A stretch of 59,209 nt of DNA from Candidatus Methylomirabilota bacterium (GTDB lineage Bacteria > Methylomirabilota > Methylomirabilia > Methylomirabilales > Methylomirabilaceae). Below the pieces are notes generated by a model that was not told the DNA's origin, made no database searches, and saw only the letters and a list, made by a program, of their open reading frames with translations. Below are positions 1 to 59,209 of this stretch, one piece after another. The stretch is taken from contig PQAM01000003.1 of NCBI GenBank assembly GCA_003104975.1, positions 1-59,209 on the forward strand. Reading direction: 5' to 3'. How positions within the stretch are numbered: the stretch's first letter is position 1; each line of letters opens with the position of its first letter. Position numbers and translations under genes: made by a program.

Positions 1-302
1 TCAAGTCGGAAGAAGCCTGTGCCACCCTTGGGTGAAGGCTTTACCTTCAGCCCACCGAATTTATCCAACAGAATCGTACTAGCGCTAGCAGCTTTCGTCT
101 CCGAATGTGCGTCCCTGCTACTACAAACGGCATACGCTACAAGTACCGCCAGCAATAGGCCCAGGCCGTACTGAGACTGAAGAACTACCGCCCTCAACCT
201 ATGACGTAAACACCGCCAAAGGAGCAGAAGGTCTTGACGCCTCGATATCAACCTTCTCCTACCTGGGGTAGTAGCACTCTGTCGACAAAACGCGATCCTC
301 AT
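1..302 (-). CDS. Partial ORF, possible secreted protein (runs off left edge)
   Basis: An open frame starts at an ATG at 300-302 on the minus strand and continues past base 1 with no stop, about 100 residues. The N-terminus is very arginine-rich. About 50 residues in there is a hydrophobic stretch (LGLLLAVLVAYAVC) that could be a signal anchor or lipoprotein signal, so the true start may lie further in. The last visible residues (KGGTGFFRL) resemble the opening of secreted glycoside-hydrolase-like proteins, where a GFFR motif precedes a W-rich segment; this is only a resemblance. It lies downstream of asnB at the end of the exopolysaccharide locus. Whether it is a real gene is uncertain. Confidence 0.35.
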   Translation of the reverse strand, partial: MRIAFCRQSATTPGRRRLISRRQDLLLLWRCLRHRLRAVVLQSQYGLGLLLAVLVAYAVCSSRDAHSETKAASASTILLDKFGGLKVKPSPKGGTGFFRL

Positions 303-586
303 GGCAAGTCCCACTCCATGAGCTTACAAGAGTCCGTACATGTTTGAAGGATGCCTTCAAAACCTTCTACTTTGAGTCCGCTGACGCTGAATAGCTTGCT
401 GCCGCATGACGCACGTTTTTGATCGGCCAAATAGGAGCATCTCCCCGCAGTGCCGGTGGAAAGCTCGCAATGATTCGAACACGAGTTTGTCGGAGCTCGA
501 AAAACCGGGATCAAAGATTCGAAACCCCATCCCGGGCAAGAGCAACGTCGCTTGTATACCTGAATCTCCTCGAGGTTTCACCTTTT

Positions 587-2533
587 TCAACCGACTTGCT
601 CTAAATGACAAAGCGCAGTAGGAACCTTTATGCGTCGGGTCACAAAAACGTCGTACCAGAGTTGGAAGCACATAAGTGCCCACAAGATACGGGTCTCCTT
701 TGGACCCTGCAGGCCGTGGTCGAAGTAGTCGCGCAGGTGCTCTTGAATGGTCCCGGGGTTCAAGAAGCCATGATCGCGCCCCTTCTCCGGACCAAGGATG
801 TCATAGATAAAGGGTCGTAGCGGGCCGATGAACCACTCGCGGTAGGGCACTGCAAACGCGTGCTTGCGACGCTGGCAGATGGTCTCCGGCAACAGGGGCT
901 GGGCCAACCGGCGCAAGATGTACTTGAATACTCCGTTTCGTATCTTCAGCCTGGCCGGCATACGGAAAGCCCCCTCGACGAGCTTCTGGTCGAGGTACGG
1001 TGCCCGGGCCTCAAGAGAATGGGCCATGGTCATTTTATCTACCTTCATGAGTAGTTCATCTGGCAACCAGGTTTTGGTATCGACGTACAGCGCCTGATCG
1101 AGAGCTGGTCGGTCAAAAACGTGGGAGAAGTAGCCAAGACGCGGATCGTCTCCAGTTTCCTGATAACTTTCCAGCAGGCGTTTAAGCTCTCTCGAGTACA
1201 GTTTGTTACGCTGGTGGCTGTTCATTAAGTGACCGTACTGGGTGTAGCTTTGAGCAGGCGGATAGAGGAGGCCCAACAACACTTTGCGGCCTCGCTCCAT
1301 CCACATACCCCCACGGCCGCCATCGGGAAGTAGAGGGAACAGATGCCGTCCCAAGCGGAGAATCGGCAAGGGTAACTGAGTCTGTAGCTCGTTCAACCGG
1401 TGGACGTAAAAATACTGCCCGTAGCCAGCAAACAGCTCGTCCGCACCCTCGCCCGTCAACACGACTTTCACGTGCTGGCGAGCCACCTCTGATACGAGCC
1501 ATGTGGGTACCGAGGCCTCGTCGGCGATGGGTTCGTCGAGATGCCAGATCACCTTCGTGAGCAGGTCTGGCGACGATCCCTTCACGATGACCTCATGGTG
1601 GTCGGTGCTCAGGTAGCGGGCTACTTCCCGCGCGTGTTGCCGCTCATCATAGTCACCGTCCTCGTCGAACGCCACCGAGAAGGTCTTGAGCGGGCCGGTC
1701 GCGTGTCGGCGCATGAGCGCCACAACCACGCTCGAATCGAGCCCGCCGCTCAGAAACGCGCCGACGGGAACATCACTTACCAAGCGCAGGCGGATGGCTT
1801 CTTGCAGACTATCGTCCAACCACTCGAGCCAGTCCTCCTCCCGATCGTTGCAAGGCATCTCCGAAGCCGCCGTTGGCAGGTCCCAGTACCGTCGGATGCT
1901 CGCACGTCCCTGTGTGAATGTCATCTGATGTCCCGGCAGGAGTTTACTAATCCCCCGAAACATAGTCCGCGGACCAGAGACATAGCCCAGAGTAAAGTAC
2001 TGATCGAGGCTAACGGGATCGATCTCGCGGGAGACCTCATGGCAGGAGAGCAAGGCTTTGATTTCTGAGGCAAACAGGAGGGTGTCTCCCAGTTGCGCGT
2101 AATAGAGCGGCTTCTCGCCCAATCGGTCCCGGCCGAGAATCAACTCCCGCGTGGACTCGTTCCACAGGGCAAATGCGTACATGCCGCGCAGGGACGCGCA
2201 CAGCTCCTGGCCGAATTCCTCGTAGCTGTGGACGAGCAGTTCGGTGTCGCTGCGGGTGTAGAAGCAGTGCCCGCGCGATTCCAGATCCTTCCGCAGGAGC
2301 TGGAAATTGTAGATCTCTCCATTATATACGGTCCAAATAGTTCGATCCTCGTTGTGGATGGGCTGGTCGCCACCGGCCAGGTCGATGATGCTCAGGCGCC
2401 GCATCCCCAGCACCACCCCTGGCTGCACATAGAAGCCTTGGCTGTCCGGCCCCCGGTGGACGATGGTGGGGCACATCGCTTCCACTACTCCGCGGTTGGC
2501 TCGCCGGCCAACCATTCCAACAATCCCACACAT
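587..2533 (-). CDS. asnB: Asparagine synthase (glutamine-hydrolysing), EPS-locus amidotransferase type
   Basis: 648 residues. The protein starts MCGIVGMVG, so Cys2 is the nucleophile of an N-terminal class II glutamine amidotransferase domain (about residues 1-210). A synthetase domain follows with the PP-loop SGGLDSS near residue 260. Family chemistry is glutamine-dependent amidation through an acyl-adenylate. It is last in a run of minus-strand exopolysaccharide genes, directly after a GT4 gene. That matches the amidotransferases of PEP-CTERM/exosortase-type polysaccharide loci, so amidation of a sugar or polymer intermediate is at least as likely as free asparagine synthesis. Length is normal and nothing is missing. 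Confidence 0.9.
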   Translation of the reverse strand: MCGIVGMVGRRANRGVVEAMCPTIVHRGPDSQGFYVQPGVVLGMRRLSIIDLAGGDQPIHNEDRTIWTVYNGEIYNFQLLRKDLESRGHCFYTRSDTELLVHSYEEFGQELCASLRGMYAFALWNESTRELILGRDRLGEKPLYYAQLGDTLLFASEIKALLSCHEVSREIDPVSLDQYFTLGYVSGPRTMFRGISKLLPGHQMTFTQGRASIRRYWDLPTAASEMPCNDREEDWLEWLDDSLQEAIRLRLVSDVPVGAFLSGGLDSSVVVALMRRHATGPLKTFSVAFDEDGDYDERQHAREVARYLSTDHHEVIVKGSSPDLLTKVIWHLDEPIADEASVPTWLVSEVARQHVKVVLTGEGADELFAGYGQYFYVHRLNELQTQLPLPILRLGRHLFPLLPDGGRGGMWMERGRKVLLGLLYPPAQSYTQYGHLMNSHQRNKLYSRELKRLLESYQETGDDPRLGYFSHVFDRPALDQALYVDTKTWLPDELLMKVDKMTMAHSLEARAPYLDQKLVEGAFRMPARLKIRNGVFKYILRRLAQPLLPETICQRRKHAFAVPYREWFIGPLRPFIYDILGPEKGRDHGFLNPGTIQEHLRDYFDHGLQGPKETRILWALMCFQLWYDVFVTRRIKVPTALCHLEQVG

Positions 2534-2550
2534 GATCCGAGTCTATCCCT

Positions 2551-3792
2551 TCACGCGGCCAGAAGTGTGTATAGCCTGGAATACAGTTTCTCGGTTTCGG
2601 CTACCAGCCGATCGAACGAGTACTCTCGCATGACATAATCCCGCGCCCGCTCACCCATGCGCGCACGCAATGCTGGGTCAGCAAGCAGCGCGCACATTGC
2701 TTTCGCCAGCTCAGCGCTATCGGCAGGCGGCACCAACCAGCCTGTCTCGCCATGCAGGACGACCTCGGGGGTCCCATCTACCGCAGTAGCTACGATAGGC
2801 TTGCCGAGGACACCGGCTTCGATGGCCACCAACGGCAAGCCTTCGTAGAGGGAAGGCAGGACCACAAGGTCGGAAAGACGCAAAATGTTGTATACATCGT
2901 TTCGGTAGCCCGTTAGCACCACATGGTCCTTCACTTTTCGGCGTTCGACCTCCGCGGCGAGTTCATGACGGAGGGATCCCTCACCGACGATTAATACGCG
3001 GAGCTTAGGAAAACGCCGGAGGACATCAGGCAAAGCTTCTAACAGGTACCGGTGTCCTTTCTGATTCTCCAAGCGGCCGGGGACGCTGACCACCAACTCA
3101 TCGCGAGGTACCTGGAATTCCCTCCGGAGCACCTCGACATCCCCGTCTGAGGGAGCCACGACGCGTGAAAGTTCGCGGCCGTTTCGAATCAGCACCACTT
3201 TCTCCGGCGGGAACAATTTGTCCTCTAACAGGTAGCATCGTAAGGAGTTCGAGATGGCAATATTCGCATCGACGCAACGATTCACCCAACGATCGATCCC
3301 GTAACCCTTCCAGATTCCCCGCCGCCACCCCTCTCGGATGCGGCAGGTCTCAACCACGACCGGTACACCGCATAGCTTTGCCACTGGGGCTACACACAGA
3401 CTGGTCACGAACAAGTGGGTATGGACGATGTCGGGTCTAACCGCCCGCAGGGTGCGAGCCAGTCTTGCGAGGGCGACAAAGTTATAGGGCCGACTTAAAG
3501 GCGGCATGGCATGGATCGCAAGGTCGAGTCCCTCCAAGTCTCGCCCATACGCCTGCAGCAGCACGGGCGGGCAGGCGAACGCAACAGAAAACTGGTTTCG
3601 GTCGAGGTTGCAGAGGAGCGACAGGACACCCTCTTCAATCCCCCCGCGCACCTCAGTGGTCAGAATGTGCAAGACTCGAATTTTCCGCATCTCAGCCGCC
3701 GCCGCCTCTGCCCGGGTACTGAGCCCGGTAAGGATTCGCTCTGTGTAGCCATGCCTCGGCTCGACCATCGTTCTGGGCGTGCTTCTCATCAC
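2551..3792 (-). CDS. Glycosyltransferase family 4 (GT-B fold)
   Basis: Up to 413 residues. The N-terminal Rossmann domain opens with KIRVLHILTT. The C-terminal domain has the GT4 signatures GRLENQKGHRYLLEA, LVVLPSLYEGLPLVAIEA (E-x7-E donor-binding region) and GKPIVATAVDGTPEVV. Its likely role is to transfer a nucleotide-activated sugar to a lipid-linked oligosaccharide at the cytoplasmic face of the membrane. The first 34 residues are not typical of the family, so the start may be the ATG at 3688-3690. It begins 3 bases after the stop of the phosphatase-like gene, so the two are probably cotranscribed. Donor and acceptor cannot be told. Confidence 0.85.
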   Translation of the reverse strand: MMRSTPRTMVEPRHGYTERILTGLSTRAEAAAAEMRKIRVLHILTTEVRGGIEEGVLSLLCNLDRNQFSVAFACPPVLLQAYGRDLEGLDLAIHAMPPLSRPYNFVALARLARTLRAVRPDIVHTHLFVTSLCVAPVAKLCGVPVVVETCRIREGWRRGIWKGYGIDRWVNRCVDANIAISNSLRCYLLEDKLFPPEKVVLIRNGRELSRVVAPSDGDVEVLRREFQVPRDELVVSVPGRLENQKGHRYLLEALPDVLRRFPKLRVLIVGEGSLRHELAAEVERRKVKDHVVLTGYRNDVYNILRLSDLVVLPSLYEGLPLVAIEAGVLGKPIVATAVDGTPEVVLHGETGWLVPPADSAELAKAMCALLADPALRARMGERARDYVMREYSFDRLVAETEKLYSRLYTLLAA

Positions 3793-3795
3793 CGC

Positions 3796-4947
3796 TCACT
3801 TGATAGCGGATTCCATGAGCTTGTGCACATCGGTAATCGTCGTAACAAGCATAGGCGGCTTTACTGTTGCCAGCAGTGCGCCGGACGAATATGGGACCGA
3901 CGGGTGAAAACCGTGCATTCCTGCCAGCGTCCCCCTGCCCAAAAAGCTGGGGACGATCAGGCAGCCCGCGTTCATCAAGAACACAACATCGCCCCGGTGT
4001 GAATGTGGTCCATCCAATCCTAACTCCTTCAACTCAGCCTCGCTCAGAATACGGCCGCAGGACAGGGAGGCCAGGTAAGCCACAATGCCCTCCCGGGCCT
4101 GGTCACTGAAAAACCAGAATCGCGCCATGGTAGAATCGTAAAAAGGCAAGTATTCCTGGGGAACGTGAAAGCCCAAGCGCTTTATCGCCGACCAAAGATC
4201 GTGGGTGCTTTTGGTCGGTACCATCCCGTGGTCGGAGAATACGTACATCTGCACATCGTCCCGCACCGCCTGCGCTCTTCTGTACAATTCGCGAAGCCAT
4301 CGGTCGTATAGGGCCACTTTCTCGTCCACCCTGTCAGGTTCGTGACAGTGCCGATGGAGGAACATGTCTATTTCATTAAGATAGAGAAAATAGAACGCGC
4401 AGTCATCCTGGCCAATATCGCGCATCACCTGTTGAATGATCCTGTAATCCTTGCTGTATCGATGATATGTATACGAACGGAATGGGATCTTATATTCTTC
4501 GAGCGTATCAAAGATGGATTTCCCCTGGTTGATGCCTCCTGGGCGGAAGATGTCCCTCTTCTCGCAGTAGCTGAAGTACGGCAGAAGCTCCACCGGAACC
4601 GCGTAGAGGTAAAAATATCCCTCATATCCGGTCAGGTGGTGAGCCGCCCAATTAATGATTTTACGAGAGATTCGGTTATTCAGCAGCGCTGAGGGCAAAA
4701 GTGAGAGGGGGCGAGCCCATCGAAACGGCGAACTTACCGAATCGTGGTAAAAGAGGTTCCAATGCCCGTTGCTGGCCGGCAGCGCACCTGTCAGGATAGC
4801 GGGAATGGCGCCGGAACTGTAGCCGAGAATGGTGGTCAGCTCACCCCGATATTTGGCGATGTCGTTCAAGAAAGGCCGAGTGCGGATATATTCCCAGCCT
4901 AAGGCATCGACTAAGACGAAAATCGAAACGACTCGTGAATTTCGCAC
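3796..4947 (-). CDS. Alkaline-phosphatase-superfamily protein (type I phosphodiesterase / nucleotide pyrophosphatase-like)
   Basis: 383 residues without a clear signal peptide. Superfamily metal-site elements appear in order: VDALGWE near the N-terminus, GYSSGAIPAILTG with a likely Ser nucleophile, LNEIDMFLHRH in the middle, FSDHGM, and GMHGFHP near the C-terminus. These are the Asp/His ligands expected for a two-zinc phosphodiesterase or phosphotransferase. It lies between an O-antigen ligase and a GT4. A role in adding or removing a phospho-substituent on the polysaccharide is therefore an inference from position. The substrate is unknown. Confidence 0.75.
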   Translation of the reverse strand: MRNSRVVSIFVLVDALGWEYIRTRPFLNDIAKYRGELTTILGYSSGAIPAILTGALPASNGHWNLFYHDSVSSPFRWARPLSLLPSALLNNRISRKIINWAAHHLTGYEGYFYLYAVPVELLPYFSYCEKRDIFRPGGINQGKSIFDTLEEYKIPFRSYTYHRYSKDYRIIQQVMRDIGQDDCAFYFLYLNEIDMFLHRHCHEPDRVDEKVALYDRWLRELYRRAQAVRDDVQMYVFSDHGMVPTKSTHDLWSAIKRLGFHVPQEYLPFYDSTMARFWFFSDQAREGIVAYLASLSCGRILSEAELKELGLDGPHSHRGDVVFLMNAGCLIVPSFLGRGTLAGMHGFHPSVPYSSGALLATVKPPMLVTTITDVHKLMESAIK

Positions 4948-5104
4948 TGTTCAATGTCCCTAATGGACTGCGCTCTGCTCGCTTGTCTTGCAACTAATCA
5001 CGGAGGAAGATGCGTCGGGCCACCAGCAATTACGCACAAACGCCGCCTCCGCAATCGGTGGCATAGATATCACCATATGTCTCCCTGGTTAGAGCAACAC
5101 CCCT

Positions 5105-6349
5105 CTAAGATTGCTGAACACCAGTTGCTCGTGACAACACATTTACGCTTTCGAAGAGGGCGGGGCGACCACGTTTTGCCCACCCGGATTCGGAACTTGC
5201 CGGAAACCGCTCCATCACCATCGAAAGAGCGACTACTAGCCAAAGGTACCGCTGGTATTCTCCTGAGATGAAGAGGGCCGCCACTAGAAAAGCCACCAGA
5301 CTGCCTTCAAGGCTGAAGCAAACGCTTTTCAAGTGAGGTTGAAGAGAAGGCTCGCTCCGTCGTTGGATTTTGCGTAACGTTCGCCAACTTTCGCGCAACA
5401 GCGCGAAAAAAACCGCCAGCGCTGGTAGGCCGAGTTCGGCCGCGACCTCAAGGTACGTATTGTGCGCTACCAGAGCAAAATCTCTTTCCAAGAAGCCCTT
5501 CGATTCAAACTTGAAATTTCCCAGTCCTACTCCAATTAGGGGATGCTGTTTGACCATTTCGATACCAGCAACGAGGAGTTCTTTCCGAAAATCCACAGAC
5601 TCAGTATCACTGCGATCTGGAAAAAGTAATCTGGCAATAGGGGACAATGGGACAACCATCATCAAGAGACTCAGGAGTAACGCCAGTGGGATGATCCGCT
5701 TGTGCCATCGGCCGGAGCAGAACGCAAATACCATGAAAGCACCCATAGCCAGCAACCCGCCTCGCGAGCCTGTTAGGACAAGCGCAATTACGGTAACTAC
5801 TGAGCACCCGAGGATCACGAAGCGATGCAGGTTACGTATTTCTAGGTCGAGCAAGGCCAAACCGAAAGGGAGACAGACTACTGCCCCCGTGGCGTAGTAA
5901 TTTGGATCCCCCACAACCCATCCCGGCCGCATATCGGGAAAGATGCCATGGTAGAGTTGGAACTCCCGAATGACGTACAGCCCCCCAAACGCGACCCCCA
6001 CCAGACTTGCTCGTAACGTATTCTGAAGCTTAGAGAAAGAGTCGACTAATAAGAGAGTCGAGATCACGAGGCTCAGCATCGATACATAGCTCTGAAAAGG
6101 AGCTACACTGGATGAGGTTCCAAGAAAAAGATACGAAACCGTTGCCATCAAGAATAGCCACATGAAAAGTGTGGTGGTACGATTCCAAAGAAATGCTGAG
6201 TAGCTGTGTCGGACGGCATAACATAGTGCGTATATTAGAACAATGACGCCCAGAACTTTAAAAACCGTTACAGTTCCGACTAATTGCATATTCCAAAGCC
6301 AGTGATTCTGCAACGCAAACAACGCTATCATGAGATAATATAGCCACAT
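5105..6349 (-). CDS. O-antigen ligase / Wzy-type polymerase family membrane protein
   Basis: 414 residues, almost all hydrophobic, with roughly ten membrane segments. A periplasmic loop in the C-terminal half carries AHNTYLEVAAELG, which matches the Wzy_C/WaaL signature with its conserved His, and is preceded by HPLIGVGLGNF. Members join lipid-linked repeat units (polymerase) or transfer a finished glycan (ligase). In a locus with a Wzz-type protein and an EpsB-like sugar transferase, polymerase is the more likely role, but sequence alone does not separate the two. It starts 4 bases after the stop of the gene at 6354, consistent with one transcript. Confidence 0.85.
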   Translation of the reverse strand: MWLYYLMIALFALQNHWLWNMQLVGTVTVFKVLGVIVLIYALCYAVRHSYSAFLWNRTTTLFMWLFLMATVSYLFLGTSSSVAPFQSYVSMLSLVISTLLLVDSFSKLQNTLRASLVGVAFGGLYVIREFQLYHGIFPDMRPGWVVGDPNYYATGAVVCLPFGLALLDLEIRNLHRFVILGCSVVTVIALVLTGSRGGLLAMGAFMVFAFCSGRWHKRIIPLALLLSLLMMVVPLSPIARLLFPDRSDTESVDFRKELLVAGIEMVKQHPLIGVGLGNFKFESKGFLERDFALVAHNTYLEVAAELGLPALAVFFALLRESWRTLRKIQRRSEPSLQPHLKSVCFSLEGSLVAFLVAALFISGEYQRYLWLVVALSMVMERFPASSESGWAKRGRPALFESVNVLSRATGVQQS

Positions 6350-6353
6350 GTCC

Positions 6354-7634
6354 TTACACCCAGCTTGTCTTTAGAAAACGGTCCCACCCAGAAACGACTG
6401 CCCGACTCGCTTCGAGCCAGGTGGTCACCTCGTTAGCTCTCATTCGTCCAAATGGGAAATATCGCATAGCACGTTGGGCAGCTTCGTCCGGCATACTTGA
6501 TCGAATATCCAGCCAGCCGCCCCAGTTGAAGTACAGCGTCGCGGCGACACCATATGTCAGAAAGCGGGGACTCCCGTAGTTTACCAATCGTGCTACGCTG
6601 AACCAGAAATCCGAATTTCGCCACCCAGCCTCAAGAAGACCCAGACGTAGCCAACCGCGCAGTCGCCATCGCCAGTCTTGGGCGCGAGCTAATCGTAGGG
6701 CAATATTAAGTGGGTCTACGGACTCGTCTAGTTTGCACTTCAACAGGCGCTCCGCTCCCCACACCCAGACAGATCGAACTAACTCCATCACTCGCAGGCA
6801 TTCCTCTTCCACAATCCGATGTTGATCGACTTCGGGACATGCGCCTCTAAATATCTCCCCATAGGGAGAAGATTTGTTCGGATCAAGCTTAAAATACGTA
6901 CAAGCTTCTACCCGCGTTGTGAGCTCCGACAGCCATGGAAACTCGCGGTGGTCAGAATGTTTTTCCAACTGCTTGAGCGCTTCCGCTCGTTGTTGATAGG
7001 TAGGCTGGTACGCTCCGAGGAAGTGAAGGACCATCGTTGCTAGCTCCAACTGAATCTTGAGGCAACTATACAAGAGTTTCGATACGCCTCCCGCTCCTTC
7101 GCTCCTCAGCGCATCCGCATAGACCAACTGTTCGATCATGCGATTCGCAACGCTACGCCATGCATCCCATTTCGGAATATCCTTTGGGCCGAAAGGTGGG
7201 ATGAGAGCAAGGATATCGTAGTCTCCCCATAACACCTTACCGGTTGTCCGCAACTCAAACCCCATTATATGAGGGGGCATACACCGGAGAATCCTACAAG
7301 AAGGAACCCCGAAACTGACTGGGCAGTGGATCTCCCTTGTGGCGAGCTGCTGCTGAATCTCTTCGGCCAGCAGATGGGCAATGTTGAGAAACGGTTTTGT
7401 ATCTGAGGGGGTTTTGAACACTGCGTACAATTCGGCGTCCCCAATTACGGTGGCGGACCCATTTTGTACCAAAACTGTTTCCTCGCGTCTTGCGAAGCTC
7501 CCGCTCATAACAATAGCGATTGGTCGAACGCGAGAGCGAGCCAAGATCATATCTACTGCGGTCTTCTCGATTGTTTCCCTGACAAAACTCAGATCGCAAT
7601 TTAGCAGTGATTCTGTTTGCATCATCGATAACAT
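6354..7634 (-). CDS. Nucleotidyltransferase-fold protein of unknown function in the EPS locus
   Basis: 426 residues. Near residues 44-75 there is GSFARREE followed by GDAELYAVF, the G-S...D-x-E arrangement of the pol-beta nucleotidyltransferase core. The remaining 300 or so residues are mostly helical and contain no motif I recognise. It sits between a GT2 and an O-antigen ligase with short gaps. No member of a known EPS pathway comes to mind with this architecture. It might nucleotidylate a sugar or a protein, but the function is unassigned. Confidence 0.6.
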   Translation of the reverse strand: MLSMMQTESLLNCDLSFVRETIEKTAVDMILARSRVRPIAIVMSGSFARREETVLVQNGSATVIGDAELYAVFKTPSDTKPFLNIAHLLAEEIQQQLATREIHCPVSFGVPSCRILRCMPPHIMGFELRTTGKVLWGDYDILALIPPFGPKDIPKWDAWRSVANRMIEQLVYADALRSEGAGGVSKLLYSCLKIQLELATMVLHFLGAYQPTYQQRAEALKQLEKHSDHREFPWLSELTTRVEACTYFKLDPNKSSPYGEIFRGACPEVDQHRIVEEECLRVMELVRSVWVWGAERLLKCKLDESVDPLNIALRLARAQDWRWRLRGWLRLGLLEAGWRNSDFWFSVARLVNYGSPRFLTYGVAATLYFNWGGWLDIRSSMPDEAAQRAMRYFPFGRMRANEVTTWLEASRAVVSGWDRFLKTSWV

Positions 7635-7671
7635 TTGATTTCAAGATGGCACGTCTCTTAGCGAACCGTTC

Positions 7672-8907
7672 TTACGATGGCTGTCTTCGCCACATCTCGT
7701 GACTGGGCCTTAGCGCATATTGAACAGCCGCCACCACCGACGCCGCATTGAGTAGGACAAAGGTTGATGCCGCCCTGAACAAAAGTCCACCACGCGAAGC
7801 GAGACACAGGCCAATAGACCCGATCCCGTACATCACAAGTTGTAACACCAAGACCGACGAAAATATTGGACCGGCAAGGGTGACATTTGAAAGCAGTAAC
7901 AACATCAGACAGTAAGGCATGAGTACCCTCGGCAACAGCATGTGTGACCAGTACCGCCAAATAGGCTCTCGTCTGAGTGGATTGAGCAGTGCGAGTTCAA
8001 CGTGAAGGATCTGAATGTTGCCTGCAAGGGTCCGAACCTTTCGACGGAACTCGTGGCTATTCGACGGAGAAAGGCTATCGAAGGCGCAGGCCCCTGCCTC
8101 GAATACCACCCGGTAGCCGTTCAGGAGGATGCGCATAGGGGTCAACAGATCGTCAACGAGTGCCCCTTCCGGCAGCGGTCGGAAACAGCTATATCGGATG
8201 GCATAGATGGCGCCGGTACACACGACTGTGGACCCCGATAAGCTCTCGGCCTTGCGCAAGAACTTTTCATACTGCCAATAGAATCCCAGACCCTTTCCGA
8301 TCTGGGCGTGATCCGTAGCCTCAAAGAGCAGTTCACCGCTCACGGCTCCAACCTCCGGATCGGCGAAATTCGCGACCAGGGCGCGCACGGCATCAGGTGC
8401 GAAGCGCTGACGGGCGTCGGCAAAGAGGATGACCTCGCCGGTTGCCGCCGCTACCCCCATGTTGAGGGCGTAGGCCTTACCGTGGTGGGTAGGGACGGTC
8501 AGCAACCTCACCCGACTCGGGACCTCTTGTGACCGTTGGTTAGAAGGTTCCCCCCACCCTTTTCCAGGCTCAATAGGACGTGAGGCGTAAGGGGGGGGTG
8601 ACTTCCCCTTCCATATGCAGTATTCCTCCACGAGGCCCGCCGTGTTGTCTGTGGAGCCGTCCGAGACGATGATGATGTCGAGTCGATCTGAAGGGTAGTC
8701 TTGCGCCAGAAGATTTTCCAGCTTGGCCCCGATGGTCCGCTCCTCATTGCGCGCCGCGATGATACAGGTTACGGTTGGAAAGATCTCCCGTTTGCGAACA
8801 GGCTTGGGCGCAATCCGCCCGAGGAGCCAGATCAGGGCCGGATAGCCGATGGTTCCGTAGGCGACCAAGCTAGCTGAGAGCCAGAACAGCCATTCTATGA
8901 GAGACAT
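7672..8907 (-). CDS. Glycosyltransferase family 2, membrane-anchored, with an in-frame repeat insertion
   Basis: 411 residues. An N-terminal membrane segment is followed by a GT-A domain: PTVTCIIAARNEERTIG, the nucleotide-binding IIIVSDGSTDNT, FADARQRF in the DxD region and a later LVDDLLTPMR. Three or so hydrophobic segments form the C-terminus, as in processive GT2 enzymes. Between VEEY and SRVRLLTVPTHHGKA lie about 35 proline/glycine-rich residues encoded by 8519-8625. That stretch contains the gtgaggcgtaag heptamer repeat of the neighbouring intergenic regions and seems not to belong to the fold. The frame stays open, so the enzyme may still work. It lies at the edge of the toxin-antitoxin cluster. 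Confidence 0.8.
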   Translation of the reverse strand: MSLIEWLFWLSASLVAYGTIGYPALIWLLGRIAPKPVRKREIFPTVTCIIAARNEERTIGAKLENLLAQDYPSDRLDIIIVSDGSTDNTAGLVEEYCIWKGKSPPPYASRPIEPGKGWGEPSNQRSQEVPSRVRLLTVPTHHGKAYALNMGVAAATGEVILFADARQRFAPDAVRALVANFADPEVGAVSGELLFEATDHAQIGKGLGFYWQYEKFLRKAESLSGSTVVCTGAIYAIRYSCFRPLPEGALVDDLLTPMRILLNGYRVVFEAGACAFDSLSPSNSHEFRRKVRTLAGNIQILHVELALLNPLRREPIWRYWSHMLLPRVLMPYCLMLLLLSNVTLAGPIFSSVLVLQLVMYGIGSIGLCLASRGGLLFRAASTFVLLNAASVVAAVQYALRPSHEMWRRQPS

Positions 8908-8916
8908 GCTAAACTC

Positions 8917-9020
8917 TTACCCCTCACCTCCGTCCTCTCCCGCAAGGGGAGAGGAGATGTGCTTTGGTGCTCACCTTCATCCTCTCCACACCCAGAGGGT
9001 ACCCGGGGGAAGGGGAGAGT
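8917..9020. repeat. Palindromic intergenic repeat (CCTCACC...CTCTCCC family), copy 1
   Basis: Two adjacent units carry the block CCTCCGTCCTCTCCC with its inverse GGGGAGAGGA, then a second hairpin around CACACCCAGAGGGTA. The same unit recurs near 9745, 9800, 10920, 12370 and 54265. It is C-rich on the plus strand and can be translated in several frames, which produces spurious short ORFs. Confidence 0.75.
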
Positions 9021-9039
9021 ATTGGATAAGCATCGAAAG

Positions 9040-9264
9040 TCATGATTCAAATTCACTCCGAGGTAGACCCGACTGTCGTATAATCGATTGGAGTGTTCCA
9101 ATTCTAATCTCATCATGGTCCGGAACGGGGACCGTTACTGTGCCTTGAGGAAGGGTCTTTTGCATGACAATGTGGCTACCTCGCCGGCGACGTACCTCCG
9201 CAAAGCCGTGTTTCGTGAGAATATCGCACACCTCTTTGCCGGACAGTACACGAAGCCTACCCAA
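9040..9264 (-). CDS. hicA: HicA-family toxin (mRNA interferase)
   Basis: 74 residues, the usual HicA size. The dsRBD-like fold shows LSGKEVCDILTKHGF followed by RRRGSHIVM, where the Gly-Ser-His holds the catalytic histidine of the family. HicA toxins cleave mRNA independently of the ribosome. The start overlaps the end of the upstream hicB by 8 bases, so translation is coupled and the antitoxin is made first. All expected residues are present and the pair looks intact. Confidence 0.88.
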   Translation of the reverse strand: MGRLRVLSGKEVCDILTKHGFAEVRRRRGSHIVMQKTLPQGTVTVPVPDHDEIRIGTLQSIIRQSGLPRSEFES

Positions 9265-9472
9265 CAGTTACCTCAACCTGGGTTACAAAAACCTCGCCGT
9301 GAAGACGCTGTTTGATCTCTTCTGGCGATGCAGCTTCAAAAAAGAGTTCCAGGGCCTCACGAAGATTGTCCCGCGCCTGTTCAACCGTATCGCCTTGGCT
9401 CGCGATGTCCAGCTCAGGACACAAGGATACGTACCCCTCGCCTTCACGCTCAATGACCGCCGTCAGTTTCAT
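9257..9472 (-). CDS. hicB: HicB-family antitoxin (short form)
   Basis: 71 residues. The HicB partial RNase-H-like fold is recognisable: MKLTAVIEREGEGYVSLCPE, then the helix EQARDNLREALELFFE. There is no C-terminal DNA-binding domain, so operon autoregulation would need another factor or be absent. It partners the HicA gene at 9040-9264, which it overlaps. Confidence 0.87.
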   Translation of the reverse strand: MKLTAVIEREGEGYVSLCPELDIASQGDTVEQARDNLREALELFFEAASPEEIKQRLHGEVFVTQVEVTVG

Positions 9473-9889
9473 TACTGATCTCCTTCAACCCTATGTCGTC
9501 AGGCATCCTTGCATGCCCCATACTCCTTCAGTCGAGAACCGATCTATCTGGTCACACCTTGAGACTGTCACAGCGTCCCTGCCGGCCCGGCAGATAGGCG
9601 GGGTGAACCCCGCCCCTACATCCCCCAACGGCCCCCTCACCCGCACCCTCTCCCCCACAGTGGGGGCGAGGGGGAATGAGCCCCCCCATCCTGACCTTCC
9701 CCCGTCGAAGCCGTAAGGCGGGAGGGGATACGCCGCAATTCTACCCCTCACCTCCGTCCTCTCCCGCAAGGGGAGAGGAGGCGTATTTTTGGCGCTCGCC
9801 TCGATCCTCTCCACACCCAGAGGGTACACGGGGAGAGGAGGCATATATTGAGGTATTCCATCATATCGTCACGTGAGGCGTTAGGGAAA
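9473..9889. repeat. Repeat-filled intergenic region
   Basis: No gene is supported here. The stretch holds a hairpin (GGCGGGGTGAACCCCGCCCC near 9598), a TCCCCCACAGTGGGGGCGA hairpin near 9650, a cccatcctgaccttccccc unit near 9680 and two CCTCACCTCC...CTCTCCC palindromes at about 9745-9840. The segment 9725-9885 is closely repeated at about 10880-11000, including the tail ATATTGAGGT...CCATCATATCGTCACGTGAGGCG. Confidence 0.75.
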
Positions 9890-10087
9890 TCATTTCGCTC
9901 TTACCCTCCCCCGGCTCTGGTTAGCCGACCTTTTTCGTCGTCGTACACCTGTGGTTTGTAGTGTTGACCGACCGGCATGGCGGAAGAACGCGATGATCTC
10001 TTCCGGAGTCTTATTGGCCAGTTTATCCGCCTGCTGGTCGCGAATTTTCCGAACCATCTCCACTGCGTGAACCGTAATCGTTTTCAT
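9890..10087 (-). CDS. Small basic protein, antitoxin-like partner of a PIN toxin
   Basis: 65 residues. The N-terminal half (VEMVRKIRDQQADKLAN, then TPEEIIAFFRHAG) resembles the short helical proteins usually encoded just downstream of PIN-domain toxins. The last 20 or so residues are Arg/Lys-rich and may be a frame extension. It starts 6 bases after the stop of the PIN fragment at 10094-10222, as in intact pairs. With the toxin truncated, it is an orphan. Confidence 0.5.
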   Translation of the reverse strand: MKTITVHAVEMVRKIRDQQADKLANKTPEEIIAFFRHAGRSTLQTTGVRRRKRSANQSRGRVRAK

Positions 10088-10093
10088 ATGTTA

Positions 10094-10222
10094 TCACCTC
10101 TCGGGGCGAGTAAATCGTCCTGCGCGGATATCGTCAATCAACCATGTTGACCATTCCGCGAATTCATCGTCGAAGCAGCCGCCCAGAACCGACGTATCAA
10201 GATACACCTGCAAACGTTTCAA
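10094..10222 (-). pseudogene. Truncated PIN-domain toxin (N-terminal fragment only)
   Basis: A minus-strand frame from a TTG at 10220-10222 to a TGA at 10094-10096 gives 42 residues: KRLQVYLDTSVLGGCFDDEF, then an EWSTWL...DIRAGRF segment. The YLDTSVLGG stretch holds the first catalytic Asp of PIN ribonucleases. PIN toxins are usually 130-150 residues, and here the frame stops after the first acidic residue and early helices, so the other catalytic acids are gone. It is immediately followed by its usual small partner gene. This looks like an internal or C-terminal deletion that left the operon junction in place. Confidence 0.6.
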
Positions 10223-10244
10223 TCGTTGTCCTCAGAACGCTACG

Positions 10245-10368
10245 GTTGCGTCCCCTCCCAACGCCCCTCCTACACCTTCCCCCCATCCTGACCTTCCCCC
10301 ACCCAGGGGGGAAGGGACACGAGAGGGGTGACCGTTCCCCGCCACCAGGGGGGAAGGGCAATACGATT
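10245..10368. repeat. Intergenic repeat (CCCCATCCTGACCTTCCCCC family)
   Basis: The unit cccatcctgaccttccccc with its paired aggggggaaggg arm recurs here, near 9680, 11030, 11680 and 12420. Two hairpins formed by CCCACCCAGGGGGG and CCGCCACCAGGGGGG can be drawn. It separates the PIN remnant from the DUF2283 pair. Confidence 0.65.
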
Positions 10369-10369
10369 G

Positions 10370-10588
10370 TTAGCCCCCGGTCACTGGCTCCTCGATCGGG
10401 AACTTGCTCACGACAAACTCTTTCATCTCTACTTTCTTGCTGGCATTATCGATGTCGATACCTACGATATTGCCATTAATATCGTAGTCGAGAACAATTC
10501 CTTCCGAGATCTCTTTACTGTCGGCGCTGACTTTGCCGGACAGATCGATATACAGAGAATCGGTGTCTGGGTAGTATTTTAACCTCAT
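10370..10588 (-). CDS. DUF2283 family protein (putative antitoxin-like)
   Basis: 72 residues. The N-terminal MRLKYYPDTDSLYIDLSGK and the central GIVLDYDINGNIVGIDIDNAS are the DUF2283 signature. These small beta-rich proteins often sit next to a small basic protein in toxin-antitoxin-like pairs. It overlaps the upstream gene by 4 bases (ATGA), so translation is coupled. Function of the family is not established. Confidence 0.8.
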   Translation of the reverse strand: MRLKYYPDTDSLYIDLSGKVSADSKEISEGIVLDYDINGNIVGIDIDNASKKVEMKEFVVSKFPIEEPVTGG

Positions 10589-10836
10589 GGCTTATACCCT
10601 CGATCCGGAAATGCGTTGTGTATGGTTATTTTATCAGAAAGCGTGACCACTCTCAGCACCTTGCCGTTCAGTTCATCGACCGCGCCCCAAAATCGATACC
10701 GATTGTGTTCCTGCGGTTCACTTCGTCGCGGATTTTCAACAATACGAATACACCACGCCTTTTTGATGTATGGCCTTTTGCGTAGCACCTCATTTTCGAA
10801 ATACTTCGTGAACTTATACTTTTTCTTCGATTGCAT
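10585..10836 (-). CDS. Small basic protein paired with DUF2283 (putative toxin)
   Basis: 83 residues and strongly basic at the N-terminus. The core YIKKAWCIRIVENP, RYRFWGAVDEL, LRVVTLSDKITIHNAFPDRG is a pattern typical of the protein encoded just before DUF2283 genes. The size, charge and DUF4258/RelE-like strand pattern suggest a toxin, but no catalytic residue can be pointed to. The 4-base overlap with the next gene supports a two-gene module. Confidence 0.6.
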   Translation of the reverse strand: MQSKKKYKFTKYFENEVLRKRPYIKKAWCIRIVENPRRSEPQEHNRYRFWGAVDELNGKVLRVVTLSDKITIHNAFPDRGYKP

Positions 10837-11187
10837 CGAGCTAATGGCCAGGTCCCCTCATGTTGTCATCGCCTTCGTACGCCAACGCCGAGAGGCGGGA
10901 GGCGATGCGCCTCGATCTTACCCCTCACCTCCGTCCTCTCCCGCAAGGGGAGAGGAGGTCTATATTGAGGTGTTCCATCATATCGTCACGTGAGGCGTGA
11001 GGCGTTAGGAGACCGATCATAAGCCTGATCCCCCCCATCCTGACCTTCCCCCCGCCGAAGCCGTGAGGCGTGAGGCGGGAGGCGTAAGGCGTAAGAGGGA
11101 GCCCCGTATGCCTCTCGATCACAGCACCCTCCGTGAGGCGGGAGGGGTGAGGGGGAGCCCCTTAGGCCAGACGCCCATACGCGCCAG
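10837..11187. repeat. Repeat-filled intergenic region with heptamer arrays
   Basis: No gene is supported. It contains a second copy of the 9725-9885 segment (about 10880-11000), a cccatcctgaccttccccc unit near 11035, and runs of the heptamer GAGGCGT / GAGGCGG / TAAGGCG between 11064 and 11155. Confidence 0.75.
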
Positions 11188-11373
11188 TTACGGCGTTTCT
11201 AATCCGAGATACTTCCGAATGTGTCGTGCAAGGACGTTGTCAATTTCTGTGTGTCGTGGTACTGCCTGCTTTTGACCAGTTTTGGGATTCATATACACAT
11301 CGTGACGGGAACCAGGCCGAAGCATGATGCACCCCTCCCTCAGAAGTTGACGGACGAATTCCTTCCGCTTCAT
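11188..11373 (-). CDS. hicA: HicA-family toxin, second copy
   Basis: 61 residues. MKRKEFVRQLLREGC is followed by GSRHDVYMNPKTGQ, with the family His in the G-S-R-H motif, and the typical VPRHTEIDNVLARHIRKYLG end. It is a different HicA lineage from the copy at 9040. The start overlaps the upstream hicB by 4 bases. Intact by length and motifs. Confidence 0.85.
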   Translation of the reverse strand: MKRKEFVRQLLREGCIMLRPGSRHDVYMNPKTGQKQAVPRHTEIDNVLARHIRKYLGLETP

Positions 11374-11573
11374 ACGGTGATGGCTTTTTCATGATGCTCA
11401 GCAGGCACGTCTTCCATGACCATCATGTCGTACGCGTCCTTGAGGTTTTCCTCGAGCTCCTTCAGGGTTCTGCCCTGCGTCATGATCTCGGGGTGCTCCT
11501 TGAGTTTACCAAGCCAGAACTTCTCACCTTTCCAGTAGATCATCGTCATATGGAGACCCATTGTTTCCTCCAT
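11370..11573 (-). CDS. hicB: HicB-family antitoxin, second copy
   Basis: 67 residues. The fold is marked by WKGEKFWLGKLKEHPEIMTQ and the helix TLKELEENLKDAYDMM. No DNA-binding tail is present. The start may be internal (MGLHMTMIYWKG). It overlaps the HicA gene at 11188-11373 by 4 bases and would neutralise that toxin. Confidence 0.8.
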   Translation of the reverse strand: MEETMGLHMTMIYWKGEKFWLGKLKEHPEIMTQGRTLKELEENLKDAYDMMVMEDVPAEHHEKAITV

Positions 11574-11629
11574 ACTCTATGGGTGAACCGGGGATACGAT
11601 CTCTACCCGCTTGTACTCATAAGAGGTCA

Positions 11630-11775
11630 ACGCGACAGACGGGCGGGGTGAACCCCGCCCCTACGCCCCCCTCCCCCCCATCCTGACCTTCCCCCACCAT
11701 GGGAGAAGGGACGCGAGAGGGACCGTGGCCCCAGGCAAAGCCGGAAGGCGGGAGGCGGGAGGGGTGAGGGGGAAC
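11630..11775. repeat. Composite intergenic repeat
   Basis: It holds the GGGCGGGGTGAACCCCGCCC hairpin, the cccatcctgaccttccccc unit with its paired AGGGACGCGAGAGGGACC arm, and a short gcgggag/gaggcgg heptamer run. This is the same set as at 9590-9730. Confidence 0.65.
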
Positions 11776-11787
11776 CCCAAGTGTCGG

Positions 11788-12027
11788 CTATAGCGAGTAC
11801 ACGGGAACCAACACTTCGCGCGCTGCTTGACGGCGTCCACGCAGGCTTTCTCCGACCGTTTTCGGTACGTTCGCGGCATAGTAGCGTGTGCCACATTGGG
11901 TACACACGCCAGCGGGTACATTCTCGATCAGCACATACTGTCCGCGTACCTTACGATGCAGCGTGACCCGTTTCTCGACAATCTGGCTACCACAGTATTC
12001 GCAGCCTTCGCCTTCCCAGAACTCCAT
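11788..12027 (-). CDS. YgiT-type zinc-finger protein (MqsA-like antitoxin), orphan
   Basis: 79 residues from the ATG at 12025-12027; a TTG lies directly before it. Two CxxC pairs (CEYCG and CTQCG) form a zinc-ribbon as in YgiT/MqsA N-terminal domains, with RGQYVLIENVPAGVC between them. MqsA-type proteins are antitoxins, usually paired with an upstream DUF4258 or MqsR toxin. Here the gene 10 bases upstream is a nucleotidyltransferase, so either this is a non-standard pair or the toxin was lost. Confidence 0.75.
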   Translation of the reverse strand: MEFWEGEGCEYCGSQIVEKRVTLHRKVRGQYVLIENVPAGVCTQCGTRYYAANVPKTVGESLRGRRQAAREVLVPVYSL

Positions 12028-12036
12028 CAACGTTTT

Positions 12037-12330
12037 TCAACCCAAGGCCAGAGAGGCGGTACGGAGGTTCACAAGGGCAAATTCATCCGTCTGCAGGGTC
12101 TGCTCGGTCGCGCCAAACAGCTCGGTTTCCTTCCGGGTCAAGTCCTCACCATGCAGTTTATCAGCCATCAGGAACGCCAAGTCGACATCGCTGATCGGTG
12201 TCGCTTCATCCCGGGCAAAGGAGCCGTACAGCCAGAGCGCAACCAGACCCTCTATCGGGGCCACCCGCCAGGGCAGCGCTTTTACCCGATCGACGACATC
12301 CGTCGGTAATAACCGAAGCTTCGTCGTCAT
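12037..12330 (-). CDS. MntA-like nucleotidyltransferase domain protein, probably truncated
   Basis: 97 residues. LWLYGSFARDEATPISDVDLAFL is the GS-x9-D-x-D signature of minimal nucleotidyltransferases such as MntA, which AMPylate HEPN toxins. MntA proteins are usually 110-150 residues; this one stops after ALVNLRTASLALG, where family members continue through a last strand. No HEPN partner lies next to it. Its start overlaps the end of the sugar transferase by 4 bases. It may be an antitoxin remnant or a free-standing enzyme. Confidence 0.65.
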   Translation of the reverse strand: MTTKLRLLPTDVVDRVKALPWRVAPIEGLVALWLYGSFARDEATPISDVDLAFLMADKLHGEDLTRKETELFGATEQTLQTDEFALVNLRTASLALG

Positions 12331-13886
12331 AGGCGAACAACCTTGCCTGTGCCGATGGACCGTCGTCCCCCCTCACCCATACTCTCTCTCGCAACATGAG
12401 GGCGGGGGATAATCACCCCCCCATCCTGACCTTCCCCCGCCAGGGGGGAAAGGAAAGCAGAAGGTAAACTGTCCCGCGACTGGGGGGAGGGAAACAATTG
12501 GGTACGATACGCGTGGGGGGCGGCAGCCCCTCGGCCGAAGAGGACGATCTTGACGGTGTCGATCAGGATGCGGAGGTCGAGGCTCAGCGACAGGTGCTTG
12601 ATGTAGTACAGATCGTACCGTGTCTTCTCGGTCACATCCTCCTGGTTCACCGAATAGCCGTACTTGATCTGCGCCCATCCGGTGATCCCAGGCCGAACGA
12701 CATGACGAAGTGCGTAAAATGGAATCTTCTCGGTCATGGATTTGACGTTGCCGGCTATCTCGGGGCGTGGACCGATGAAGTCCATATCGCCCTTGAGGAT
12801 ATTGAAGAATTGAGGCAGCTCATCAAGTCGGAGCATTCTCAGCCATCTGCCCACCCGCGTCACCCGTGAGTCGTCATTCCGCTCCCAGACCGACTCGGCC
12901 TGAGCGGATTCTTTAACACGCATCGTCCGGAATTTCAGCAGGGAAAACACGCGTCCTCTCAGCCCGACACGTTTCTGAATAAATAGGGCAGGGCGGCCGG
13001 AGTCGAGGAGAATGAGTACGGCGATGATGCCCATGAAGGGCAGGCTCAGGACCAACCCGATAGCCGCCCCCATGATGCTGACAAGACGTCGAGTGGCCGT
13101 TCGCCACACCGGGCGTTCGAAGTCCCGCGAAAAGATGAGATAGCTTGGCACCAGATTTTCGATGGCCAGTTTGCCCGTAAGGTATTCATAGCTGGTGATC
13201 CCGTCCACGACGACGGTGCCGCGTACGCGCATCTCCAGGAGATCCCTGACGGGGAGCCGTCCGCGACGCTCGGCCAGGGCGACCACGATCCGGTCGGGGC
13301 GCAGTTCCTCCACCAGGGGTGTAAGCCGCTCAAGGGATCCGAGGATCGGCGGCCGAGCGGACACCGCCGGTGTCAACGGGATCGAGTCGCCATCGTCGAC
13401 GAACCCCAGCACCGTATAACCGAGATGCGGGGATGCCTCCATCTCCGCCGCGATCTTCCACGCCAGGGGCGATGTCCCAAGGATCAATACCCGTTCGGAG
13501 ATCGCCCGGCTCCTCATCAGCGCATAGAATCCCGCCCTCACCGGGATGACCAGACCCCCCAGAATCAGCAGGCTTGAAAAGAACGGCCCGCTGGCGAGCC
13601 GGAGATCGGGAAAGATGGCATAGCAGAGGGCCAGGAGGATGAACGAGACCCCGATGGCCTGGATCAGACGGGCGGCAAACTCCCCGAGCCGCCGTACCTT
13701 CCGGATATCGAACAGATCGTTGTAATAGAAAGCGGTAACGCACGAAAGGGCCAGGATCGATGCCTGCCCCAGATAGGCGGCCGCATCGATCCAGTCCAGA
13801 ATCAGCGGCCGATTCCACAGCAGGACGGTGCCGCTGATCCCAAGGACCAGCAGACTGACCTCGATGAACGCTAAGCGAAGAGCCAT
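12327..13886 (-). CDS. Polyprenyl-phosphate glycosylphosphotransferase (EpsB/WbaP-type sugar transferase)
   Basis: 519 residues. Four N-terminal membrane helices are followed by a CoA-binding-like Rossmann region (RVLILGTSPLAWKIA), a further helix near residue 290, and the bacterial sugar transferase domain (LLKFRTMRV, LRMLRLDELPQFFNILKGDM, FIGPRPE). It transfers a sugar-1-phosphate to undecaprenyl phosphate, the first committed step of repeat-unit synthesis. Homologous proteins end near KIVLFGRG. Here about 60 extra residues follow, encoded by the palindromic repeat at 12365-12520, so the natural stop has been displaced. It follows the tyrosine kinase gene in the PEP-CTERM-type order. Confidence 0.9.
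   Translation of the reverse strand: MALRLAFIEVSLLVLGISGTVLLWNRPLILDWIDAAAYLGQASILALSCVTAFYYNDLFDIRKVRRLGEFAARLIQAIGVSFILLALCYAIFPDLRLASGPFFSSLLILGGLVIPVRAGFYALMRSRAISERVLILGTSPLAWKIAAEMEASPHLGYTVLGFVDDGDSIPLTPAVSARPPILGSLERLTPLVEELRPDRIVVALAERRGRLPVRDLLEMRVRGTVVVDGITSYEYLTGKLAIENLVPSYLIFSRDFERPVWRTATRRLVSIMGAAIGLVLSLPFMGIIAVLILLDSGRPALFIQKRVGLRGRVFSLLKFRTMRVKESAQAESVWERNDDSRVTRVGRWLRMLRLDELPQFFNILKGDMDFIGPRPEIAGNVKSMTEKIPFYALRHVVRPGITGWAQIKYGYSVNQEDVTEKTRYDLYYIKHLSLSLDLRILIDTVKIVLFGRGAAAPHAYRTQLFPSPQSRDSLPSAFLSPLAGEGQDGGVIIPRPHVARESMGEGGRRSIGTGKVVRL
12365..12520. repeat. Palindromic repeat forming the sugar transferase tail
   Basis: It contains the CCCTCACCC...CTCTCGC unit, cccatcctgaccttcccccgcc with an AGGGGGGAAAGG arm, and a GGGGGGAGGG end. 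The same units occur intergenically at 9650, 10260, 11680 and 54265. Here the repeat is read as the C-terminal 60 or so codons of the gene ending at 12327. Confidence 0.65.
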
Positions 13887-13899
13887 GGGAAGACAGTTA

Positions 13900-13966
13900 C
13901 CAGTTACCAGTGTTAAGTGTTGAGTGTTGAGTTGTCGAGTGTTAAGTGTTAAGTTGAGGTGCGGGA
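13900..13966. repeat. AGTGTTA/AGTGTTG heptamer tandem array
   Basis: Between the sugar transferase and the kinase lies a run of degenerate 7-mers: gtgttaa, gtgttga, gtgttga, gttgtcga, gtgttaa, gtgttaa. The same motif recurs at 16420-16530, 19785-19825 and inside the gene at 23347-24417. Confidence 0.75.
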
Positions 13967-14854
13967 GAAGGGACGGCGCAGCAGTTGCCGTAACCCACCG
14001 GCCATGCGGTCCGCTTCGTTATCCCGCCCATTCTGTTGGTGATCGTCGTATTTGTCGTATTTGTGATAATAGCCCGCCAGCGGTCGGTCATCGTTGTTGA
14101 AGACGATGCCCAATACCTTGGCCGGATCGAGCAGATTCAATGCCTCTTCCACCAGCTTGCGCGGGGTCTGGTGCGCCGCCACCACCAGGATCAGGGTATC
14201 GACCATCTTCATGATCAGGCGACAGTCCGACAGCGGAATCAGCGGCGGGGTATCCAGCACCACGTAGTCGTACTGTTTGCGTATCTCATCCAAGAGCGCA
14301 TCGAAGCGCGGCGAATTCAGCAGTTCGTAGCTCGTAAGTTGCGGATGGCCCGCCGGCAGCACGGTCAGATTGAACTGCGGGCAGCTCATCAGATGGACCT
14401 CAAGCGGCAGGTCCGGTTTCAGAATCGCATCGACCAGCCCGCTGCCGTGCCGATGGCCGAGCCCCAGATATCGGGCGAGCGACGGGCGGCGCAGGTCGGT
14501 CTCGACCAACAGGACCCGCGTCTTCGGTCCCTGTGCCAGCGACCCGGCCAGGTTGATGGCGGTGATGGTTTTGCCGTCGCCCACGGACGGACTGGACACC
14601 CCTACCACCGAGATGCCCTTGGTCAGGCGCATCTGTTCAATCAGGTGTCGCAGGGCGCGGTACTGTTCGGCCTCAAAGGAGGTCGGCTGCAGCAGGCTGA
14701 CGAGGTGTTGGTCCACCTCGGGAGGGGTGAGGCGGGAGGCGGAAGGGGGAGATGCGGGCTCGGCCGCGATCTGTTCGCGATCGTCCGATTCCGCCTGCCT
14801 GCGCAGGGCCCGATCCCGTTCCGCCTGCTTGAGCGCCTTGAAGAATTTACTCAC
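13949..14854 (-). CDS. CpsD/CapB-type tyrosine autokinase (EPS-associated)
   Basis: 301 residues. The P-loop SVGDGKTITAINLA lies near residue 108, Walker A' is VLLVETDLRRPS and Walker B is YDYVVLDTPPL, the three motifs of bacterial tyrosine kinases. The C-terminus carries a tyrosine cluster (GYYHKYDKYDD) that would be autophosphorylated. No membrane segment is present, so it needs an activator such as the Wzz protein at 16534-18114. Phosphorylation cycling controls polymer length. A repeat-rich SPPSASRLTPPE stretch near residue 37 looks like another heptamer expansion. It overlaps the four-helix-bundle gene by 4 bases. Confidence 0.88.
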   Translation of the reverse strand: MSKFFKALKQAERDRALRRQAESDDREQIAAEPASPPSASRLTPPEVDQHLVSLLQPTSFEAEQYRALRHLIEQMRLTKGISVVGVSSPSVGDGKTITAINLAGSLAQGPKTRVLLVETDLRRPSLARYLGLGHRHGSGLVDAILKPDLPLEVHLMSCPQFNLTVLPAGHPQLTSYELLNSPRFDALLDEIRKQYDYVVLDTPPLIPLSDCRLIMKMVDTLILVVAAHQTPRKLVEEALNLLDPAKVLGIVFNNDDRPLAGYYHKYDKYDDHQQNGRDNEADRMAGGLRQLLRRPFSRTST

Positions 14855-15354
14855 GTGGTCCCCTTTAATCGTAAGGCGTGAGGCGTGAGGGGTGAGGCGT
14901 CATCTGAGGGCGTAAGGCGTAAGGCGTGAGGCGGGAGGGGTGAGGCGTCATCTGAGGGCGTAAGGCGTGAGGGGTGAGGCGGGAGGGGAGACAAGCGATT
15001 CGATTTTTGATGACGGATCAGACCGCTGATCATCTTGTCAACCCGATCCATTTGAGCATCCAGAATGCCCCACATGTCTCCCTGGAGATACCCGAGCCGC
15101 TTGGCTAAATCAAGCTGGGTATCTAATTCGCTCAGCGACCCTCGTGCGATGTGCAAATAATTCACGAACTCCTTCTTTGTTTGTCTTGCCGCACCTTCGG
15201 CGATGTTGCTTGGTATACTGACGGCCGCCCTTCTGATCTGCTGAGTTAAACTATATCCTTCCCTTGCAGGCAAGGATTCCGTCACCCGATACACCTCACT
15301 CACCAGATCCATCGCCACCTTCCACACATCAAGCCTCTTGTGCGGTTTCTCCAT
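14851..15354 (-). CDS. Four-helix bundle protein (S23/IVS family) with a repeat-encoded tail
   Basis: 167 residues. The first 115 form the family fold: KRLDVWKVAMDLVSEVYRVT, QIRRAAVSIPSNIAEGA, FVNYLHIARGSLSELDTQL. These proteins are often found inserted in 23S rRNA genes or in polysaccharide loci; their function is unknown. From about residue 118 the protein is three near-identical units of RLTPSDDASPLPPHA, encoded by gaggcgtgagg heptamers at 14870-15000. That tail is clearly recent. Its stop overlaps the kinase start by 4 bases. Confidence 0.8.
   Translation of the reverse strand: MEKPHKRLDVWKVAMDLVSEVYRVTESLPAREGYSLTQQIRRAAVSIPSNIAEGAARQTKKEFVNYLHIARGSLSELDTQLDLAKRLGYLQGDMWGILDAQMDRVDKMISGLIRHQKSNRLSPLPPHPSRLTPSDDASPLPPHALRLTPSDDASPLTPHALRLKGTT
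14870..15000. repeat. GAGGCGT/TAAGGCG heptamer tandem array
   Basis: About 18 degenerate copies of a 7-bp unit (gtgaggc, gtaaggc, gggaggg) are arranged in larger units that include cgtcatctgagggcg. The array is translated as the tail of the gene at 14851-15354. Shorter runs of the same unit are at 11064-11155, 15358-15405, 23858-23900 and 41965-42160. Confidence 0.8.
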
Positions 15355-15405
15355 TTTCTCCCGCCTTCCGCCTTACCCCTCACGCCTAACGCCTTACGCC
15401 TTCCG

Positions 15406-16407
15406 TTACTGAGCCGGCCAATGCGCCAGCTTGGCGAAGATCTCCGGGTACAGGAGCATGGCGCCCACACCGATAAAGGCTACCGCTAGCATTATCGCCA
15501 GGATCATCTCCAGCCTTGAGCCCCTTCGACGTGCAGGCTCGGTCGATTCGCCGGTCGGTGACGACGGAGCCGAACTCACGGCCGTCGCCGGCGATCGAGA
15601 CGTCCCCTGCTCCAGGTAGTCGATCGCCTGTGCGACGATCTCCCCGTCGATCTGCCGCTTCTGATCCGCAAAGCCGAACAGCAGACAGTGATCGCAGACC
15701 ATATTCACCACCCTGGGGATACCGGCGGCATATTCCGCGATCCGGCCGATGGCCGCCTCGGTAAAGATCGCGCCGCCCGTGGCCCCGGCGATGCGCAACC
15801 GGCTGACGATGTAGTCTTGGCTGTCCGCCGGGCTCAACGGGTGGATGCTGCACCGCAGGCCGATCCGTTGTCGAAGCTGACGCAACTCATCAAGCGCCAG
15901 CCGTGCGTCAAGCTCGGGTTGGCCGACCAGCAGGATCTGCAGCAGCTTCGTCGTCGGGGTCTCAAAGTTCGAGAGCAAGCGAACCTGCTCCAGCGTCCCG
16001 GGTTCCAGGTGCTGCGCCTCGTCGAGGATCAGGACACTGTTCCGACCGACCCGGTGCTGCTCGATCAGAAACTCGTTCAATGCAAACAGCCGCTGCACCG
16101 ACGACGTCGTCTGGGTTTTGACGCCGAAATCCTCGATGATGTATTCCAACAGTTCGTCAAACTGGAGTTTCGAGTGGACGACAAACGCCACCTCTGTCGT
16201 CTCCTCCAGTTCCTTGATCAGACTTCGCAGCAGCGTCGTCTTACCCGTTCCCACCTCGCCGGTCAGGACGATGAACCCCTTCTCCTCCCGAACCCCGTAG
16301 AGGAGTTGGGCGAGCGCCTCGCCATGCACCGGGGTCAAGTACAGGAACCGCGGGTCCGGCGTCAGGTTGAACGGTTTTTCTTTGAGTCCGTAGAAGTCTA
16401 AGTACAT
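15406..16407 (-). CDS. ExeA-like AAA ATPase of the PEP-CTERM/EPS locus
   Basis: 333 residues. It opens MYLDFYGLKEKPFNLTPDPR, the usual start of the ExeA/GspA-like family. Walker A is GEVGTGKTT (near residue 50) and Walker B is SVLILDEAQHLEPG. A single membrane helix (ILAIMLAVAFIGVGAMLL) is at the C-terminus, preceded by a low-complexity linker. This is the architecture of the putative secretion ATPase found in PEP-CTERM polysaccharide loci. It lies between the Wzz and kinase genes, as expected for such a locus. Confidence 0.85.
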   Translation of the reverse strand: MYLDFYGLKEKPFNLTPDPRFLYLTPVHGEALAQLLYGVREEKGFIVLTGEVGTGKTTLLRSLIKELEETTEVAFVVHSKLQFDELLEYIIEDFGVKTQTTSSVQRLFALNEFLIEQHRVGRNSVLILDEAQHLEPGTLEQVRLLSNFETPTTKLLQILLVGQPELDARLALDELRQLRQRIGLRCSIHPLSPADSQDYIVSRLRIAGATGGAIFTEAAIGRIAEYAAGIPRVVNMVCDHCLLFGFADQKRQIDGEIVAQAIDYLEQGTSRSPATAVSSAPSSPTGESTEPARRRGSRLEMILAIMLAVAFIGVGAMLLYPEIFAKLAHWPAQ

Positions 16408-16419
16408 AGTACCAGATAG

Positions 16420-16530
16420 GAAAAGATAGTGTTAAGTGTTGAGATATAGTGTTAAGTTACCTGTAAATATAGGAACAGATAGTGTTAAGTGTTGAGCGCT
16501 AAGAACTTAACACTAAACACTTAACACTGC
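16420..16530. repeat. AGTGTTA heptamer tandem array
   Basis: Runs of agtgtta, agtgttg and their complements (aacacttaacact) occupy nearly the whole gap between the ATPase and the Wzz gene. Both orientations are present, so a hairpin can form between 16430-16500 and 16503-16527. Whether it ends transcription is unclear. Confidence 0.7.
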
Positions 16531-16533
16531 TTT

Positions 16534-18114
16534 TCACGCGCCGCCTTTCACCAGCATCCAGGCCAACTGCTCGTTTCCCTTGGCTACGAGATAGGACAGC
16601 GCGACAATGCCGATGATTCCCGCCGCCACCGACAGCGCCACTACCTTGGTTCGCCACTGTCTCTGAGCCAGATCGGCCGCCGTGATCAACGGCGGAATAC
16701 TCACCAGGACCGGGACGGTGGTAAAGCCGCGCAGATCGTCCACCGTGTGAAACGAGGTATCCAACTGCTCGACCGCCATCACGACACCGACCGCCAGGCC
16801 CACGGAGAGTACCAGCCCCATCAGGATCAGGCGCAGGCGGTCCGGTGCGACCGGCCGTTCTGAGGGTGTGGCGGGATCGAGCACGCGGAACAACTCTCCC
16901 TTCTGGCGCTGCTCCATACTTTCGGCCAGTTTCGCCTCTTCGTATCGCTTGAGCAGCGACTCATAGGTCTCTTTTGTGGTCTGGTAGTCCCGGGCCATCG
17001 CCTGGAATTCCTGTTCCCGTCGCGGGGTATTTTCGACGCGCGACTGATAGGCCCCCAGGTCTTTCCGTAACCGCCCTGCTTCCGCCTTGAGGGCGGCGAT
17101 CTCGCCATCGACCTCCCGCAGCGCCTGCTTCAGCCGCTGGGCGGCCGGGTTCATGAAGGTGGCGGTGTCGCCCTCCTCCTGTTCGCCCTTCTTTGCGGTC
17201 TCGGCCTGCTGCCGCTCCAACTCCTCAAGCTCGGCCTTCAGGCGGATGACCGTCGGATGGGCCTCGGTATACCTGGCCCGCGCCATCATCAACTCGTGGC
17301 GAGCCCTGCTCAGCGGATCGGCGGCGACACCGGGCGTATCGGACGGGACGCCCGCTTCACGTTCCGCCAATTGCGTCAGGATGTCCTGGCGACGCTGCTG
17401 GGCAAGGGGAAGGTTGTCGCTGTTGACCCGAAGCTGCATATTCAGCCTGGCGAGGGTCGAGAGGTTGGCGTCCAACTGTTGGGGCAACTCCCCCATGTTC
17501 TGTCGCTTGAAGGCGCTGACGAGCCGTTCCTGCCCATCCAACCGTGTTTTCGTCTCGTCGAGCTGTACCTTGAGGAACTCGGCGGTCCCGGCAGCCTGCC
17601 GTTCCCGGACCTTCAGGTTCTCCTCGATGTAGTAGGAGGCCAGCGTATTCGTCACCTGCGCCACGGTCGTCGGATCGCTCCCGCGAAAGCTGAGACTGAA
17701 GGCGATGGTGGCGCGATCCTTCTCCATCGGCTTGACGCCTTTCAGCTCCAGTTGGATGTCGCGCCGCATCCGCTCGATCACCTCTTCGAGGGAGATCCGT
17801 TTGCGAAGGTCTTTGTAGAGGCCGAACTGGGTGATGAGCGCATCCAGACGGGACCGACTGAGGATCTCCTGCGTGATGGCCTGCAGCCGCGTATCGACGG
17901 CGCTGGTGACGGTGGATCGAACGAACGCCTCAGGCAGTTGCTGCCCTTCGATCAGGACCGTAGCCGTCGAGCGATAGATATTCGGGAGAAAGAGAATGCC
18001 GCTGACGACCGCCACGAGAGGAATGATGAGGACGGCAATCGCCAGCCACTTACGCCGGCTCCATATCGCCAGTACGGATTCGAATCCCGGACTTTTTCGG
18101 ACCTCGCTGTCCAT
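16534..18114 (-). CDS. Polysaccharide chain-length determinant / GumC-like protein (Wzz-GNVR)
   Basis: 526 residues. The first membrane helix is at residues 22-42 (LAIAVLIIPLVAVVSGILF). A periplasmic Wzz domain and a long coiled coil follow, rich in RQ/AE repeats (residues about 150-400), then a GNVR-like segment, a second membrane helix (LILMGLVLSVGLAVGVVMAV) and a third near the C-terminus. It acts in the inner membrane to set polymer length and to activate the partner tyrosine kinase. It has no cytoplasmic kinase domain, in keeping with the separate gene at 13949. It is the first structural gene of the run. Confidence 0.9.
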   Translation of the reverse strand: MDSEVRKSPGFESVLAIWSRRKWLAIAVLIIPLVAVVSGILFLPNIYRSTATVLIEGQQLPEAFVRSTVTSAVDTRLQAITQEILSRSRLDALITQFGLYKDLRKRISLEEVIERMRRDIQLELKGVKPMEKDRATIAFSLSFRGSDPTTVAQVTNTLASYYIEENLKVRERQAAGTAEFLKVQLDETKTRLDGQERLVSAFKRQNMGELPQQLDANLSTLARLNMQLRVNSDNLPLAQQRRQDILTQLAEREAGVPSDTPGVAADPLSRARHELMMARARYTEAHPTVIRLKAELEELERQQAETAKKGEQEEGDTATFMNPAAQRLKQALREVDGEIAALKAEAGRLRKDLGAYQSRVENTPRREQEFQAMARDYQTTKETYESLLKRYEEAKLAESMEQRQKGELFRVLDPATPSERPVAPDRLRLILMGLVLSVGLAVGVVMAVEQLDTSFHTVDDLRGFTTVPVLVSIPPLITAADLAQRQWRTKVVALSVAAGIIGIVALSYLVAKGNEQLAWMLVKGGA

Positions 18115-18147
18115 GTGCGTGCGTCCCCCCCCAAGGACCCTACACGC

Positions 18148-18630
18148 TCAACACGATGAGGCGACTATCCATTCGGGTTCTTCCGGCGGGATCGGCCACT
18201 CGGTCATGGCGATCAGCTCGTCGATGATCATGGCGATCAGTCGCCGTCTGACCCATACCTCTCCCTGCTGAACGGCTCGAATCGCTTTGTCCATTGGGAT
18301 ATCATCGCTCTTGACGATGTATCCTCTGGCCCCAAGTTCAATCGCCTCCCGGATCGTCGCTTCCTCCGCACGACTCGAGTGGATGATCACCTTTGTGTCG
18401 GGACTCCACCATCGCACCGCCGGCAAGAGCTCCAACCCTCCGATCCCAAGCAGGTCGATATCGAGAATCAGGATATCCGGGTTCAGCCGTCCCACCGCCG
18501 CAATGACCTCTTTGCCATCGCACGCCCGACCGGCGATCTCGATATCCGGCGAGCACTTCAATTGCTCACACAGCTCCTCGTATGAGGGTCGCTCATCCGC
18601 AGTGACGACGATCCGTGTCGATGCTATCAT
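18148..18630 (-). CDS. Stand-alone response-regulator receiver protein
   Basis: 160 residues from the ATG at 18628-18630, preceded by GGAGG at a good distance. The receiver fold is clear: RIVVTADERPSYEELCEQL, the phospho-acceptor in ILILDIDLLGIGGLELLPAV, and KVIIHSSRAEEATIREAIELGARGYIVK with the Lys near its end. The region after residue 130 has no LuxR-type DNA-binding helices, so it either acts by protein contact or lost that domain. It lies between the EPS genes and a full-length NarL/LuxR-type regulator that it resembles, suggesting duplication and loss. Confidence 0.75.
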   Translation of the reverse strand: MIASTRIVVTADERPSYEELCEQLKCSPDIEIAGRACDGKEVIAAVGRLNPDILILDIDLLGIGGLELLPAVRWWSPDTKVIIHSSRAEEATIREAIELGARGYIVKSDDIPMDKAIRAVQQGEVWVRRRLIAMIIDELIAMTEWPIPPEEPEWIVASSC

Positions 18631-18844
18631 GACATCTCCCTCCGAAGCCTCCATGGCTCATCAACACCCCATACGCCGACAGCGCGCCTACCGGAAATCG
18701 CCTCTCGCCACACCTCTACACTATAACAAATAACAACAGATACCCCCACCGACAATCGGCCATTCGGCGTATTTTCCACTGAAAAGATACCGGCATGGAG
18801 TAGTAGGGGTCTGTTGGGAATGGGGACGGGACCGGATAACGTGG

Positions 18845-19489
18845 CTACTCCACGATACGGTTAAGAACCAATTGCAACCGACGACTGATCTTTAACTTCC
18901 CGAAAATATTGCTTAGATGCGTCTTGACCGTCTTGTCGCTGATTCCAAGCCCGGAGGCGATCTCTTTATTGGTCCGGCCCTGGATCACCCACTTGACGAC
19001 CTCCTGTTCGCGATCGGTCAGCGTATTTTGCATCTCTTGAAAGGACGCGTTTGCGCCATATACCTTTCGGCGCAGGTTCTCCAATACCCGAGTCAGAACC
19101 TTGCGCTCGGCCCAGATCTCTCCGTTATGGGTGGTCCGGATGGCCCTGATGAGATCCTTGTGACTGAGGCTTTTTGCAACACATCCCTTTGCGCCCAATT
19201 GCAACACATTGATCATGTGGTCATCGTCGGAGGATTCGCACAGGATCAGGATACGTGTCCGAGGAGATTTCTTGCGGATCAGCGGAAGCGACTCGATTCC
19301 TCCAAGTCCCGACATCTGGGCATCCAGCAGCAGGATATTCGGCTGAAGGGCCTCGACCATTCCAACGACCTGGAAGCCGTCGCCTGCCTCCCCGACGACC
19401 CGGATGTCGTCGGTCTGCGCCAGGAGCATTCCGAGTCCTTCTCGGAAGAGCGCATGATCATCAGCGATCAGCACCGTAATCTTCGGCAT
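18845..19489 (-). CDS. NarL/LuxR-family DNA-binding response regulator
   Basis: 214 residues from the ATG at 19487-19489; an AGGAGGGG stands just upstream, so this start is preferred to the one at 19516. The receiver domain begins KITVLIADDHALFREGL with the acceptor Asp in NILLLDAQMSGLGG. The C-terminal LuxR helix-turn-helix is LTDREQEVVKWVIQGRTNKEIASGLGISDKTVKTHLSNIF. It is probably activated by a sensor kinase outside this window. Its place at the head of the EPS run makes it the obvious candidate regulator of that locus. Confidence 0.9.
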   Translation of the reverse strand: MPKITVLIADDHALFREGLGMLLAQTDDIRVVGEAGDGFQVVGMVEALQPNILLLDAQMSGLGGIESLPLIRKKSPRTRILILCESSDDDHMINVLQLGAKGCVAKSLSHKDLIRAIRTTHNGEIWAERKVLTRVLENLRRKVYGANASFQEMQNTLTDREQEVVKWVIQGRTNKEIASGLGISDKTVKTHLSNIFGKLKISRRLQLVLNRIVE

Positions 19490-19877
19490 CAGCCCCTCCT
19501 GTCTCTTCGGCAACAATCCGACAGCTCAGCCGCCTCTTATCGGCCGGACATCAGCCGCAATAATACCCTATGCTACTATAATAGGTAGGGCGTGCGTCAC
19601 GTACAATGGTTCGAATCAACGATATCCCTTTTATATGAGCCGGTCTTTAATTATCTTAAGTATTTTCAGCCAGTGTTGGTTAACTGTCAAGAAAAATGAC
19701 AGTCAAATATCATCAAGATATCTCAGATTACACGCTACTGTAAATACGCATTTTGGCGCATATGGCCTGTGTGGAGAGGGGTGGCGAGTGTTAAGGGGTG
19801 AGTGGAGAGTGGTCAGTGTTAAGTGCAGAGCGGAACCCGGAATTGCACGCGACGGTAGGCGTGACGTGCCGATTGGG
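19490..19877. other. Non-coding region upstream of the response regulator
   Basis: I see no supported gene. The part at 19570-19730 is A/T-rich compared with its surroundings and probably carries the regulator's promoter, but no clear -35/-10 pair stands out. The stretch 19785-19825 is an AGTGTTA heptamer run (gtgttaaggggtgagtggagagtggtcagtgttaagt, shown in part). Confidence 0.4.
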
Positions 19878-19953
19878 TGGTGGGCGGTATTGGGATCGAA
19901 CCAATGACCTCCGCCGTGTGAAGACGGCGCTCTCCCGACTGAGCTAACCGCCC
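19878..19953 (-). tRNA. tRNA-Val (CAC)
   Basis: The minus strand folds as a complete cloverleaf. Acceptor GGGCGGT pairs with ACCGCCC, the D-arm is GCTC...GAGC, the anticodon stem CCGTC/GGCGG carries loop TTCACAC with anticodon CAC, and the T-arm has loop TTCGATC. The CCA end is encoded. The anticodon reads GUG (valine). Confidence 0.92.
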
Positions 19954-20077
19954 AACCATTTGCAGAATGTATTCTACATCCCACCCACAGGAAGTCAAGT
20001 AATTCCGACGGCGCGCCTATGTCGCTGCCTACGCCTACTGGTGTCGTGTGCTTGATATTTGTCGTATATTTCCGGAC

Positions 20078-20177
20078 GTCATTCCGCCCCCGATCAGGTC
20101 GGGGGCCGTATCGCGGGCGCGAGCCAGAATCCAGGAAACAGCACGAGTTCTGGATGCCCGCGTTCGCGGGCATGACG
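20078..20177. repeat. REP-like palindrome (GTCATTCC...GGCATGAC)
   Basis: The outer arms are gtcattccg and the closing cgggcatgac. Internal hairpins are CCCCGATCAGGTCGGGG and CCCGCGTTCGCGGG, and the segment includes CAGAATCCAGG / AGTTCTGGATG. This kind of palindromic unit is dispersed in many bacterial genomes. Confidence 0.75.
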
Positions 20178-20364
20178 GCTTTAGAAATGATGTCGAGGAG
20201 AGCGACAGAACGCTAACGCGGATTCGCCTTGAAGTTTCAGCGGTACGGGCATAAGATACGGTTGTTATTAGCGAGTTAGTGATTAGCGGATAGGAAAATG
20301 CCCCATGCGCCGCTGGTGCGCCCATGGGCATGAACGTCAGAGGCCAGATCGCCTCCGCTCCGTC

Positions 20365-20460
20365 GTCATTGCGAGCGACCAACGGGAGCGCGGCAATCTC
20401 ACCGTCGTTGCCCCGAACGACTGTGAGATTGCTTCGGTCGCTACGCTCCCTCGCAATGAC
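20365..20460. repeat. REP-like palindrome (GTCATTGCGAGC...CTCGCAATGAC)
   Basis: Terminal inverted repeats gtcattgcgagcga and its complement tcgcaatgac enclose GGCAATCTCACCGTCGTT and ACTGTGAGATTGCTTCGG, which also pair. The whole 96-base unit can form one long interrupted stem. It ends 40 bases before the SDR start. Confidence 0.78.
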
Positions 20461-20499
20461 CCACACGGGGGACTTTCGGAACAATGAGGGATCGAGCAG

Positions 20500-21249
20500 G
20501 TGGACACACGACGGGTCGCGGTGATTACCGGCGGGACGAAGGGAATCGGCAAGGCGATTGCGCATCGCCTCGCCCAGGATGGGTGCGATGTCGTCCTCAA
20601 CTATCACGGCGACGACGGCGCGGCCCAATCCGCCCTCCGGGAGTTCAACGACCTGCCGGTGAAGGCGATGGCCGTGATGGCCGATGTCTCCAATTCCGGC
20701 GGCGCGTCGCTTCTCATCGACACCGCGACAAAAGAACTTGGCGCTCTCGATATCCTGGTCAATAACGTCGGTCCGTTTCTGGTTCGCGCGTTGTCCGATA
20801 CCACCGATGACGAGTGGAGACAGACCCTTGACAGCAACCTGAGCAGCACCTTTTACTGCTGCCGGGCGGCGCTGCGGGTGATGCGGGAGCGACGGGGCGG
20901 CAGCATCATCAACATCGGGGCGCTTAACGTCGAGCATTCACCCATCGGGGTCTTTGAGGCCCCCGCTTACTACATCGCCAAGTCTGCCGTAATCATGCTG
21001 ACCCGGTCGCTCGCGCGATCCGAAGCGCCGTGGGGCATTCGTGTAAACGCCGTCAACCCCGGCTTCATTGAGACCGAGAGCTACGATCATTATCGCGCCG
21101 GAAAGAAAGCAGCCTGGGCACAGATGATCCCTCTTGGTCGATTGGGCGCACCCGACGAGGTCGCCGAGGCAGTGGGTTTCCTCGTCTCTGAAAAGGCGCG
21201 CTACGTGACGGGAACCATCCTTCACGTCCACGGCGGCCTCTGGGTCTAA
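20500..21249 (+). CDS. Short-chain dehydrogenase/reductase, possible pterin reductase
   Basis: 249 residues, GTG start. The cofactor loop is TGGTKGIGKAI, followed by LDILVNNVG, and the active-site Tyr/Lys in APAYYIAKSAV. The usual catalytic Ser in NISS is replaced by NIGALN; the nearest Ser is about 10 residues before the Tyr instead of 13. The end (GTILHVHGGLWV) is typical of FabG-like enzymes. It lies 20 bases before the DUF6513 gene and upstream of beta-RFAP synthase. A role in reducing a pterin during H4MPT synthesis, as PTR1 and FolM do in other pathways, is an inference from context. Confidence 0.8.
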   Translation: MDTRRVAVITGGTKGIGKAIAHRLAQDGCDVVLNYHGDDGAAQSALREFNDLPVKAMAVMADVSNSGGASLLIDTATKELGALDILVNNVGPFLVRALSDTTDDEWRQTLDSNLSSTFYCCRAALRVMRERRGGSIINIGALNVEHSPIGVFEAPAYYIAKSAVIMLTRSLARSEAPWGIRVNAVNPGFIETESYDHYRAGKKAAWAQMIPLGRLGAPDEVAEAVGFLVSEKARYVTGTILHVHGGLWV

Positions 21250-21269
21250 CGGGTCGGCGTATCACGCGC

Positions 21270-22610
21270 ATGAAGATCCTCTTCATTACCGGCAAGCTGG
21301 CCGAGCGCGCCCTGAAAGAGACCTTAGCCGGGATGCAGGCGGACTTTGACTATGAGGTGACGGCCCTGAAGATCAGCGTCGCCGCCCTGATGACCACCCC
21401 CTTTATCCTCCATACGCTCCGCACACCCAGCACCGATCTGGTGATGATCCCCGGACTCTGTCGAGTGGAACCCTCCGAGTTGGAGCAGGCGCTGGGGGTG
21501 AAGGTTGAAAAGGGGCCGAAGGATCTGCGTGACATCCCCTACTACTTCGGGGCAGAGAAAACACGAGAAGGATATGGCGAATACGACCTGACCATCCTGG
21601 CCGAGATCAACGATGCCCCCACCCTACCGGTGGGCGAGATCCTTCACAAGGCCCGCTACTACACGGCCTGCGGCGCCGATGTCATCGACGTCGGCGGCAC
21701 GCCAGGGCAGCCGGCGACCAATATCGGCGAGATCGTCTCGGCGCTGCGGTCCGAGGGGTTCCGGGTCAGCATCGACAGCGTCGATCCGCAAGAGATCCTG
21801 GCCGCCGACAAGGCCGGCGCCGAACTGCTCCTGAGCCTGAACGCGCAGAACCTGCACTTGGCCCCGGATCTTCGGTGTACCCCCGTCATCATTCCCGATT
21901 TCGGCAAGGGGCTGGATTCGCTGGCGGCGAATGTCGAGGCGGTAGAACGGCTGGGCAAAACGCACTACCTTATCGATCCGATTCTCGCGCCGATCGGCTT
22001 CGGATTTACCGAATCGCTCGTACGCTATGTCGAGGCGAGGCGTCGATTTCCGCACGCCGAGATCCTGATGGGGGTGGGCAACATCACCGAGCTGACCGAT
22101 GCCGACAGTACCGGGATTAATGCACTGCTCACGGGGGTCATGTCGGAGTTACAGATCCGGTATGCGCTGACGACGGAGGTCGCCTCGTGGGCGGTAGGAT
22201 CTGTTCGCGAGCTGGACCTGGCCAGACGCCTCATGTTTTACGCCAGGCAGCGAGGGGTACTGCCGAAAGGGATCGACGACGGCCTGCTCACCATCAAGGA
22301 TCGACGGGTCGATTGCCCGTCCGAGGCGGAACTGCGGGACATGCAGCGGATGGTGACAGATCCCAACTTCCGCATCTATGCCGACCGCGAGGCGATCTAT
22401 GTGTTCAATCGTGATCTCTTCATGAAGGACACCGATATCCATCGGATTTTCGATCAGATCAGGGCGCATCTTGGCCATGAACCGATCGGCCACGCCTTTT
22501 ATCTGGGCCGCGAGTTGATGAAGGCGCGGCTCGCCATGCGACTCGGGAAGAAATATATCCAAGAGGAAGACCTGACATGGGGATATCTCGACCATGACCT
22601 TCCTCAATGA
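21270..22610 (+). CDS. DUF6513 / dihydropteroate-synthase-like protein, H4MPT biosynthesis cluster
   Basis: 446 residues. The N-terminal 140 residues form the DUF6513-type domain (KILFITGKLAERALKETLAG, LVMIPGLCR). The rest is a TIM barrel resembling dihydropteroate synthase: ADVIDVGGTPGQP, VSIDSVDPQEILAADKAGAELLLSLN, YLIDPILAPIGFGF, ILMGVGNITELTDADSTGIN. Proteins of this kind occur in methylotroph H4MPT gene clusters and in methanogens, where a pterin-arylamine condensation is needed. The exact reaction is not known to me. It is followed by DUF447 and beta-RFAP synthase on the same strand. Confidence 0.8.
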   Translation: MKILFITGKLAERALKETLAGMQADFDYEVTALKISVAALMTTPFILHTLRTPSTDLVMIPGLCRVEPSELEQALGVKVEKGPKDLRDIPYYFGAEKTREGYGEYDLTILAEINDAPTLPVGEILHKARYYTACGADVIDVGGTPGQPATNIGEIVSALRSEGFRVSIDSVDPQEILAADKAGAELLLSLNAQNLHLAPDLRCTPVIIPDFGKGLDSLAANVEAVERLGKTHYLIDPILAPIGFGFTESLVRYVEARRRFPHAEILMGVGNITELTDADSTGINALLTGVMSELQIRYALTTEVASWAVGSVRELDLARRLMFYARQRGVLPKGIDDGLLTIKDRRVDCPSEAELRDMQRMVTDPNFRIYADREAIYVFNRDLFMKDTDIHRIFDQIRAHLGHEPIGHAFYLGRELMKARLAMRLGKKYIQEEDLTWGYLDHDLPQ

Positions 22611-22660
22611 CATGCAGGTCCACGGTGTGGAACACGAATGCTGGTGGAACACGAATGCTG

Positions 22661-22744
22661 TAGGGGCGCAATTTATTGCGCCCACGAATGCGAGGTGTAT
22701 CGTTGATGCGGTGGGCCGACGGGCGCAATAAATTGCGCCCCTAC
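22661..22744. repeat. Inverted repeat TAGGGGCGCAATTTATTGCGCCC
   Basis: The left arm at 22661-22683 is mirrored at 22721-22743, with a 37-base spacer. Each arm is also self-complementary (GGGCGCAATTTATTGCGCCC), so either arm can form its own hairpin. It lies between two genes on the same strand, is followed by a short CCCTACA heptamer run (about 22770-22790), and could act as a terminator or mRNA-stability element. Confidence 0.8.
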
Positions 22745-22798
22745 GACAGGCGGCGCGTCGCCACCCGCCCCCTACACCCTACACCCTATTTGTAACTC

Positions 22799-23350
22799 AT
22801 GATTATTGAGAGTATCGTCACGACGCTGAATGAGGCGGGAGAGGTAAACTTCGCCCCGATGGGGGTCACCATCGGCGAAGGAGATATTGTCATCCGCCCC
22901 TATGCTGATTCGACCACCTGTCGGAATCTTCTGGCGACTGGCGCCACAGTCGTCAATCTGACCGACAACGCCCGCCTGTTTGCTGAGAGTGCTGTCTCCA
23001 ACCCCCAGTTCCCGACCTTTCCCGCAGAGTTAATCACTGGCGTTGTCTTGAGCGACGCCTGCTCCTATTACGAGTGCTCGGTTGGGCAGACCGATACGAC
23101 ACCCCCGCGCACCACCTTCCACTGTCAGATCGTCAAGAAGGGGGGCCTGCGCGAATTCATTGGGTTCAACCGCGCGAAGAACGCCATCATCGAGGCGGCC
23201 ATCCTCGCCACCCGGGTCCGACTGTTAGGGGTAGCGCCGATCCTTCAGGAGTATCGCCGACTGTCCGAGATTGTCCAGAAAACCGGGGGTGAACAGGAGA
23301 CCTTGGCGATGGCGTATCTCCAAGAGTACGTGGAGCGGCAGCGTCGATGA
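22799..23350 (+). CDS. DUF447 family protein (flavin-reductase-like fold), H4MPT cluster
   Basis: 183 residues. It opens IIESIVTTLNEAGEVNFAPMGV, the typical DUF447 start, with GEGDIVIRPYADSTTCRNLLAT and a later GFNRAKNAIIEAAILATR. The family has a split-barrel, flavin-binding-type fold and is repeatedly found beside H4MPT-biosynthesis genes in methylotrophs and archaea. Its reaction is not established. The stop overlaps the start of beta-RFAP synthase by 4 bases (ATGA), so the two are translated together. Confidence 0.8.
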   Translation: MIIESIVTTLNEAGEVNFAPMGVTIGEGDIVIRPYADSTTCRNLLATGATVVNLTDNARLFAESAVSNPQFPTFPAELITGVVLSDACSYYECSVGQTDTTPPRTTFHCQIVKKGGLREFIGFNRAKNAIIEAAILATRVRLLGVAPILQEYRRLSEIVQKTGGEQETLAMAYLQEYVERQRR

Positions 23351-24417
23351 GGGTCACAGTCAAGGCCCATGGCCGGCTGCACTTCGGATTCATCGACCCG
23401 GATGGCTCATCGGGTCGCAAGTTCGGAAGTATCGGCCTGGCCATCGGCCAACCCGCAATCATCCTCGAGGCGACACCGGCCGGTCGCCTATCGGTCGTTG
23501 GACACGAGCGAAACCGCGTCCTTACGCTCATGCGCCGCTTTCTCCGCCACTATACGATCCGCGACGGGGCGCAGATCGCCGTCAAGGCTATGATCCCAAC
23601 CCATGCCGGCCTCGGCTCGGGGACGCAATTGGCGCTGAGCGTTGCTGCTGCGCTGGCCCGACTGTTCTCTATCGACGCTGACGTTCGGGAGCTGGCGGCC
23701 GTGATGGGCCGAGGGGCGCGATCCGGGATCGGGATCGCCGCCTTTGAGCGAGGCGGGTTTATTGTGGACGCCGGGCGGAAAACAGTGTCGAGTGTTGAGT
23801 GCCAAGTGTTGAGCGGGGTAGAAAAGGGTGGAGGGTGTGGGGTGGAGGGTGTGGGGACGAGGCGTGACGCCTCACGCCTCACGCCTCACGCCTCACGCGC
23901 GGACTGCACGCCGCCGATACTTGCGCGCTATCCCTTTCCGGAGGACTGGACCTTTGTTGTGGCGATTCCCCGCGTCGGACGCGGGCTCGCTGGAACCGCT
24001 GAGACCAACGCATTTCAGGGTCTCGTCAACCGTCACAGCACCAGTGCAACAGACCGCCTCAGTCGCATTGTGCTTATGCGGATGCTGCCGTCGGTGCTTG
24101 ATCGCGACCCCGTCGTCTTTGGTGAGTCGCTCACCCGGATTCAACGGATTGTCGGGGGATGGTTCCGTCCGGCGCAGGGTGGAATCTTTGCGACCATAGA
24201 GGGGGCGACGCTGGTCAAGGCAATGTCTCGGGCGGGAGCGTTAGGCGTGGGGCAAAGTTCCTGGGGACCGGCCGTCTATGGGTTGGCGAGAGATCGCCAG
24301 ATGGCCGCATCGATTATAGAAAAGATGAGAACGATCGTACCCGCACAAATCGACGCTGACATCTTTCCGGCACGGGCCTTCAATCGCGGTGCGACTATTC
24401 GCGTATCGTCCCCCTAG
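23347..24417 (+). CDS. Beta-ribofuranosylaminobenzene 5'-phosphate synthase with in-frame repeat insertion
   Basis: 356 residues. GHMP-kinase-fold signatures are AHGRLHFGFIDPDG at the start, THAGLGSGTQLALSVAAAL (nucleotide/phosphate loop), and GQSSWGPAVYGL near the end. The enzyme condenses p-hydroxybenzoate or p-aminobenzoate with PRPP, the first committed step of methanopterin synthesis. After GGFIVDAGRK, about 42 residues (bases 23782-23905) are encoded by three heptamer types: gtgttga, gtggagg/gtgtggg and cctcacg. Conserved sequence resumes at PPILARYPFPEDW. The insertion keeps frame, so the protein may fold with an extra loop. Confidence 0.88.
   Translation: MRVTVKAHGRLHFGFIDPDGSSGRKFGSIGLAIGQPAIILEATPAGRLSVVGHERNRVLTLMRRFLRHYTIRDGAQIAVKAMIPTHAGLGSGTQLALSVAAALARLFSIDADVRELAAVMGRGARSGIGIAAFERGGFIVDAGRKTVSSVECQVLSGVEKGGGCGVEGVGTRRDASRLTPHASRADCTPPILARYPFPEDWTFVVAIPRVGRGLAGTAETNAFQGLVNRHSTSATDRLSRIVLMRMLPSVLDRDPVVFGESLTRIQRIVGGWFRPAQGGIFATIEGATLVKAMSRAGALGVGQSSWGPAVYGLARDRQMAASIIEKMRTIVPAQIDADIFPARAFNRGATIRVSSP
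23782..23905. repeat. Heptamer array inside the beta-RFAP synthase gene
   Basis: The order is gtgtcga-gtgttga-gtgccaa-gtgttga, then gtggagg-gtgtggg twice, then four exact cctcacg units. All are 7-bp periodic. The block is translated, not intergenic. Confidence 0.8.
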
Positions 24418-24626
24418 TCGACCTCTCTATCCAATATCCGTACTATCCCCTACTTCGTATCGGCCCCATGTCCAGCTACTGACCTCGGGCTGTCCTTACC
24501 GTACGCAACGATGTACTGCCTATGCTCGATACGCTCGTCGCGGATCACCTGCTTTGGCATACGCGGCCCGGGCGCCCACGAGCGCTTCTCTCAGACCGCA
24601 TCTGCAACAAAGAGCACGCAGGACGA

Positions 24627-25787
24627 TTATTCCAGCCGTTTCTGGAAGCGGAGCGTGCTGGCCGTAAAGAGGACAGCGCCCAGGATCGCCAGGGCCAACA
24701 TCTGGGGCCAGAGGACGGCCGGCCCGTTACCCTTGAGGAAAACCCCCCGGATGATGACCAGGAAGTAGCGGAGCGGGTTCACATAGGTCAGGTACTGGAC
24801 CGCCACCGGCATGTTAGCAATGGGGAACATAAAGCCCGAGAGCAGGACGGCCGGCAGATAGAAGAAGAAGGTGGACATCAGCGCCTGCTGCTGGGTCTTG
24901 GAGACGGTGGAGATGAACAGGCCGATCCCGAGCGTCGAGAGCAGATACAAGGCCGTAGCCCCGAAGAGCAGAAGCAGGCTCCCCCGAATAGGCACCGTGA
25001 ACCAGAAGACGGCAGCGGTGGTGATCAGGGCCACGTCAAAGAACCCGATCAAGGCGAAGGGGAGCGTTTTCCCCAGGATGAGTTCGGCGGGTCGGATGGG
25101 GGTCACCATAAGTTGCTCCATGGTACCGATCTCACGCTCCCGCACAATGGCCATGGAGGTGAGCAGCAGCGAGGTCAGCATAATGATGATGGCGATAACG
25201 GCGGGCACATTGTAGTTTCGGCTCCGCAGATCGGGGTTGTACCAGGCCCGCGACCTCAGATCGACTTCACCCAGGCGAGGCCGGAGGGCATCCGCGGGAG
25301 GTGTCCCCATGGCCACTTCCCGGACAGCGAGCGCCTCGTGCGCGGCCTGGCGATTGTACTGGGCGATGATCCGATTGGCGTAGTCCATGACCACGCCGGC
25401 GGTGTTAGAGTCAGTTCCGTCCACCAGGACCTGCACCACGGCGCTCCGGCCGCGCTTGAGATCCCTCGTGAACCCGGGATCGAACTGCAGGGCGGCCTTC
25501 ACCGTCCCCCGGTCGATCAGCTCCTGCAAAGCCCGAGCCTCGCCCACCCGCTGGACAACGCGGAAGTACCCCGAGCTTTCGAACCGCCGCACCAGCTCCC
25601 TCGACTCCTGGGTGTGATCGAAGTCGGAGACCGCCATGGTGATTTGCGTGATGTCGGTGGTAACCGCGTACCCGAAGACCAGAAGCTGCAGGAGGGGTGT
25701 CACGAAGATGACGGCCTTCATCCGCGGGTCCCGCAGGATCTGGATGAACTCTTTGATCAACATGTGCTGCAACCGTTCCCACATCAC
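24627..25787 (-). CDS. ABC-2 family export permease
   Basis: 386 residues. One N-terminal helix (VIFVTPLLQLLVFGYAVTTDI) is followed by a large extracytoplasmic domain of about 150 residues (DPGFTRDLKRGRSA, DGTDSNTAG) and five C-terminal helices. Between the helices is the ABC-2 motif EREIGTMEQLMVTPIRPAEL. This is the YbhS/YbhR-type layout. It is the last gene of a five-gene operon and forms a heterodimer with the permease at 25797. The substrate, probably drugs or lipophilic compounds, is unknown. Confidence 0.87.
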   Translation of the reverse strand: MMWERLQHMLIKEFIQILRDPRMKAVIFVTPLLQLLVFGYAVTTDITQITMAVSDFDHTQESRELVRRFESSGYFRVVQRVGEARALQELIDRGTVKAALQFDPGFTRDLKRGRSAVVQVLVDGTDSNTAGVVMDYANRIIAQYNRQAAHEALAVREVAMGTPPADALRPRLGEVDLRSRAWYNPDLRSRNYNVPAVIAIIIMLTSLLLTSMAIVREREIGTMEQLMVTPIRPAELILGKTLPFALIGFFDVALITTAAVFWFTVPIRGSLLLLFGATALYLLSTLGIGLFISTVSKTQQQALMSTFFFYLPAVLLSGFMFPIANMPVAVQYLTYVNPLRYFLVIIRGVFLKGNGPAVLWPQMLALAILGAVLFTASTLRFQKRLE

Positions 25788-25796
25788 GCGTGCCCT

Positions 25797-26921
25797 CTAT
25801 TCCAGGTTCTTGGTGAACATCCGATTCGCCGCCACGGTGACGATCAGGGCGAAGAGGCCAAGGAATACCGCTTCTATAGCCAGCAGACGGAGACCGATCC
25901 CCTTGAGGAAAATCCCTTTCAGGATCGTGACGAAGTATCGGGCCGGAAAGGCGTAGGTGATCGCCTGCAACCACCCCGGCATGTTCCCGATGTCATACAT
26001 GAACCCCGACAGCAGGAAGGAGGGCAAGAAGGTAATCACCATCGCCACCTGACTGGCCACGAGCTGCGACTTGGCCCTGATGGAGATCAGCATGCCCAGG
26101 CTCAGGGCGCCCAGGAGGAAGATCAGGGAGAGGCCGAGCAGCAGCACCAGATCGCCCCTGAAGGGTACCCTGAATATCAACGTGCCGGCCAGCACGGCGA
26201 GTGTCACATCGATGAAGCCGATCGCGAAATAGGGCAGCAGCTTCCCGAGCACCAGTTCCGGGACCTTGATCGGGGTGGCAATGAGCTGTTCCATGGTGCC
26301 CCGCTCCCATTCCCTGGCCACTGTGAGAGAGGTCAGCAGCGCGGCGATAACCATCATGATGACCGCGATCAGGGCCGGGACGATATAGTTCTTGCTTTCG
26401 AGCTCCGGGTTGTACCAGACGCGCAGACGGGTCTCGACGGGGGGATCGAGGCGGGTCAGGCCAGACTGCTCCGTGACGAGCTGCGTCGAGTATCGGCCGC
26501 TAATGGCTTCCAGGTAGCTGATCGCTATGGTCGCGGTGTTGGAGTCGCTCCCGTCGAGCAGCGCCTGAACGGGCACCTGACGACCGAGATCCAGGTCACG
26601 CGCGAAGTTCCGGGGGATCACCAGCCCGACCTGGGCTTTGCCGGAATCCAGGGCCCACTCCACATCCGAGTAGTTTCGGGCGATGGCCGCTACTCTGAAG
26701 TAGCCGGACGCCTCAAACTGCGCGAGGAAGCCTCGGCTTGCCGCGGTCCGGTCCTGATCGTACACAATGGTCTGCAGGTTGTCCACATCCAGTGTCAGCG
26801 CATACCCGAACAGGAAGAGCAGGATCATCGGGATGACGAAGGCCATGCCCAGGCTCCGTGGGTCGCGACGGATCTGGATCACTTCCTTTCGAGAGACGGC
26901 CAGTAGCCGCGCGATGCGCAT
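25797..26921 (-). CDS. ABC-2 family export permease
   Basis: 374 residues, with the same plan as the neighbouring permease: one N-terminal helix (MAFVIPMILLFLFGYALTLD), a loop domain containing DGSDSNTATIAI, and five C-terminal helices with EWERGTMEQLIATPIKVPEL between them. The two proteins are clearly paralogous and are separated by 9 bases. Together they would form the membrane channel of the exporter. Confidence 0.87.
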   Translation of the reverse strand: MRIARLLAVSRKEVIQIRRDPRSLGMAFVIPMILLFLFGYALTLDVDNLQTIVYDQDRTAASRGFLAQFEASGYFRVAAIARNYSDVEWALDSGKAQVGLVIPRNFARDLDLGRQVPVQALLDGSDSNTATIAISYLEAISGRYSTQLVTEQSGLTRLDPPVETRLRVWYNPELESKNYIVPALIAVIMMVIAALLTSLTVAREWERGTMEQLIATPIKVPELVLGKLLPYFAIGFIDVTLAVLAGTLIFRVPFRGDLVLLLGLSLIFLLGALSLGMLISIRAKSQLVASQVAMVITFLPSFLLSGFMYDIGNMPGWLQAITYAFPARYFVTILKGIFLKGIGLRLLAIEAVFLGLFALIVTVAANRMFTKNLE

Positions 26922-26922
26922 C

Positions 26923-27900
26923 TCAGTTCTCCCGCAGTGGCGTCCTGGCCGCTGCCCGATCTTCTGCCTCGATCAACGACACGAACACGTCCTCGAGCGA
27001 CGGGAGGATCTTCTCAATCTGGTCCACGCGGATGTTCCCGCGCTCCAGCGCGCCCCGGACGGCCGGCCCATCGGCGGCTGCATTGGCCACCACCACGTGG
27101 AGCAATTTCCCAAAGATGGCCACTTCGCGGACTACCGGTTCTCGCGACAAGAGTTCCAATGCTTCCACGGGGCGATCAACCGTCACCTCGAGGACATCCT
27201 CCGGCATGTGCTCCTGCTTCAGTTGATCCGGCGTCCCAAGGGCAATGATCCGTCCCCGGTAGATCAGGGCCAGCCGGTCGCAGTATTCCGCCTCGTCCAT
27301 ATAATGGGTGGTGACAAAGATGGTGACCCCCTGGTAGGCCATCTCGCGAATGAAGTCCCAGAAGTTCCGTCTGGAGATCGGATCCACGCCAGAGGTCGGC
27401 TCGTCAAGAAACAGGATCGCGGGCTCGTGCAGAATCGCGGCGCCCAGGGCCAGCCGCTGCCTCCATCCGCCCGCTAGCTCCCGAGTCAAGCTCTTCTCGC
27501 GGCCGGTGAGACCGGCCATTTGAAGCGCCCAGGTCTTGCGGGCCGGCTTCTTGTCTTTAGGAATCCGGTAGATTCCCCCATAGAAGTCCAGGTTCTGCTC
27601 CACGGTCAGGTCCTCGTACAGGGAGAACTTCTGAGACATGTAGCCGATGATCTCCTTAATGGCCTCGCCTTGGGTTCGGATGTCCCGTCCCCCGACCCAG
27701 CCGGTCCCACCGCTCGGGGCGAGGAGGCCGGTCAGCATTCGGATGGTGGTGGACTTGCCCGCCCCGTTGGGCCCGAGGAAGCCGAAGATCTCGCCCCGCG
27801 ACACCTCGAAAGAGACCCGGTCCACTGCCACGAAATCCCCAAAGCGCCGTTCCAGGTTCTCCACCCGGACGGCGAGCTCAGGCTGTCCGCTCACCATCAC
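26923..27900 (-). CDS. ABC transporter ATP-binding protein
   Basis: 325 residues. Walker A is GPNGAGKST (near residue 41), the Q-loop is MSQKFSLYEDLT, and Walker B ILFLDEPTSGVDP carries the catalytic Glu. The switch His is in TTHYMDEAEY. The signature motif is LAGGWRQRLALG, where the usual LSGG is LAGG. The start may be the GTG at 27898-27900 or the ATG that follows. It overlaps the upstream ATPase gene by 23 bases. Confidence 0.88.
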   Translation of the reverse strand: MMVSGQPELAVRVENLERRFGDFVAVDRVSFEVSRGEIFGFLGPNGAGKSTTIRMLTGLLAPSGGTGWVGGRDIRTQGEAIKEIIGYMSQKFSLYEDLTVEQNLDFYGGIYRIPKDKKPARKTWALQMAGLTGREKSLTRELAGGWRQRLALGAAILHEPAILFLDEPTSGVDPISRRNFWDFIREMAYQGVTIFVTTHYMDEAEYCDRLALIYRGRIIALGTPDQLKQEHMPEDVLEVTVDRPVEALELLSREPVVREVAIFGKLLHVVVANAAADGPAVRGALERGNIRVDQIEKILPSLEDVFVSLIEAEDRAAARTPLREN

Positions 27901-28843
27901 TGCGTTCCCTTCGTCCGATCATCGAGATAAATACGTCCTCTAAGGATGGGACGACCCGGCGGGGATCATGGGGTTGAAGCCCTTCGGCCTCAAGGGCAGT
28001 CAGGACCGTCGGCAGGTCGCGCCCTACGTCTTCAAGCGCCACGTGGAGCCTGTGGCCGAAAAGGGTTGCGCCTTTCACGTGGGAGACGCCGCTCAGGAAC
28101 TGGCGGGCCCGCCAACCATCCGCTACCGGAATCTCCACCAGGTCACCGGCCATCAGTGCCTTGATCTGGTCCGGCGTGTCCAGAGCCAGCAGGCGACCCT
28201 GGTGTATCAGCCCCACCCTGTTGCATCGCTCGGCCTCGTCGAGGTAAGCCGTCGTCACCAGGATCGTGACCCCCTCCTGTAGCATCTCGTACAGGATGCG
28301 CCAGAAGTCTCGGCGCGAGATCGGGTCCACGCCGTTGGTCGGTTCGTCGAGCAGCACAATCTCAGGCGTGTGGATCAGGGCGCAAGCCAGGCCCAGCTTC
28401 TGTTTCATCCCTCCCGACAGCTTATCCGCCAATCGATCCTTGAACGGGGTCAGGTTGCTGAAACCGAGTAAGCGTTCGATCCGCACTGTCCGCTTCTTCG
28501 TCGGAACCTCGAAGAGGTCGGCGTAGAAGTGGAGATTCTCCAACACTGTGAGATCGCCGTACAGGCCGAAGCGCTGGGACATGTAGGCGATCCTGTTCTT
28601 GAGCGCCTCAGGCTCCTTCCGAACGGAATGGCCGGCCACGATGGCGTCACCGCCGGTGGGGGTGAGGATACCCGCGAGCATCCGAAGGGTTGTGGTCTTA
28701 CCACCTCCGTCTGGACCCACCAAGCCGAACAGTTCCCCCCTCGGAATGGCGAGGCTGAGATGATCCACGGCCGTGATCGGCCCAAACGTTCTCGCGAGGT
28801 CCTGCATCACGATCATAGCGCCTTGCCCCTCCATACCGTTCAC
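27878..28843 (-). CDS. ABC transporter ATP-binding protein
   Basis: 321 residues. Walker A is GPDGGGKTT, the Q-loop is MSQRFGLYGDLT, the signature is LSGGMKQKLGLA and Walker B is IVLLDEPTNGVDP. In the switch region TTAYLDEAE, the position of the usual His is Tyr, so ATP hydrolysis at one composite site may be weak. Two different ATPases, two permeases and a fusion protein recall the E. coli YbhGFSR-type exporter, where two ATPase domains are fused. Confidence 0.88.
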   Translation of the reverse strand: MNGMEGQGAMIVMQDLARTFGPITAVDHLSLAIPRGELFGLVGPDGGGKTTTLRMLAGILTPTGGDAIVAGHSVRKEPEALKNRIAYMSQRFGLYGDLTVLENLHFYADLFEVPTKKRTVRIERLLGFSNLTPFKDRLADKLSGGMKQKLGLACALIHTPEIVLLDEPTNGVDPISRRDFWRILYEMLQEGVTILVTTAYLDEAERCNRVGLIHQGRLLALDTPDQIKALMAGDLVEIPVADGWRARQFLSGVSHVKGATLFGHRLHVALEDVGRDLPTVLTALEAEGLQPHDPRRVVPSLEDVFISMIGRRERSDGERTA

Positions 28844-28844
28844 C

Positions 28845-30032
28845 TTAATTCAGCAGGACCGTTGCATCCGCCGGCATCCCCGGCTTCAGTTCCTGGTTCA
28901 GGTTGTCCACGGTGACCTTCACGGCAAAGACCAGCTTGACCCGCTCCTCCTGGGTTTGGACATTTTTCGGGGTAAACTCCGCTTCCGAGCTGATGAACGT
29001 CACCGTGCCCCTGTACACCTTGCCCCGGTAGGAATCGGTTGTGATCTCACCCACCTGACCCAACTTGATCAGACCAAGTTGCGGCTCCGGGATGTAGATT
29101 TTGAGCCAGATGTTCTTGAGATCGGCGATGGTGACAGCCGGGGTGCCCGCGGCGATCATCTCGCCCGGCTCCACATGTTTGCGCAGGACCACACCGGTCT
29201 GGGGGCTTCGGAGAACGGTGTAACCGAGCTGTGCCTCAGCCGCCGCCAGCGCGGCTCGATCCCTGGCGATGGTGGCCTGGAGCGTCGCCAACTCCTGGCG
29301 CTTTCTGGCCACCTCCAATTCACCCGCCTGCGCAAGCAGCACCCCCGCCTTCGCCTGCCGGACCTCCGCCTCGGCACGGCGGATCTCTTCTTGCCTTGGG
29401 CCTTCCTTCACGAGATCCCAGCGCTCTATCGCACTCTTGTGTCGCTCGACGGCGACATCGAAGGCGGTGCGGGCGGCGTCGCGGGCCTGCTCCGCGATTC
29501 CCCCTTCCCGAAAGAGATAGACCATACGGCAGAAGTCGGCCTGCGCATTTTCCATCACGGCCTTGGCCTCGCGCACCTCGGCCTGAGCCTTCTGCAACTC
29601 CTGGGGACGGGAACCGCTCCGAAGCTCTGCCAGCCTCTCCTCCTTGACGGCGAGATTGGCTTGCGCATCGGCGATTCGGCCCCGGGTGAGCTCCTCCTGT
29701 AGGGCGATCTCCGTTCTGAGCTGCGGCACCCTGGTCTCGGTGGCCTGCAACGACGCGCGCAGCCGGTCCACCTCCGCTTCCAGCTCCCGGCTTTCCAAGC
29801 GCCCAACCAGGGCACCACGCTCGAGACGATCACCTTCGTCCACGGGTCGCTCGATGACCCGACCGGCAATCTTGAAGCTTACGTTTACCTCGGTGGCCTC
29901 GATGGTGCCGGACGCTCTCAGGACACCTTCAGGCTCCCTGCTCCACCAGTGCCAGCCCAGGGTTCCGATAAGAGTCAGGAGCGCCGCTCCAGCAATCACC
30001 AGGACACGCCGCCGATTTCTCACGTTTACCAT
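28845..30032 (-). CDS. HlyD-family periplasmic adaptor (membrane fusion protein)
   Basis: 395 residues from the ATG at 30030-30032; the frame extends upstream to 30158, but the membrane anchor (VLVIAGAALLTLIGTLGW) starts right after this ATG. The lipoyl-like domain is split (VNVSFKIAGRVIERPVDEGD and YTVLRSPQTGVVLRKHVEPGE) around a long coiled-coil hairpin (residues about 100-230). A beta-barrel domain follows. It links the inner-membrane ABC pump to an outer-membrane channel not encoded here. It is the first gene of the operon. Confidence 0.87.
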   Translation of the reverse strand: MVNVRNRRRVLVIAGAALLTLIGTLGWHWWSREPEGVLRASGTIEATEVNVSFKIAGRVIERPVDEGDRLERGALVGRLESRELEAEVDRLRASLQATETRVPQLRTEIALQEELTRGRIADAQANLAVKEERLAELRSGSRPQELQKAQAEVREAKAVMENAQADFCRMVYLFREGGIAEQARDAARTAFDVAVERHKSAIERWDLVKEGPRQEEIRRAEAEVRQAKAGVLLAQAGELEVARKRQELATLQATIARDRAALAAAEAQLGYTVLRSPQTGVVLRKHVEPGEMIAAGTPAVTIADLKNIWLKIYIPEPQLGLIKLGQVGEITTDSYRGKVYRGTVTFISSEAEFTPKNVQTQEERVKLVFAVKVTVDNLNQELKPGMPADATVLLN

Positions 30033-30383
30033 GCCGATCACCCGTGTCACCTTACACCATCTCGATCCTGCCCGAACGAAATACCCTCGTGATTGACGCA
30101 TCGTGAAGATGGCCCTTTCATGTGATAAGATAGGCCATAGGGTTTGATTGTTCTGCAACCTACATCACGCAGGTGGTCTTTCTGTCGGTGTCTTTCATGG
30201 GATAGCGCCCATCCCTCTGCTCACGCACGCCTAATCTACACGCTCCCATACTGAAGAGAGACGCTTCAAAAGAGAGAGGGCTTCTCTTCGCCGTAACCTC
30301 GCAGATAAACCGTCGCACTGCGGGGATCAGCCAGGTCGTGATATAGTGGAAGGGAGACAGACCGGAAGGAGGACAACACGGGG

Positions 30384-31067
30384 ATGAGCGTAACAGTTCA
30401 GGCGCTACGACAGATCCCGTACTTCGCCGAACTGGGCGCCGATCTCTTGAGAGATCTGGCGGGACAGGTGCGCGTGCGCACATACCGAACCGGGGAGATC
30501 ATCCTCCTGGAGGGAGAGGTGTGCGAGGGTCTCTATTTCGTGCTCACCGGTCGCGTCAAGGTCTTCAAGCTTTCTAGCGAAGGCAGAGAACAGGTCTTGC
30601 GAATTCTGGGGCCGGGACGCACCTTCAACGATGTCCCGGTCTTCGATGGCGGCTCGAACCCTGCCGGTATGGCCGCAATCGAGGAAAGCGCCGTCGGCTT
30701 CGTCCCCAAAGAACAGATCATCGCACTCGTAGAGAAAGAACCGACAGTGGCGAAGGCGGTGATCGGAGTGCTCGCCTCCCGCCTTCGGGCGCTCACCCTC
30801 TTGATCGAAGATCTGTCGCTGCGAAGCGTGGTCGCCCGGGTGGCCAAGGTCCTTTTGGACTACACGCGCGGTTACGAGACACTCGTCGAGGGCGGGGCCG
30901 GCGCGAGCGCCAAGCTCACCCAACAACAGATCGCTGCCATGACCGGCTCCGTACGCGAGGTGGTGCAGCGCGCCCTGAAAGTGCTGGAGCGCGACGGGGT
31001 CATCAAGCTGGAGCGCGCCCATGTCTTCATCGTAGATCCGAAAGCCCTCGAACGCTGGAGTGAATAA
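30384..31067 (+). CDS. Crp/Fnr-family transcriptional regulator
   Basis: 227 residues; GGAGG stands 11 bases before the ATG. A cyclic-nucleotide-binding-type domain (TYRTGEIILLEGEVCEGLYFVLTGRVKVF) is followed by a dimer helix and a winged helix (LTQQQIAAMTGSVREVVQRALKVLERDGVI). The N-terminal cysteine cluster of FNR is absent, so it does not carry an FNR-type 4Fe-4S cluster; the effector is unknown. It is divergent from the ABC exporter operon across a 350-base gap and may control it. Confidence 0.88.
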   Translation: MSVTVQALRQIPYFAELGADLLRDLAGQVRVRTYRTGEIILLEGEVCEGLYFVLTGRVKVFKLSSEGREQVLRILGPGRTFNDVPVFDGGSNPAGMAAIEESAVGFVPKEQIIALVEKEPTVAKAVIGVLASRLRALTLLIEDLSLRSVVARVAKVLLDYTRGYETLVEGGAGASAKLTQQQIAAMTGSVREVVQRALKVLERDGVIKLERAHVFIVDPKALERWSE

Positions 31068-31269
31068 GGACTTGGGCCATCGATCCTCCGATCCGATGCT
31101 TGCTCGGATAGTATCCGCGATGTCGCGGGTGAGATCGCCCAGAGCCTCGCTCACGGCGGTTGCCGATGAACGCGTTCCCAACTGCCCTGCAAGTTTTTTG
31201 TGGATAGCTTCGACCTTCCGGCGAGGATAAAGCCAATACAAGTGGAGATGAGAAAAACGCTCCTTCGCC

Positions 31270-33936
31270 TTATTTCACCGCCAGCCTGACCTTGCTTACG
31301 CCTTCAGGCTGATGCGTGGTCCGGAATCCGAGGGTCTCACAGACCCGGAGCATACTCGTGTTGTCGGTGAGGACGGTACCGGTGACCTCCGCCAACCCTT
31401 TATCCTGGGCTACACCAATCAGCATATCCACCAGTTTGTAACCCAGGCCCTTTCCCTGAAAATCGTCGTGGACCACGACGGCGAATTCGCTGCTCCTGAA
31501 ATCCGGTTCGATGATCAACCGCCCGATACCGATAATCCGCCTCTTCTCTCCCGTCCTCAGCTCCGCGACGATCGCCATCTCCCGGTCGTAGTCGATATTG
31601 CAGTACCGAATCAGCATCTCGTGGGTGATCTTCTTCAAGACCTGAAAGAATCGCCCCCGCAATGTCTCCTCTGACAGGGTCGAGAGCATCTCATGTTCCA
31701 GCGGTTCATCCTCCGGCCGGATCGGCCTCAGCAGCACCTCGGTGCCGTCGGTTAATCGCCAGGGGATGACATATTGCGTGGGGTAGGGGGCGATCACCAA
31801 ATGGGGATACGCGCCGGTGTACTCGACAGCCTCCTTTTCAAGAACAATCCTGGCGTCAAGGGCGTGTGCCTTGCCTTCTGAGATCGCGAGCGGGTTGATG
31901 TCGATCTCGGCAATCTCCGGAAAATCGATAATCAGATTGGAAAAGCTGACCAGGATCTGCTCCAACTGCTTCATGTCCGCAGGGGGCCTCCCTCGGTACC
32001 CCTGGATCATCCTGAAGACCTTCGTCTCCTCCATCATCCGTCTCGCCAGGGTCTGGTTTAATGGCGGCAGACCGATGGAGAAGTCCTGAAACATCTCAAC
32101 GCCGATCCCCCCCATCCCAAAGAGGATGACCGAACCGAAGTCTTTATCCTTCTTCATTCCCAGGATCAGTTCGTAATCGACATGTTCTATCATCTTCTGA
32201 ACGGAGATCCCGGCAAGGGTCGCCTCCGGCGCCTTCTTCTGTACCCTTTTGATCATACGTCCATATTCAGTCCTCAACTCACGGTCGGAGGCAATCCCTG
32301 TCACGACACCGCCGACGTTGCTTTTGTGAGGGATGTCCGGAGACACGATCTTCAAGACGACCGGATAGCCCACCATCTGTGCGGCACTGATAGCCTCCGC
32401 TGTACCCTTTGTCAGATACGGTCTGACCGTGGGGATACCGTAATTTGTTAGAAATCGCTTCGACTCTTTCTCAGTCAGGAGCACTCTTCCCTCTTTGCGA
32501 AACTCGGCGATAAAGGCCTTCAGGTTATGTTTGGGCGGCGCCTGGTCGACCGGCAACGTCTCCGGCGTCTCATACAGGAGCTGGAGGTTCCGTCCGTACC
32601 GATACATGTAAAGGTAGGTCTTGACCGCCTCTTCCGGCGTCTCGTAGGTGGGGATGTTGTGCTGAAGGGTGATCCGCCTGGCCTCTTCCACCTGTCCGCC
32701 ACCCATCCACACGGTAATGAACGGTTTATGGCTTCGATCGGCAATCGCTGTGAACCGTCCGGCAAGATCTTCCGGTTGCGCGGCCCCCTGCGGCGTATAG
32801 ATCGTAATCACGCCGCCCACACCGGGATCGTCCAGACAGGTCGTAACGGCCTTCTCGTAGCGCACAATGTCCGCATCTCCCAAGATGTCGACCGGGTTCG
32901 CCTTGCTCCAATAGGCGGGGAGATGGTCGTTCAGTGCCCCGATGCTGTCATCGGTCAGTTGCGCCAGCCGTCCGCCCAACTCCATCAACCTATCGGTTGC
33001 AATGACCCCGGCGCCTCCCGCGTTGGTGACGATGGCAATCTCCGGCCTCTTCGGCAGTTGCTTCGCGTGCAGGACCTCCGCGACGTTGAAGAGATCCGCA
33101 ATATCTCTGACCCGTACGACGCCGACCCGCTTAAAGGCGGCATCATAGGTCTGATCCTCTCCTGCCATTGATCCGGTATGAGACACCGCCGCTTTTGCGC
33201 TTTCAGCGAACCGTCCGGGTTTGAGCACGATGATCGGTTTATTTCTCGCAAACCCCTTCGCGGCGCTGATGAACTTCTTCGCATTCCCGACCCCCTCCAT
33301 ATAGAGCATGATGCTTTTGGTCTCCGGGTCATCGCCCAGGAAATCGATCAGATCCCCAAAGTCGATATCGATCATCGAGCCAAGCGATGCAAAGAGGCTG
33401 AAGCCGACGCGGGCATACATGGCCCAGTCAAGGATGGCGCTCCCCAGCGCCCCGCTCTGGGAAATAAACGCGATCCGCCCCGCTTCAGGACGCACATTCA
33501 GAAAGGAAGCGTTCAGCCCGGTAATCGGTCGGATGACGCCGAGACAGTTGGGCCCGACAATCCGCATACCGTACCGTTTCCGAATCTCCCGGATCTTATC
33601 CTCCAGCGCCTGACCCTTTTCACCGGCCTCCTTGAACCCAGCCGAGATAATAATGATCCCGCCTACGCCCGCCTCTCCACAGACCTCGACCATATCAGGT
33701 ACGGAATGCGCGGGGGTGGCAATGACGGCAAGATCAACCGTGGCCGGCACATCTGCAATCCGGGTGCAGGCATCTATCCCTAGAATAGTTTTCCGTTTTG
33801 GATTGACCGGAAAGATCGACGCCGTCTTTTGCGCGAGGAGGTTCTCCATAATCGCCCGTCCCACGGAACCTTGCTGCTCGGAGGCGCCGATAACGGCTAT
33901 TGTCCGCGGACTGAAGATCTTGTCGAGGCCACCCAT
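31270..33936 (-). CDS. ADP-forming acyl-CoA synthetase fused to a GNAT acetyltransferase (Pat-like)
   Basis: 888 residues from the ATG at 33934-33936, which has AAAGGAAG upstream; the frame opens at 34047 but its first 37 residues are not conserved-looking. Order of domains: CoA-binding Rossmann (IFSPRTIAVIGASEQQGSVG), succinyl-CoA-ligase-like domains (phosphohistidine region AVSHTGSMAG), ATP-grasp (residues about 490-710), and a C-terminal GNAT domain (VVHDDFQGKGLGYKLVDML). Fusions of this type include protein lysine acetyltransferases that control acetyl-CoA synthetase, and ADP-forming acetate:CoA ligases. The catalytic His is not certain here, so enzyme and regulator both remain possible. 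Confidence 0.82.
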   Translation of the reverse strand: MGGLDKIFSPRTIAVIGASEQQGSVGRAIMENLLAQKTASIFPVNPKRKTILGIDACTRIADVPATVDLAVIATPAHSVPDMVEVCGEAGVGGIIIISAGFKEAGEKGQALEDKIREIRKRYGMRIVGPNCLGVIRPITGLNASFLNVRPEAGRIAFISQSGALGSAILDWAMYARVGFSLFASLGSMIDIDFGDLIDFLGDDPETKSIMLYMEGVGNAKKFISAAKGFARNKPIIVLKPGRFAESAKAAVSHTGSMAGEDQTYDAAFKRVGVVRVRDIADLFNVAEVLHAKQLPKRPEIAIVTNAGGAGVIATDRLMELGGRLAQLTDDSIGALNDHLPAYWSKANPVDILGDADIVRYEKAVTTCLDDPGVGGVITIYTPQGAAQPEDLAGRFTAIADRSHKPFITVWMGGGQVEEARRITLQHNIPTYETPEEAVKTYLYMYRYGRNLQLLYETPETLPVDQAPPKHNLKAFIAEFRKEGRVLLTEKESKRFLTNYGIPTVRPYLTKGTAEAISAAQMVGYPVVLKIVSPDIPHKSNVGGVVTGIASDRELRTEYGRMIKRVQKKAPEATLAGISVQKMIEHVDYELILGMKKDKDFGSVILFGMGGIGVEMFQDFSIGLPPLNQTLARRMMEETKVFRMIQGYRGRPPADMKQLEQILVSFSNLIIDFPEIAEIDINPLAISEGKAHALDARIVLEKEAVEYTGAYPHLVIAPYPTQYVIPWRLTDGTEVLLRPIRPEDEPLEHEMLSTLSEETLRGRFFQVLKKITHEMLIRYCNIDYDREMAIVAELRTGEKRRIIGIGRLIIEPDFRSSEFAVVVHDDFQGKGLGYKLVDMLIGVAQDKGLAEVTGTVLTDNTSMLRVCETLGFRTTHQPEGVSKVRLAVK

Positions 33937-34215
33937 ACCACTTCCTTTCTGGTAAGCGTTGATACCGTTCGCTTCGAATTGTCTCACCGCAAGGTATGAT
34001 GAACTATAGTATAAAACGGTGTTTGAGGCAACGAGCACACCGCCCACACAAGATCAGGCGGAATCCCCTTTGTATAACGAAGCGGAGAATGCTGCGGAAC
34101 CCTGCGATGGCAGGACGAGCCGGACACGCATCTGGGTCTCAAGAGAGGTTTGCGGATCCGGAACTGCTTGGATGAACCGACGACAATCAGACTACGGTGC
34201 TTTCCTTCTCGCAGC

Positions 34216-35175
34216 CTAATGCCAGAGCTGTAACACTTCCGCAACAGGAAGCATCGCCCGCGCTCCGAACACGACGCCGCCGAGTGGATCATTGGCGCGA
34301 GAAACATTCAAGCCGGTTTCCGCTTCAATGCGCGCACGCATACCACGGAGAAGCGAGCCTCCCCCTGAGAGGACGAGTCCGGAGTCGATAATGTCACTTC
34401 CCCAGGAATGAGGGATGTCTCGGAAAAGCGTCGTAGCGCTGGTGAGGATTTTGCCGAACGGCAATTGCAGCGCGGCACGCAAAGGAGCGGTCGGAATCGG
34501 TAATACGACCGGCGCGCGAGTACCGTCGTCGAATGCGGTGATCGTCGCCAGCTCCTGCTCATCGGCCGTCCGCTCAACGCCGATGCGCCGCAGGACGGCC
34601 TCCGCCTCTTCGGTACCGACGGATACGCCCCATTCGTTCTGAATGGTTTTCCTCACACCATCACGCAGGTCGCTGCAGCCGACACGCGCGGCCCGGGCAG
34701 CAACGATCCTCCCTTCTTTGATAATGGCGCAATCCGTAATCCCTTCACCAATATCCACAACCATATGAGCATAGGGAGAGGATACGTCTATGCCGGCGCC
34801 GACCGCCGCTGCAAGCGGTTCGGGAATGAGCAATACGGCTTGCGCGCCGGCCTCGGATACGCAATCCAGCACGGCGGCGCGTTCCCTATCATCGGCGTCA
34901 GTTGGGACGCAGGCAAGAGCGCAGGGGCGTGAAAAGCGGTTGGTGACCGATCGAATGAGCGTCTTCAGGACGGCCACAGTGGCATCCGTATTCACGATGA
35001 CCCCGCCGCGTAACGCGGATCGCCCCCCCACCGTCGAAGGAAGTTCGAGCGTCGACCGATCACCCCGAGCGACGCGGGTGTGCGCTGTGCCGAGATCGAC
35101 CGCAATTGCCGGGTACCGCAAAAAACGGGGCAGAACTGCCACTGGCATCGACTCCGTTCGCTGAGTCTCTGACAC
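34216..35175 (-). CDS. MreB-like actin-family ATPase
   Basis: 319 residues. The actin-fold motifs are phosphate 1 IAVDLGTAHTRVARG, phosphate 2 MVVDIGEGITDCAII and adenosine LVLSGGGSLLRGM. The segment ACVPTDADDRERAAVLDCVSEAGAQ matches the MreB subdomain IIA region. It is a little shorter than true MreB (about 335-345), lacks the membrane-binding amphipathic N-terminus I would expect, and has no mreC or mreD beside it. A paralogue with a role other than rod shape is likely. Confidence 0.78.
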   Translation of the reverse strand: MSETQRTESMPVAVLPRFLRYPAIAVDLGTAHTRVARGDRSTLELPSTVGGRSALRGGVIVNTDATVAVLKTLIRSVTNRFSRPCALACVPTDADDRERAAVLDCVSEAGAQAVLLIPEPLAAAVGAGIDVSSPYAHMVVDIGEGITDCAIIKEGRIVAARAARVGCSDLRDGVRKTIQNEWGVSVGTEEAEAVLRRIGVERTADEQELATITAFDDGTRAPVVLPIPTAPLRAALQLPFGKILTSATTLFRDIPHSWGSDIIDSGLVLSGGGSLLRGMRARIEAETGLNVSRANDPLGGVVFGARAMLPVAEVLQLWH

Positions 35176-35242
35176 ACGAACCGACGGTACGGCGCGACGA
35201 CGGCACGCGCCATCGCGTCGCGCCTCCTGCCGTCATCCTGCA

Positions 35243-35659
35243 CTATCGATCATAGTGACCCGCAGCTTCCGGCTGGTAAATGACCTCTTCCACCTGCAAT
35301 CTTCTCAGCCCGGCCGGAACCTCCCAGGTTATAACATCCCCGACCCGGTATCCGATCAGGGCAGTGCCGATAGGTGCCAGGACGGAAATCCTATTCCGGC
35401 CTGCATTCGCATCGGCCGGATAGACCAGGGTGTAGGTCAGTTCTGTGTTCGTCTCCAGGTCTTTCAGGCGCACAGTGGAATTCATCGTAATGACATCATG
35501 CGGAATCTTGTCCGCCGGAACAACTTCGGCGCTCATTAATTCCTGTTCTAATCTCGACAGATTCCCCTGATCACGCTCAGGAATGGCTCGGGACTCCAAT
35601 AGACGCTTCGTCAACCGCTCCATGTCAAGCTCTGTTATGTAGATCGTTCTTTTTTCCAC
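35243..35659 (-). CDS. rnk: GreA/Rnk-type RNA polymerase-binding protein
   Basis: 138 residues. A short N-terminal helical part precedes the C-terminal GreA/GreB FKBP-like domain: VITMNSTVRLKDLETNTELTYTLVYP, then ISVLAPIGTALIGYRVGDVITWEVP. The N-terminal coiled coil is shorter than in GreA, as in Rnk, which binds RNA polymerase without cleavage stimulation. It is separated by 67 bases from the MreB-like gene downstream of it on the same strand. Confidence 0.8.
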   Translation of the reverse strand: MEKRTIYITELDMERLTKRLLESRAIPERDQGNLSRLEQELMSAEVVPADKIPHDVITMNSTVRLKDLETNTELTYTLVYPADANAGRNRISVLAPIGTALIGYRVGDVITWEVPAGLRRLQVEEVIYQPEAAGHYDR

Positions 35660-35754
35660 GTCATATTCTCCTGTTTACCCCCACAAAAGACGCCGGCTTT
35701 CTGCCCCTATCGGCTGGTCTCCAGGAATTCATGCGACGACATCAGATAGCTATA

Positions 35755-36201
35755 TCAGGCAAAATGACTCATGAGCTTCGACTTATCGATCTTTGTGAGG
35801 TTCGCTGAGACGTTCTTTTTCAACTTTGCCTTCACCGCCGGGGTCAAATTTTCGAGTATCTGATTGTTTATAGCCCTGTCGGCGGCCAAGAACCATTTCT
35901 CACAGTCCTTTTCCAGCACCAATTGATTGATGTCTTCCGCGATCTGCTTGATCAGTCGCTTTTCGGCTTCCAGTTCAACCGCATGCGGTTCTCCGAACCC
36001 CCCTGTTGTCCCACTTGCGCCACCGCCCTGATAGAATCTGCCCGCAGCATCCCTGAATTTATCCGAAGCCCTCAATCGCGGTTCGATGGTCACATGGCTT
36101 TTTATTGTCTCTAATTTGTCACTTTCTATTTTCCAAGGATCCTTGACGATTTCGTAGGCTATCATCGTACCCAGGTCAACCGTGATGATGATCTCGCTCA
36201 T
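35755..36201 (-). CDS. Host attachment protein-like (AtsE/baeRF family)
   Basis: 148 residues. The central DKFRDAAGRFYQGGG, the charged helix AVELEAEKRLIKQIAEDINQLV and the C-terminal LAADRAINNQILENLTPAVKAKL match the family annotated as required for attachment to host cells, related to the bacterial archaeo-eukaryotic release-factor (baeRF) fold. The actual role is not known; ribosome-related function is a current idea. It is on the same strand as the rnk-like gene, 95 bases upstream of it. Confidence 0.72.
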   Translation of the reverse strand: MSEIIITVDLGTMIAYEIVKDPWKIESDKLETIKSHVTIEPRLRASDKFRDAAGRFYQGGGASGTTGGFGEPHAVELEAEKRLIKQIAEDINQLVLEKDCEKWFLAADRAINNQILENLTPAVKAKLKKNVSANLTKIDKSKLMSHFA

Positions 36202-36695
36202 ACATGCCTCCTTGTTGCACTGTTCGTGTCAATACACTGCCTGAACACAGCAGTTTCTTACCCGCACGACAACGATCCCCGGGCTCCACACTGCTTTCTT
36301 GGGGCCACGTTACGCGATCCAAGGCCTCATCGACCATCCGAAGACCGACGGGCGGACCACTCTTTTTATAAACCGGCTCCTTTCGGTGTGGGGTTATCGG
36401 TTGTGAGCAACAACTGCCTCACCTCATGGAGTTGTTCCGCTTTTTGAACTATCGCACACTTTCTCACCCGACTCAATCCCCCTTTTCGTTGGAAAACGGT
36501 GTCTCAAGATGTTTGCTTCACCGCCTTGACTTATGACATAATGCCGGGTAAGCGACACACGCTCACAGACAGTACGAGCAGAGGTCGAAACCCTTGGCAA
36601 GCGCGACACGGCGATTCCCGGTTTCAGGCAGGCAATGTCATCACATCGCGAGCGACGCCACCGTGTGTAACCGCGTAGCCGTAGGAGAAAATAGG
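36202..36695. promoter_or_regulatory. Divergent intergenic region between host-attachment-like and Crp/Fnr genes
   Basis: No gene is supported. A weak sigma70-like pair faces the Crp/Fnr gene: TTGCTT at 36514-36519 and CATAAT at 36538-36543, spacing 18. It would give a 5' leader of about 145 bases. The -35 match is poor, so this is tentative. Confidence 0.3.
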
Positions 36696-37451
36696 ATGAC
36701 GACACAGATCAAACAGGATTCGTTGGGATCTACGGAGGTGCTCCAGGGATTTTCGCTGTTTTCCGCTCTGCCCGAGGACATCCTGCAGCATGTGTGGCAA
36801 GGAACTGATAAGGTGAGATACAGCCGAGGCGACACCATCGTGACCGAGGAGCAGCAGTGCCAACATCTGCATCTGGTGGCGTCCGGCGTCGTGAAGATCT
36901 ATAAACTCTCCGAGGACGGACGAGAGCAGATCATCCATGTGATGAAATCCGGCGGCTTCTTCGGCGAGGACATCGTATTCGGTGGCGAGCGTTATGAGGC
37001 TACCGCCGAAGCGCTCTGCAAGACCCTTCTCTATAACATTAAGAGGACGGCGCTTGAGGCATTGGTTCTGGAGTATCCACCCTTTGCCTTGGCGCTCCTG
37101 GCGAGTTTCGGTCGCCGCCTCAAGCGGCTTATGATGCTTATCGGTGAAGCTGCCCTTTTGGATGTGCGGAAAAGACTGTGTCGTGTCCTCCTGGAGCTGG
37201 CCGAGGAAGAACGAGATGGCCACGCCGATAGATCTGTCATCCGGATTCGTCAGACCGAATTGGCCGCTCGCGTCGGAACGGCGAGAGAAACACTCAGTCG
37301 AATGCTGGGCAAACTGGAGCGCGATGGGTTGATCACGCGAAAAGGCTGGGGGATCGTTCTTCTGAACATCCCTTCTCTCCATAGAGAAGTCCCCCATTGG
37401 CGAGAGGATCTCCAGCTCTTCCCCCTCGGTCCCAGCCAGTCACGCCAGTGA
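36696..37451 (+). CDS. Crp/Fnr-family transcriptional regulator, second copy
   Basis: 251 residues from the ATG at 36696, after GTAGGAG; the frame opens earlier at 36594. The sensor domain (FSLFSALPEDILQHVWQG, YSRGDTIVTEEQQCQHLHLVASGVVKIY) is followed by a winged helix with recognition helix RQTELAARVGTARETLSRMLGKLERDGLI. There are no FNR-type cysteines. It is 2.4 kb from the HAO-like gene, which has an HcpR/FNR-type palindrome, and is therefore one candidate to read that site. Confidence 0.88.
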   Translation: MTTQIKQDSLGSTEVLQGFSLFSALPEDILQHVWQGTDKVRYSRGDTIVTEEQQCQHLHLVASGVVKIYKLSEDGREQIIHVMKSGGFFGEDIVFGGERYEATAEALCKTLLYNIKRTALEALVLEYPPFALALLASFGRRLKRLMMLIGEAALLDVRKRLCRVLLELAEEERDGHADRSVIRIRQTELAARVGTARETLSRMLGKLERDGLITRKGWGIVLLNIPSLHREVPHWREDLQLFPLGPSQSRQ

Positions 37452-37576
37452 TAATCCGCCAGACGGGCTCCTTATTCCGCCGCACCGCCCTACTTAACCG
37501 CTCCAGGATATCTATGTACCGTTCATAACCGGGCACTCAACCTGCATCTCTTTTCGGCTCGCGCCCGCAACCGTTC

Positions 37577-38032
37577 TTATCTGATCGTCTCAGACGGTCC
37601 GCGTTCATGTTTCTCGTCGAACTCGGTGATCCGCCAGGTTTTATCAAAACGCTTTACGGAGAGTACGACCGACTTATGTACGGGCTGGGCACCTTTGGCT
37701 GCGATCTCTACTGCATAAATATAGCTCGCTTGACCCCATTGTGGCCTAGTCCACGAATTAGTCGAGCTCTCCTTCATGGTAAACGAGGCCTTGTGACTGC
37801 CGCTATTTTCTACCGGCACGGTCTTCGCCAGAAGTGCGAACTGCTCGTCGATCTTTTGGGCCATACCATCCGTGGCCAGCGCTTTCGCCTCTAAGACGTT
37901 CGCCTGGACATAATACCGATCCATAAACTGATTCGCCACTTTTTGCGGGGTCCCCCCACCCTCCCCGCAACCGGACAAGAACAGGAAGGTCGCTATCGGA
38001 GTGCCTGCAATTACCTGTTTCAGCTTCATCAT
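37577..38032 (-). CDS. Putative lipoprotein of unknown function
   Basis: 151 residues from the ATG at 38030-38032, which has GGAGAG upstream; the frame opens at 38083. The signal ends in the lipobox LFLSGC, so the mature protein starts at Cys and is lipid-anchored. The mature part (KVANQFMDRYYVQANVLEAKALA, then RFDKTWRITEFDE) looks like a small NTF2-like or export-chaperone type fold, but I do not recognise a family. It precedes the thioredoxin-like gene by position only and is transcribed away from it. Confidence 0.65.
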   Translation of the reverse strand: MMKLKQVIAGTPIATFLFLSGCGEGGGTPQKVANQFMDRYYVQANVLEAKALATDGMAQKIDEQFALLAKTVPVENSGSHKASFTMKESSTNSWTRPQWGQASYIYAVEIAAKGAQPVHKSVVLSVKRFDKTWRITEFDEKHERGPSETIR

Positions 38033-38201
38033 GCTCTCCGTTGAAATAAAACGTCGTTGGCCGATGAGTGATACTTCCCCCATGAGACTACTCCCATGCA
38101 GCCAGACTACTGCGATGTCTCACGTCTCGCTCTTGCCTGCTCGCTCTGTGGCCGTTTCCTCTCACATCAACCGACGCGGTGTCGGGTCCGCGCGATGACC
38201 G

Positions 38202-38438
38202 TTACTTGAGTGCGGCCAGATCGGCCCCGAAGTTGATGTGAAAGACCTGCCCACCAAGGACCAGCGCCGGCACCGACTTGACCCCTTTGGATTCGGCCTC
38301 CGCGATGCGAGCCTTCTCTTTACCGAGGTCAACCATTTCGATATCGAACCGGTTCGCGTCAAGCGCCGGAAGCATCCCGTGCTCTGCGGCGAGACATACA
38401 GGACAACCGGCATGGTAATAGATACCTCGTGTTTTCAT
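38202..38438 (-). CDS. Small thioredoxin/glutaredoxin-fold protein (CPVC)
   Basis: 78 residues from the ATG at 38436-38438, with AGGAGGG upstream. The N-terminal strand leads into HAGCPVCLAAE, a CxxC redox motif, and KSVPALVLGGQ supplies the cis-Pro loop. There is no signal peptide, so it acts in the cytoplasm. It starts 43 bases after the HAO-like gene, on the same strand, and may be cotranscribed with it. Confidence 0.78.
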   Translation of the reverse strand: MKTRGIYYHAGCPVCLAAEHGMLPALDANRFDIEMVDLGKEKARIAEAESKGVKSVPALVLGGQVFHINFGADLAALK

Positions 38439-38481
38439 CGGAACCCTCCTGTTCATGGTGTGTTGGTGTTATGCCGGCGCA

Positions 38482-39861
38482 TTACCTTTGGTTCGTTCTC
38501 TTCTCCGCCGGTTCCTTGATGACCTTCAGGGTATCGGTGTACTCGCCGTGCGTCCAGAATTCGGACGGTTGATACGGCACACCGACCTTCTGCTCGATCC
38601 TGGCCAGCCGTCGCATCTTCTCCGCCTCGCTCTTGATGGCGGCCAGATACTTGTCGGCCTCAAAGGCGCCGAAGGTGTAGGTGGCTGAGCCGCCTGAGCT
38701 GTGCGCCGCGCCCTTGAAGGTATTGGTCGTGGCATAGGCCACCATCTCGTAAAAGAGCCGCTCGATAGCGGGGACGTTATAGTTCATGCCGCCGAAGCTC
38801 GCCGCATGCCCGCCCTTCCAGCCCGGGGCCAGGAACGCGGGCATCGGTTCCATGAGGCCCTCCTTATACAGGTCTTCGAGAATCTGTTTGGCCTCCCGCA
38901 CCTTCTGAAAGCTGATGCCGACCGCTTCATCCATGTACTCAAGCTGCGCCCGTGCGAATCTGGAAGAGTGGCAATCGCTGCACACCCCGATCCATCGATC
39001 CCGTTTTGCCTGATGTTCCGGCGCCCCGCGATTGACCTCCTGCATCCCCATGGCGGCATAGACGGTATTGCGTACCGTATTGTGGTCGCCCCCCGGCATA
39101 TGACAGTAGGCGCAGGTGGGGAACCGGTAGTTACCGCGGGCCAGCGGCTTGGTCCAATCCGTCTCCTGCTGTTCTGCATGCCAGATATTGCCGTGCTTGG
39201 CGTTCTCCCAGACCTCGTAGTCCCGATGATCCACCCCGCTGTGACAGCTCATGCAGGCGCTGGGTTTGCGGGCCTCCGCCGCCGAGAATTTGTGCCGCGT
39301 GTGGCAGCTATCGCACCCGACGCTGCCGATCCGATGGCACTGCGCGCACCCGACGACCTCAGCCGGCGGCTTGTGCATCTGCCAGGCATTCTCATACACG
39401 TCCGGGTCCATCGCGCGGGCATGAGCCGGGTGACCGGCCTTCAACTCTTCCCTGTATTGGGTGACCTGGGTCTTATGACAGCCTTCGCAGGTCTCCGGCT
39501 TTGGCATAGAGAGCTTCTGATGGTCGTTGCCGTGGCAGGCGGTACAGGAGACCTTGGCCGGCGCGTGTTTGCTCACCTTCCAATCATTGACGATGGTCGG
39601 TGTGATCCCGGTATGGCAGGCAACACAGGCCTCCCCCTGGAAGACCCCCTGAATGGGATTGCGAGGGGTGAAGAGATTCGGATCCAGCCACTGAAAGACC
39701 GATGGGGCCAGCCACTGATCCCGGTATGCGCCAGCCCCGTGCGGCAAATACGGGGATTCCGCCGCACCCGCGGGATTCCACCATGGGGCGATCATGATCG
39801 CAACGACGATCGCGAAGATCGGCAGCAGCGTCTGCCGCCGCTCTTGATCTCTATAGCTCAT
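38482..39861 (-). CDS. Octaheme cytochrome c, hydroxylamine-oxidoreductase-like
   Basis: 459 residues from the ATG at 39859-39861; the frame opens at 39939. A signal peptide (LLPIFAIVVAIMIAPWW...AGAAES) sends it to the periplasm. Eight CxxCH sites follow: CVACH, CTACH, CEGCH, CAQCH, CDSCH, CMSCH, CAYCH, CSDCH. Number and order fit the HAO family, whose members oxidise hydroxylamine or hydrazine, or reduce nitrite. The crosslinking Tyr that marks the oxidising enzymes cannot be assigned by eye; FYEMVAYATTNTFKG is the region to inspect. In a nitrite-dependent methane oxidiser it could detoxify hydroxylamine or take part in NO/nitrite turnover. Confidence 0.87.
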   Translation of the reverse strand: MSYRDQERRQTLLPIFAIVVAIMIAPWWNPAGAAESPYLPHGAGAYRDQWLAPSVFQWLDPNLFTPRNPIQGVFQGEACVACHTGITPTIVNDWKVSKHAPAKVSCTACHGNDHQKLSMPKPETCEGCHKTQVTQYREELKAGHPAHARAMDPDVYENAWQMHKPPAEVVGCAQCHRIGSVGCDSCHTRHKFSAAEARKPSACMSCHSGVDHRDYEVWENAKHGNIWHAEQQETDWTKPLARGNYRFPTCAYCHMPGGDHNTVRNTVYAAMGMQEVNRGAPEHQAKRDRWIGVCSDCHSSRFARAQLEYMDEAVGISFQKVREAKQILEDLYKEGLMEPMPAFLAPGWKGGHAASFGGMNYNVPAIERLFYEMVAYATTNTFKGAAHSSGGSATYTFGAFEADKYLAAIKSEAEKMRRLARIEQKVGVPYQPSEFWTHGEYTDTLKVIKEPAEKRTNQR

Positions 39862-39943
39862 AACAGCCCCCCTTTCGTCTACCCCTGAATCGGAAATCAT
39901 TATTCTTGGTTTGCGTACGTCGTATGGGTCCACAAGCATATGG

Positions 39944-39958
39944 ATTCATATTATGAAT
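39944..39958. promoter_or_regulatory. Perfect dyad ATTCAT-ATT-ATGAAT upstream of the HAO-like gene
   Basis: A 6-bp perfect inverted repeat with a 3-base spacer lies about 90 bases upstream of the cytochrome start, in an A/T-rich patch. It could be an operator, but the cognate protein is unknown. Confidence 0.35.
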
Positions 39959-39977
39959 TTGCCGACATCTCGAGTCA

Positions 39978-39991
39978 GTGACCAAGGTCAC
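39978..39991. promoter_or_regulatory. HcpR/FNR-type palindrome GTGACC-AA-GGTCAC
   Basis: A perfect 14-bp dyad has its centre about 123 bases upstream of the HAO-like start. The half-site TGACC...GGTCA matches the core reported for HcpR, a Crp/Fnr-family nitrosative-stress regulator in other bacteria. No gene is read in the other direction from here: the next one is convergent. So the cytochrome is the only nearby target. Confidence 0.5.
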
Positions 39992-40128
39992 ATTCTCCGT
40001 ATCGCGGAGTCGGCCAGACCCCTTATTGAGGTCCTGCGCTTCGTACCACGGGGGGTCAGGAGACAAAACGGCTCCGCACGACAGGATCCGGTCGATCAAT
40101 GCGCCCGACGTTACCCGACAACACACGA

Positions 40129-41052
40129 TCAAGCACGTGGGCGTCTACCCAGCACGAATGCTGTCCCCTGCTCCAACGTTACGACGAAGAGGGCGGCGGC
40201 GGTCAGGTCTGCGGTCGTTCCTGGATTGAGCCGGTTGCCGTCCTTGCGGAGCGCGCGGTCCCACCGTTGAAGTCGTCGCCACCCCTGCTCTGTACAGACC
40301 CCACCGACGGCGAGGATCTTTCCTGCCTCCCGCGAGATTCTGGCGGCCTCGTGTGCCCCGCATTTGCGCGCGATGAGGGAGTCGGGCACGCGCGACAGAA
40401 TCGTCAGATAGGTCTGAACGACCGCTGGTCCGGCGTCGCCAAATTCTCTGAGACAGTCTGTGAGTGTCGGCGCGCCGATGGTGAAGGTGATCTCGAAGTC
40501 GGTGATGTACTCGCGCGCGATCGAGTCCCGGTCGGCGGCGGCGCGCATTGCGTTGAGGAGGGATACCCTGCCGCGAACGGCTCGCACGTCTAACTGATCC
40601 GCCTGCCCGAGACCGCCCGGTTCGGCCAGGCGGATCGCCTCGTATACTTTCTGCCCATCGTAGGGTGTAAGGGCGGCCAGGACACGGTGAAGTCGGATTC
40701 GCAGCGGTTGCCGCCCCTTGCGCAAGGCAGCCTTAGCGAGCGGAGCAAAGAGAAGGGCAATGCCCAGATTGGTGTTCCGGCCGACTGATCGCGTCGTCTC
40801 TCGAACAGTGTCGAGAACCAGCGAGCCGGTTGCCGCAGCAGCCCCGTTCCGAAGGACCTGCCCCAGGATGACGGAACTGGCCAAAAAGTCGGTGTAGCTG
40901 GTGTCGGCGAAGTCGGCGAACGGGGTGACGTTGCCCGGCTTATCGGCGCTCACCTCCAGAAGGCAGGCAAGCTGGGCGGCGAGGGCGATAGAATCAGGGG
41001 TTGGGGGTTGGGGGTTGGGGGTTGGGGGATTCAGTGACACCTCAGACCTCAC
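40129..41052 (-). CDS. CitG-like triphosphoribosyl-dephospho-CoA synthase family protein, C1 cluster
   Basis: 307 residues. The core KPGNVTPFADFADTSYTDFLASS and the later TNLGIALLFAPLAKAA are the CitG/MdcB family signatures. Relatives of this type occur beside mch and RimK-like genes in methylotrophs, where they are thought to help build the H4MPT side chain or a related cofactor; this is unproven. Residues 8-21 (NPPTPNPQPPTP region) are encoded by four GGGGGTT repeats (complement), so the first 20 residues are not original. The start is uncertain because no other ATG or GTG fits between the repeat and the conserved part. Confidence 0.75.
   Translation of the reverse strand: MRSEVSLNPPTPNPQPPTPDSIALAAQLACLLEVSADKPGNVTPFADFADTSYTDFLASSVILGQVLRNGAAAATGSLVLDTVRETTRSVGRNTNLGIALLFAPLAKAALRKGRQPLRIRLHRVLAALTPYDGQKVYEAIRLAEPGGLGQADQLDVRAVRGRVSLLNAMRAAADRDSIAREYITDFEITFTIGAPTLTDCLREFGDAGPAVVQTYLTILSRVPDSLIARKCGAHEAARISREAGKILAVGGVCTEQGWRRLQRWDRALRKDGNRLNPGTTADLTAAALFVVTLEQGTAFVLGRRPRA
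40997..41028. repeat. (GGGGGTT)n tract, G-quadruplex motif
   Basis: Plus-strand runs of four to five G separated by TT (GGGGTTGGGGGTTGGGGG and on), a 7-bp period. Five G-runs in 32 bases meet the usual G-quadruplex rule. The G-rich strand is the template for the CitG-like gene. Confidence 0.85.
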
Positions 41053-41053
41053 A

Positions 41054-41083
41054 TCGGGCGCAGCAAGCAGCGCCCCTACGCTG
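41054..41083. repeat. GGGCGCAGCAAGCAGCGCCCCTAC repeat unit
   Basis: A short inverted repeat (GGGCGC...GCGCCC) lies between the CitG-like and RimK-like genes. The same unit appears at 43960-44012 and 58035-58088, where it is paired with a second arm GGGCAGGGCAAGCCCTGCCCC. Confidence 0.7.
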
Positions 41084-41954
41084 CTCGGTGTCCGAGCTGA
41101 CTGAGCAGGTGATCGGCGATTGCCTGGGCGATCTCGACCTCGGTGGTCCGCTGCAGGCCGGACCAGCCAGGGATACTGTTGACCTCGACGACCGTATAAC
41201 CGTGAGCGGTCCGGAGCAGATCGATCCCGGCATAGTCGGTCCCAAGGAGTCGGCCGGCCTCGAGGCAGAGGCGGGTCGCGTCGTCATCCATGACGTGAGG
41301 CTCCGGTCGCGCGCCCTGAGAGACATTGTGCCGCCACCCGTCGGCCCGGCGCCGCATCGCCGCAACGACCCGATCTCCGATCACCAGACCCCGCAGATCG
41401 TAGTCGCCGTGGGGGACAAACTCCTGGATGTAGAAGATGCTTCGCGTGAGCGTCAGGGCGCGAAAGACCCGATAGGCGACGTCGGCGTCGCTGACCCGCA
41501 CCATCCCCCGGCCACCGGCGCCGAAGAGCGGCTTGACGATGACGTCGCCAAGTTCCTGGAACGCCGCCATCGCGTCGTCGAACCCCTCGGCGACGACAGT
41601 CCGCGGCGTCGGTACGCCGTGGGATGCCAGCAGACTGGACGTATAATATTTATCGACGGTCTGCTCCAGCGGGCTGGGTCGGTTCATGATGCGCACACCG
41701 GCCGCCTCCAGCCGGTGCAGCGTATTCATCCTGAAGACGATCTGCTCCAACGACCCTTCCGGGATCGTCCGGATCAGCAGCGCATCATACGATTCGAGCG
41801 GTTCACCGTTGATGGTGACCAGCGGACCACCGGGTACGCGGGCCGTCAGCCTGGCAATCGGCAGAAAGTCGGCCCGGCAGCCGCGTCGCGCCAGCGCCTT
41901 CAACAGGACCTCGACGTGCCACCCGGCTCTATCGGCAAGGATTCCGATCTTCAT
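41076..41954 (-). CDS. RimK-type ATP-grasp ligase, probable H4MPT side-chain glutamate ligase
   Basis: 292 residues. The ATP-grasp signatures are DVIVKPLFGAGGRGMVRV, FYIQEFVPHGDYDLRGLVIG and the Mg-binding GYTVVEVNSIPGWSGLQ. Relatives include the alpha-L-glutamate ligase MptN, which adds glutamate to H4MPT. Position between the CitG-like gene and mch supports a cofactor role over ribosomal protein S6 modification. The heptamer arrays on its upstream side (41965-42160) separate it from mch. Confidence 0.82.
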   Translation of the reverse strand: MKIGILADRAGWHVEVLLKALARRGCRADFLPIARLTARVPGGPLVTINGEPLESYDALLIRTIPEGSLEQIVFRMNTLHRLEAAGVRIMNRPSPLEQTVDKYYTSSLLASHGVPTPRTVVAEGFDDAMAAFQELGDVIVKPLFGAGGRGMVRVSDADVAYRVFRALTLTRSIFYIQEFVPHGDYDLRGLVIGDRVVAAMRRRADGWRHNVSQGARPEPHVMDDDATRLCLEAGRLLGTDYAGIDLLRTAHGYTVVEVNSIPGWSGLQRTTEVEIAQAIADHLLSQLGHRAA

Positions 41955-41959
41955 GCGTA

Positions 41960-42165
41960 AAACGTGAGGGGGAAGGCGTGAAGCGTGAGGGGTGAGGCGT
42001 TAGGGGAGAAAAGCATGTGGGCTCTCGTTTCACGCCTTCCGCCTTCCGCCTTACGGTTTTCCAGGTGCGTAAAACGTGAGGGGGAAGGCGAGAGGAGATA
42101 AGAGTTGCGAGTAAGAAAAAGCGGACATCCCCGTTTCACGCCTCACGCCTTTCGCCTGACGGTCT
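41960..42165. repeat. Heptamer arrays and duplicated unit between mch and the RimK-like gene
   Basis: Two similar units of about 100 bases each read cgtaaaacgtgagggggaaggcg, gagaaaag..., then gtttcacgcct and tccgcctt/cacgcct heptamers. They form a tandem duplication (41956-42060 and 42065-42165), about 80 percent alike by eye. No ORF here is supported. Confidence 0.65.
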
Positions 42166-43116
42166 TTAGCTAAGGAGGGAGGCGTGGAGCAGGTCGGCGT
42201 TGAAGCGGCCGGCCCTGAAGGTTCGGCCGGTGGCGGCGTTGGTGATGGCGATTCTCGCCGGGCTGAAGAGGAACGGATCGATCTTGTAGAAATCCCCGTC
42301 ATACCGCTTGAACAGTTCGCGGAACAGTTGGCCGTAGTCCCGCGACGCACATGACGGGACCTTATCGATCAACGCCGCGATCTCGTCATCGGTCGACGAC
42401 ACCGTCAGATAGACCTTGCTGCCGTACAGGACGCAGTCGTTGGTCCGCCCGATGGCCGTCAAGTCGTCGGCAGCGGGGGTCGCGATGGGGCAGGTCCCGA
42501 ACCCGCTGAGTGTCTTGGTCACGTCAAAGTCAAGCTCGAACAGCTTATGCATCGCCGTCTCGACCGAGCGCGCCGCGATCTGTACCGCCCCGGCGACGCT
42601 TCGCGTAGCCGCGACCGCCAGGGATACGCGGTCTGCCTTGACACCGCACTTTTCTGCGACGTAATCCGCCACCTCTTCATCCGGCAGGCGGCCGCTCTCC
42701 AGCACCAGAACCGCCACGTCGGCATCATCCCGGATACGGATCGTCTCAAACAGCTCCTCGGTCCGCGCCAGCGCCCGAGCCGGACCGGACCCCATCCCGA
42801 AAAACTTGCCGCGATGGATCCGCCACCCGGCGTACTGTGAGCCGAGGCACGGGAGCACCGGGCCGTCGATCGCGACACTGATGCTGGAAAACGAGAAGTC
42901 ACCGTAGTCGAGCGGGAGAAAAGAGACCTCGCCCAACCCGCCGAGACAGATCTCCGCCAGCCCCTTCCCCGCCAGCAGGCCGCCCGGCGCCTTGACCCCA
43001 AGATCGACCAGCCTGGCGCCGTTCTTGAGCGTCGAGACCGAGATCCCGAGCGCGGAGGCCCGATCAGCCATGCGGTTCAGGATCTCAACGGCTTGGTGAT
43101 TCAGACTGAGCGACAC
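42166..43116 (-). CDS. mch: Methenyl-H4MPT cyclohydrolase
   Basis: 316 residues. It shows the Mch pattern: LSLNHQAVEILNRMADRA, GVKAPGGLLAGKGLAEICLGGLG, and ACLGSQYAGWRI-like LPCLGSQYAGWRIH, GSGPARALAR and the C-terminal PFLFSPARIAITNAATGRTF. It reversibly hydrolyses methenyl-H4MPT to formyl-H4MPT in the cytoplasm, linking MtdB to Ftr. It follows fhcC by 13 bases in the C1 operon. Length is normal for the bacterial enzyme. Confidence 0.93.
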   Translation of the reverse strand: MSLSLNHQAVEILNRMADRASALGISVSTLKNGARLVDLGVKAPGGLLAGKGLAEICLGGLGEVSFLPLDYGDFSFSSISVAIDGPVLPCLGSQYAGWRIHRGKFFGMGSGPARALARTEELFETIRIRDDADVAVLVLESGRLPDEEVADYVAEKCGVKADRVSLAVAATRSVAGAVQIAARSVETAMHKLFELDFDVTKTLSGFGTCPIATPAADDLTAIGRTNDCVLYGSKVYLTVSSTDDEIAALIDKVPSCASRDYGQLFRELFKRYDGDFYKIDPFLFSPARIAITNAATGRTFRAGRFNADLLHASLLS

Positions 43117-43129
43117 GACGGCGTCCTCC

Positions 43130-43939
43130 TCAGGCGGCGATCAGGATTTCGCCCTTGCCCACATCGGCCAGGTCGCCGTGATAGCGCCGAACCGAGCCAT
43201 TGCCAGGAACCGGGGTCTCCACCCCAAGTTGCTTCAACCCCTTGAACAGCATCTGGAGAAAGACCGGCGCGTAGGTGCAGTCGTACGCGAAGGTCGGCAG
43301 CAGGTCTACGGGCCGCCGGCAATAGATGGTCCCCTTCTGCATCCCCGCCCCGGTCCTGATGCCGGCTTGGCCGAAGAGGCAGATCGTCCCGTTGGTCATC
43401 ATGGCGCCCAGGAAGTCCTCGGCATTCCCTTTGATGACGATGAGGCCACGTCGCATGTAGGCGCCGACCTCGTGCCCGACGTTCCCGTCGACGACGATGA
43501 TGCCGCCCTGCATGCCGTACTTACTGCCACGATACGAAGCCCCGGCACGGTGCCGGGCATTCCCTTTGACGTGAATCAGCCCGCCCTGCATTTCGACGCC
43601 CAGGAAGTCGTCGGCATTGCCGTCAATGAGGATCTCGCCGCCCCGCATATACGAACCGGCGTGCATCCCGACATCGCCGTGGACCGTGATGCGACCACGG
43701 GTCATGCCCGAGCCGATCCACTTGACCCGCCCCGCGCCGCCTTCGATGACGATCTCATCCGACCGCTCCCCCTCTACCCTGAAGAAATCGGCAAGCCGGT
43801 GCGTCTCATTCCCTAACGCCACAGGCATCGCCTCGATTTCCGCCTGCGCCCGCTCGGCGAAGAGATCGGGGCAGATCGTCTCGGCCTCGAGTGGTATGTT
43901 TGTGGGGATCTCTTGCATATGAAGTACGACTGGTGACAT
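43130..43939 (-). CDS. fhcC: Formyltransferase/hydrolase complex subunit C (FmdC/FwdC-like)
   Basis: 269 residues from the ATG at 43937-43939; the frame opens at 43999, but its first 20 codons lie in the intergenic repeat. The bulk is a right-handed beta helix with repeats of the GG-x-I-x-V-x-GNA-x-x-x-G type (HAGSYMRGGEILIDGNADDFLG and similar). Subunit C of the Fhc complex is the GXXGXXXG-rich scaffold beside the formyltransferase subunit. Gene order ftr-fhcC-mch fits the C1 operon. Confidence 0.9.
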   Translation of the reverse strand: MSPVVLHMQEIPTNIPLEAETICPDLFAERAQAEIEAMPVALGNETHRLADFFRVEGERSDEIVIEGGAGRVKWIGSGMTRGRITVHGDVGMHAGSYMRGGEILIDGNADDFLGVEMQGGLIHVKGNARHRAGASYRGSKYGMQGGIIVVDGNVGHEVGAYMRRGLIVIKGNAEDFLGAMMTNGTICLFGQAGIRTGAGMQKGTIYCRRPVDLLPTFAYDCTYAPVFLQMLFKGLKQLGVETPVPGNGSVRRYHGDLADVGKGEILIAA

Positions 43940-43959
43940 ATGACCCTCGCGTATTAATT

Positions 43960-44012
43960 GTAGGGGCGCTGCTTGCTGCGCCCTCCTTGGGCAGAGCAAG
44001 CCCTGCCCCTAC
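43960..44012. repeat. TAGGGGCGCTGCTTGCTGCGCCC repeat with second arm
   Basis: A hairpin unit TAGGGGCGC...GCGCCC is followed by GGGCAGAGCAAGCCCTGCCCC. It lies between ftr and fhcC and matches the unit at 58035-58088. Confidence 0.75.
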
Positions 44013-44038
44013 TAAACGGCCAATAACTGAGAACCCGA

Positions 44039-44947
44039 TCAGCCCGCCAGCAACTGGTGCAGGTGAAAGTGATGTTTGCCCAACTTGCCGCCGTAGTTAC
44101 CGGCGGAGATCTTCACGACGCCTGGACCGCATGCAGCCCGGATGCCGACCCGCATCGCCTCTCCCACCGCCTCCGGCGTCAGGCCGTCGACGACGATTTC
44201 GAGTACCGCCCCGACGCCCTCCGGCAGTTCGCTCTTGACCGCGCCTCGCAGCGATGGGCAGAAGGCCGTATTGCTGGAGGCGTTCAGGAACTTGTAGCGC
44301 GAGCCGACCTTGCTGCCGGATCTGACGACGCCGCCAGGAAACGGCATGATGACGCCAGGTACCTTCCGCATCGCCTCAATCGCCCGCTCGGCGGCCTGCA
44401 GCGTGACCGACAGCTCACTCCCCAACAGCAGGAAGTTGCCGCCGCCTACACCCTTTTGCACGCCGAACCGGTCTTCCACAATGAACTCGCCGTCCATCAC
44501 GGGAATCCGCCAGAACCGCCGAGGGCCGCTTCCGTTGCCGAACATCCGCGGCTCGAAGCGCTTGCTGATCTGAAACCCATCGCCGAAAAATTTGAGCTTC
44601 CCCCCGATTGACAGACGGTCTTCGGCCTCCAGATCGTTATAACAGGCCGACGTCGGGGCCGTCATGACGCACTGGCCGATTCGGTTGATAAGCTGTTCCT
44701 GCACCGCCTTTTTCGACGTGGCGAACAGCATCACACTTACGCCGGGGCGGTCGTCGGGCGTCTCAGTCGCCTCGGTTCCAATTGCCACCTCACAGCCGCA
44801 GCCGATGACTGAGGTGCCGAAACCGGCCATGCTGCGGGCCGCCTCCATGGCCCACCCCTTGCTGCACGCAGTGATGAGCACCCGGCTCGCATACATGCCG
44901 AATGCCTCTGCATAGGTCTCGTCGATGCAAACGCCATTGATCTCCAT
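44039..44947 (-). CDS. fhcD: Formylmethanofuran:H4MPT formyltransferase (Ftr / FhcD)
   Basis: 302 residues. Family signatures are INGVCIDETYAEAFGMYASRVLITA at the N-terminus, TSVIGCGCEVAIG, GEFIVEDRFGVQKGVGGGNFLLLG and PFPGGVVRSGSKVGS. It moves the formyl group from formyl-H4MPT to the methanofuran-type carrier held by FhcA, within the FhcABCD complex. It is read between fhcA and fhcC. No missing region is visible. Confidence 0.93.
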   Translation of the reverse strand: MEINGVCIDETYAEAFGMYASRVLITACSKGWAMEAARSMAGFGTSVIGCGCEVAIGTEATETPDDRPGVSVMLFATSKKAVQEQLINRIGQCVMTAPTSACYNDLEAEDRLSIGGKLKFFGDGFQISKRFEPRMFGNGSGPRRFWRIPVMDGEFIVEDRFGVQKGVGGGNFLLLGSELSVTLQAAERAIEAMRKVPGVIMPFPGGVVRSGSKVGSRYKFLNASSNTAFCPSLRGAVKSELPEGVGAVLEIVVDGLTPEAVGEAMRVGIRAACGPGVVKISAGNYGGKLGKHHFHLHQLLAG

Positions 44948-44974
44948 TGCGTCTCCGTCAGCTCACCATCAGGA

Positions 44975-46621
44975 TCATCGAGCCGTCCCCAGGGGAATCG
45001 CCTCCCGATAGGGGATATCCTCGATATCGATCGGGAAATTCTGGTACCGGATCGTATAGAAGTTTTCGAATTCGGTCTTGAAGCTTGGGTCCATCTCGCC
45101 CACATCCGGCGGGATGACGAACAGGGTCTTGCCGTCTGGACTGGCCACGATCTCGCCGTCCCGCAGCACCGTCTCGCCGCCCTTGATGGTATAGACAGGA
45201 TGTTCGAACATCTGCTCCCGGTCGGTATCCTTGGCGTAGATGGTGATATCGGCATCGGCCCCGACCCCCAGGTGGCCCTTATGATGAAGTCCCAGCGCCC
45301 TCGCTGGGCCGGCCCTGGAGATGATGGCGATCTCCGACAGGCTGTATTCGCGGTCGAGGCTCGACAGGATCGTCTCGGACGCCACGCGCTTATGCACACG
45401 CTTCAGCATCTCGTCCCGGAACGGCTTGTCCATGAGCAGTCGAATGATCCATGGATAGAGGTAGAAGGGGCCGCCGTTGGGATGATCGGTAGAGAGAAAG
45501 ACCCGCCACGGATCACGGATCAGGAGGAACAGCTCCAATCCGATCGCCCATTGCAGGGCATTCACAAAGTTGTTTTCGCGATAGGTATAGGGGACGATCC
45601 CGCACCCGGTCTCGATCTCTACGTCCTGGTTGTACCATTTGTTCTTGCTGAGCTTGTACAGCCGGTACTGCCAGGGTCCGTCCGCCGTGATGGTGGTGGC
45701 GTCGCCAAAAACCACCTGGCCAATATCCGTCGTGATGTTGGGATGGGTGTTGATGTACTCGGCAATTTCAGGAGCCTTTGAGCAGAAGCCGCCCCAGTTT
45801 TCGCCGCCGTAGCTGTGGAACTGGGCGTGCGCCACATGGAGTCGGCTACCCTCCAGTGTCCGCATCGTATCCAGGGTCGTCAGATAGTTGTTCGGCGTAC
45901 CCAGGCGATTGGCGTGCAGGTGGATCGAGTGGGGCAGGCCGAGACTTTCGTTGACCGAGGCGAGCGTCTGCAGGATCTGGCGCGGTGTCACATCGAAGTA
46001 GTGGACCTTGTCGTCCAGGGTCTCGACGTCCTTGCCGTACTTCCACTGCTCGACCCCTCCTGGGTTGACCAGCTTGACGCCGTATGCCTTCAACGACCGG
46101 AGGAGCCAAGCGACGTAGCGCTTGACCTTGTCCAGTTCGCCCGCCTTGATGAACTTCAGGATAAACTCGTTGCTTCCAAGCTCAATGTATAACCCTTTAT
46201 CGACGATCGGGATGTCGATCAGCTCTTCATGGGTATGTCGAACCCCAATGGGCGCGTTGGCGCCCTCCATGACCGTGGTGTAGCCCATCTGGGCGTAGAG
46301 GTACCCCGTTGCAAAGGTCGAGGGAACGGTCGAGCCCACACCGGATCGTATACCGGCACCGGGCTTCGCGTTGAATAGCATGTGCCGGTGGTCCTCTGGC
46401 CTGAACCCGCGGGCCGCGTTGACCGCCGGACTCGCGATGTGGGTATGGATATCGACGCCGCCAGGCATCACTACCAGGTTGCCGGCGTCGATCACCTCGG
46501 CAGGCCCGGTGCAGGACTCGACGACCTTTCCATCCTCGACACAGATCTCTTTTACCGTACCGTTAATCCCGTTGGCCGGGTCGTACACCTCGCCGCCGAC
46601 GATTCGTAATGAGCGTGCCAT
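44975..46621 (-). CDS. fhcA: Formyltransferase/hydrolase complex subunit A (amidohydrolase)
   Basis: 548 residues. An amidohydrolase fold is marked by GGVDIHTHIASP (metal-binding HxH), the PHSIHLHANRLG and RLHVAHAQFHSYG stretches with further metal-ligand His, and FLSTDHPNGGPF with the catalytic Asp. In the bacterial complex this subunit hydrolyses the formylated carrier to formate. It follows fhcB by 11 bases. Confidence 0.93.
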   Translation of the reverse strand: MARSLRIVGGEVYDPANGINGTVKEICVEDGKVVESCTGPAEVIDAGNLVVMPGGVDIHTHIASPAVNAARGFRPEDHRHMLFNAKPGAGIRSGVGSTVPSTFATGYLYAQMGYTTVMEGANAPIGVRHTHEELIDIPIVDKGLYIELGSNEFILKFIKAGELDKVKRYVAWLLRSLKAYGVKLVNPGGVEQWKYGKDVETLDDKVHYFDVTPRQILQTLASVNESLGLPHSIHLHANRLGTPNNYLTTLDTMRTLEGSRLHVAHAQFHSYGGENWGGFCSKAPEIAEYINTHPNITTDIGQVVFGDATTITADGPWQYRLYKLSKNKWYNQDVEIETGCGIVPYTYRENNFVNALQWAIGLELFLLIRDPWRVFLSTDHPNGGPFYLYPWIIRLLMDKPFRDEMLKRVHKRVASETILSSLDREYSLSEIAIISRAGPARALGLHHKGHLGVGADADITIYAKDTDREQMFEHPVYTIKGGETVLRDGEIVASPDGKTLFVIPPDVGEMDPSFKTEFENFYTIRYQNFPIDIEDIPYREAIPLGTAR

Positions 46622-46632
46622 ATCGATTGTCC

Positions 46633-47994
46633 TCAGCCTCTGCCTGCCGGGGCGGGAGCACCGTTGCCGGCGCGACTCTTTATCGCCTTGATCTTTGCGA
46701 TAATGCGCTCAAGGATCTCCCGATCCGATGGATAGGGTGAATCAACGACCTTTTTGAACATCAGGGGGATATGGTCCATTCTGTACGCCATGCCGCCGGC
46801 GGCAATGGCGCCCTGCGCCGCTGGAATAACGATATCGGCGACTCTGGTCGTATCGCTCTCTTTGGGATCGATGGCGATCAGCGGGATCGATTTTAGGTGC
46901 TCCGCCATCCCCCCGGGAAAGTTGCCGATGGCGTCGCCGGCAATAATCAGTGCCGCATCAACCTCTTTGCGGGCCAACATATCGACGACCGAAAATTCGC
47001 CGGGATTGAATCGCGGATAGCCGCGACTCATGTTGACATGGAAGGGAAAGCCCGTCTGCCAAGTCAGCACCTGCGCCATCCCCACCACGTTGCCGTGACC
47101 TCTCATGGCCGCGCACGAAAACTTGGTGAACTGGTTCAGGTCCTGGGCGAGCTTGAGCAGCGCCACAAGATTCAGATACTTGCCCCTGGTCTGGGTCAGA
47201 CCCATCCCCCAATAGACGATCCCGAACTTGGCGCTCTTCATCTTCTCAACCAGCGCCTTCAACTCATCGATCGGGATGCCCCCAACCTCGGTCACCGGCA
47301 ACTCGTGACCCTTTACCAGCGCCCGGAGCGCCGAGATGACCTCGTAATCCGAGTTCGGTTTCATCTGGATAAAGGCGTCGGCGATGCGCGTGGTCGGCGT
47401 CGGCCTGACGTCGACCTGAATGACCATCCGGTCCTTCTTCCCCTTTGGGGTAAACATCCCCTTGACGGTCACCGAGTAGCGGATGGCGTGCCGCGGGTGC
47501 GCCTCGGCCGGATTACACCCCCAGAAGATCACCAGATCGGCCCGGTTCTTCGTCTCTCCAGATGTGCAGGTGGGGATGCCGACGGTCATCACCGCCTGGT
47601 AGCTGGGCGCGTGACAGACCGAAGAGGTATGATCGATATTGGCGCCGATCAGATCGGCCAGCTCAATCGATTTGCGCTGGGCGCCCAGTTCGGTCGAATC
47701 GAGTCCATAGATGAGGGGATATTTGGCCTTGGCGAGAACCTCCGCCGCCGCGTCGATACACTCATCAACGGTGGCCGGTTTGCCATACAGTCTCGGGGTC
47801 GACAACCCTTCCAGATGATGGAGGAAGGTGTCTTTCCCGAGGGTACAGGCGTTCTTGACCTCGGTGATCTTTCCGTTCTCGACCTTGACCTCAAGATCGT
47901 CACAGGTCACCCCGCAATAGGGGCAGACGACCCCCGTCATCACATACGGTTCTTTTTTTGTAGCCGGTTCTTGTACGGCAACGCTCTCAGCCAT
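46633..47994 (-). CDS. fhcB: Formylmethanofuran dehydrogenase subunit B-like (FhcB)
   Basis: 453 residues of the molybdopterin oxidoreductase superfamily. Near the N-terminus VVCPYCGVTCDDL and NACTLG give four cysteines (C-x2-C-x3-C...C) as for a 4Fe-4S cluster. SSVCHAPS holds the Cys that ligands Mo or W in archaeal FmdB/FwdB, and it is Cys rather than Sec here. FhcB in known methylotrophs is considered not redox-active. Retention of these residues leaves open whether the subunit binds a cofactor. It overlaps the next upstream gene (FwdD-like) by 8 bases. Confidence 0.9.
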   Translation of the reverse strand: MAESVAVQEPATKKEPYVMTGVVCPYCGVTCDDLEVKVENGKITEVKNACTLGKDTFLHHLEGLSTPRLYGKPATVDECIDAAAEVLAKAKYPLIYGLDSTELGAQRKSIELADLIGANIDHTSSVCHAPSYQAVMTVGIPTCTSGETKNRADLVIFWGCNPAEAHPRHAIRYSVTVKGMFTPKGKKDRMVIQVDVRPTPTTRIADAFIQMKPNSDYEVISALRALVKGHELPVTEVGGIPIDELKALVEKMKSAKFGIVYWGMGLTQTRGKYLNLVALLKLAQDLNQFTKFSCAAMRGHGNVVGMAQVLTWQTGFPFHVNMSRGYPRFNPGEFSVVDMLARKEVDAALIIAGDAIGNFPGGMAEHLKSIPLIAIDPKESDTTRVADIVIPAAQGAIAAGGMAYRMDHIPLMFKKVVDSPYPSDREILERIIAKIKAIKSRAGNGAPAPAGRG

Positions 47995-48325
47995 GGCGCT
48001 TCACCTCCACCGTAATCCCCTTGGAGTCAGGCATCCCCGTCGCCTGGGTATCGGAACCGATCAGGGCATTGCTCAACTCTCCATACGGTATAAAGACGAT
48101 TCCCTGCGGGATATCGGTCTTTTTCAATTTGACGACGATCGAACCGTAGCTCGATGTGACCTGCGCCTGACCCCCATCCTGCAGACCCAGGGCGTCCATA
48201 TCCTTGAGGTTCATCTGCAAGGTCGACACCTCTTCCCGGTACTCTTCCGCTTCCTTGCCGAGATGGAGCGATTTGCCCTGCTTGGTCGATCGACCGGTAA
48301 TCAGAACGAACTGTGTGTCAGGCAC
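47987..48325 (-). CDS. Molybdopterin-dinucleotide-binding domain protein (FwdD/FmdD-like)
   Basis: 112 residues. The fold is that of the C-terminal domain of molybdopterin oxidoreductases: FVLITGRSTKQGKSLHLG, YREEVSTLQMNLKDMDALGLQDGGQAQVTSS, PQGIVFIPYGELSNALIG. This matches subunit D of archaeal formylmethanofuran dehydrogenase, a protein distinct from the bacterial FhcD (Ftr). It is translated just before fhcB, which it overlaps by 8 bases. Together they would restore a complete pterin-binding subunit. Confidence 0.82.
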   Translation of the reverse strand: MPDTQFVLITGRSTKQGKSLHLGKEAEEYREEVSTLQMNLKDMDALGLQDGGQAQVTSSYGSIVVKLKKTDIPQGIVFIPYGELSNALIGSDTQATGMPDSKGITVEVKRHG

Positions 48326-48425
48326 CTGATTCTTACTCCTATGTTATAATCTTATCACAGAATCGCTACCATTAAAGGGATCTGCTCAGGCGTAGAGACT
48401 GAAGGCTGAAGGCTATACTGGCGCC

Positions 48426-49310
48426 TCAGCCGGCCAGCCGTCTCTGCGCGATCTCCAGGGCGTGATTCTCGTCAAGCATCACAAACTTCTCGGAGGTCCG
48501 GATCGTCTCGAGCATCTCGATCTCGACATCGTATTTCAGGACGCCGACCGCCAGCGCACCGACCCCCTTAATGCCCGGTACGACCTCTTTCAGGTCATCA
48601 TTCGGCGCCAGGTTGAAGATGCCGGTCGGAGGAACCGCGTTCACGTCGGCCACAAGCTTCCCCGACGGCAGCGCCTCCAGAACCGCCTTGGAAATCATCT
48701 GGATCCCCGCCTTACCGGTCGTCAGGATCACATCCACGTCGCGCAGGTGCGAGATCTTATCATCGTCCGTCGCCATGGCGGCGCCCTTCACCGTCCCCCC
48801 TGTCTTGGCCGACAGTCGCTCCGCCAACTGCTGCACGCCGCTCAGTTGCCGGGAGCCGATAACGACCTCCGCTCCCAGCTTGACACACAGGGTCGCCGCA
48901 ACAATGCCGACCGGGCCCGTTCCGCCCGGGATGGCCACCCGCTTGCCGCGCAGGCCGCCGACGGCCTTTTCCGCTTTGGCGACCAGCGCCACCGCCGTCG
49001 TGTACGACCCTTTAGGATCGATCATCATCGACACCTGAAAGGGGGGGAACATGCTCTTCGCCGCGGCCTGACGGACACGCTCGGCCGAATCGACGTCGTT
49101 GCCCCCGATGAACAGCGCGCTGAATTTGGCGCCCTTTGGCCCCCTGGAGAAGATGATGTCCTGCACCAGCAGGACCGCCGACTCCTCATTGACGCTGCCG
49201 TATGGAATGACGGCGTGGAAGCCGGCATCATACGCCATATTGATGTCGAACGGACTCGGTTGGGCTTCCGTCGTTAAAAAATAGAGCAGATGCTTTCGCT
49301 CGTTCGTCAT
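48426..49310 (-). CDS. mtdB: Methylene-H4MPT dehydrogenase, NAD(P)-dependent
   Basis: 294 residues. The N-terminus KHLLYFLTTEAQPSPFDINMAYDAG is typical of MtdB. The nucleotide-binding fold is GKRVAIPGGTGPVGIVAATLCVKLG, then VVIGSRQLSGVQQLAERLS. It oxidises methylene-H4MPT to methenyl-H4MPT with NAD or NADP. It follows fae on the same strand by about 130 bases. Cofactor preference cannot be judged from sequence alone. Confidence 0.93.
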   Translation of the reverse strand: MTNERKHLLYFLTTEAQPSPFDINMAYDAGFHAVIPYGSVNEESAVLLVQDIIFSRGPKGAKFSALFIGGNDVDSAERVRQAAAKSMFPPFQVSMMIDPKGSYTTAVALVAKAEKAVGGLRGKRVAIPGGTGPVGIVAATLCVKLGAEVVIGSRQLSGVQQLAERLSAKTGGTVKGAAMATDDDKISHLRDVDVILTTGKAGIQMISKAVLEALPSGKLVADVNAVPPTGIFNLAPNDDLKEVVPGIKGVGALAVGVLKYDVEIEMLETIRTSEKFVMLDENHALEIAQRRLAG

Positions 49311-49442
49311 AGGTCCTCACTCAGCAAAACAAATCAAAGGGGCCGACGGGCGAGAGACCGATCAGGCCTTCACGCTCACCCGGCAACCCCTTCGATATGG
49401 GTGATCCGACTCTCTATCTAATCTTACCTCGTATCGATCCCA

Positions 49443-49943
49443 CTACGCAAAGGGATGCTTGACCTTGTCCTTCGCGGCGAGGATGTCACTCATCGACGGC
49501 TGCTCGGCCAATGCCCGCGCGATCGACTCCTTGGTCGCCTGATAGTTAAAGTCGAAGATCTTTTTATTGTCGTCGGCTTCCCAGTGAATAAACACGCCGA
49601 CAACGATCGCCAGATCTTCAGCATCTTTCGCCGGAATAACGCCTTCCGCGACGCTATCCACCACAGCCTTGGCCACAGCGGCCTGGGCCGGGCCGAACAT
49701 CTGAACCGCCTGTTTTGCCCCTTTAATCGTCACTTTGTTGAACATCACCGTCGCAGGCTTCGCCAGCAAATTCGGCGCCACCACCGCCAGAAGGGCGCTG
49801 TGACCCGCAGACTGCTGAGCGAGGCGCTGTGCGAGGACGGCGCCGACCGGACCGTTCTTGGGGCCGATCATCAGGTCAATATGTGCCACCTCGTTGCCGT
49901 CACCTACCAATGACTCGCCAACCATGATGTCGCGCATTGCCAT
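49443..49943 (-). CDS. fae: Formaldehyde-activating enzyme
   Basis: 166 residues. Signatures are VGESLVGDGNEVAHIDLMIGPKNGPVG (with the catalytic His near residue 22), AVVAPNLLAKPATVMFNKVTIK and QMFGPAQAAVAKAVVDSVAEG. It condenses formaldehyde with H4MPT to give methylene-H4MPT, the entry to the pathway. It is the first gene after the promoter at 50027-50055 and so heads the C1 operon. Confidence 0.95.
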   Translation of the reverse strand: MAMRDIMVGESLVGDGNEVAHIDLMIGPKNGPVGAVLAQRLAQQSAGHSALLAVVAPNLLAKPATVMFNKVTIKGAKQAVQMFGPAQAAVAKAVVDSVAEGVIPAKDAEDLAIVVGVFIHWEADDNKKIFDFNYQATKESIARALAEQPSMSDILAAKDKVKHPFA

Positions 49944-50026
49944 TCCTCCTTCTCCTTTCCACCTTGCCGGTTAACGTTCTCAGTTCTTACCCAAACGTCC
50001 TATTGGGGCTTAGTCGCAAAGCCTAG

Positions 50027-50055
50027 ATTCTAATTTTAGCAGACCATCGTGTCAA
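50027..50055 (-). promoter_or_regulatory. Sigma70-type promoter of fae
   Basis: On the minus strand TTGACA (50050-50055) and TAGAAT (50027-50032) are separated by exactly 17 bases. The -35 is a perfect match and the -10 matches at five of six positions. Transcription would start near 50020, giving a leader of about 77 bases before fae. Confidence 0.65.
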
Positions 50056-50100
50056 GCTTTTTTAGCTATCCGGAAAGTCTATGAAAATGGGCTATCCTGG

Positions 50101-50202
50101 TGGAGACCAGGGTGGGAATCGAACCCACATCCGCCCGATTTGCAGTCGGAACGGCATCACGGATTTGAAATCCGCGCCGCACGCCAGCACGGTCGCCTGG
50201 TC
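50101..50202 (-). tRNA. selC: tRNA-Sec (UCA), selenocysteine
   Basis: The minus strand folds as a long tRNA of 102 bases. The anticodon arm GCGGA-TTTCAAA-TCCGT carries TCA (50166-50168). The D-arm has six base pairs with a 4-base loop (CCGTGC-TGGC-GTGCGG), and there is a long variable arm (CCGTTCCGA...TCGGGCGG). T-arm is GTGGG-TTCGATT-CCCAC. These are marks of tRNA-Sec, not of tRNA-Ser or a UGA suppressor. The acceptor, as I fold it, has 7 base pairs (GACCAGG/CCTGGTC) with a U discriminator, one pair short of the usual bacterial 8; the CCA end is encoded. Confidence 0.85.
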
Positions 50203-50207
50203 ATTCG

Positions 50208-50780
50208 CTAGCTATTATCGGCCAAACGAATCCCCGTGAATTGCTACCGCTTCTCGGGCTGAAAGTAGTTCCGGTAACTAATCCGGATATGATCTCGTGG
50301 TGTGACGCAGGAACCACCCCTGAGAACCATTTGGTTCGCCATAAACTTACCGTTGTACTCTCCCAGCGCGACCAACCCGCTGAAATCCGACCAGTGTTCT
50401 TCTGCGATCTCCTCAATTAAATCATGCATCCGGCGGTCGATCGAGGACCGGTAGTTATAGGTCTCCTTGACCGTCGGGCGTGAGAGGTATCCCCGTCGAG
50501 CACGCTCAACTCGCGCGCCGAGAGACTCGTAGTAGGAGTTGAATAGAAAGCCGAACAGCGCATGATAGGGCCGGTAGTTGCGGGAGTATCGCTGCAGAAG
50601 AAGCGTTTCGAAGAACCAGGTAGTGTGACCGAGGTGCCATTTGGGCGGACTCACATCGACGATCGGCTGAATAACGTAGTCCTCGATTTCCAGGGGGAGG
50701 CAGATCGCTTCTGTCAGTTCGCGGATTTCAATATACTTCTTGAGCAGTCCCGTTCGTTCGTTTACCGTTTCTTTCCTCAT
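50208..50780 (-). pseudogene. EgtB-like sulfoxide synthase, internally deleted and with an amber stop
   Basis: The N-terminal DinB-like part (SPPKWHLGHTTWFFETLLLQRY, LFNSYYESLGARVERARRGYLSRPTVKE) is followed at residue 141 by the extreme C-terminus of the family (GEYNGKFMANQMVLRGGSC, RDHIRISYRNYFQPEKR). The region between, normally about 230 residues with the HxxxHxE iron ligands and the formylglycine-generating-like core, is missing. The join is in frame at VALG|EYNGKF. A TAG at 50244-50246 then replaces the Trp of the conserved RWQF(T/S)GIRLA; QFTGIRLADNS continues to the original stop at 50208-50210. The product cannot be an active ergothioneine-type enzyme. Confidence 0.8.
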
Positions 50781-51232
50781 TGGTCCTTGCGTGTCCCCTC
50801 AGCCTTCGTTCGATCCTGCTGTTGGCTCGTGCCGCACACGCCTGGTATGTTGCTCAACCTACCTCTTTCCGGTTGTCGCGTTCCGTTCCGCACTCCGGTC
50901 AGAACGTTCGCGGATGCTTTCTCACGGAATTCTTATAACAGCATTATTCCTATATCTCAAATAGAAAATACCGATATCTAAGGATACCGCTTTTCTATCT
51001 CCCACGCGACGCACTGGCCGCACAGGGCAACAGCCCCGAAGGTTAGAGCGGATACTTATCGGTCGACCAGCTTGGGGCGAAACGGCAAGCACTTTCTGCT
51101 TGCATACGATTCGCGTATCCGACAAGATGGGGGTGTAGAAATCGAGGCTGGCGAACCCCCTGAGCGGAACCCGTGAGTATGCAGCCTATGCCATTCGTAT
51201 ACACCATAGATGGCACAATGGAGGGGATGTTA
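50781..51232. other. Non-coding stretch between the EgtB remnant and the selenoprotein gene
   Basis: I see no gene. The part at 50930-51000 is A/T-rich. The short frames here are out of keeping with the rest of the window in composition and have no recognisable sequence. The stretch from about 51160 to 51232 must hold the selenoprotein promoter and its ribosome binding site GGAGGGG. Confidence 0.4.
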
Positions 51233-51580
51233 ATGGAACGAATCGATTGGAGATACCACCGCCCCGGATGAAAGTCCTGCGTCAAGACGCAAGAGTTTCT
51301 TGCGAAACATCGTGTCGAGATTGCGTTGCAGGTGGATGCGAAGAAAACAACCCTGAAGGAGAAGGAAGCGCTCGCGCTGATCCGAGAGGTGGACGAGATC
51401 TACGCGACGAAGGGGCAGAAAGTTATCCACGTTGACCTGCAGAAGGACAAGCCGGATAAGTCACAGCTCCTGGCGCTCCTGCTGGGGCCAAGCAGGAACC
51501 TGCGAGCCCCGACCCTCCGGAAGGGTCGCACGCTCATTGTCGGCTTTGACGCGGCGATTTACGGCAAATTATTTCGTTAA
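51233..51580 (+). CDS. ArsC-family selenoprotein with a U-x-x-C redox motif (in-frame TGA)
   Basis: Reading from the ATG at 51233-51235 (GGAGGGG 6 bases upstream), codon 13 is TGA at 51269-51271, and the frame then runs to a TAA at 51578-51580: 115 residues. The sequence before and after the TGA is one domain: DWRYHRPG-U-KSC-VKTQEFLAKHRVE. It continues with REVDEIYATKGQKVIHVDL and GPSRNLRAPTLRKGRTLIVGF (cis-Pro region), as in ArsC/Spx-like thioredoxin-fold proteins. The TGA sits where the first redox Cys belongs. Just after it, TGCGT-CAAG-ACGCA (51278-51291) can form a hairpin, as a bacterial SECIS would. tRNA-Sec is 1 kb away. A Sec reading is far more likely than a pseudogene. Confidence 0.85.
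51278..51291 (+). promoter_or_regulatory. Possible bacterial SECIS hairpin
   Basis: The stem TGCGT/ACGCA with loop CAAG begins 6 bases after the TGA; the loop G is 15 bases downstream of it. Bacterial SECIS elements lie in this place and carry a G in a small apical loop. The stem is short and its lower part is imperfect, so this is a candidate only. Confidence 0.45.
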
Positions 51581-51694
51581 CGGCCGTTAGGCATCCAACC
51601 GTTGCTTGGGCTCTCGCCAGAGGAGCTGTACCGAAGACTGGCGCACGAGTGGCTCAATGATCGAACGACACGATGTGTCTGTCGCGTGACGCGT

Positions 51695-52411
51695 CTAAGG
51701 GGATTGAACGATCGGCGGGATATTCGAGTACACAATGGTATCAGACACCTCGGCCTTGTAGATGGACGGCGGCGGCGATGGTGGGGACGGAGTCGCCGCC
51801 CGCCTGACTGCTTTGATCGGCAGCTCGGTCGCCTGGCGCTCCTGCCGACCGCGCCGGTACAGGCCGAGGACTTTGGTCACGTAGTCCCGGGTCTCTGCAT
51901 AGGGCGGTACGCCCTTATACCGAAGTACGGCGTTCTCGCCGGCATTGTAGGCGGCTAACGCCAGCGTCACATCTCCCTCAAACAGGTTCAGAAGTTCGCG
52001 AAGGTATCTGGCGCCGGCGCCGACATTCTCGTGGGGATCGTAGACATCGCCGACGGAAAAGCGCCAGACGGTCCCCGGCATGAGTTGCATCAGCCCTTGC
52101 GCCCCCTTCGGCGAGATCGCCTTACGGTTGAAGTTCGACTCCACCTGGATCACCGCTCGAATCAGGGCCGGATCAAGCTCGTACTCGGCCGCCAGGACAT
52201 CAATGAGTCCGGATATGTTCGCGGCGGTGAGTTTTGTGGTGGCGGGCAGGACACCAGGCCGGAGCAGCCTGTGTTGCGGCGTTGTCGGCGCATTGGTAAA
52301 GTAGACCAGCCCATCCGTGTCGGTCCGGTAATAGATCTCTCCCAACGCCGGTCCCGCCGACAGCAGGATCAAGCCCGCCAGCGCTATTGCGATATGCCAT
52401 CCCTTTCTCAC
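51695..52411 (-). CDS. Lytic transglycosylase (SLT domain) with N-terminal DUF4124-like segment
   Basis: 238 residues from the GTG at 52409-52411, which has GGAGG upstream. A signal peptide (IAIALAGLILLSAGPALG) is followed by EIYYRTDTDGLVYFTNAP (DUF4124-like) and the SLT domain: ALIRAVIQVESNFNRKAISPKGAQGLMQLMP with the catalytic Glu, then LALAAYNAGENAV. It cleaves peptidoglycan in the periplasm. The C-terminal 45 residues are proline-rich. It is convergent with the selenoprotein gene. Confidence 0.88.
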   Translation of the reverse strand: MRKGWHIAIALAGLILLSAGPALGEIYYRTDTDGLVYFTNAPTTPQHRLLRPGVLPATTKLTAANISGLIDVLAAEYELDPALIRAVIQVESNFNRKAISPKGAQGLMQLMPGTVWRFSVGDVYDPHENVGAGARYLRELLNLFEGDVTLALAAYNAGENAVLRYKGVPPYAETRDYVTKVLGLYRRGRQERQATELPIKAVRRAATPSPPSPPPSIYKAEVSDTIVYSNIPPIVQSP

Positions 52412-52520
52412 ACCGCCTCCTGATTGGTCGACCGCAATTAAACTTTGTAAAAATATACCAAATCCGGCCGCCGTGTGCAAGCACAATTAGCCCCTCCAGC
52501 CAGTCTGCGCCGGACCGGAC

Positions 52521-53261
52521 TCAGTGACCCAGACCGGAAAGCAACTGTTCGGTGACATAAAACAGCAGGACCCCAACGAACACCATGACCGCCATCAGGA
52601 TCCCTTTCTCACGATTGACCTCCGGCATCAGGTCGGATGCCGCTACATAGATCATGACCCCTGCCGACACGGCCAGCCGATACCCCAGCAGCCCCTCAAG
52701 GTACGACGCAAACAGGACGCCAAAGATCGTCGAGAAGGCAAGCGCCACCGATGATGCGACAGCGATCGTACGTGTCCTGCCGGACGCCAGCATGATGGAA
52801 CCGACCGTAAATCCCTCGGGAATCTTGTGAAGCGCTACCGCCACGAAGATCAAGACCCCCAGCTCCGTGCTGACATGGAAGCCCGATGCGATCGACACCC
52901 CATCGAAGAAGGTATGGACCAGCAGACCGGTCAGGGCGAAGAGGCTGACCGCCGGCGCCAGGACCGCCTCTACGTGGGTTTCCTCGCCGAAGTGAAAATG
53001 GGGCGCCAGGATATGCTCGGCAAAATGGATGAGCAGATACCCGCCGAGAATCAGCAGGGGCGCGTGCTCGGTCAGGCGCACGCTCTCCGGCACCATCCCA
53101 AGGAAGGCGGCCCCCAGCATAAAGCCGGTCCCGAGGGCGAGGAAGTATTTCAGCAGCACCTCGTCCCATCGTCGTTTGATCGTGATCAGCAGTCCGCCGG
53201 CCACGTTCGCCGCGGCAGCGGCGCAGCCGAAGGCCAAGCTTATGTAGAACGATTCCATCAT
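52521..53261 (-). CDS. ZIP-family divalent metal transporter
   Basis: 246 residues with seven or eight membrane helices. Helix IV carries VALHKIPEGFTVG, the HxxxE-type metal site, and helix II/V shows LLVHTFFDGVSIASGF with the second His and Asp. A His-rich loop (HFAEHILAPHFHFGEETH) lies between helices III and IV. It likely moves zinc or iron across the inner membrane. It is a single gene, read away from mazG. Confidence 0.87.
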   Translation of the reverse strand: MMESFYISLAFGCAAAAANVAGGLLITIKRRWDEVLLKYFLALGTGFMLGAAFLGMVPESVRLTEHAPLLILGGYLLIHFAEHILAPHFHFGEETHVEAVLAPAVSLFALTGLLVHTFFDGVSIASGFHVSTELGVLIFVAVALHKIPEGFTVGSIMLASGRTRTIAVASSVALAFSTIFGVLFASYLEGLLGYRLAVSAGVMIYVAASDLMPEVNREKGILMAVMVFVGVLLFYVTEQLLSGLGH

Positions 53262-53429
53262 CGCCTCATGAAGATAGTGTAAACACGGTACGTTAGCCGT
53301 TCACCCTCGCCTTGTCAAAGCAATTTATCCCGGCCTCAACGTATCCGGAGATTCGCTTTGCCCGGATGACAAACGAAGACTATACTTAATGTAGAAAAAA
53401 CAGCCGATTTATAACCTCAAGGAGGCCCA

Positions 53430-54239
53430 ATGGCGGAGGCGAGCGGAGCGCAGTTCGAGGCATTGGTGCGAATTATGGAGCGATTGCGGGAGGACAACGG
53501 GTGCCCGTGGGACCGGGAGCAGACACGGCAGACCCTGAAGCCGTTCCTGATCGAGGAAGCCTATGAAGTGGTGGAGGCGATCGACGAAGAAGACCCCAAA
53601 CAGATCATGGAGGAGTTGGGTGATCTGCTGTTTCAGGTCATATTTCACGCCCAGGTCGCGGCCGAACAGCGCGAGTTCACCATCGGGCAGGTTTTGGCGG
53701 CGATAACGGAGAAGATGGTGCGCCGTCACCCCCATGTCTTCGGCGACGGAACCGCCTCCACGGCCCACGAGGTCCTGGAACAGTGGGAGGAACTGAAGCG
53801 CAAGGAGCGTCATGCCGTATCGACGGCCCCCGTATCGGCCCTGGATGGTGTCCCGCGAGAACTCCCCGCTCTCCTGCGCGCTCAACGGCTGCAGGATAAG
53901 GCATCGCGGGTCGGGTTTGATTGGCACGAGATCTCCGGAGTCAAGGCAAAGCTTGAAGAGGAGCTTGGCGAGCTGACAGAGGCGATCGAGTCCGCCACGC
54001 CGGAGGCGATCGAACAGGAATTGGGAGACGTCCTGTTCAGTCTGGTTAACCTTGCCAGATTCCTGAACCTGAACGCGGAGGAGGCGCTGCGTAAAAGCGT
54101 TGTGCGCTTTACGACCAGGTTCCGGTCCATGGAGGAAGCGCTGCGTTGCGATGGTCGTCGCTTCGACGAGATCGGCCTGGAGGAGATGGAGCGGTTGTGG
54201 CAGGACGCCAAGCGTCAAGCGCGCACCTCCGACGCATGA
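53430..54239 (+). CDS. mazG: Nucleoside triphosphate pyrophosphohydrolase MazG
   Basis: 269 residues; AAGGAGG precedes the ATG. Two MazG domains are present. The first has CPWDREQTRQTLKPFLIEEAYEVVEAI then EELGDLLFQVIFHA (EExxE...ExxD metal site). The second has KLEEELGELTEAIE then QELGDVLFSLVNLARFL. The enzyme cleaves NTPs to NMP and pyrophosphate, removing aberrant nucleotides. Single gene, normal length. Confidence 0.93.
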   Translation: MAEASGAQFEALVRIMERLREDNGCPWDREQTRQTLKPFLIEEAYEVVEAIDEEDPKQIMEELGDLLFQVIFHAQVAAEQREFTIGQVLAAITEKMVRRHPHVFGDGTASTAHEVLEQWEELKRKERHAVSTAPVSALDGVPRELPALLRAQRLQDKASRVGFDWHEISGVKAKLEEELGELTEAIESATPEAIEQELGDVLFSLVNLARFLNLNAEEALRKSVVRFTTRFRSMEEALRCDGRRFDEIGLEEMERLWQDAKRQARTSDA

Positions 54240-54261
54240 TATGCTTGACGATCTGCTGTGT

Positions 54262-54375
54262 TGACCCCTCACCCCAACCCTCTCCGCACCCAGAGGGTAC
54301 TCGGGGGCGAGGGGGAATTAAATAGTTTTCCTCTCCCCCACCTTGGGGGAGAGGATGAAGGTGAGGGGGGGAAGT
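54262..54375. repeat. Palindromic repeat (CCTCACC...CTCTCC family) before the NfeD gene
   Basis: CCTCACCCCAACCCTCTCCGC, CACCCAGAGGGTA, and a CTCTCCCCCACCTTGGGGGAGAG hairpin. The same family as at 8917-9020 and 9745-9840, about 45 kb away. It ends about 30 bases before the NfeD start. Confidence 0.75.
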
Positions 54376-54406
54376 ACCAATTTTTTCACCCAAGTTGAGT
54401 AGGCAC

Positions 54407-55765
54407 ATGACCAAACGGCTCGTTGTCTGGTGTACGTTGATCGTGGGCGCGTTGGTATGGTCCGCGATTACCGACGCGAAGACGGAACCTGCGCCTCGGC
54501 CGGTTTTGGCGATTCAGATCGAAGGGGTAATCTCACCCAGTACGGCCGATTATATCATCCGTGCCATCAAGCAGGCCGACCGCGAGGTGGCCCAGGCGCT
54601 GATTATCGAACTGGACACCCCGGGCGGCCTTGATCTCTCGATGCGCTCCATCATCAAGGAGATGCTGGCCGCCGAGCGCCCCATCATCGTCTATGTCTCG
54701 CCGAAAGGCGCCCGCGCCGCGTCCGCCGGCGCCTTTATCACCCTGGCGGCCCACGTGGCGGCCATGGCGCCCGGCACCAATATCGGGGCCGCCCACCCGG
54801 TCAATATGGGAGGCCCAATGGACAAAGAGATGACCAAAAAGGTGACCAACGACGCCGCCGCCTATATCCGGACCATCGCCGAGCAGCGCGGCCGGAACGT
54901 CCAGTGGGCCGAGGATGCGGTCCGCAAGAGCGTGTCGGCAACCGAGAAGGAGGCGCTCACGCTCAAGATCATCGACCTTGTGGCAGACAGGCTGGACGAC
55001 CTGCTCGTGGCCCTGGATGGTCGGGAGGTCACGACAGCCGGCGGTACGGTCATCCTGCACACCAAAGGGGTCGAGGTCAGCCGTATCGATATGAGCCTCC
55101 GCGATAAGATCCTGAAGGTCATCTCCGATCCGACCATCGCGTACATGCTGTTGATGTTGGGCCTGGCCGGGCTGTACTTCGAGCTGTCGACCCCCGGGGC
55201 GATTCTGCCCGGCGTCCTCGGCGGCATCTGCCTGATCCTGGCCTTCTACGCCTTCCAGACCCTGCCCATTAACTACGCCGGGCTGCTCCTGATCCTGCTG
55301 GCGATTATTCTGTTCATTGCCGAGATCAAGGTGACCTCGTACGGCATGCTTGCCGTCGGCGGGATCATCGCCATGATCCTCGGTTCGATGATGCTGATCA
55401 AGAGCCCGGCGCCGTTCATGCGGATCTCGTTGCCCGCCATTATCCTGACTACCGGGGCAACGGCGGCATTCTTTCTCTTTATCGTGGCCATGGCGCTGCG
55501 GGCGCAGCATCAACAGACTACGACCGGCGCCGAAGGACTGATCGGGCAGATCGGCACGGTCAGGACGCCGCTTAAACCGGAGGGAAGCATCTTGGTTGGA
55601 GGCGAACTCTGGTCGGCTCGATGCGAGGAGGGAGCTGAGCCTGGCGATAAGGTCAGGATCCGGACGTTGAAGGGGCTTCTGTTATTCGTCAGCAAAGATC
55701 ACGAGGCAGTGGCCGTTGAAGCCGATGCGATGTCAACGCAACGACAACAGGGAGGGCAGGCATGA
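54407..55765 (+). CDS. NfeD-family membrane-bound serine protease (long form)
   Basis: 452 residues from the ATG at 54407; a TTG lies 12 bases before it. A signal segment ([15 protein letters not shown]) is followed by a ClpP-class protease domain: [15 protein letters not shown], and [16 protein letters not shown] with the catalytic Ser, then [10 protein letters not shown]. Four membrane helices (residues about 245-360) and a C-terminal OB-fold domain (residues about 380-440) complete the long NfeD form. It works with the SPFH protein encoded next, whose start overlaps its stop by 4 bases. Stomatin cleavage and membrane quality control are the known roles of relatives. Confidence 0.88.
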
Positions 55766-56580
55766 ATCCCCAGGAGATTCTCTCAGCGGTTTTCGGCTTG
55801 GTCCCGATACTCTTTCTCCTCATCCTGGCGCTCTTTGTACTTGCCAGCTCGGTCCGCATACTCCCTGAGTACGAACGGGCGGTGATCTTTCGCCTGGGCC
55901 GTCTTGCCAAGGCGGTCGTCAATCTGGGTGGAGCCGGCAACGGACCCGGCCTGATCCTCCTGATCCCTGTCATCGATCGAATGGTGAAGGTCAGCCTGCG
56001 GACGGTCACGATGGATGTCCCCTCGCAGGACGTCATTACCAAGGACAACGTTTCGGTAAAGGTCAACGCCGTCATCTACTTCCGGGCGATTGACCCGGAA
56101 CGCGCGATCGTTCAGGTCGAGAATTACCTCTTCGCCACCTCGCAGATCGCGCAGACGACCCTGCGGAGCGTTCTGGGGCAGTCGGAACTGGACGAACTGC
56201 TGGCAGAGCGCGAACGGATCAATCAGCGGCTCCAGCAGATCATCGACCAGCACACCGATCCCTGGGGGATTAAGGTCACGGCGGTCGAGGTGAAACTGGT
56301 GGACCTGCCGCATGAGATGCAGCGAGCCATGGCCAAACAGGCAGAGGCCGAGCGGGAGAAGCGGGCCAAGATCATCCACGCCGAGGGCGAGCTGATCGCC
56401 TCCGAAAAGCTGGCGCAGGCGGGCAGAATCCTGGCTTCTGACCCTGTCGCCATCCAGCTTCGATATCTGCAGACGCTGACCGAGATCGGGACGGAACAGA
56501 ACTCTACCATTGTCTTTCCGATCCCCGTTGATATCCTGAAGACGTTCATGTCTGACCAGAAAAAGGGCGCTGAATCATGA
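55762..56580 (+). CDS. Slipin (stomatin-like SPFH-domain protein)
   Basis: 272 residues. One N-terminal membrane segment ([19 protein letters not shown]) is followed by the SPFH domain: [50 protein letters not shown] coiled coil ([19 protein letters not shown]) and a C-terminal oligomerisation segment follow. It forms ring assemblies on the membrane and is a probable substrate or partner of the NfeD protease. Start and stop overlap the neighbours by 4 bases on both sides. Confidence 0.92.
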
Positions 56581-56858
56581 AGGCTGTCTGGCACGGAGTA
56601 ACGATCGCGGAGAGCGATGAGACCATCGTCGTCGAGGGCAATCATTACTTCCCTCGCGCCTCGGTCCGATCCGAATATCTCCGCGAGAGCGCCACCCGTA
56701 CCACCTGCCATTGGAAGGGCGAAGCCGGTTATTATGATGTTGTGGTTGACGATGCGGTGAATCCGGACGCAGCCTGGTACTATCCTTTGCCCAAAAACGC
56801 TGCCAAGCAGATCGCCGGCCGCGTGGCATTCTGGAAGGGAGTCCAGGTCATTGAGTGA
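56577..56858 (+). CDS. DUF427 family protein
   Basis: 93 residues. [26 protein letters not shown], the SHTTCHWKG-like [16 protein letters not shown], and [20 protein letters not shown] are the DUF427 pattern. It is a small all-beta protein of unknown function. It overlaps the slipin stop and is followed by msrA within one transcript. Confidence 0.85.
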
Positions 56859-56872
56859 TACGTAGCAAACCG

Positions 56873-57343
56873 ATGGAAAAGGCGACCTTTGGGGCGGGCT
56901 GCTTCTGGGGGGTTGAAGCCGCGTTTCGCCGAATACCGGGTGTCGTCTCAACGACAGTCGGCTATATGGGCGGCTCGTCTGAGAATCCCACATACTACGA
57001 TGTCTGCACCGGTACCACCGGCCATACGGAGGTTGTCCAGGCAGAATATGATCCGTCACAGGTCTCCTACGACGATCTCCTCAATCTCTTCTGGACCATC
57101 CATGATCCCACCAGTCTCAATCGCCAGGGGCCGGACGTCGGCACCCAGTACCGGTCGGTGATCTTTTTCCATGATACGGAGCAGCGGGCCGCGGCGCTGG
57201 CCTCCAAGCAGAGACTGCAACTCAGCGGACAGTATCGGCGGCCGATCGTCACCGAGATCACACCCGCTTCAACCTTTTACCGGGCGGAAGAATATCACCA
57301 GCACTACCTGGAAAAGCAGACTCAGCCTCGCTGTACGATCTAG
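56873..57343 (+). CDS. msrA: Peptide-methionine (S)-S-oxide reductase
   Basis: 156 residues from the ATG at 56873; a GTG overlapping the DUF427 stop at 56855 is the alternative. [10 protein letters not shown] holds the catalytic Cys, followed by [23 protein letters not shown] and [10 protein letters not shown]. It reduces methionine-S-sulfoxide in proteins using thioredoxin. The C-terminal RCTI carries the only other Cys, which may be the resolving residue. The catalytic position is Cys, not Sec, despite the tRNA-Sec nearby. Confidence 0.93.
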
Positions 57344-57376
57344 ACAACCTCACCTTCGTCGTGTATCCTCACCCCC

Positions 57377-57967
57377 GTGGATACTCCCAGAGACCAACTC
57401 CTGCAATTGCTGGTTCAACACTCCTTCCAGTACAGCGCCAAGCCGATCTTTACCTTGGCGTCAGGCCGGAAGAGTCACTACTACATCAACTGCAAACAGA
57501 CGACGTTTATGGCGGAAGCGATGCCGCTGCTTGGTTCACTGTTCTTCGAGCGGATCAGGGTGATAGAACAACACAACGGTGAGCAGATCGCTGCCGTTGG
57601 AGGGCTCACACTCGGCGCCGATCCCATCGCCTACGCGGTCGCCTATCACAGCGCGCTGCAAGGGACGCCAATTCAGGCCTTCAGCGTCCGAAAGGAACCG
57701 AAAGGGCATGGAACGCAGAAGTGGGTGGAGGGGTTCGAGCAGCCTGGCGCAAGGGTGGCGATCATTGAGGATGTCGTCACAACCGGTGCCTCGACCCTCA
57801 AGGCGATCGAGGGCGCGCTGCATACCGGATTTCAGATCGTGACCGTGCTGGCGCTGGTGGATCGACAGGAGGGCGGCCGTGAAGAGCTGGAGCGAAAAGG
57901 CTACGATCTGGAGGCGATCTACACAACCGAGGATCTTATGCGCGTCTCCGGCAAACGATGCGACTGA
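57377..57967 (+). CDS. pyrE: Orotate phosphoribosyltransferase
   Basis: 196 residues, GTG start. ASGRKSHYYINCKQT binds orotate, FSVRKEPKGHGT is the catalytic flexible loop, and VAIIEDVVTTGASTLKAIE is the PRPP-binding motif. It makes OMP from orotate and PRPP in pyrimidine synthesis. It follows msrA by 33 bases and may share its transcript. Length is usual. Confidence 0.92.
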   Translation: MDTPRDQLLQLLVQHSFQYSAKPIFTLASGRKSHYYINCKQTTFMAEAMPLLGSLFFERIRVIEQHNGEQIAAVGGLTLGADPIAYAVAYHSALQGTPIQAFSVRKEPKGHGTQKWVEGFEQPGARVAIIEDVVTTGASTLKAIEGALHTGFQIVTVLALVDRQEGGREELERKGYDLEAIYTTEDLMRVSGKRCD

Positions 57968-58034
57968 TCGGCCTTCCGCCCTACTCAAAAAGGTCACTGG
58001 ACAAATCAGCCGCTTTCCGTTACTGTATCGCATC

Positions 58035-58088
58035 GTAGGGGCGCTGCATGCTGCGCCCATATTCGGGCAGGGCAAGCCCTGCCCCTAC
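58035..58088. repeat. TAGGGGCGCTGCATGCTGCGCCC repeat with second arm
   Basis: TAGGGGCGC...GCGCCC is followed by GGGCAGGGCAAGCCCTGCCCC. Both parts are palindromic. The same unit is at 43960-44012. It lies between pyrE and tRNA-Ala and may end pyrE transcription. Confidence 0.75.
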
Positions 58089-58109
58089 CGCACTACACAC
58101 TGCTCCAAG

Positions 58110-58185
58110 GGGGGGTTAGCTCAGTTGGGAGAGCGCGGCGTTCGCAACGCCGAGGTCGGGGGTTCGAATCCCCTACCCTCCACCA
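58110..58185 (+). tRNA. tRNA-Ala (CGC)
   Basis: A full cloverleaf: acceptor GGGGGGT/ACCCTCC with one G-U pair, D-arm GCTC...GAGC, anticodon stem CGGCG/CGCCG with loop TTCGCAA (anticodon CGC), T-arm loop TTCGAAT. The CCA end is encoded at 58183-58185. It reads GCG (alanine). Confidence 0.92.
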
Positions 58186-58607
58186 ATGTCTCCCGGCTTC
58201 CCACGGTCATCACGCCCGCTCAACCGACACCCCAGCATCCCTACTGAGTCGCCCGTCCTCTTGACCCTTCATCGTTCGCGACCTTCCTCGTCAGGTTATC
58301 CAGTGCCCATCAAGATTGGTGGTTGCACTCTGCACGCTCATCCTGACCGAGACCGCCCTCAATAACACTTGACAGCCGTGGGCGGGACGCTATAGAAAGT
58401 CGCTATGAACGCTGTTCACGATGGACCCTGGGTGACCATAGCGCTTCAGCCATGCCCTGTAATTCAACAGCGGATTGATCATTCGAACCAACAGATCCAG
58501 CCGATGACGTATTCCGCGCCGCAGATCCCGGACATCAGCAATGATTGCACCATGTTCCATTGATAGATGATGGACGAGTTGAGGTGTGAAATCTGAAAGG
58601 AGATTGT
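58186..58607. other. Non-coding region before the ankyrin gene
   Basis: I see no supported gene on either strand. The sequence is of mixed composition and has none of the palindromic or heptamer repeats of the rest of the window. It should hold the ankyrin gene's promoter, but no clear -35/-10 pair stands out. Confidence 0.4.
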
Positions 58608-59209
58608 ATGGGTTTCTTCGGCTCATTATTTCAGGCTGGTGGAACACGTGATGATAAGCTCATCGAGGCGTCTAAATCCGGAGCCGCCGCAGACGTCAAG
58701 CGCCTGTTGGCGGAAGGCGCCGATGCAAACGCGAGGGATCCGGATGGTTGGACCGCCCTGATCCACGCATCTTGGCTTGGATATGTCGAGATTGCAAATC
58801 TGCTGCTCAATAAAGGCGCTGATGTGAACGCCTCGGCCCGTAATAGCGTCACCCCCCTCATGTATGCATCCTGGCATGGGCATGGGGAGGTTGTCGCGCT
58901 CCTGCTCGCTCGCGGCGCCGATGTGAACGCCACGGCGAGTAAGAGCGCAACCGCCCTGATGCATGCAGCCTGGTATGGGCGTGTCGAGGTTGTCGAACTG
59001 CTGCTCAATGGCGGGGCTGATGTGAACGCAAGGGATGACGACGGCTGGACCGCCCTGATGCATGCAGCCTGGCATGAGCATGCCGGTGTCGTCGAGCTGC
59101 TGCTCAATCGCGGCGCCGATGTGAACGCGAGGGATAATGATGGTGGGACCGCCCTGATGCGGGCGTCCTGGAAAGGGCATCCGGGGGTGATAGGGATGCT
59201 GCTCAAGCA
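58608..59209 (+). CDS. Ankyrin-repeat protein (partial, runs off right edge)
   Basis: The ATG at 58608 has AAAGGAG 5 bases upstream. The frame is open for 200 codons to the end of the window. After a short leader (MGFFGSLFQAGG) come about six 33-residue ankyrin repeats, each with the core ADVNARD...WTALMHAAW...VVELLLN. Repeats 3 to 6 are very alike in DNA, which suggests recent expansion. There is no signal peptide in the visible part, so it is probably cytoplasmic. Ankyrin arrays bind proteins; the partner is unknown. Confidence 0.88.
   Translation, partial: MGFFGSLFQAGGTRDDKLIEASKSGAAADVKRLLAEGADANARDPDGWTALIHASWLGYVEIANLLLNKGADVNASARNSVTPLMYASWHGHGEVVALLLARGADVNATASKSATALMHAAWYGRVEVVELLLNGGADVNARDDDGWTALMHAAWHEHAGVVELLLNRGADVNARDNDGGTALMRASWKGHPGVIGMLLK

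Follow-up and report, generated by a model that had tools for sequence, protein, structure and literature searches.

The window, a stretch of 59,209 nt of contig PQAM01000003.1 from a Candidatus Methylomirabilota bacterium, carries a gene that almost certainly encodes a selenoprotein of the ArsC-related family NF041106, judging from its sequence and from that of its homologues. Its product is most likely a selenocysteine (Sec)-thiol oxidoreductase on an Spx/ArsC-like thioredoxin fold, and neither a sensor nor an arsenate reductase.

Reading frame with a TGA at codon 13

The gene and the elements addressed below are the following:
51233..51580, + strand: predicted selenoprotein gene of the ArsC family with 115 codons and a TAA stop; Sec encoded at codon 13 as part of a UxxC motif
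51269..51271, + strand: in-frame TGA, predicted to be decoded as Sec (residue 13)
51278..51280, + strand: TGC codon for Cys16 of the UxxC motif, invariant in the alignment
51220..51224, + strand: Shine-Dalgarno sequence GGAGG, 8 nt 5' of the ATG
51288..51304, + strand: SECIS-like hairpin CGCAAGA-GTT-TCTTGCG, 7-bp stem, loop 23 nt past the TGA
50105..50202, - strand: tRNA-Sec gene, anticodon TCA (Rfam RF01852, 54 bits, gathering cut-off 47)

In the window sequence, the ATG at 51233 is in frame with the TGA at 51269-51271 and with a closing TAA at 51578-51580, and the frame contains this TGA as its only one. When the TGA is read as Sec (U), a product of 115 residues is obtained, which starts with MERIDWRYHRPGUKSCVKTQEFLAKHRVE. 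The coordinates of the open reading frame, of the TGA at codon 13 and of the U-x-x-C motif put forward in the first-pass annotation were thereby confirmed. The ribosome binding site, which had been rated as good, is the GGAGG at 51220-51224, and GAGG or GGAGG recurs with the same 8-nt spacing to the ATG in 10/10 copies of the genus.

Mechanical reading of the sequence indeed yields an 84-aa ORF starting with TTG at 51326, the start that a routine gene caller had been expected to choose. The TGA could accordingly be an ordinary stop codon, with the true gene beginning at this TTG. We consider this highly improbable: TTG stands at codon 32 in just 7/35 homologous copies, and the codon found there is mostly no start codon at all, codons 2-31 are conserved with the redox motif included, and the good ribosome binding site at 51220 lies ahead of the ATG.

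Conservation of the TGA and of the downstream hairpin

NF041106 was detected over its cut-off in 35 of the 95 Methylomirabilota (NC10) genomes, each match containing exactly one in-frame stop codon, which is TGA. Codon 13 is TGA in all 35 distinct aligned copies, and the Cys three residues on, which had been claimed for the window gene, is invariant. The proposed check for homologues with neither Cys nor Sec at codon 13 thus returned TGA throughout. No close homologue with a Cys codon was found within the phylum, and the Cys comparison is that with the distant relatives Spx (YTSPSCTSC) and E. coli ArsC (YHNPACGTS). Both possess Cys at the Sec position, in agreement with the view that Sec occupies the site of the first redox Cys.

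The codons ahead of the TGA evolve as protein-coding sequence. Codons 2-12 exhibit 0.19, 0.16 and 0.48 differences per site at the first, second and third codon position, respectively, reflecting a coding-type third-position bias, whereas the 60 bases 5' of the ATG show no coding bias (0.69/0.70/0.71). The coding-like character ascribed to the region upstream of the TGA is therefore borne out. As TGA is one change away from TGC and TGT, the gene might also be a pseudogene in which a Cys codon has mutated to a stop, or the TGA might be a sequencing error. This explanation is vanishingly improbable, since the TGA is present in 35/35 copies from genera across the phylum, in which the protein is constrained on both sides of it, and since a conserved hairpin lies past the TGA. 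Both the downstream TTG start and the pseudogene were rejected in view of the homologues. One copy of the family (L052 in genome G053) is broken into two reading frames around codon 43, representing a frameshift or an assembly error.

Two overlapping hairpins are found 3' of the TGA, TGCGT/ACGCA closer to it and CGCAAGA-GTT-TCTTGCG at 51288-51304. Minimum-free-energy folding of the window sequence favours the former, competing local hairpin, which we rejected as SECIS element (pairing in 84% of cells, with the innermost pair disrupted in 12/19). In the hairpin at 51288-51304, 96.8% of cells are paired across 31 rows, the innermost pair being A-U in 12, G-C in 15 and A.C in four of them. When pooled with the second Sec-containing family described below, 97.3% of cells are paired and three of the seven pairs have changed on both sides. 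The covariation score of the pooled hairpin was reached by 0/500 shuffles, a control that ignores sequence relatedness. Codon choice is likewise biased: Leu23 is CTT in 34/35 copies versus 21/416 Leu codons elsewhere in the same genes, and Gln20 is CAA in 32/35 copies versus 16/79 elsewhere. Comparison of folding energies with synonymous resampling revealed a modest difference (mean z -0.73, 29/35 negative). Since the shuffles ignore relatedness and the energies differ modestly, the case for the hairpin is built on the conserved pairing and on the choice of codons. Its geometry (loop 3 nt, stem 7 bp, G first in the loop, spacing 23 nt) is within the limits published for bacterial SECIS elements, i.e. 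a loop of 3-9 nt, a stem of 4-16 bp, G in loop position 1-2 and a spacing of 16-37 nt (PMC13188914). Thus, of the small hairpin claimed to follow just after the TGA, the existence of a conserved SECIS-like element holds, but its loop is located 23 nt on, and the hairpin nearest to the TGA is poorly kept.

A second, divergent ArsC/glutaredoxin-like family characterized by LYNRxGUPTCxxAREFLS, with one in-frame TGA each, occurs in many Methylomirabilota genomes. It corresponds to about 36 matches to NF041106 below cut-off in the phylum, eleven of which were read:
L058:1019-1068, L053:1019-1068, L062:1019-1068; also L054-L057, L059-L061 and L063: second-family loci

For three representatives no NCBIfam model scored over its cut-off; Pfam Glutaredoxin passes. 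The hairpin of this family is located at the same distance from the TGA and is built from other stem letters, e.g. CGAGGGA-GTT-TCTCTCG. In the phylum scan, the genome of the window yielded only the NF041106 match and no second-family match. A relative of the second family lacking the TGA (L064 in genome G039) reads YDRACDCPSSELARR and seems to be a naturally occurring Cys variant in which the second Cys is gone.

Selenocysteine machinery and gene neighbourhood

The genes selA (591 bits), selB (380 bits) and selD (412 bits), whose absence had been named as an argument against Sec decoding, are all encoded in the same genome. The selD gene (L045, G000:C15:56022-56948) carries an in-frame TGA of its own and is therefore itself predicted to encode a selenoprotein. 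Very large selenoproteomes have been described in Methylomirabilota, including one MAG with 63 predicted selenoprotein genes (PMC13188914).

The tRNA-Sec gene is located ~1.03 kb upstream of the selenoprotein gene, and its anticodon TCA follows from TTTCAAA on its own strand. ARAGORN as run did not list it at 50105-50202, though Rfam detects it. In a scan of 20 loci, a tRNA-Sec gene within 1.5 kb was seen in just two further members of the genus. Hence, the tRNA-Sec gene noted in the first-pass annotation is real, but we regard its proximity as weak evidence, because it is not general among these loci. An ORF of 178 aa at 50244-50780 (- strand), situated between the tRNA-Sec and the selenoprotein gene, contains DinB_2 as sole domain and, by eye, an FGE-like tail; it looks like a shortened EgtB-type gene.

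The neighbours in the window include formaldehyde-activating enzyme and methylene-tetrahydromethanopterin dehydrogenase. Within the genus, synteny comprises Fae, methylene-tetrahydromethanopterin dehydrogenase, transglycosylase, Zip, MazG and NfeD. None of these genus neighbours is shared with the copies outside the genus, and as no such neighbour is common beyond the genus, the neighbourhood provides no functional clue.

Family membership and predicted function

In the NCBIfam search, the product matched NF041106, "ArsC family (seleno)protein", with 140.1 bits (cut-off 85) over the entire profile (1-107 of 107), and is thus a full-length member when the TGA is read through. All 24/24 members of alignment A1 match this model, and the U/C-x-x-C at the N-terminal redox site of the family appears as an invariant U13-x-x-C16. 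The window gene shares the UxxC motif, the Sec position and the full-length match with NF041106 (ArsC_rel_Se_1); nothing distinguishes it from this family, of which it is a Methylomirabilota member. Taken together, the NF041106 match, the TGA in 35/35 copies, the presence of selA, selB and selD, the Cys in Spx and ArsC and the covarying hairpin support the ArsC-family selenoprotein that had been proposed from the window alone.

The gene is an additional member of a family already known from the GOS survey of 2008, from reviews of 2022 and 2026 and from NCBIfam. The GOS survey lists "Arsenate reductase 2, cd03032, UxxC" (PMC2398784), apparently the same family as NF041106, an equation that rests on the tables of reviews. 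A UxxC "Arsenate reductase-like protein" is entered in the selenoprotein tables of PMC13188914 and PMC9312934, and NF041106 is already present in the former. The arsenate reductase selenoprotein from the Sargasso Sea (PMC1088965) is likewise a predicted Sec-containing ArsC-family protein, but it carries UxxS in place of the UxxC of the window gene and was counted as a separate family. Searches of plasmids and phages returned no homologues of the window gene, and a tested function of the NF041106-type family was not found in the selenoprotein surveys and reviews cited.

The product could be a genuine arsenate reductase, in which Sec13 would attack arsenate. Pfam ArsC was passed narrowly (26.9 bits, cut-off 24), and YHNPAC of E. 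coli ArsC (b3503, TIGR00014) aligns with YHRPGU, so that Sec13 matches the N-terminal catalytic Cys of that enzyme. However, the fourth motif position is Ser in E. coli ArsC and Cys in the window protein, the model TIGR00014 for glutaredoxin-dependent ArsC is absent among the matches up to E=10, and the Arg preceding Pro in E. coli ArsC (INRPI) corresponds, when aligned by eye, to an invariant Ala92 (LRAP). Moreover, ars genes were not found among the neighbours examined. Arsenate reduction is not supported, given the missing TIGR00014 match and Ala in place of Arg before Pro, and we consider it quite unlikely. The label "ArsC-like" therefore stands for the family relation, but not for arsenate reductase activity.

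Alternatively, the protein might be an Spx-type regulator that senses redox changes, and not an enzyme, with a Sec-Cys bond switching RNA polymerase binding. The best solved relatives are indeed Spx (PDB 1z3e; E 5e-5, 26.6 bits), and the relation extends over the whole domain, the CxxC of Spx/MgsR aligning with UxxC, i.e. with its first Cys replaced by Sec, and the C-terminal segment LRxP...RLxVGF being similar as well. TIGR01617 (Spx/MgsR) is matched by 23/24 members and by the window protein with 38.5 bits, which is however below the cut-off of 75, and the likeness is common to glutaredoxins and ArsC. In addition, Sec is more common in catalysis than in sensing. A regulatory role of this type is rather unlikely, and an Spx-like transcription regulator whose Sec-Cys pair would sense oxidants or metalloids and act on RNA polymerase is unlikely, too.

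We therefore favour the Sec-thiol oxidoreductase. Ribosomes would start at the ATG at 51233 and reach UGA at codon 13, where the hairpin with its loop 23 nt downstream would recruit SelB and Sec-tRNA-Sec for insertion of Sec. The product would adopt a thioredoxin fold, as suggested by its family membership; an AlphaFold model built from two sequences was set aside as too poor (mean pLDDT 53.6). Sec13-x-x-Cys16 would occupy the site of the redox Cys in glutaredoxin, ArsC and Spx, and the protein may cycle between a selenolate/thiol and a Sec13-Cys16 selenenyl-sulfide. We infer the actual Sec insertion and this redox chemistry from sequence.

These results correct the annotation of a gene that automatic callers would truncate or miss, and they document the use of Sec at one codon in 35/35 aligned NC10 homologues, accompanied by a covarying SECIS-like hairpin. 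The predicted selenoprotein represents a clean and well-defined target for biochemical testing.
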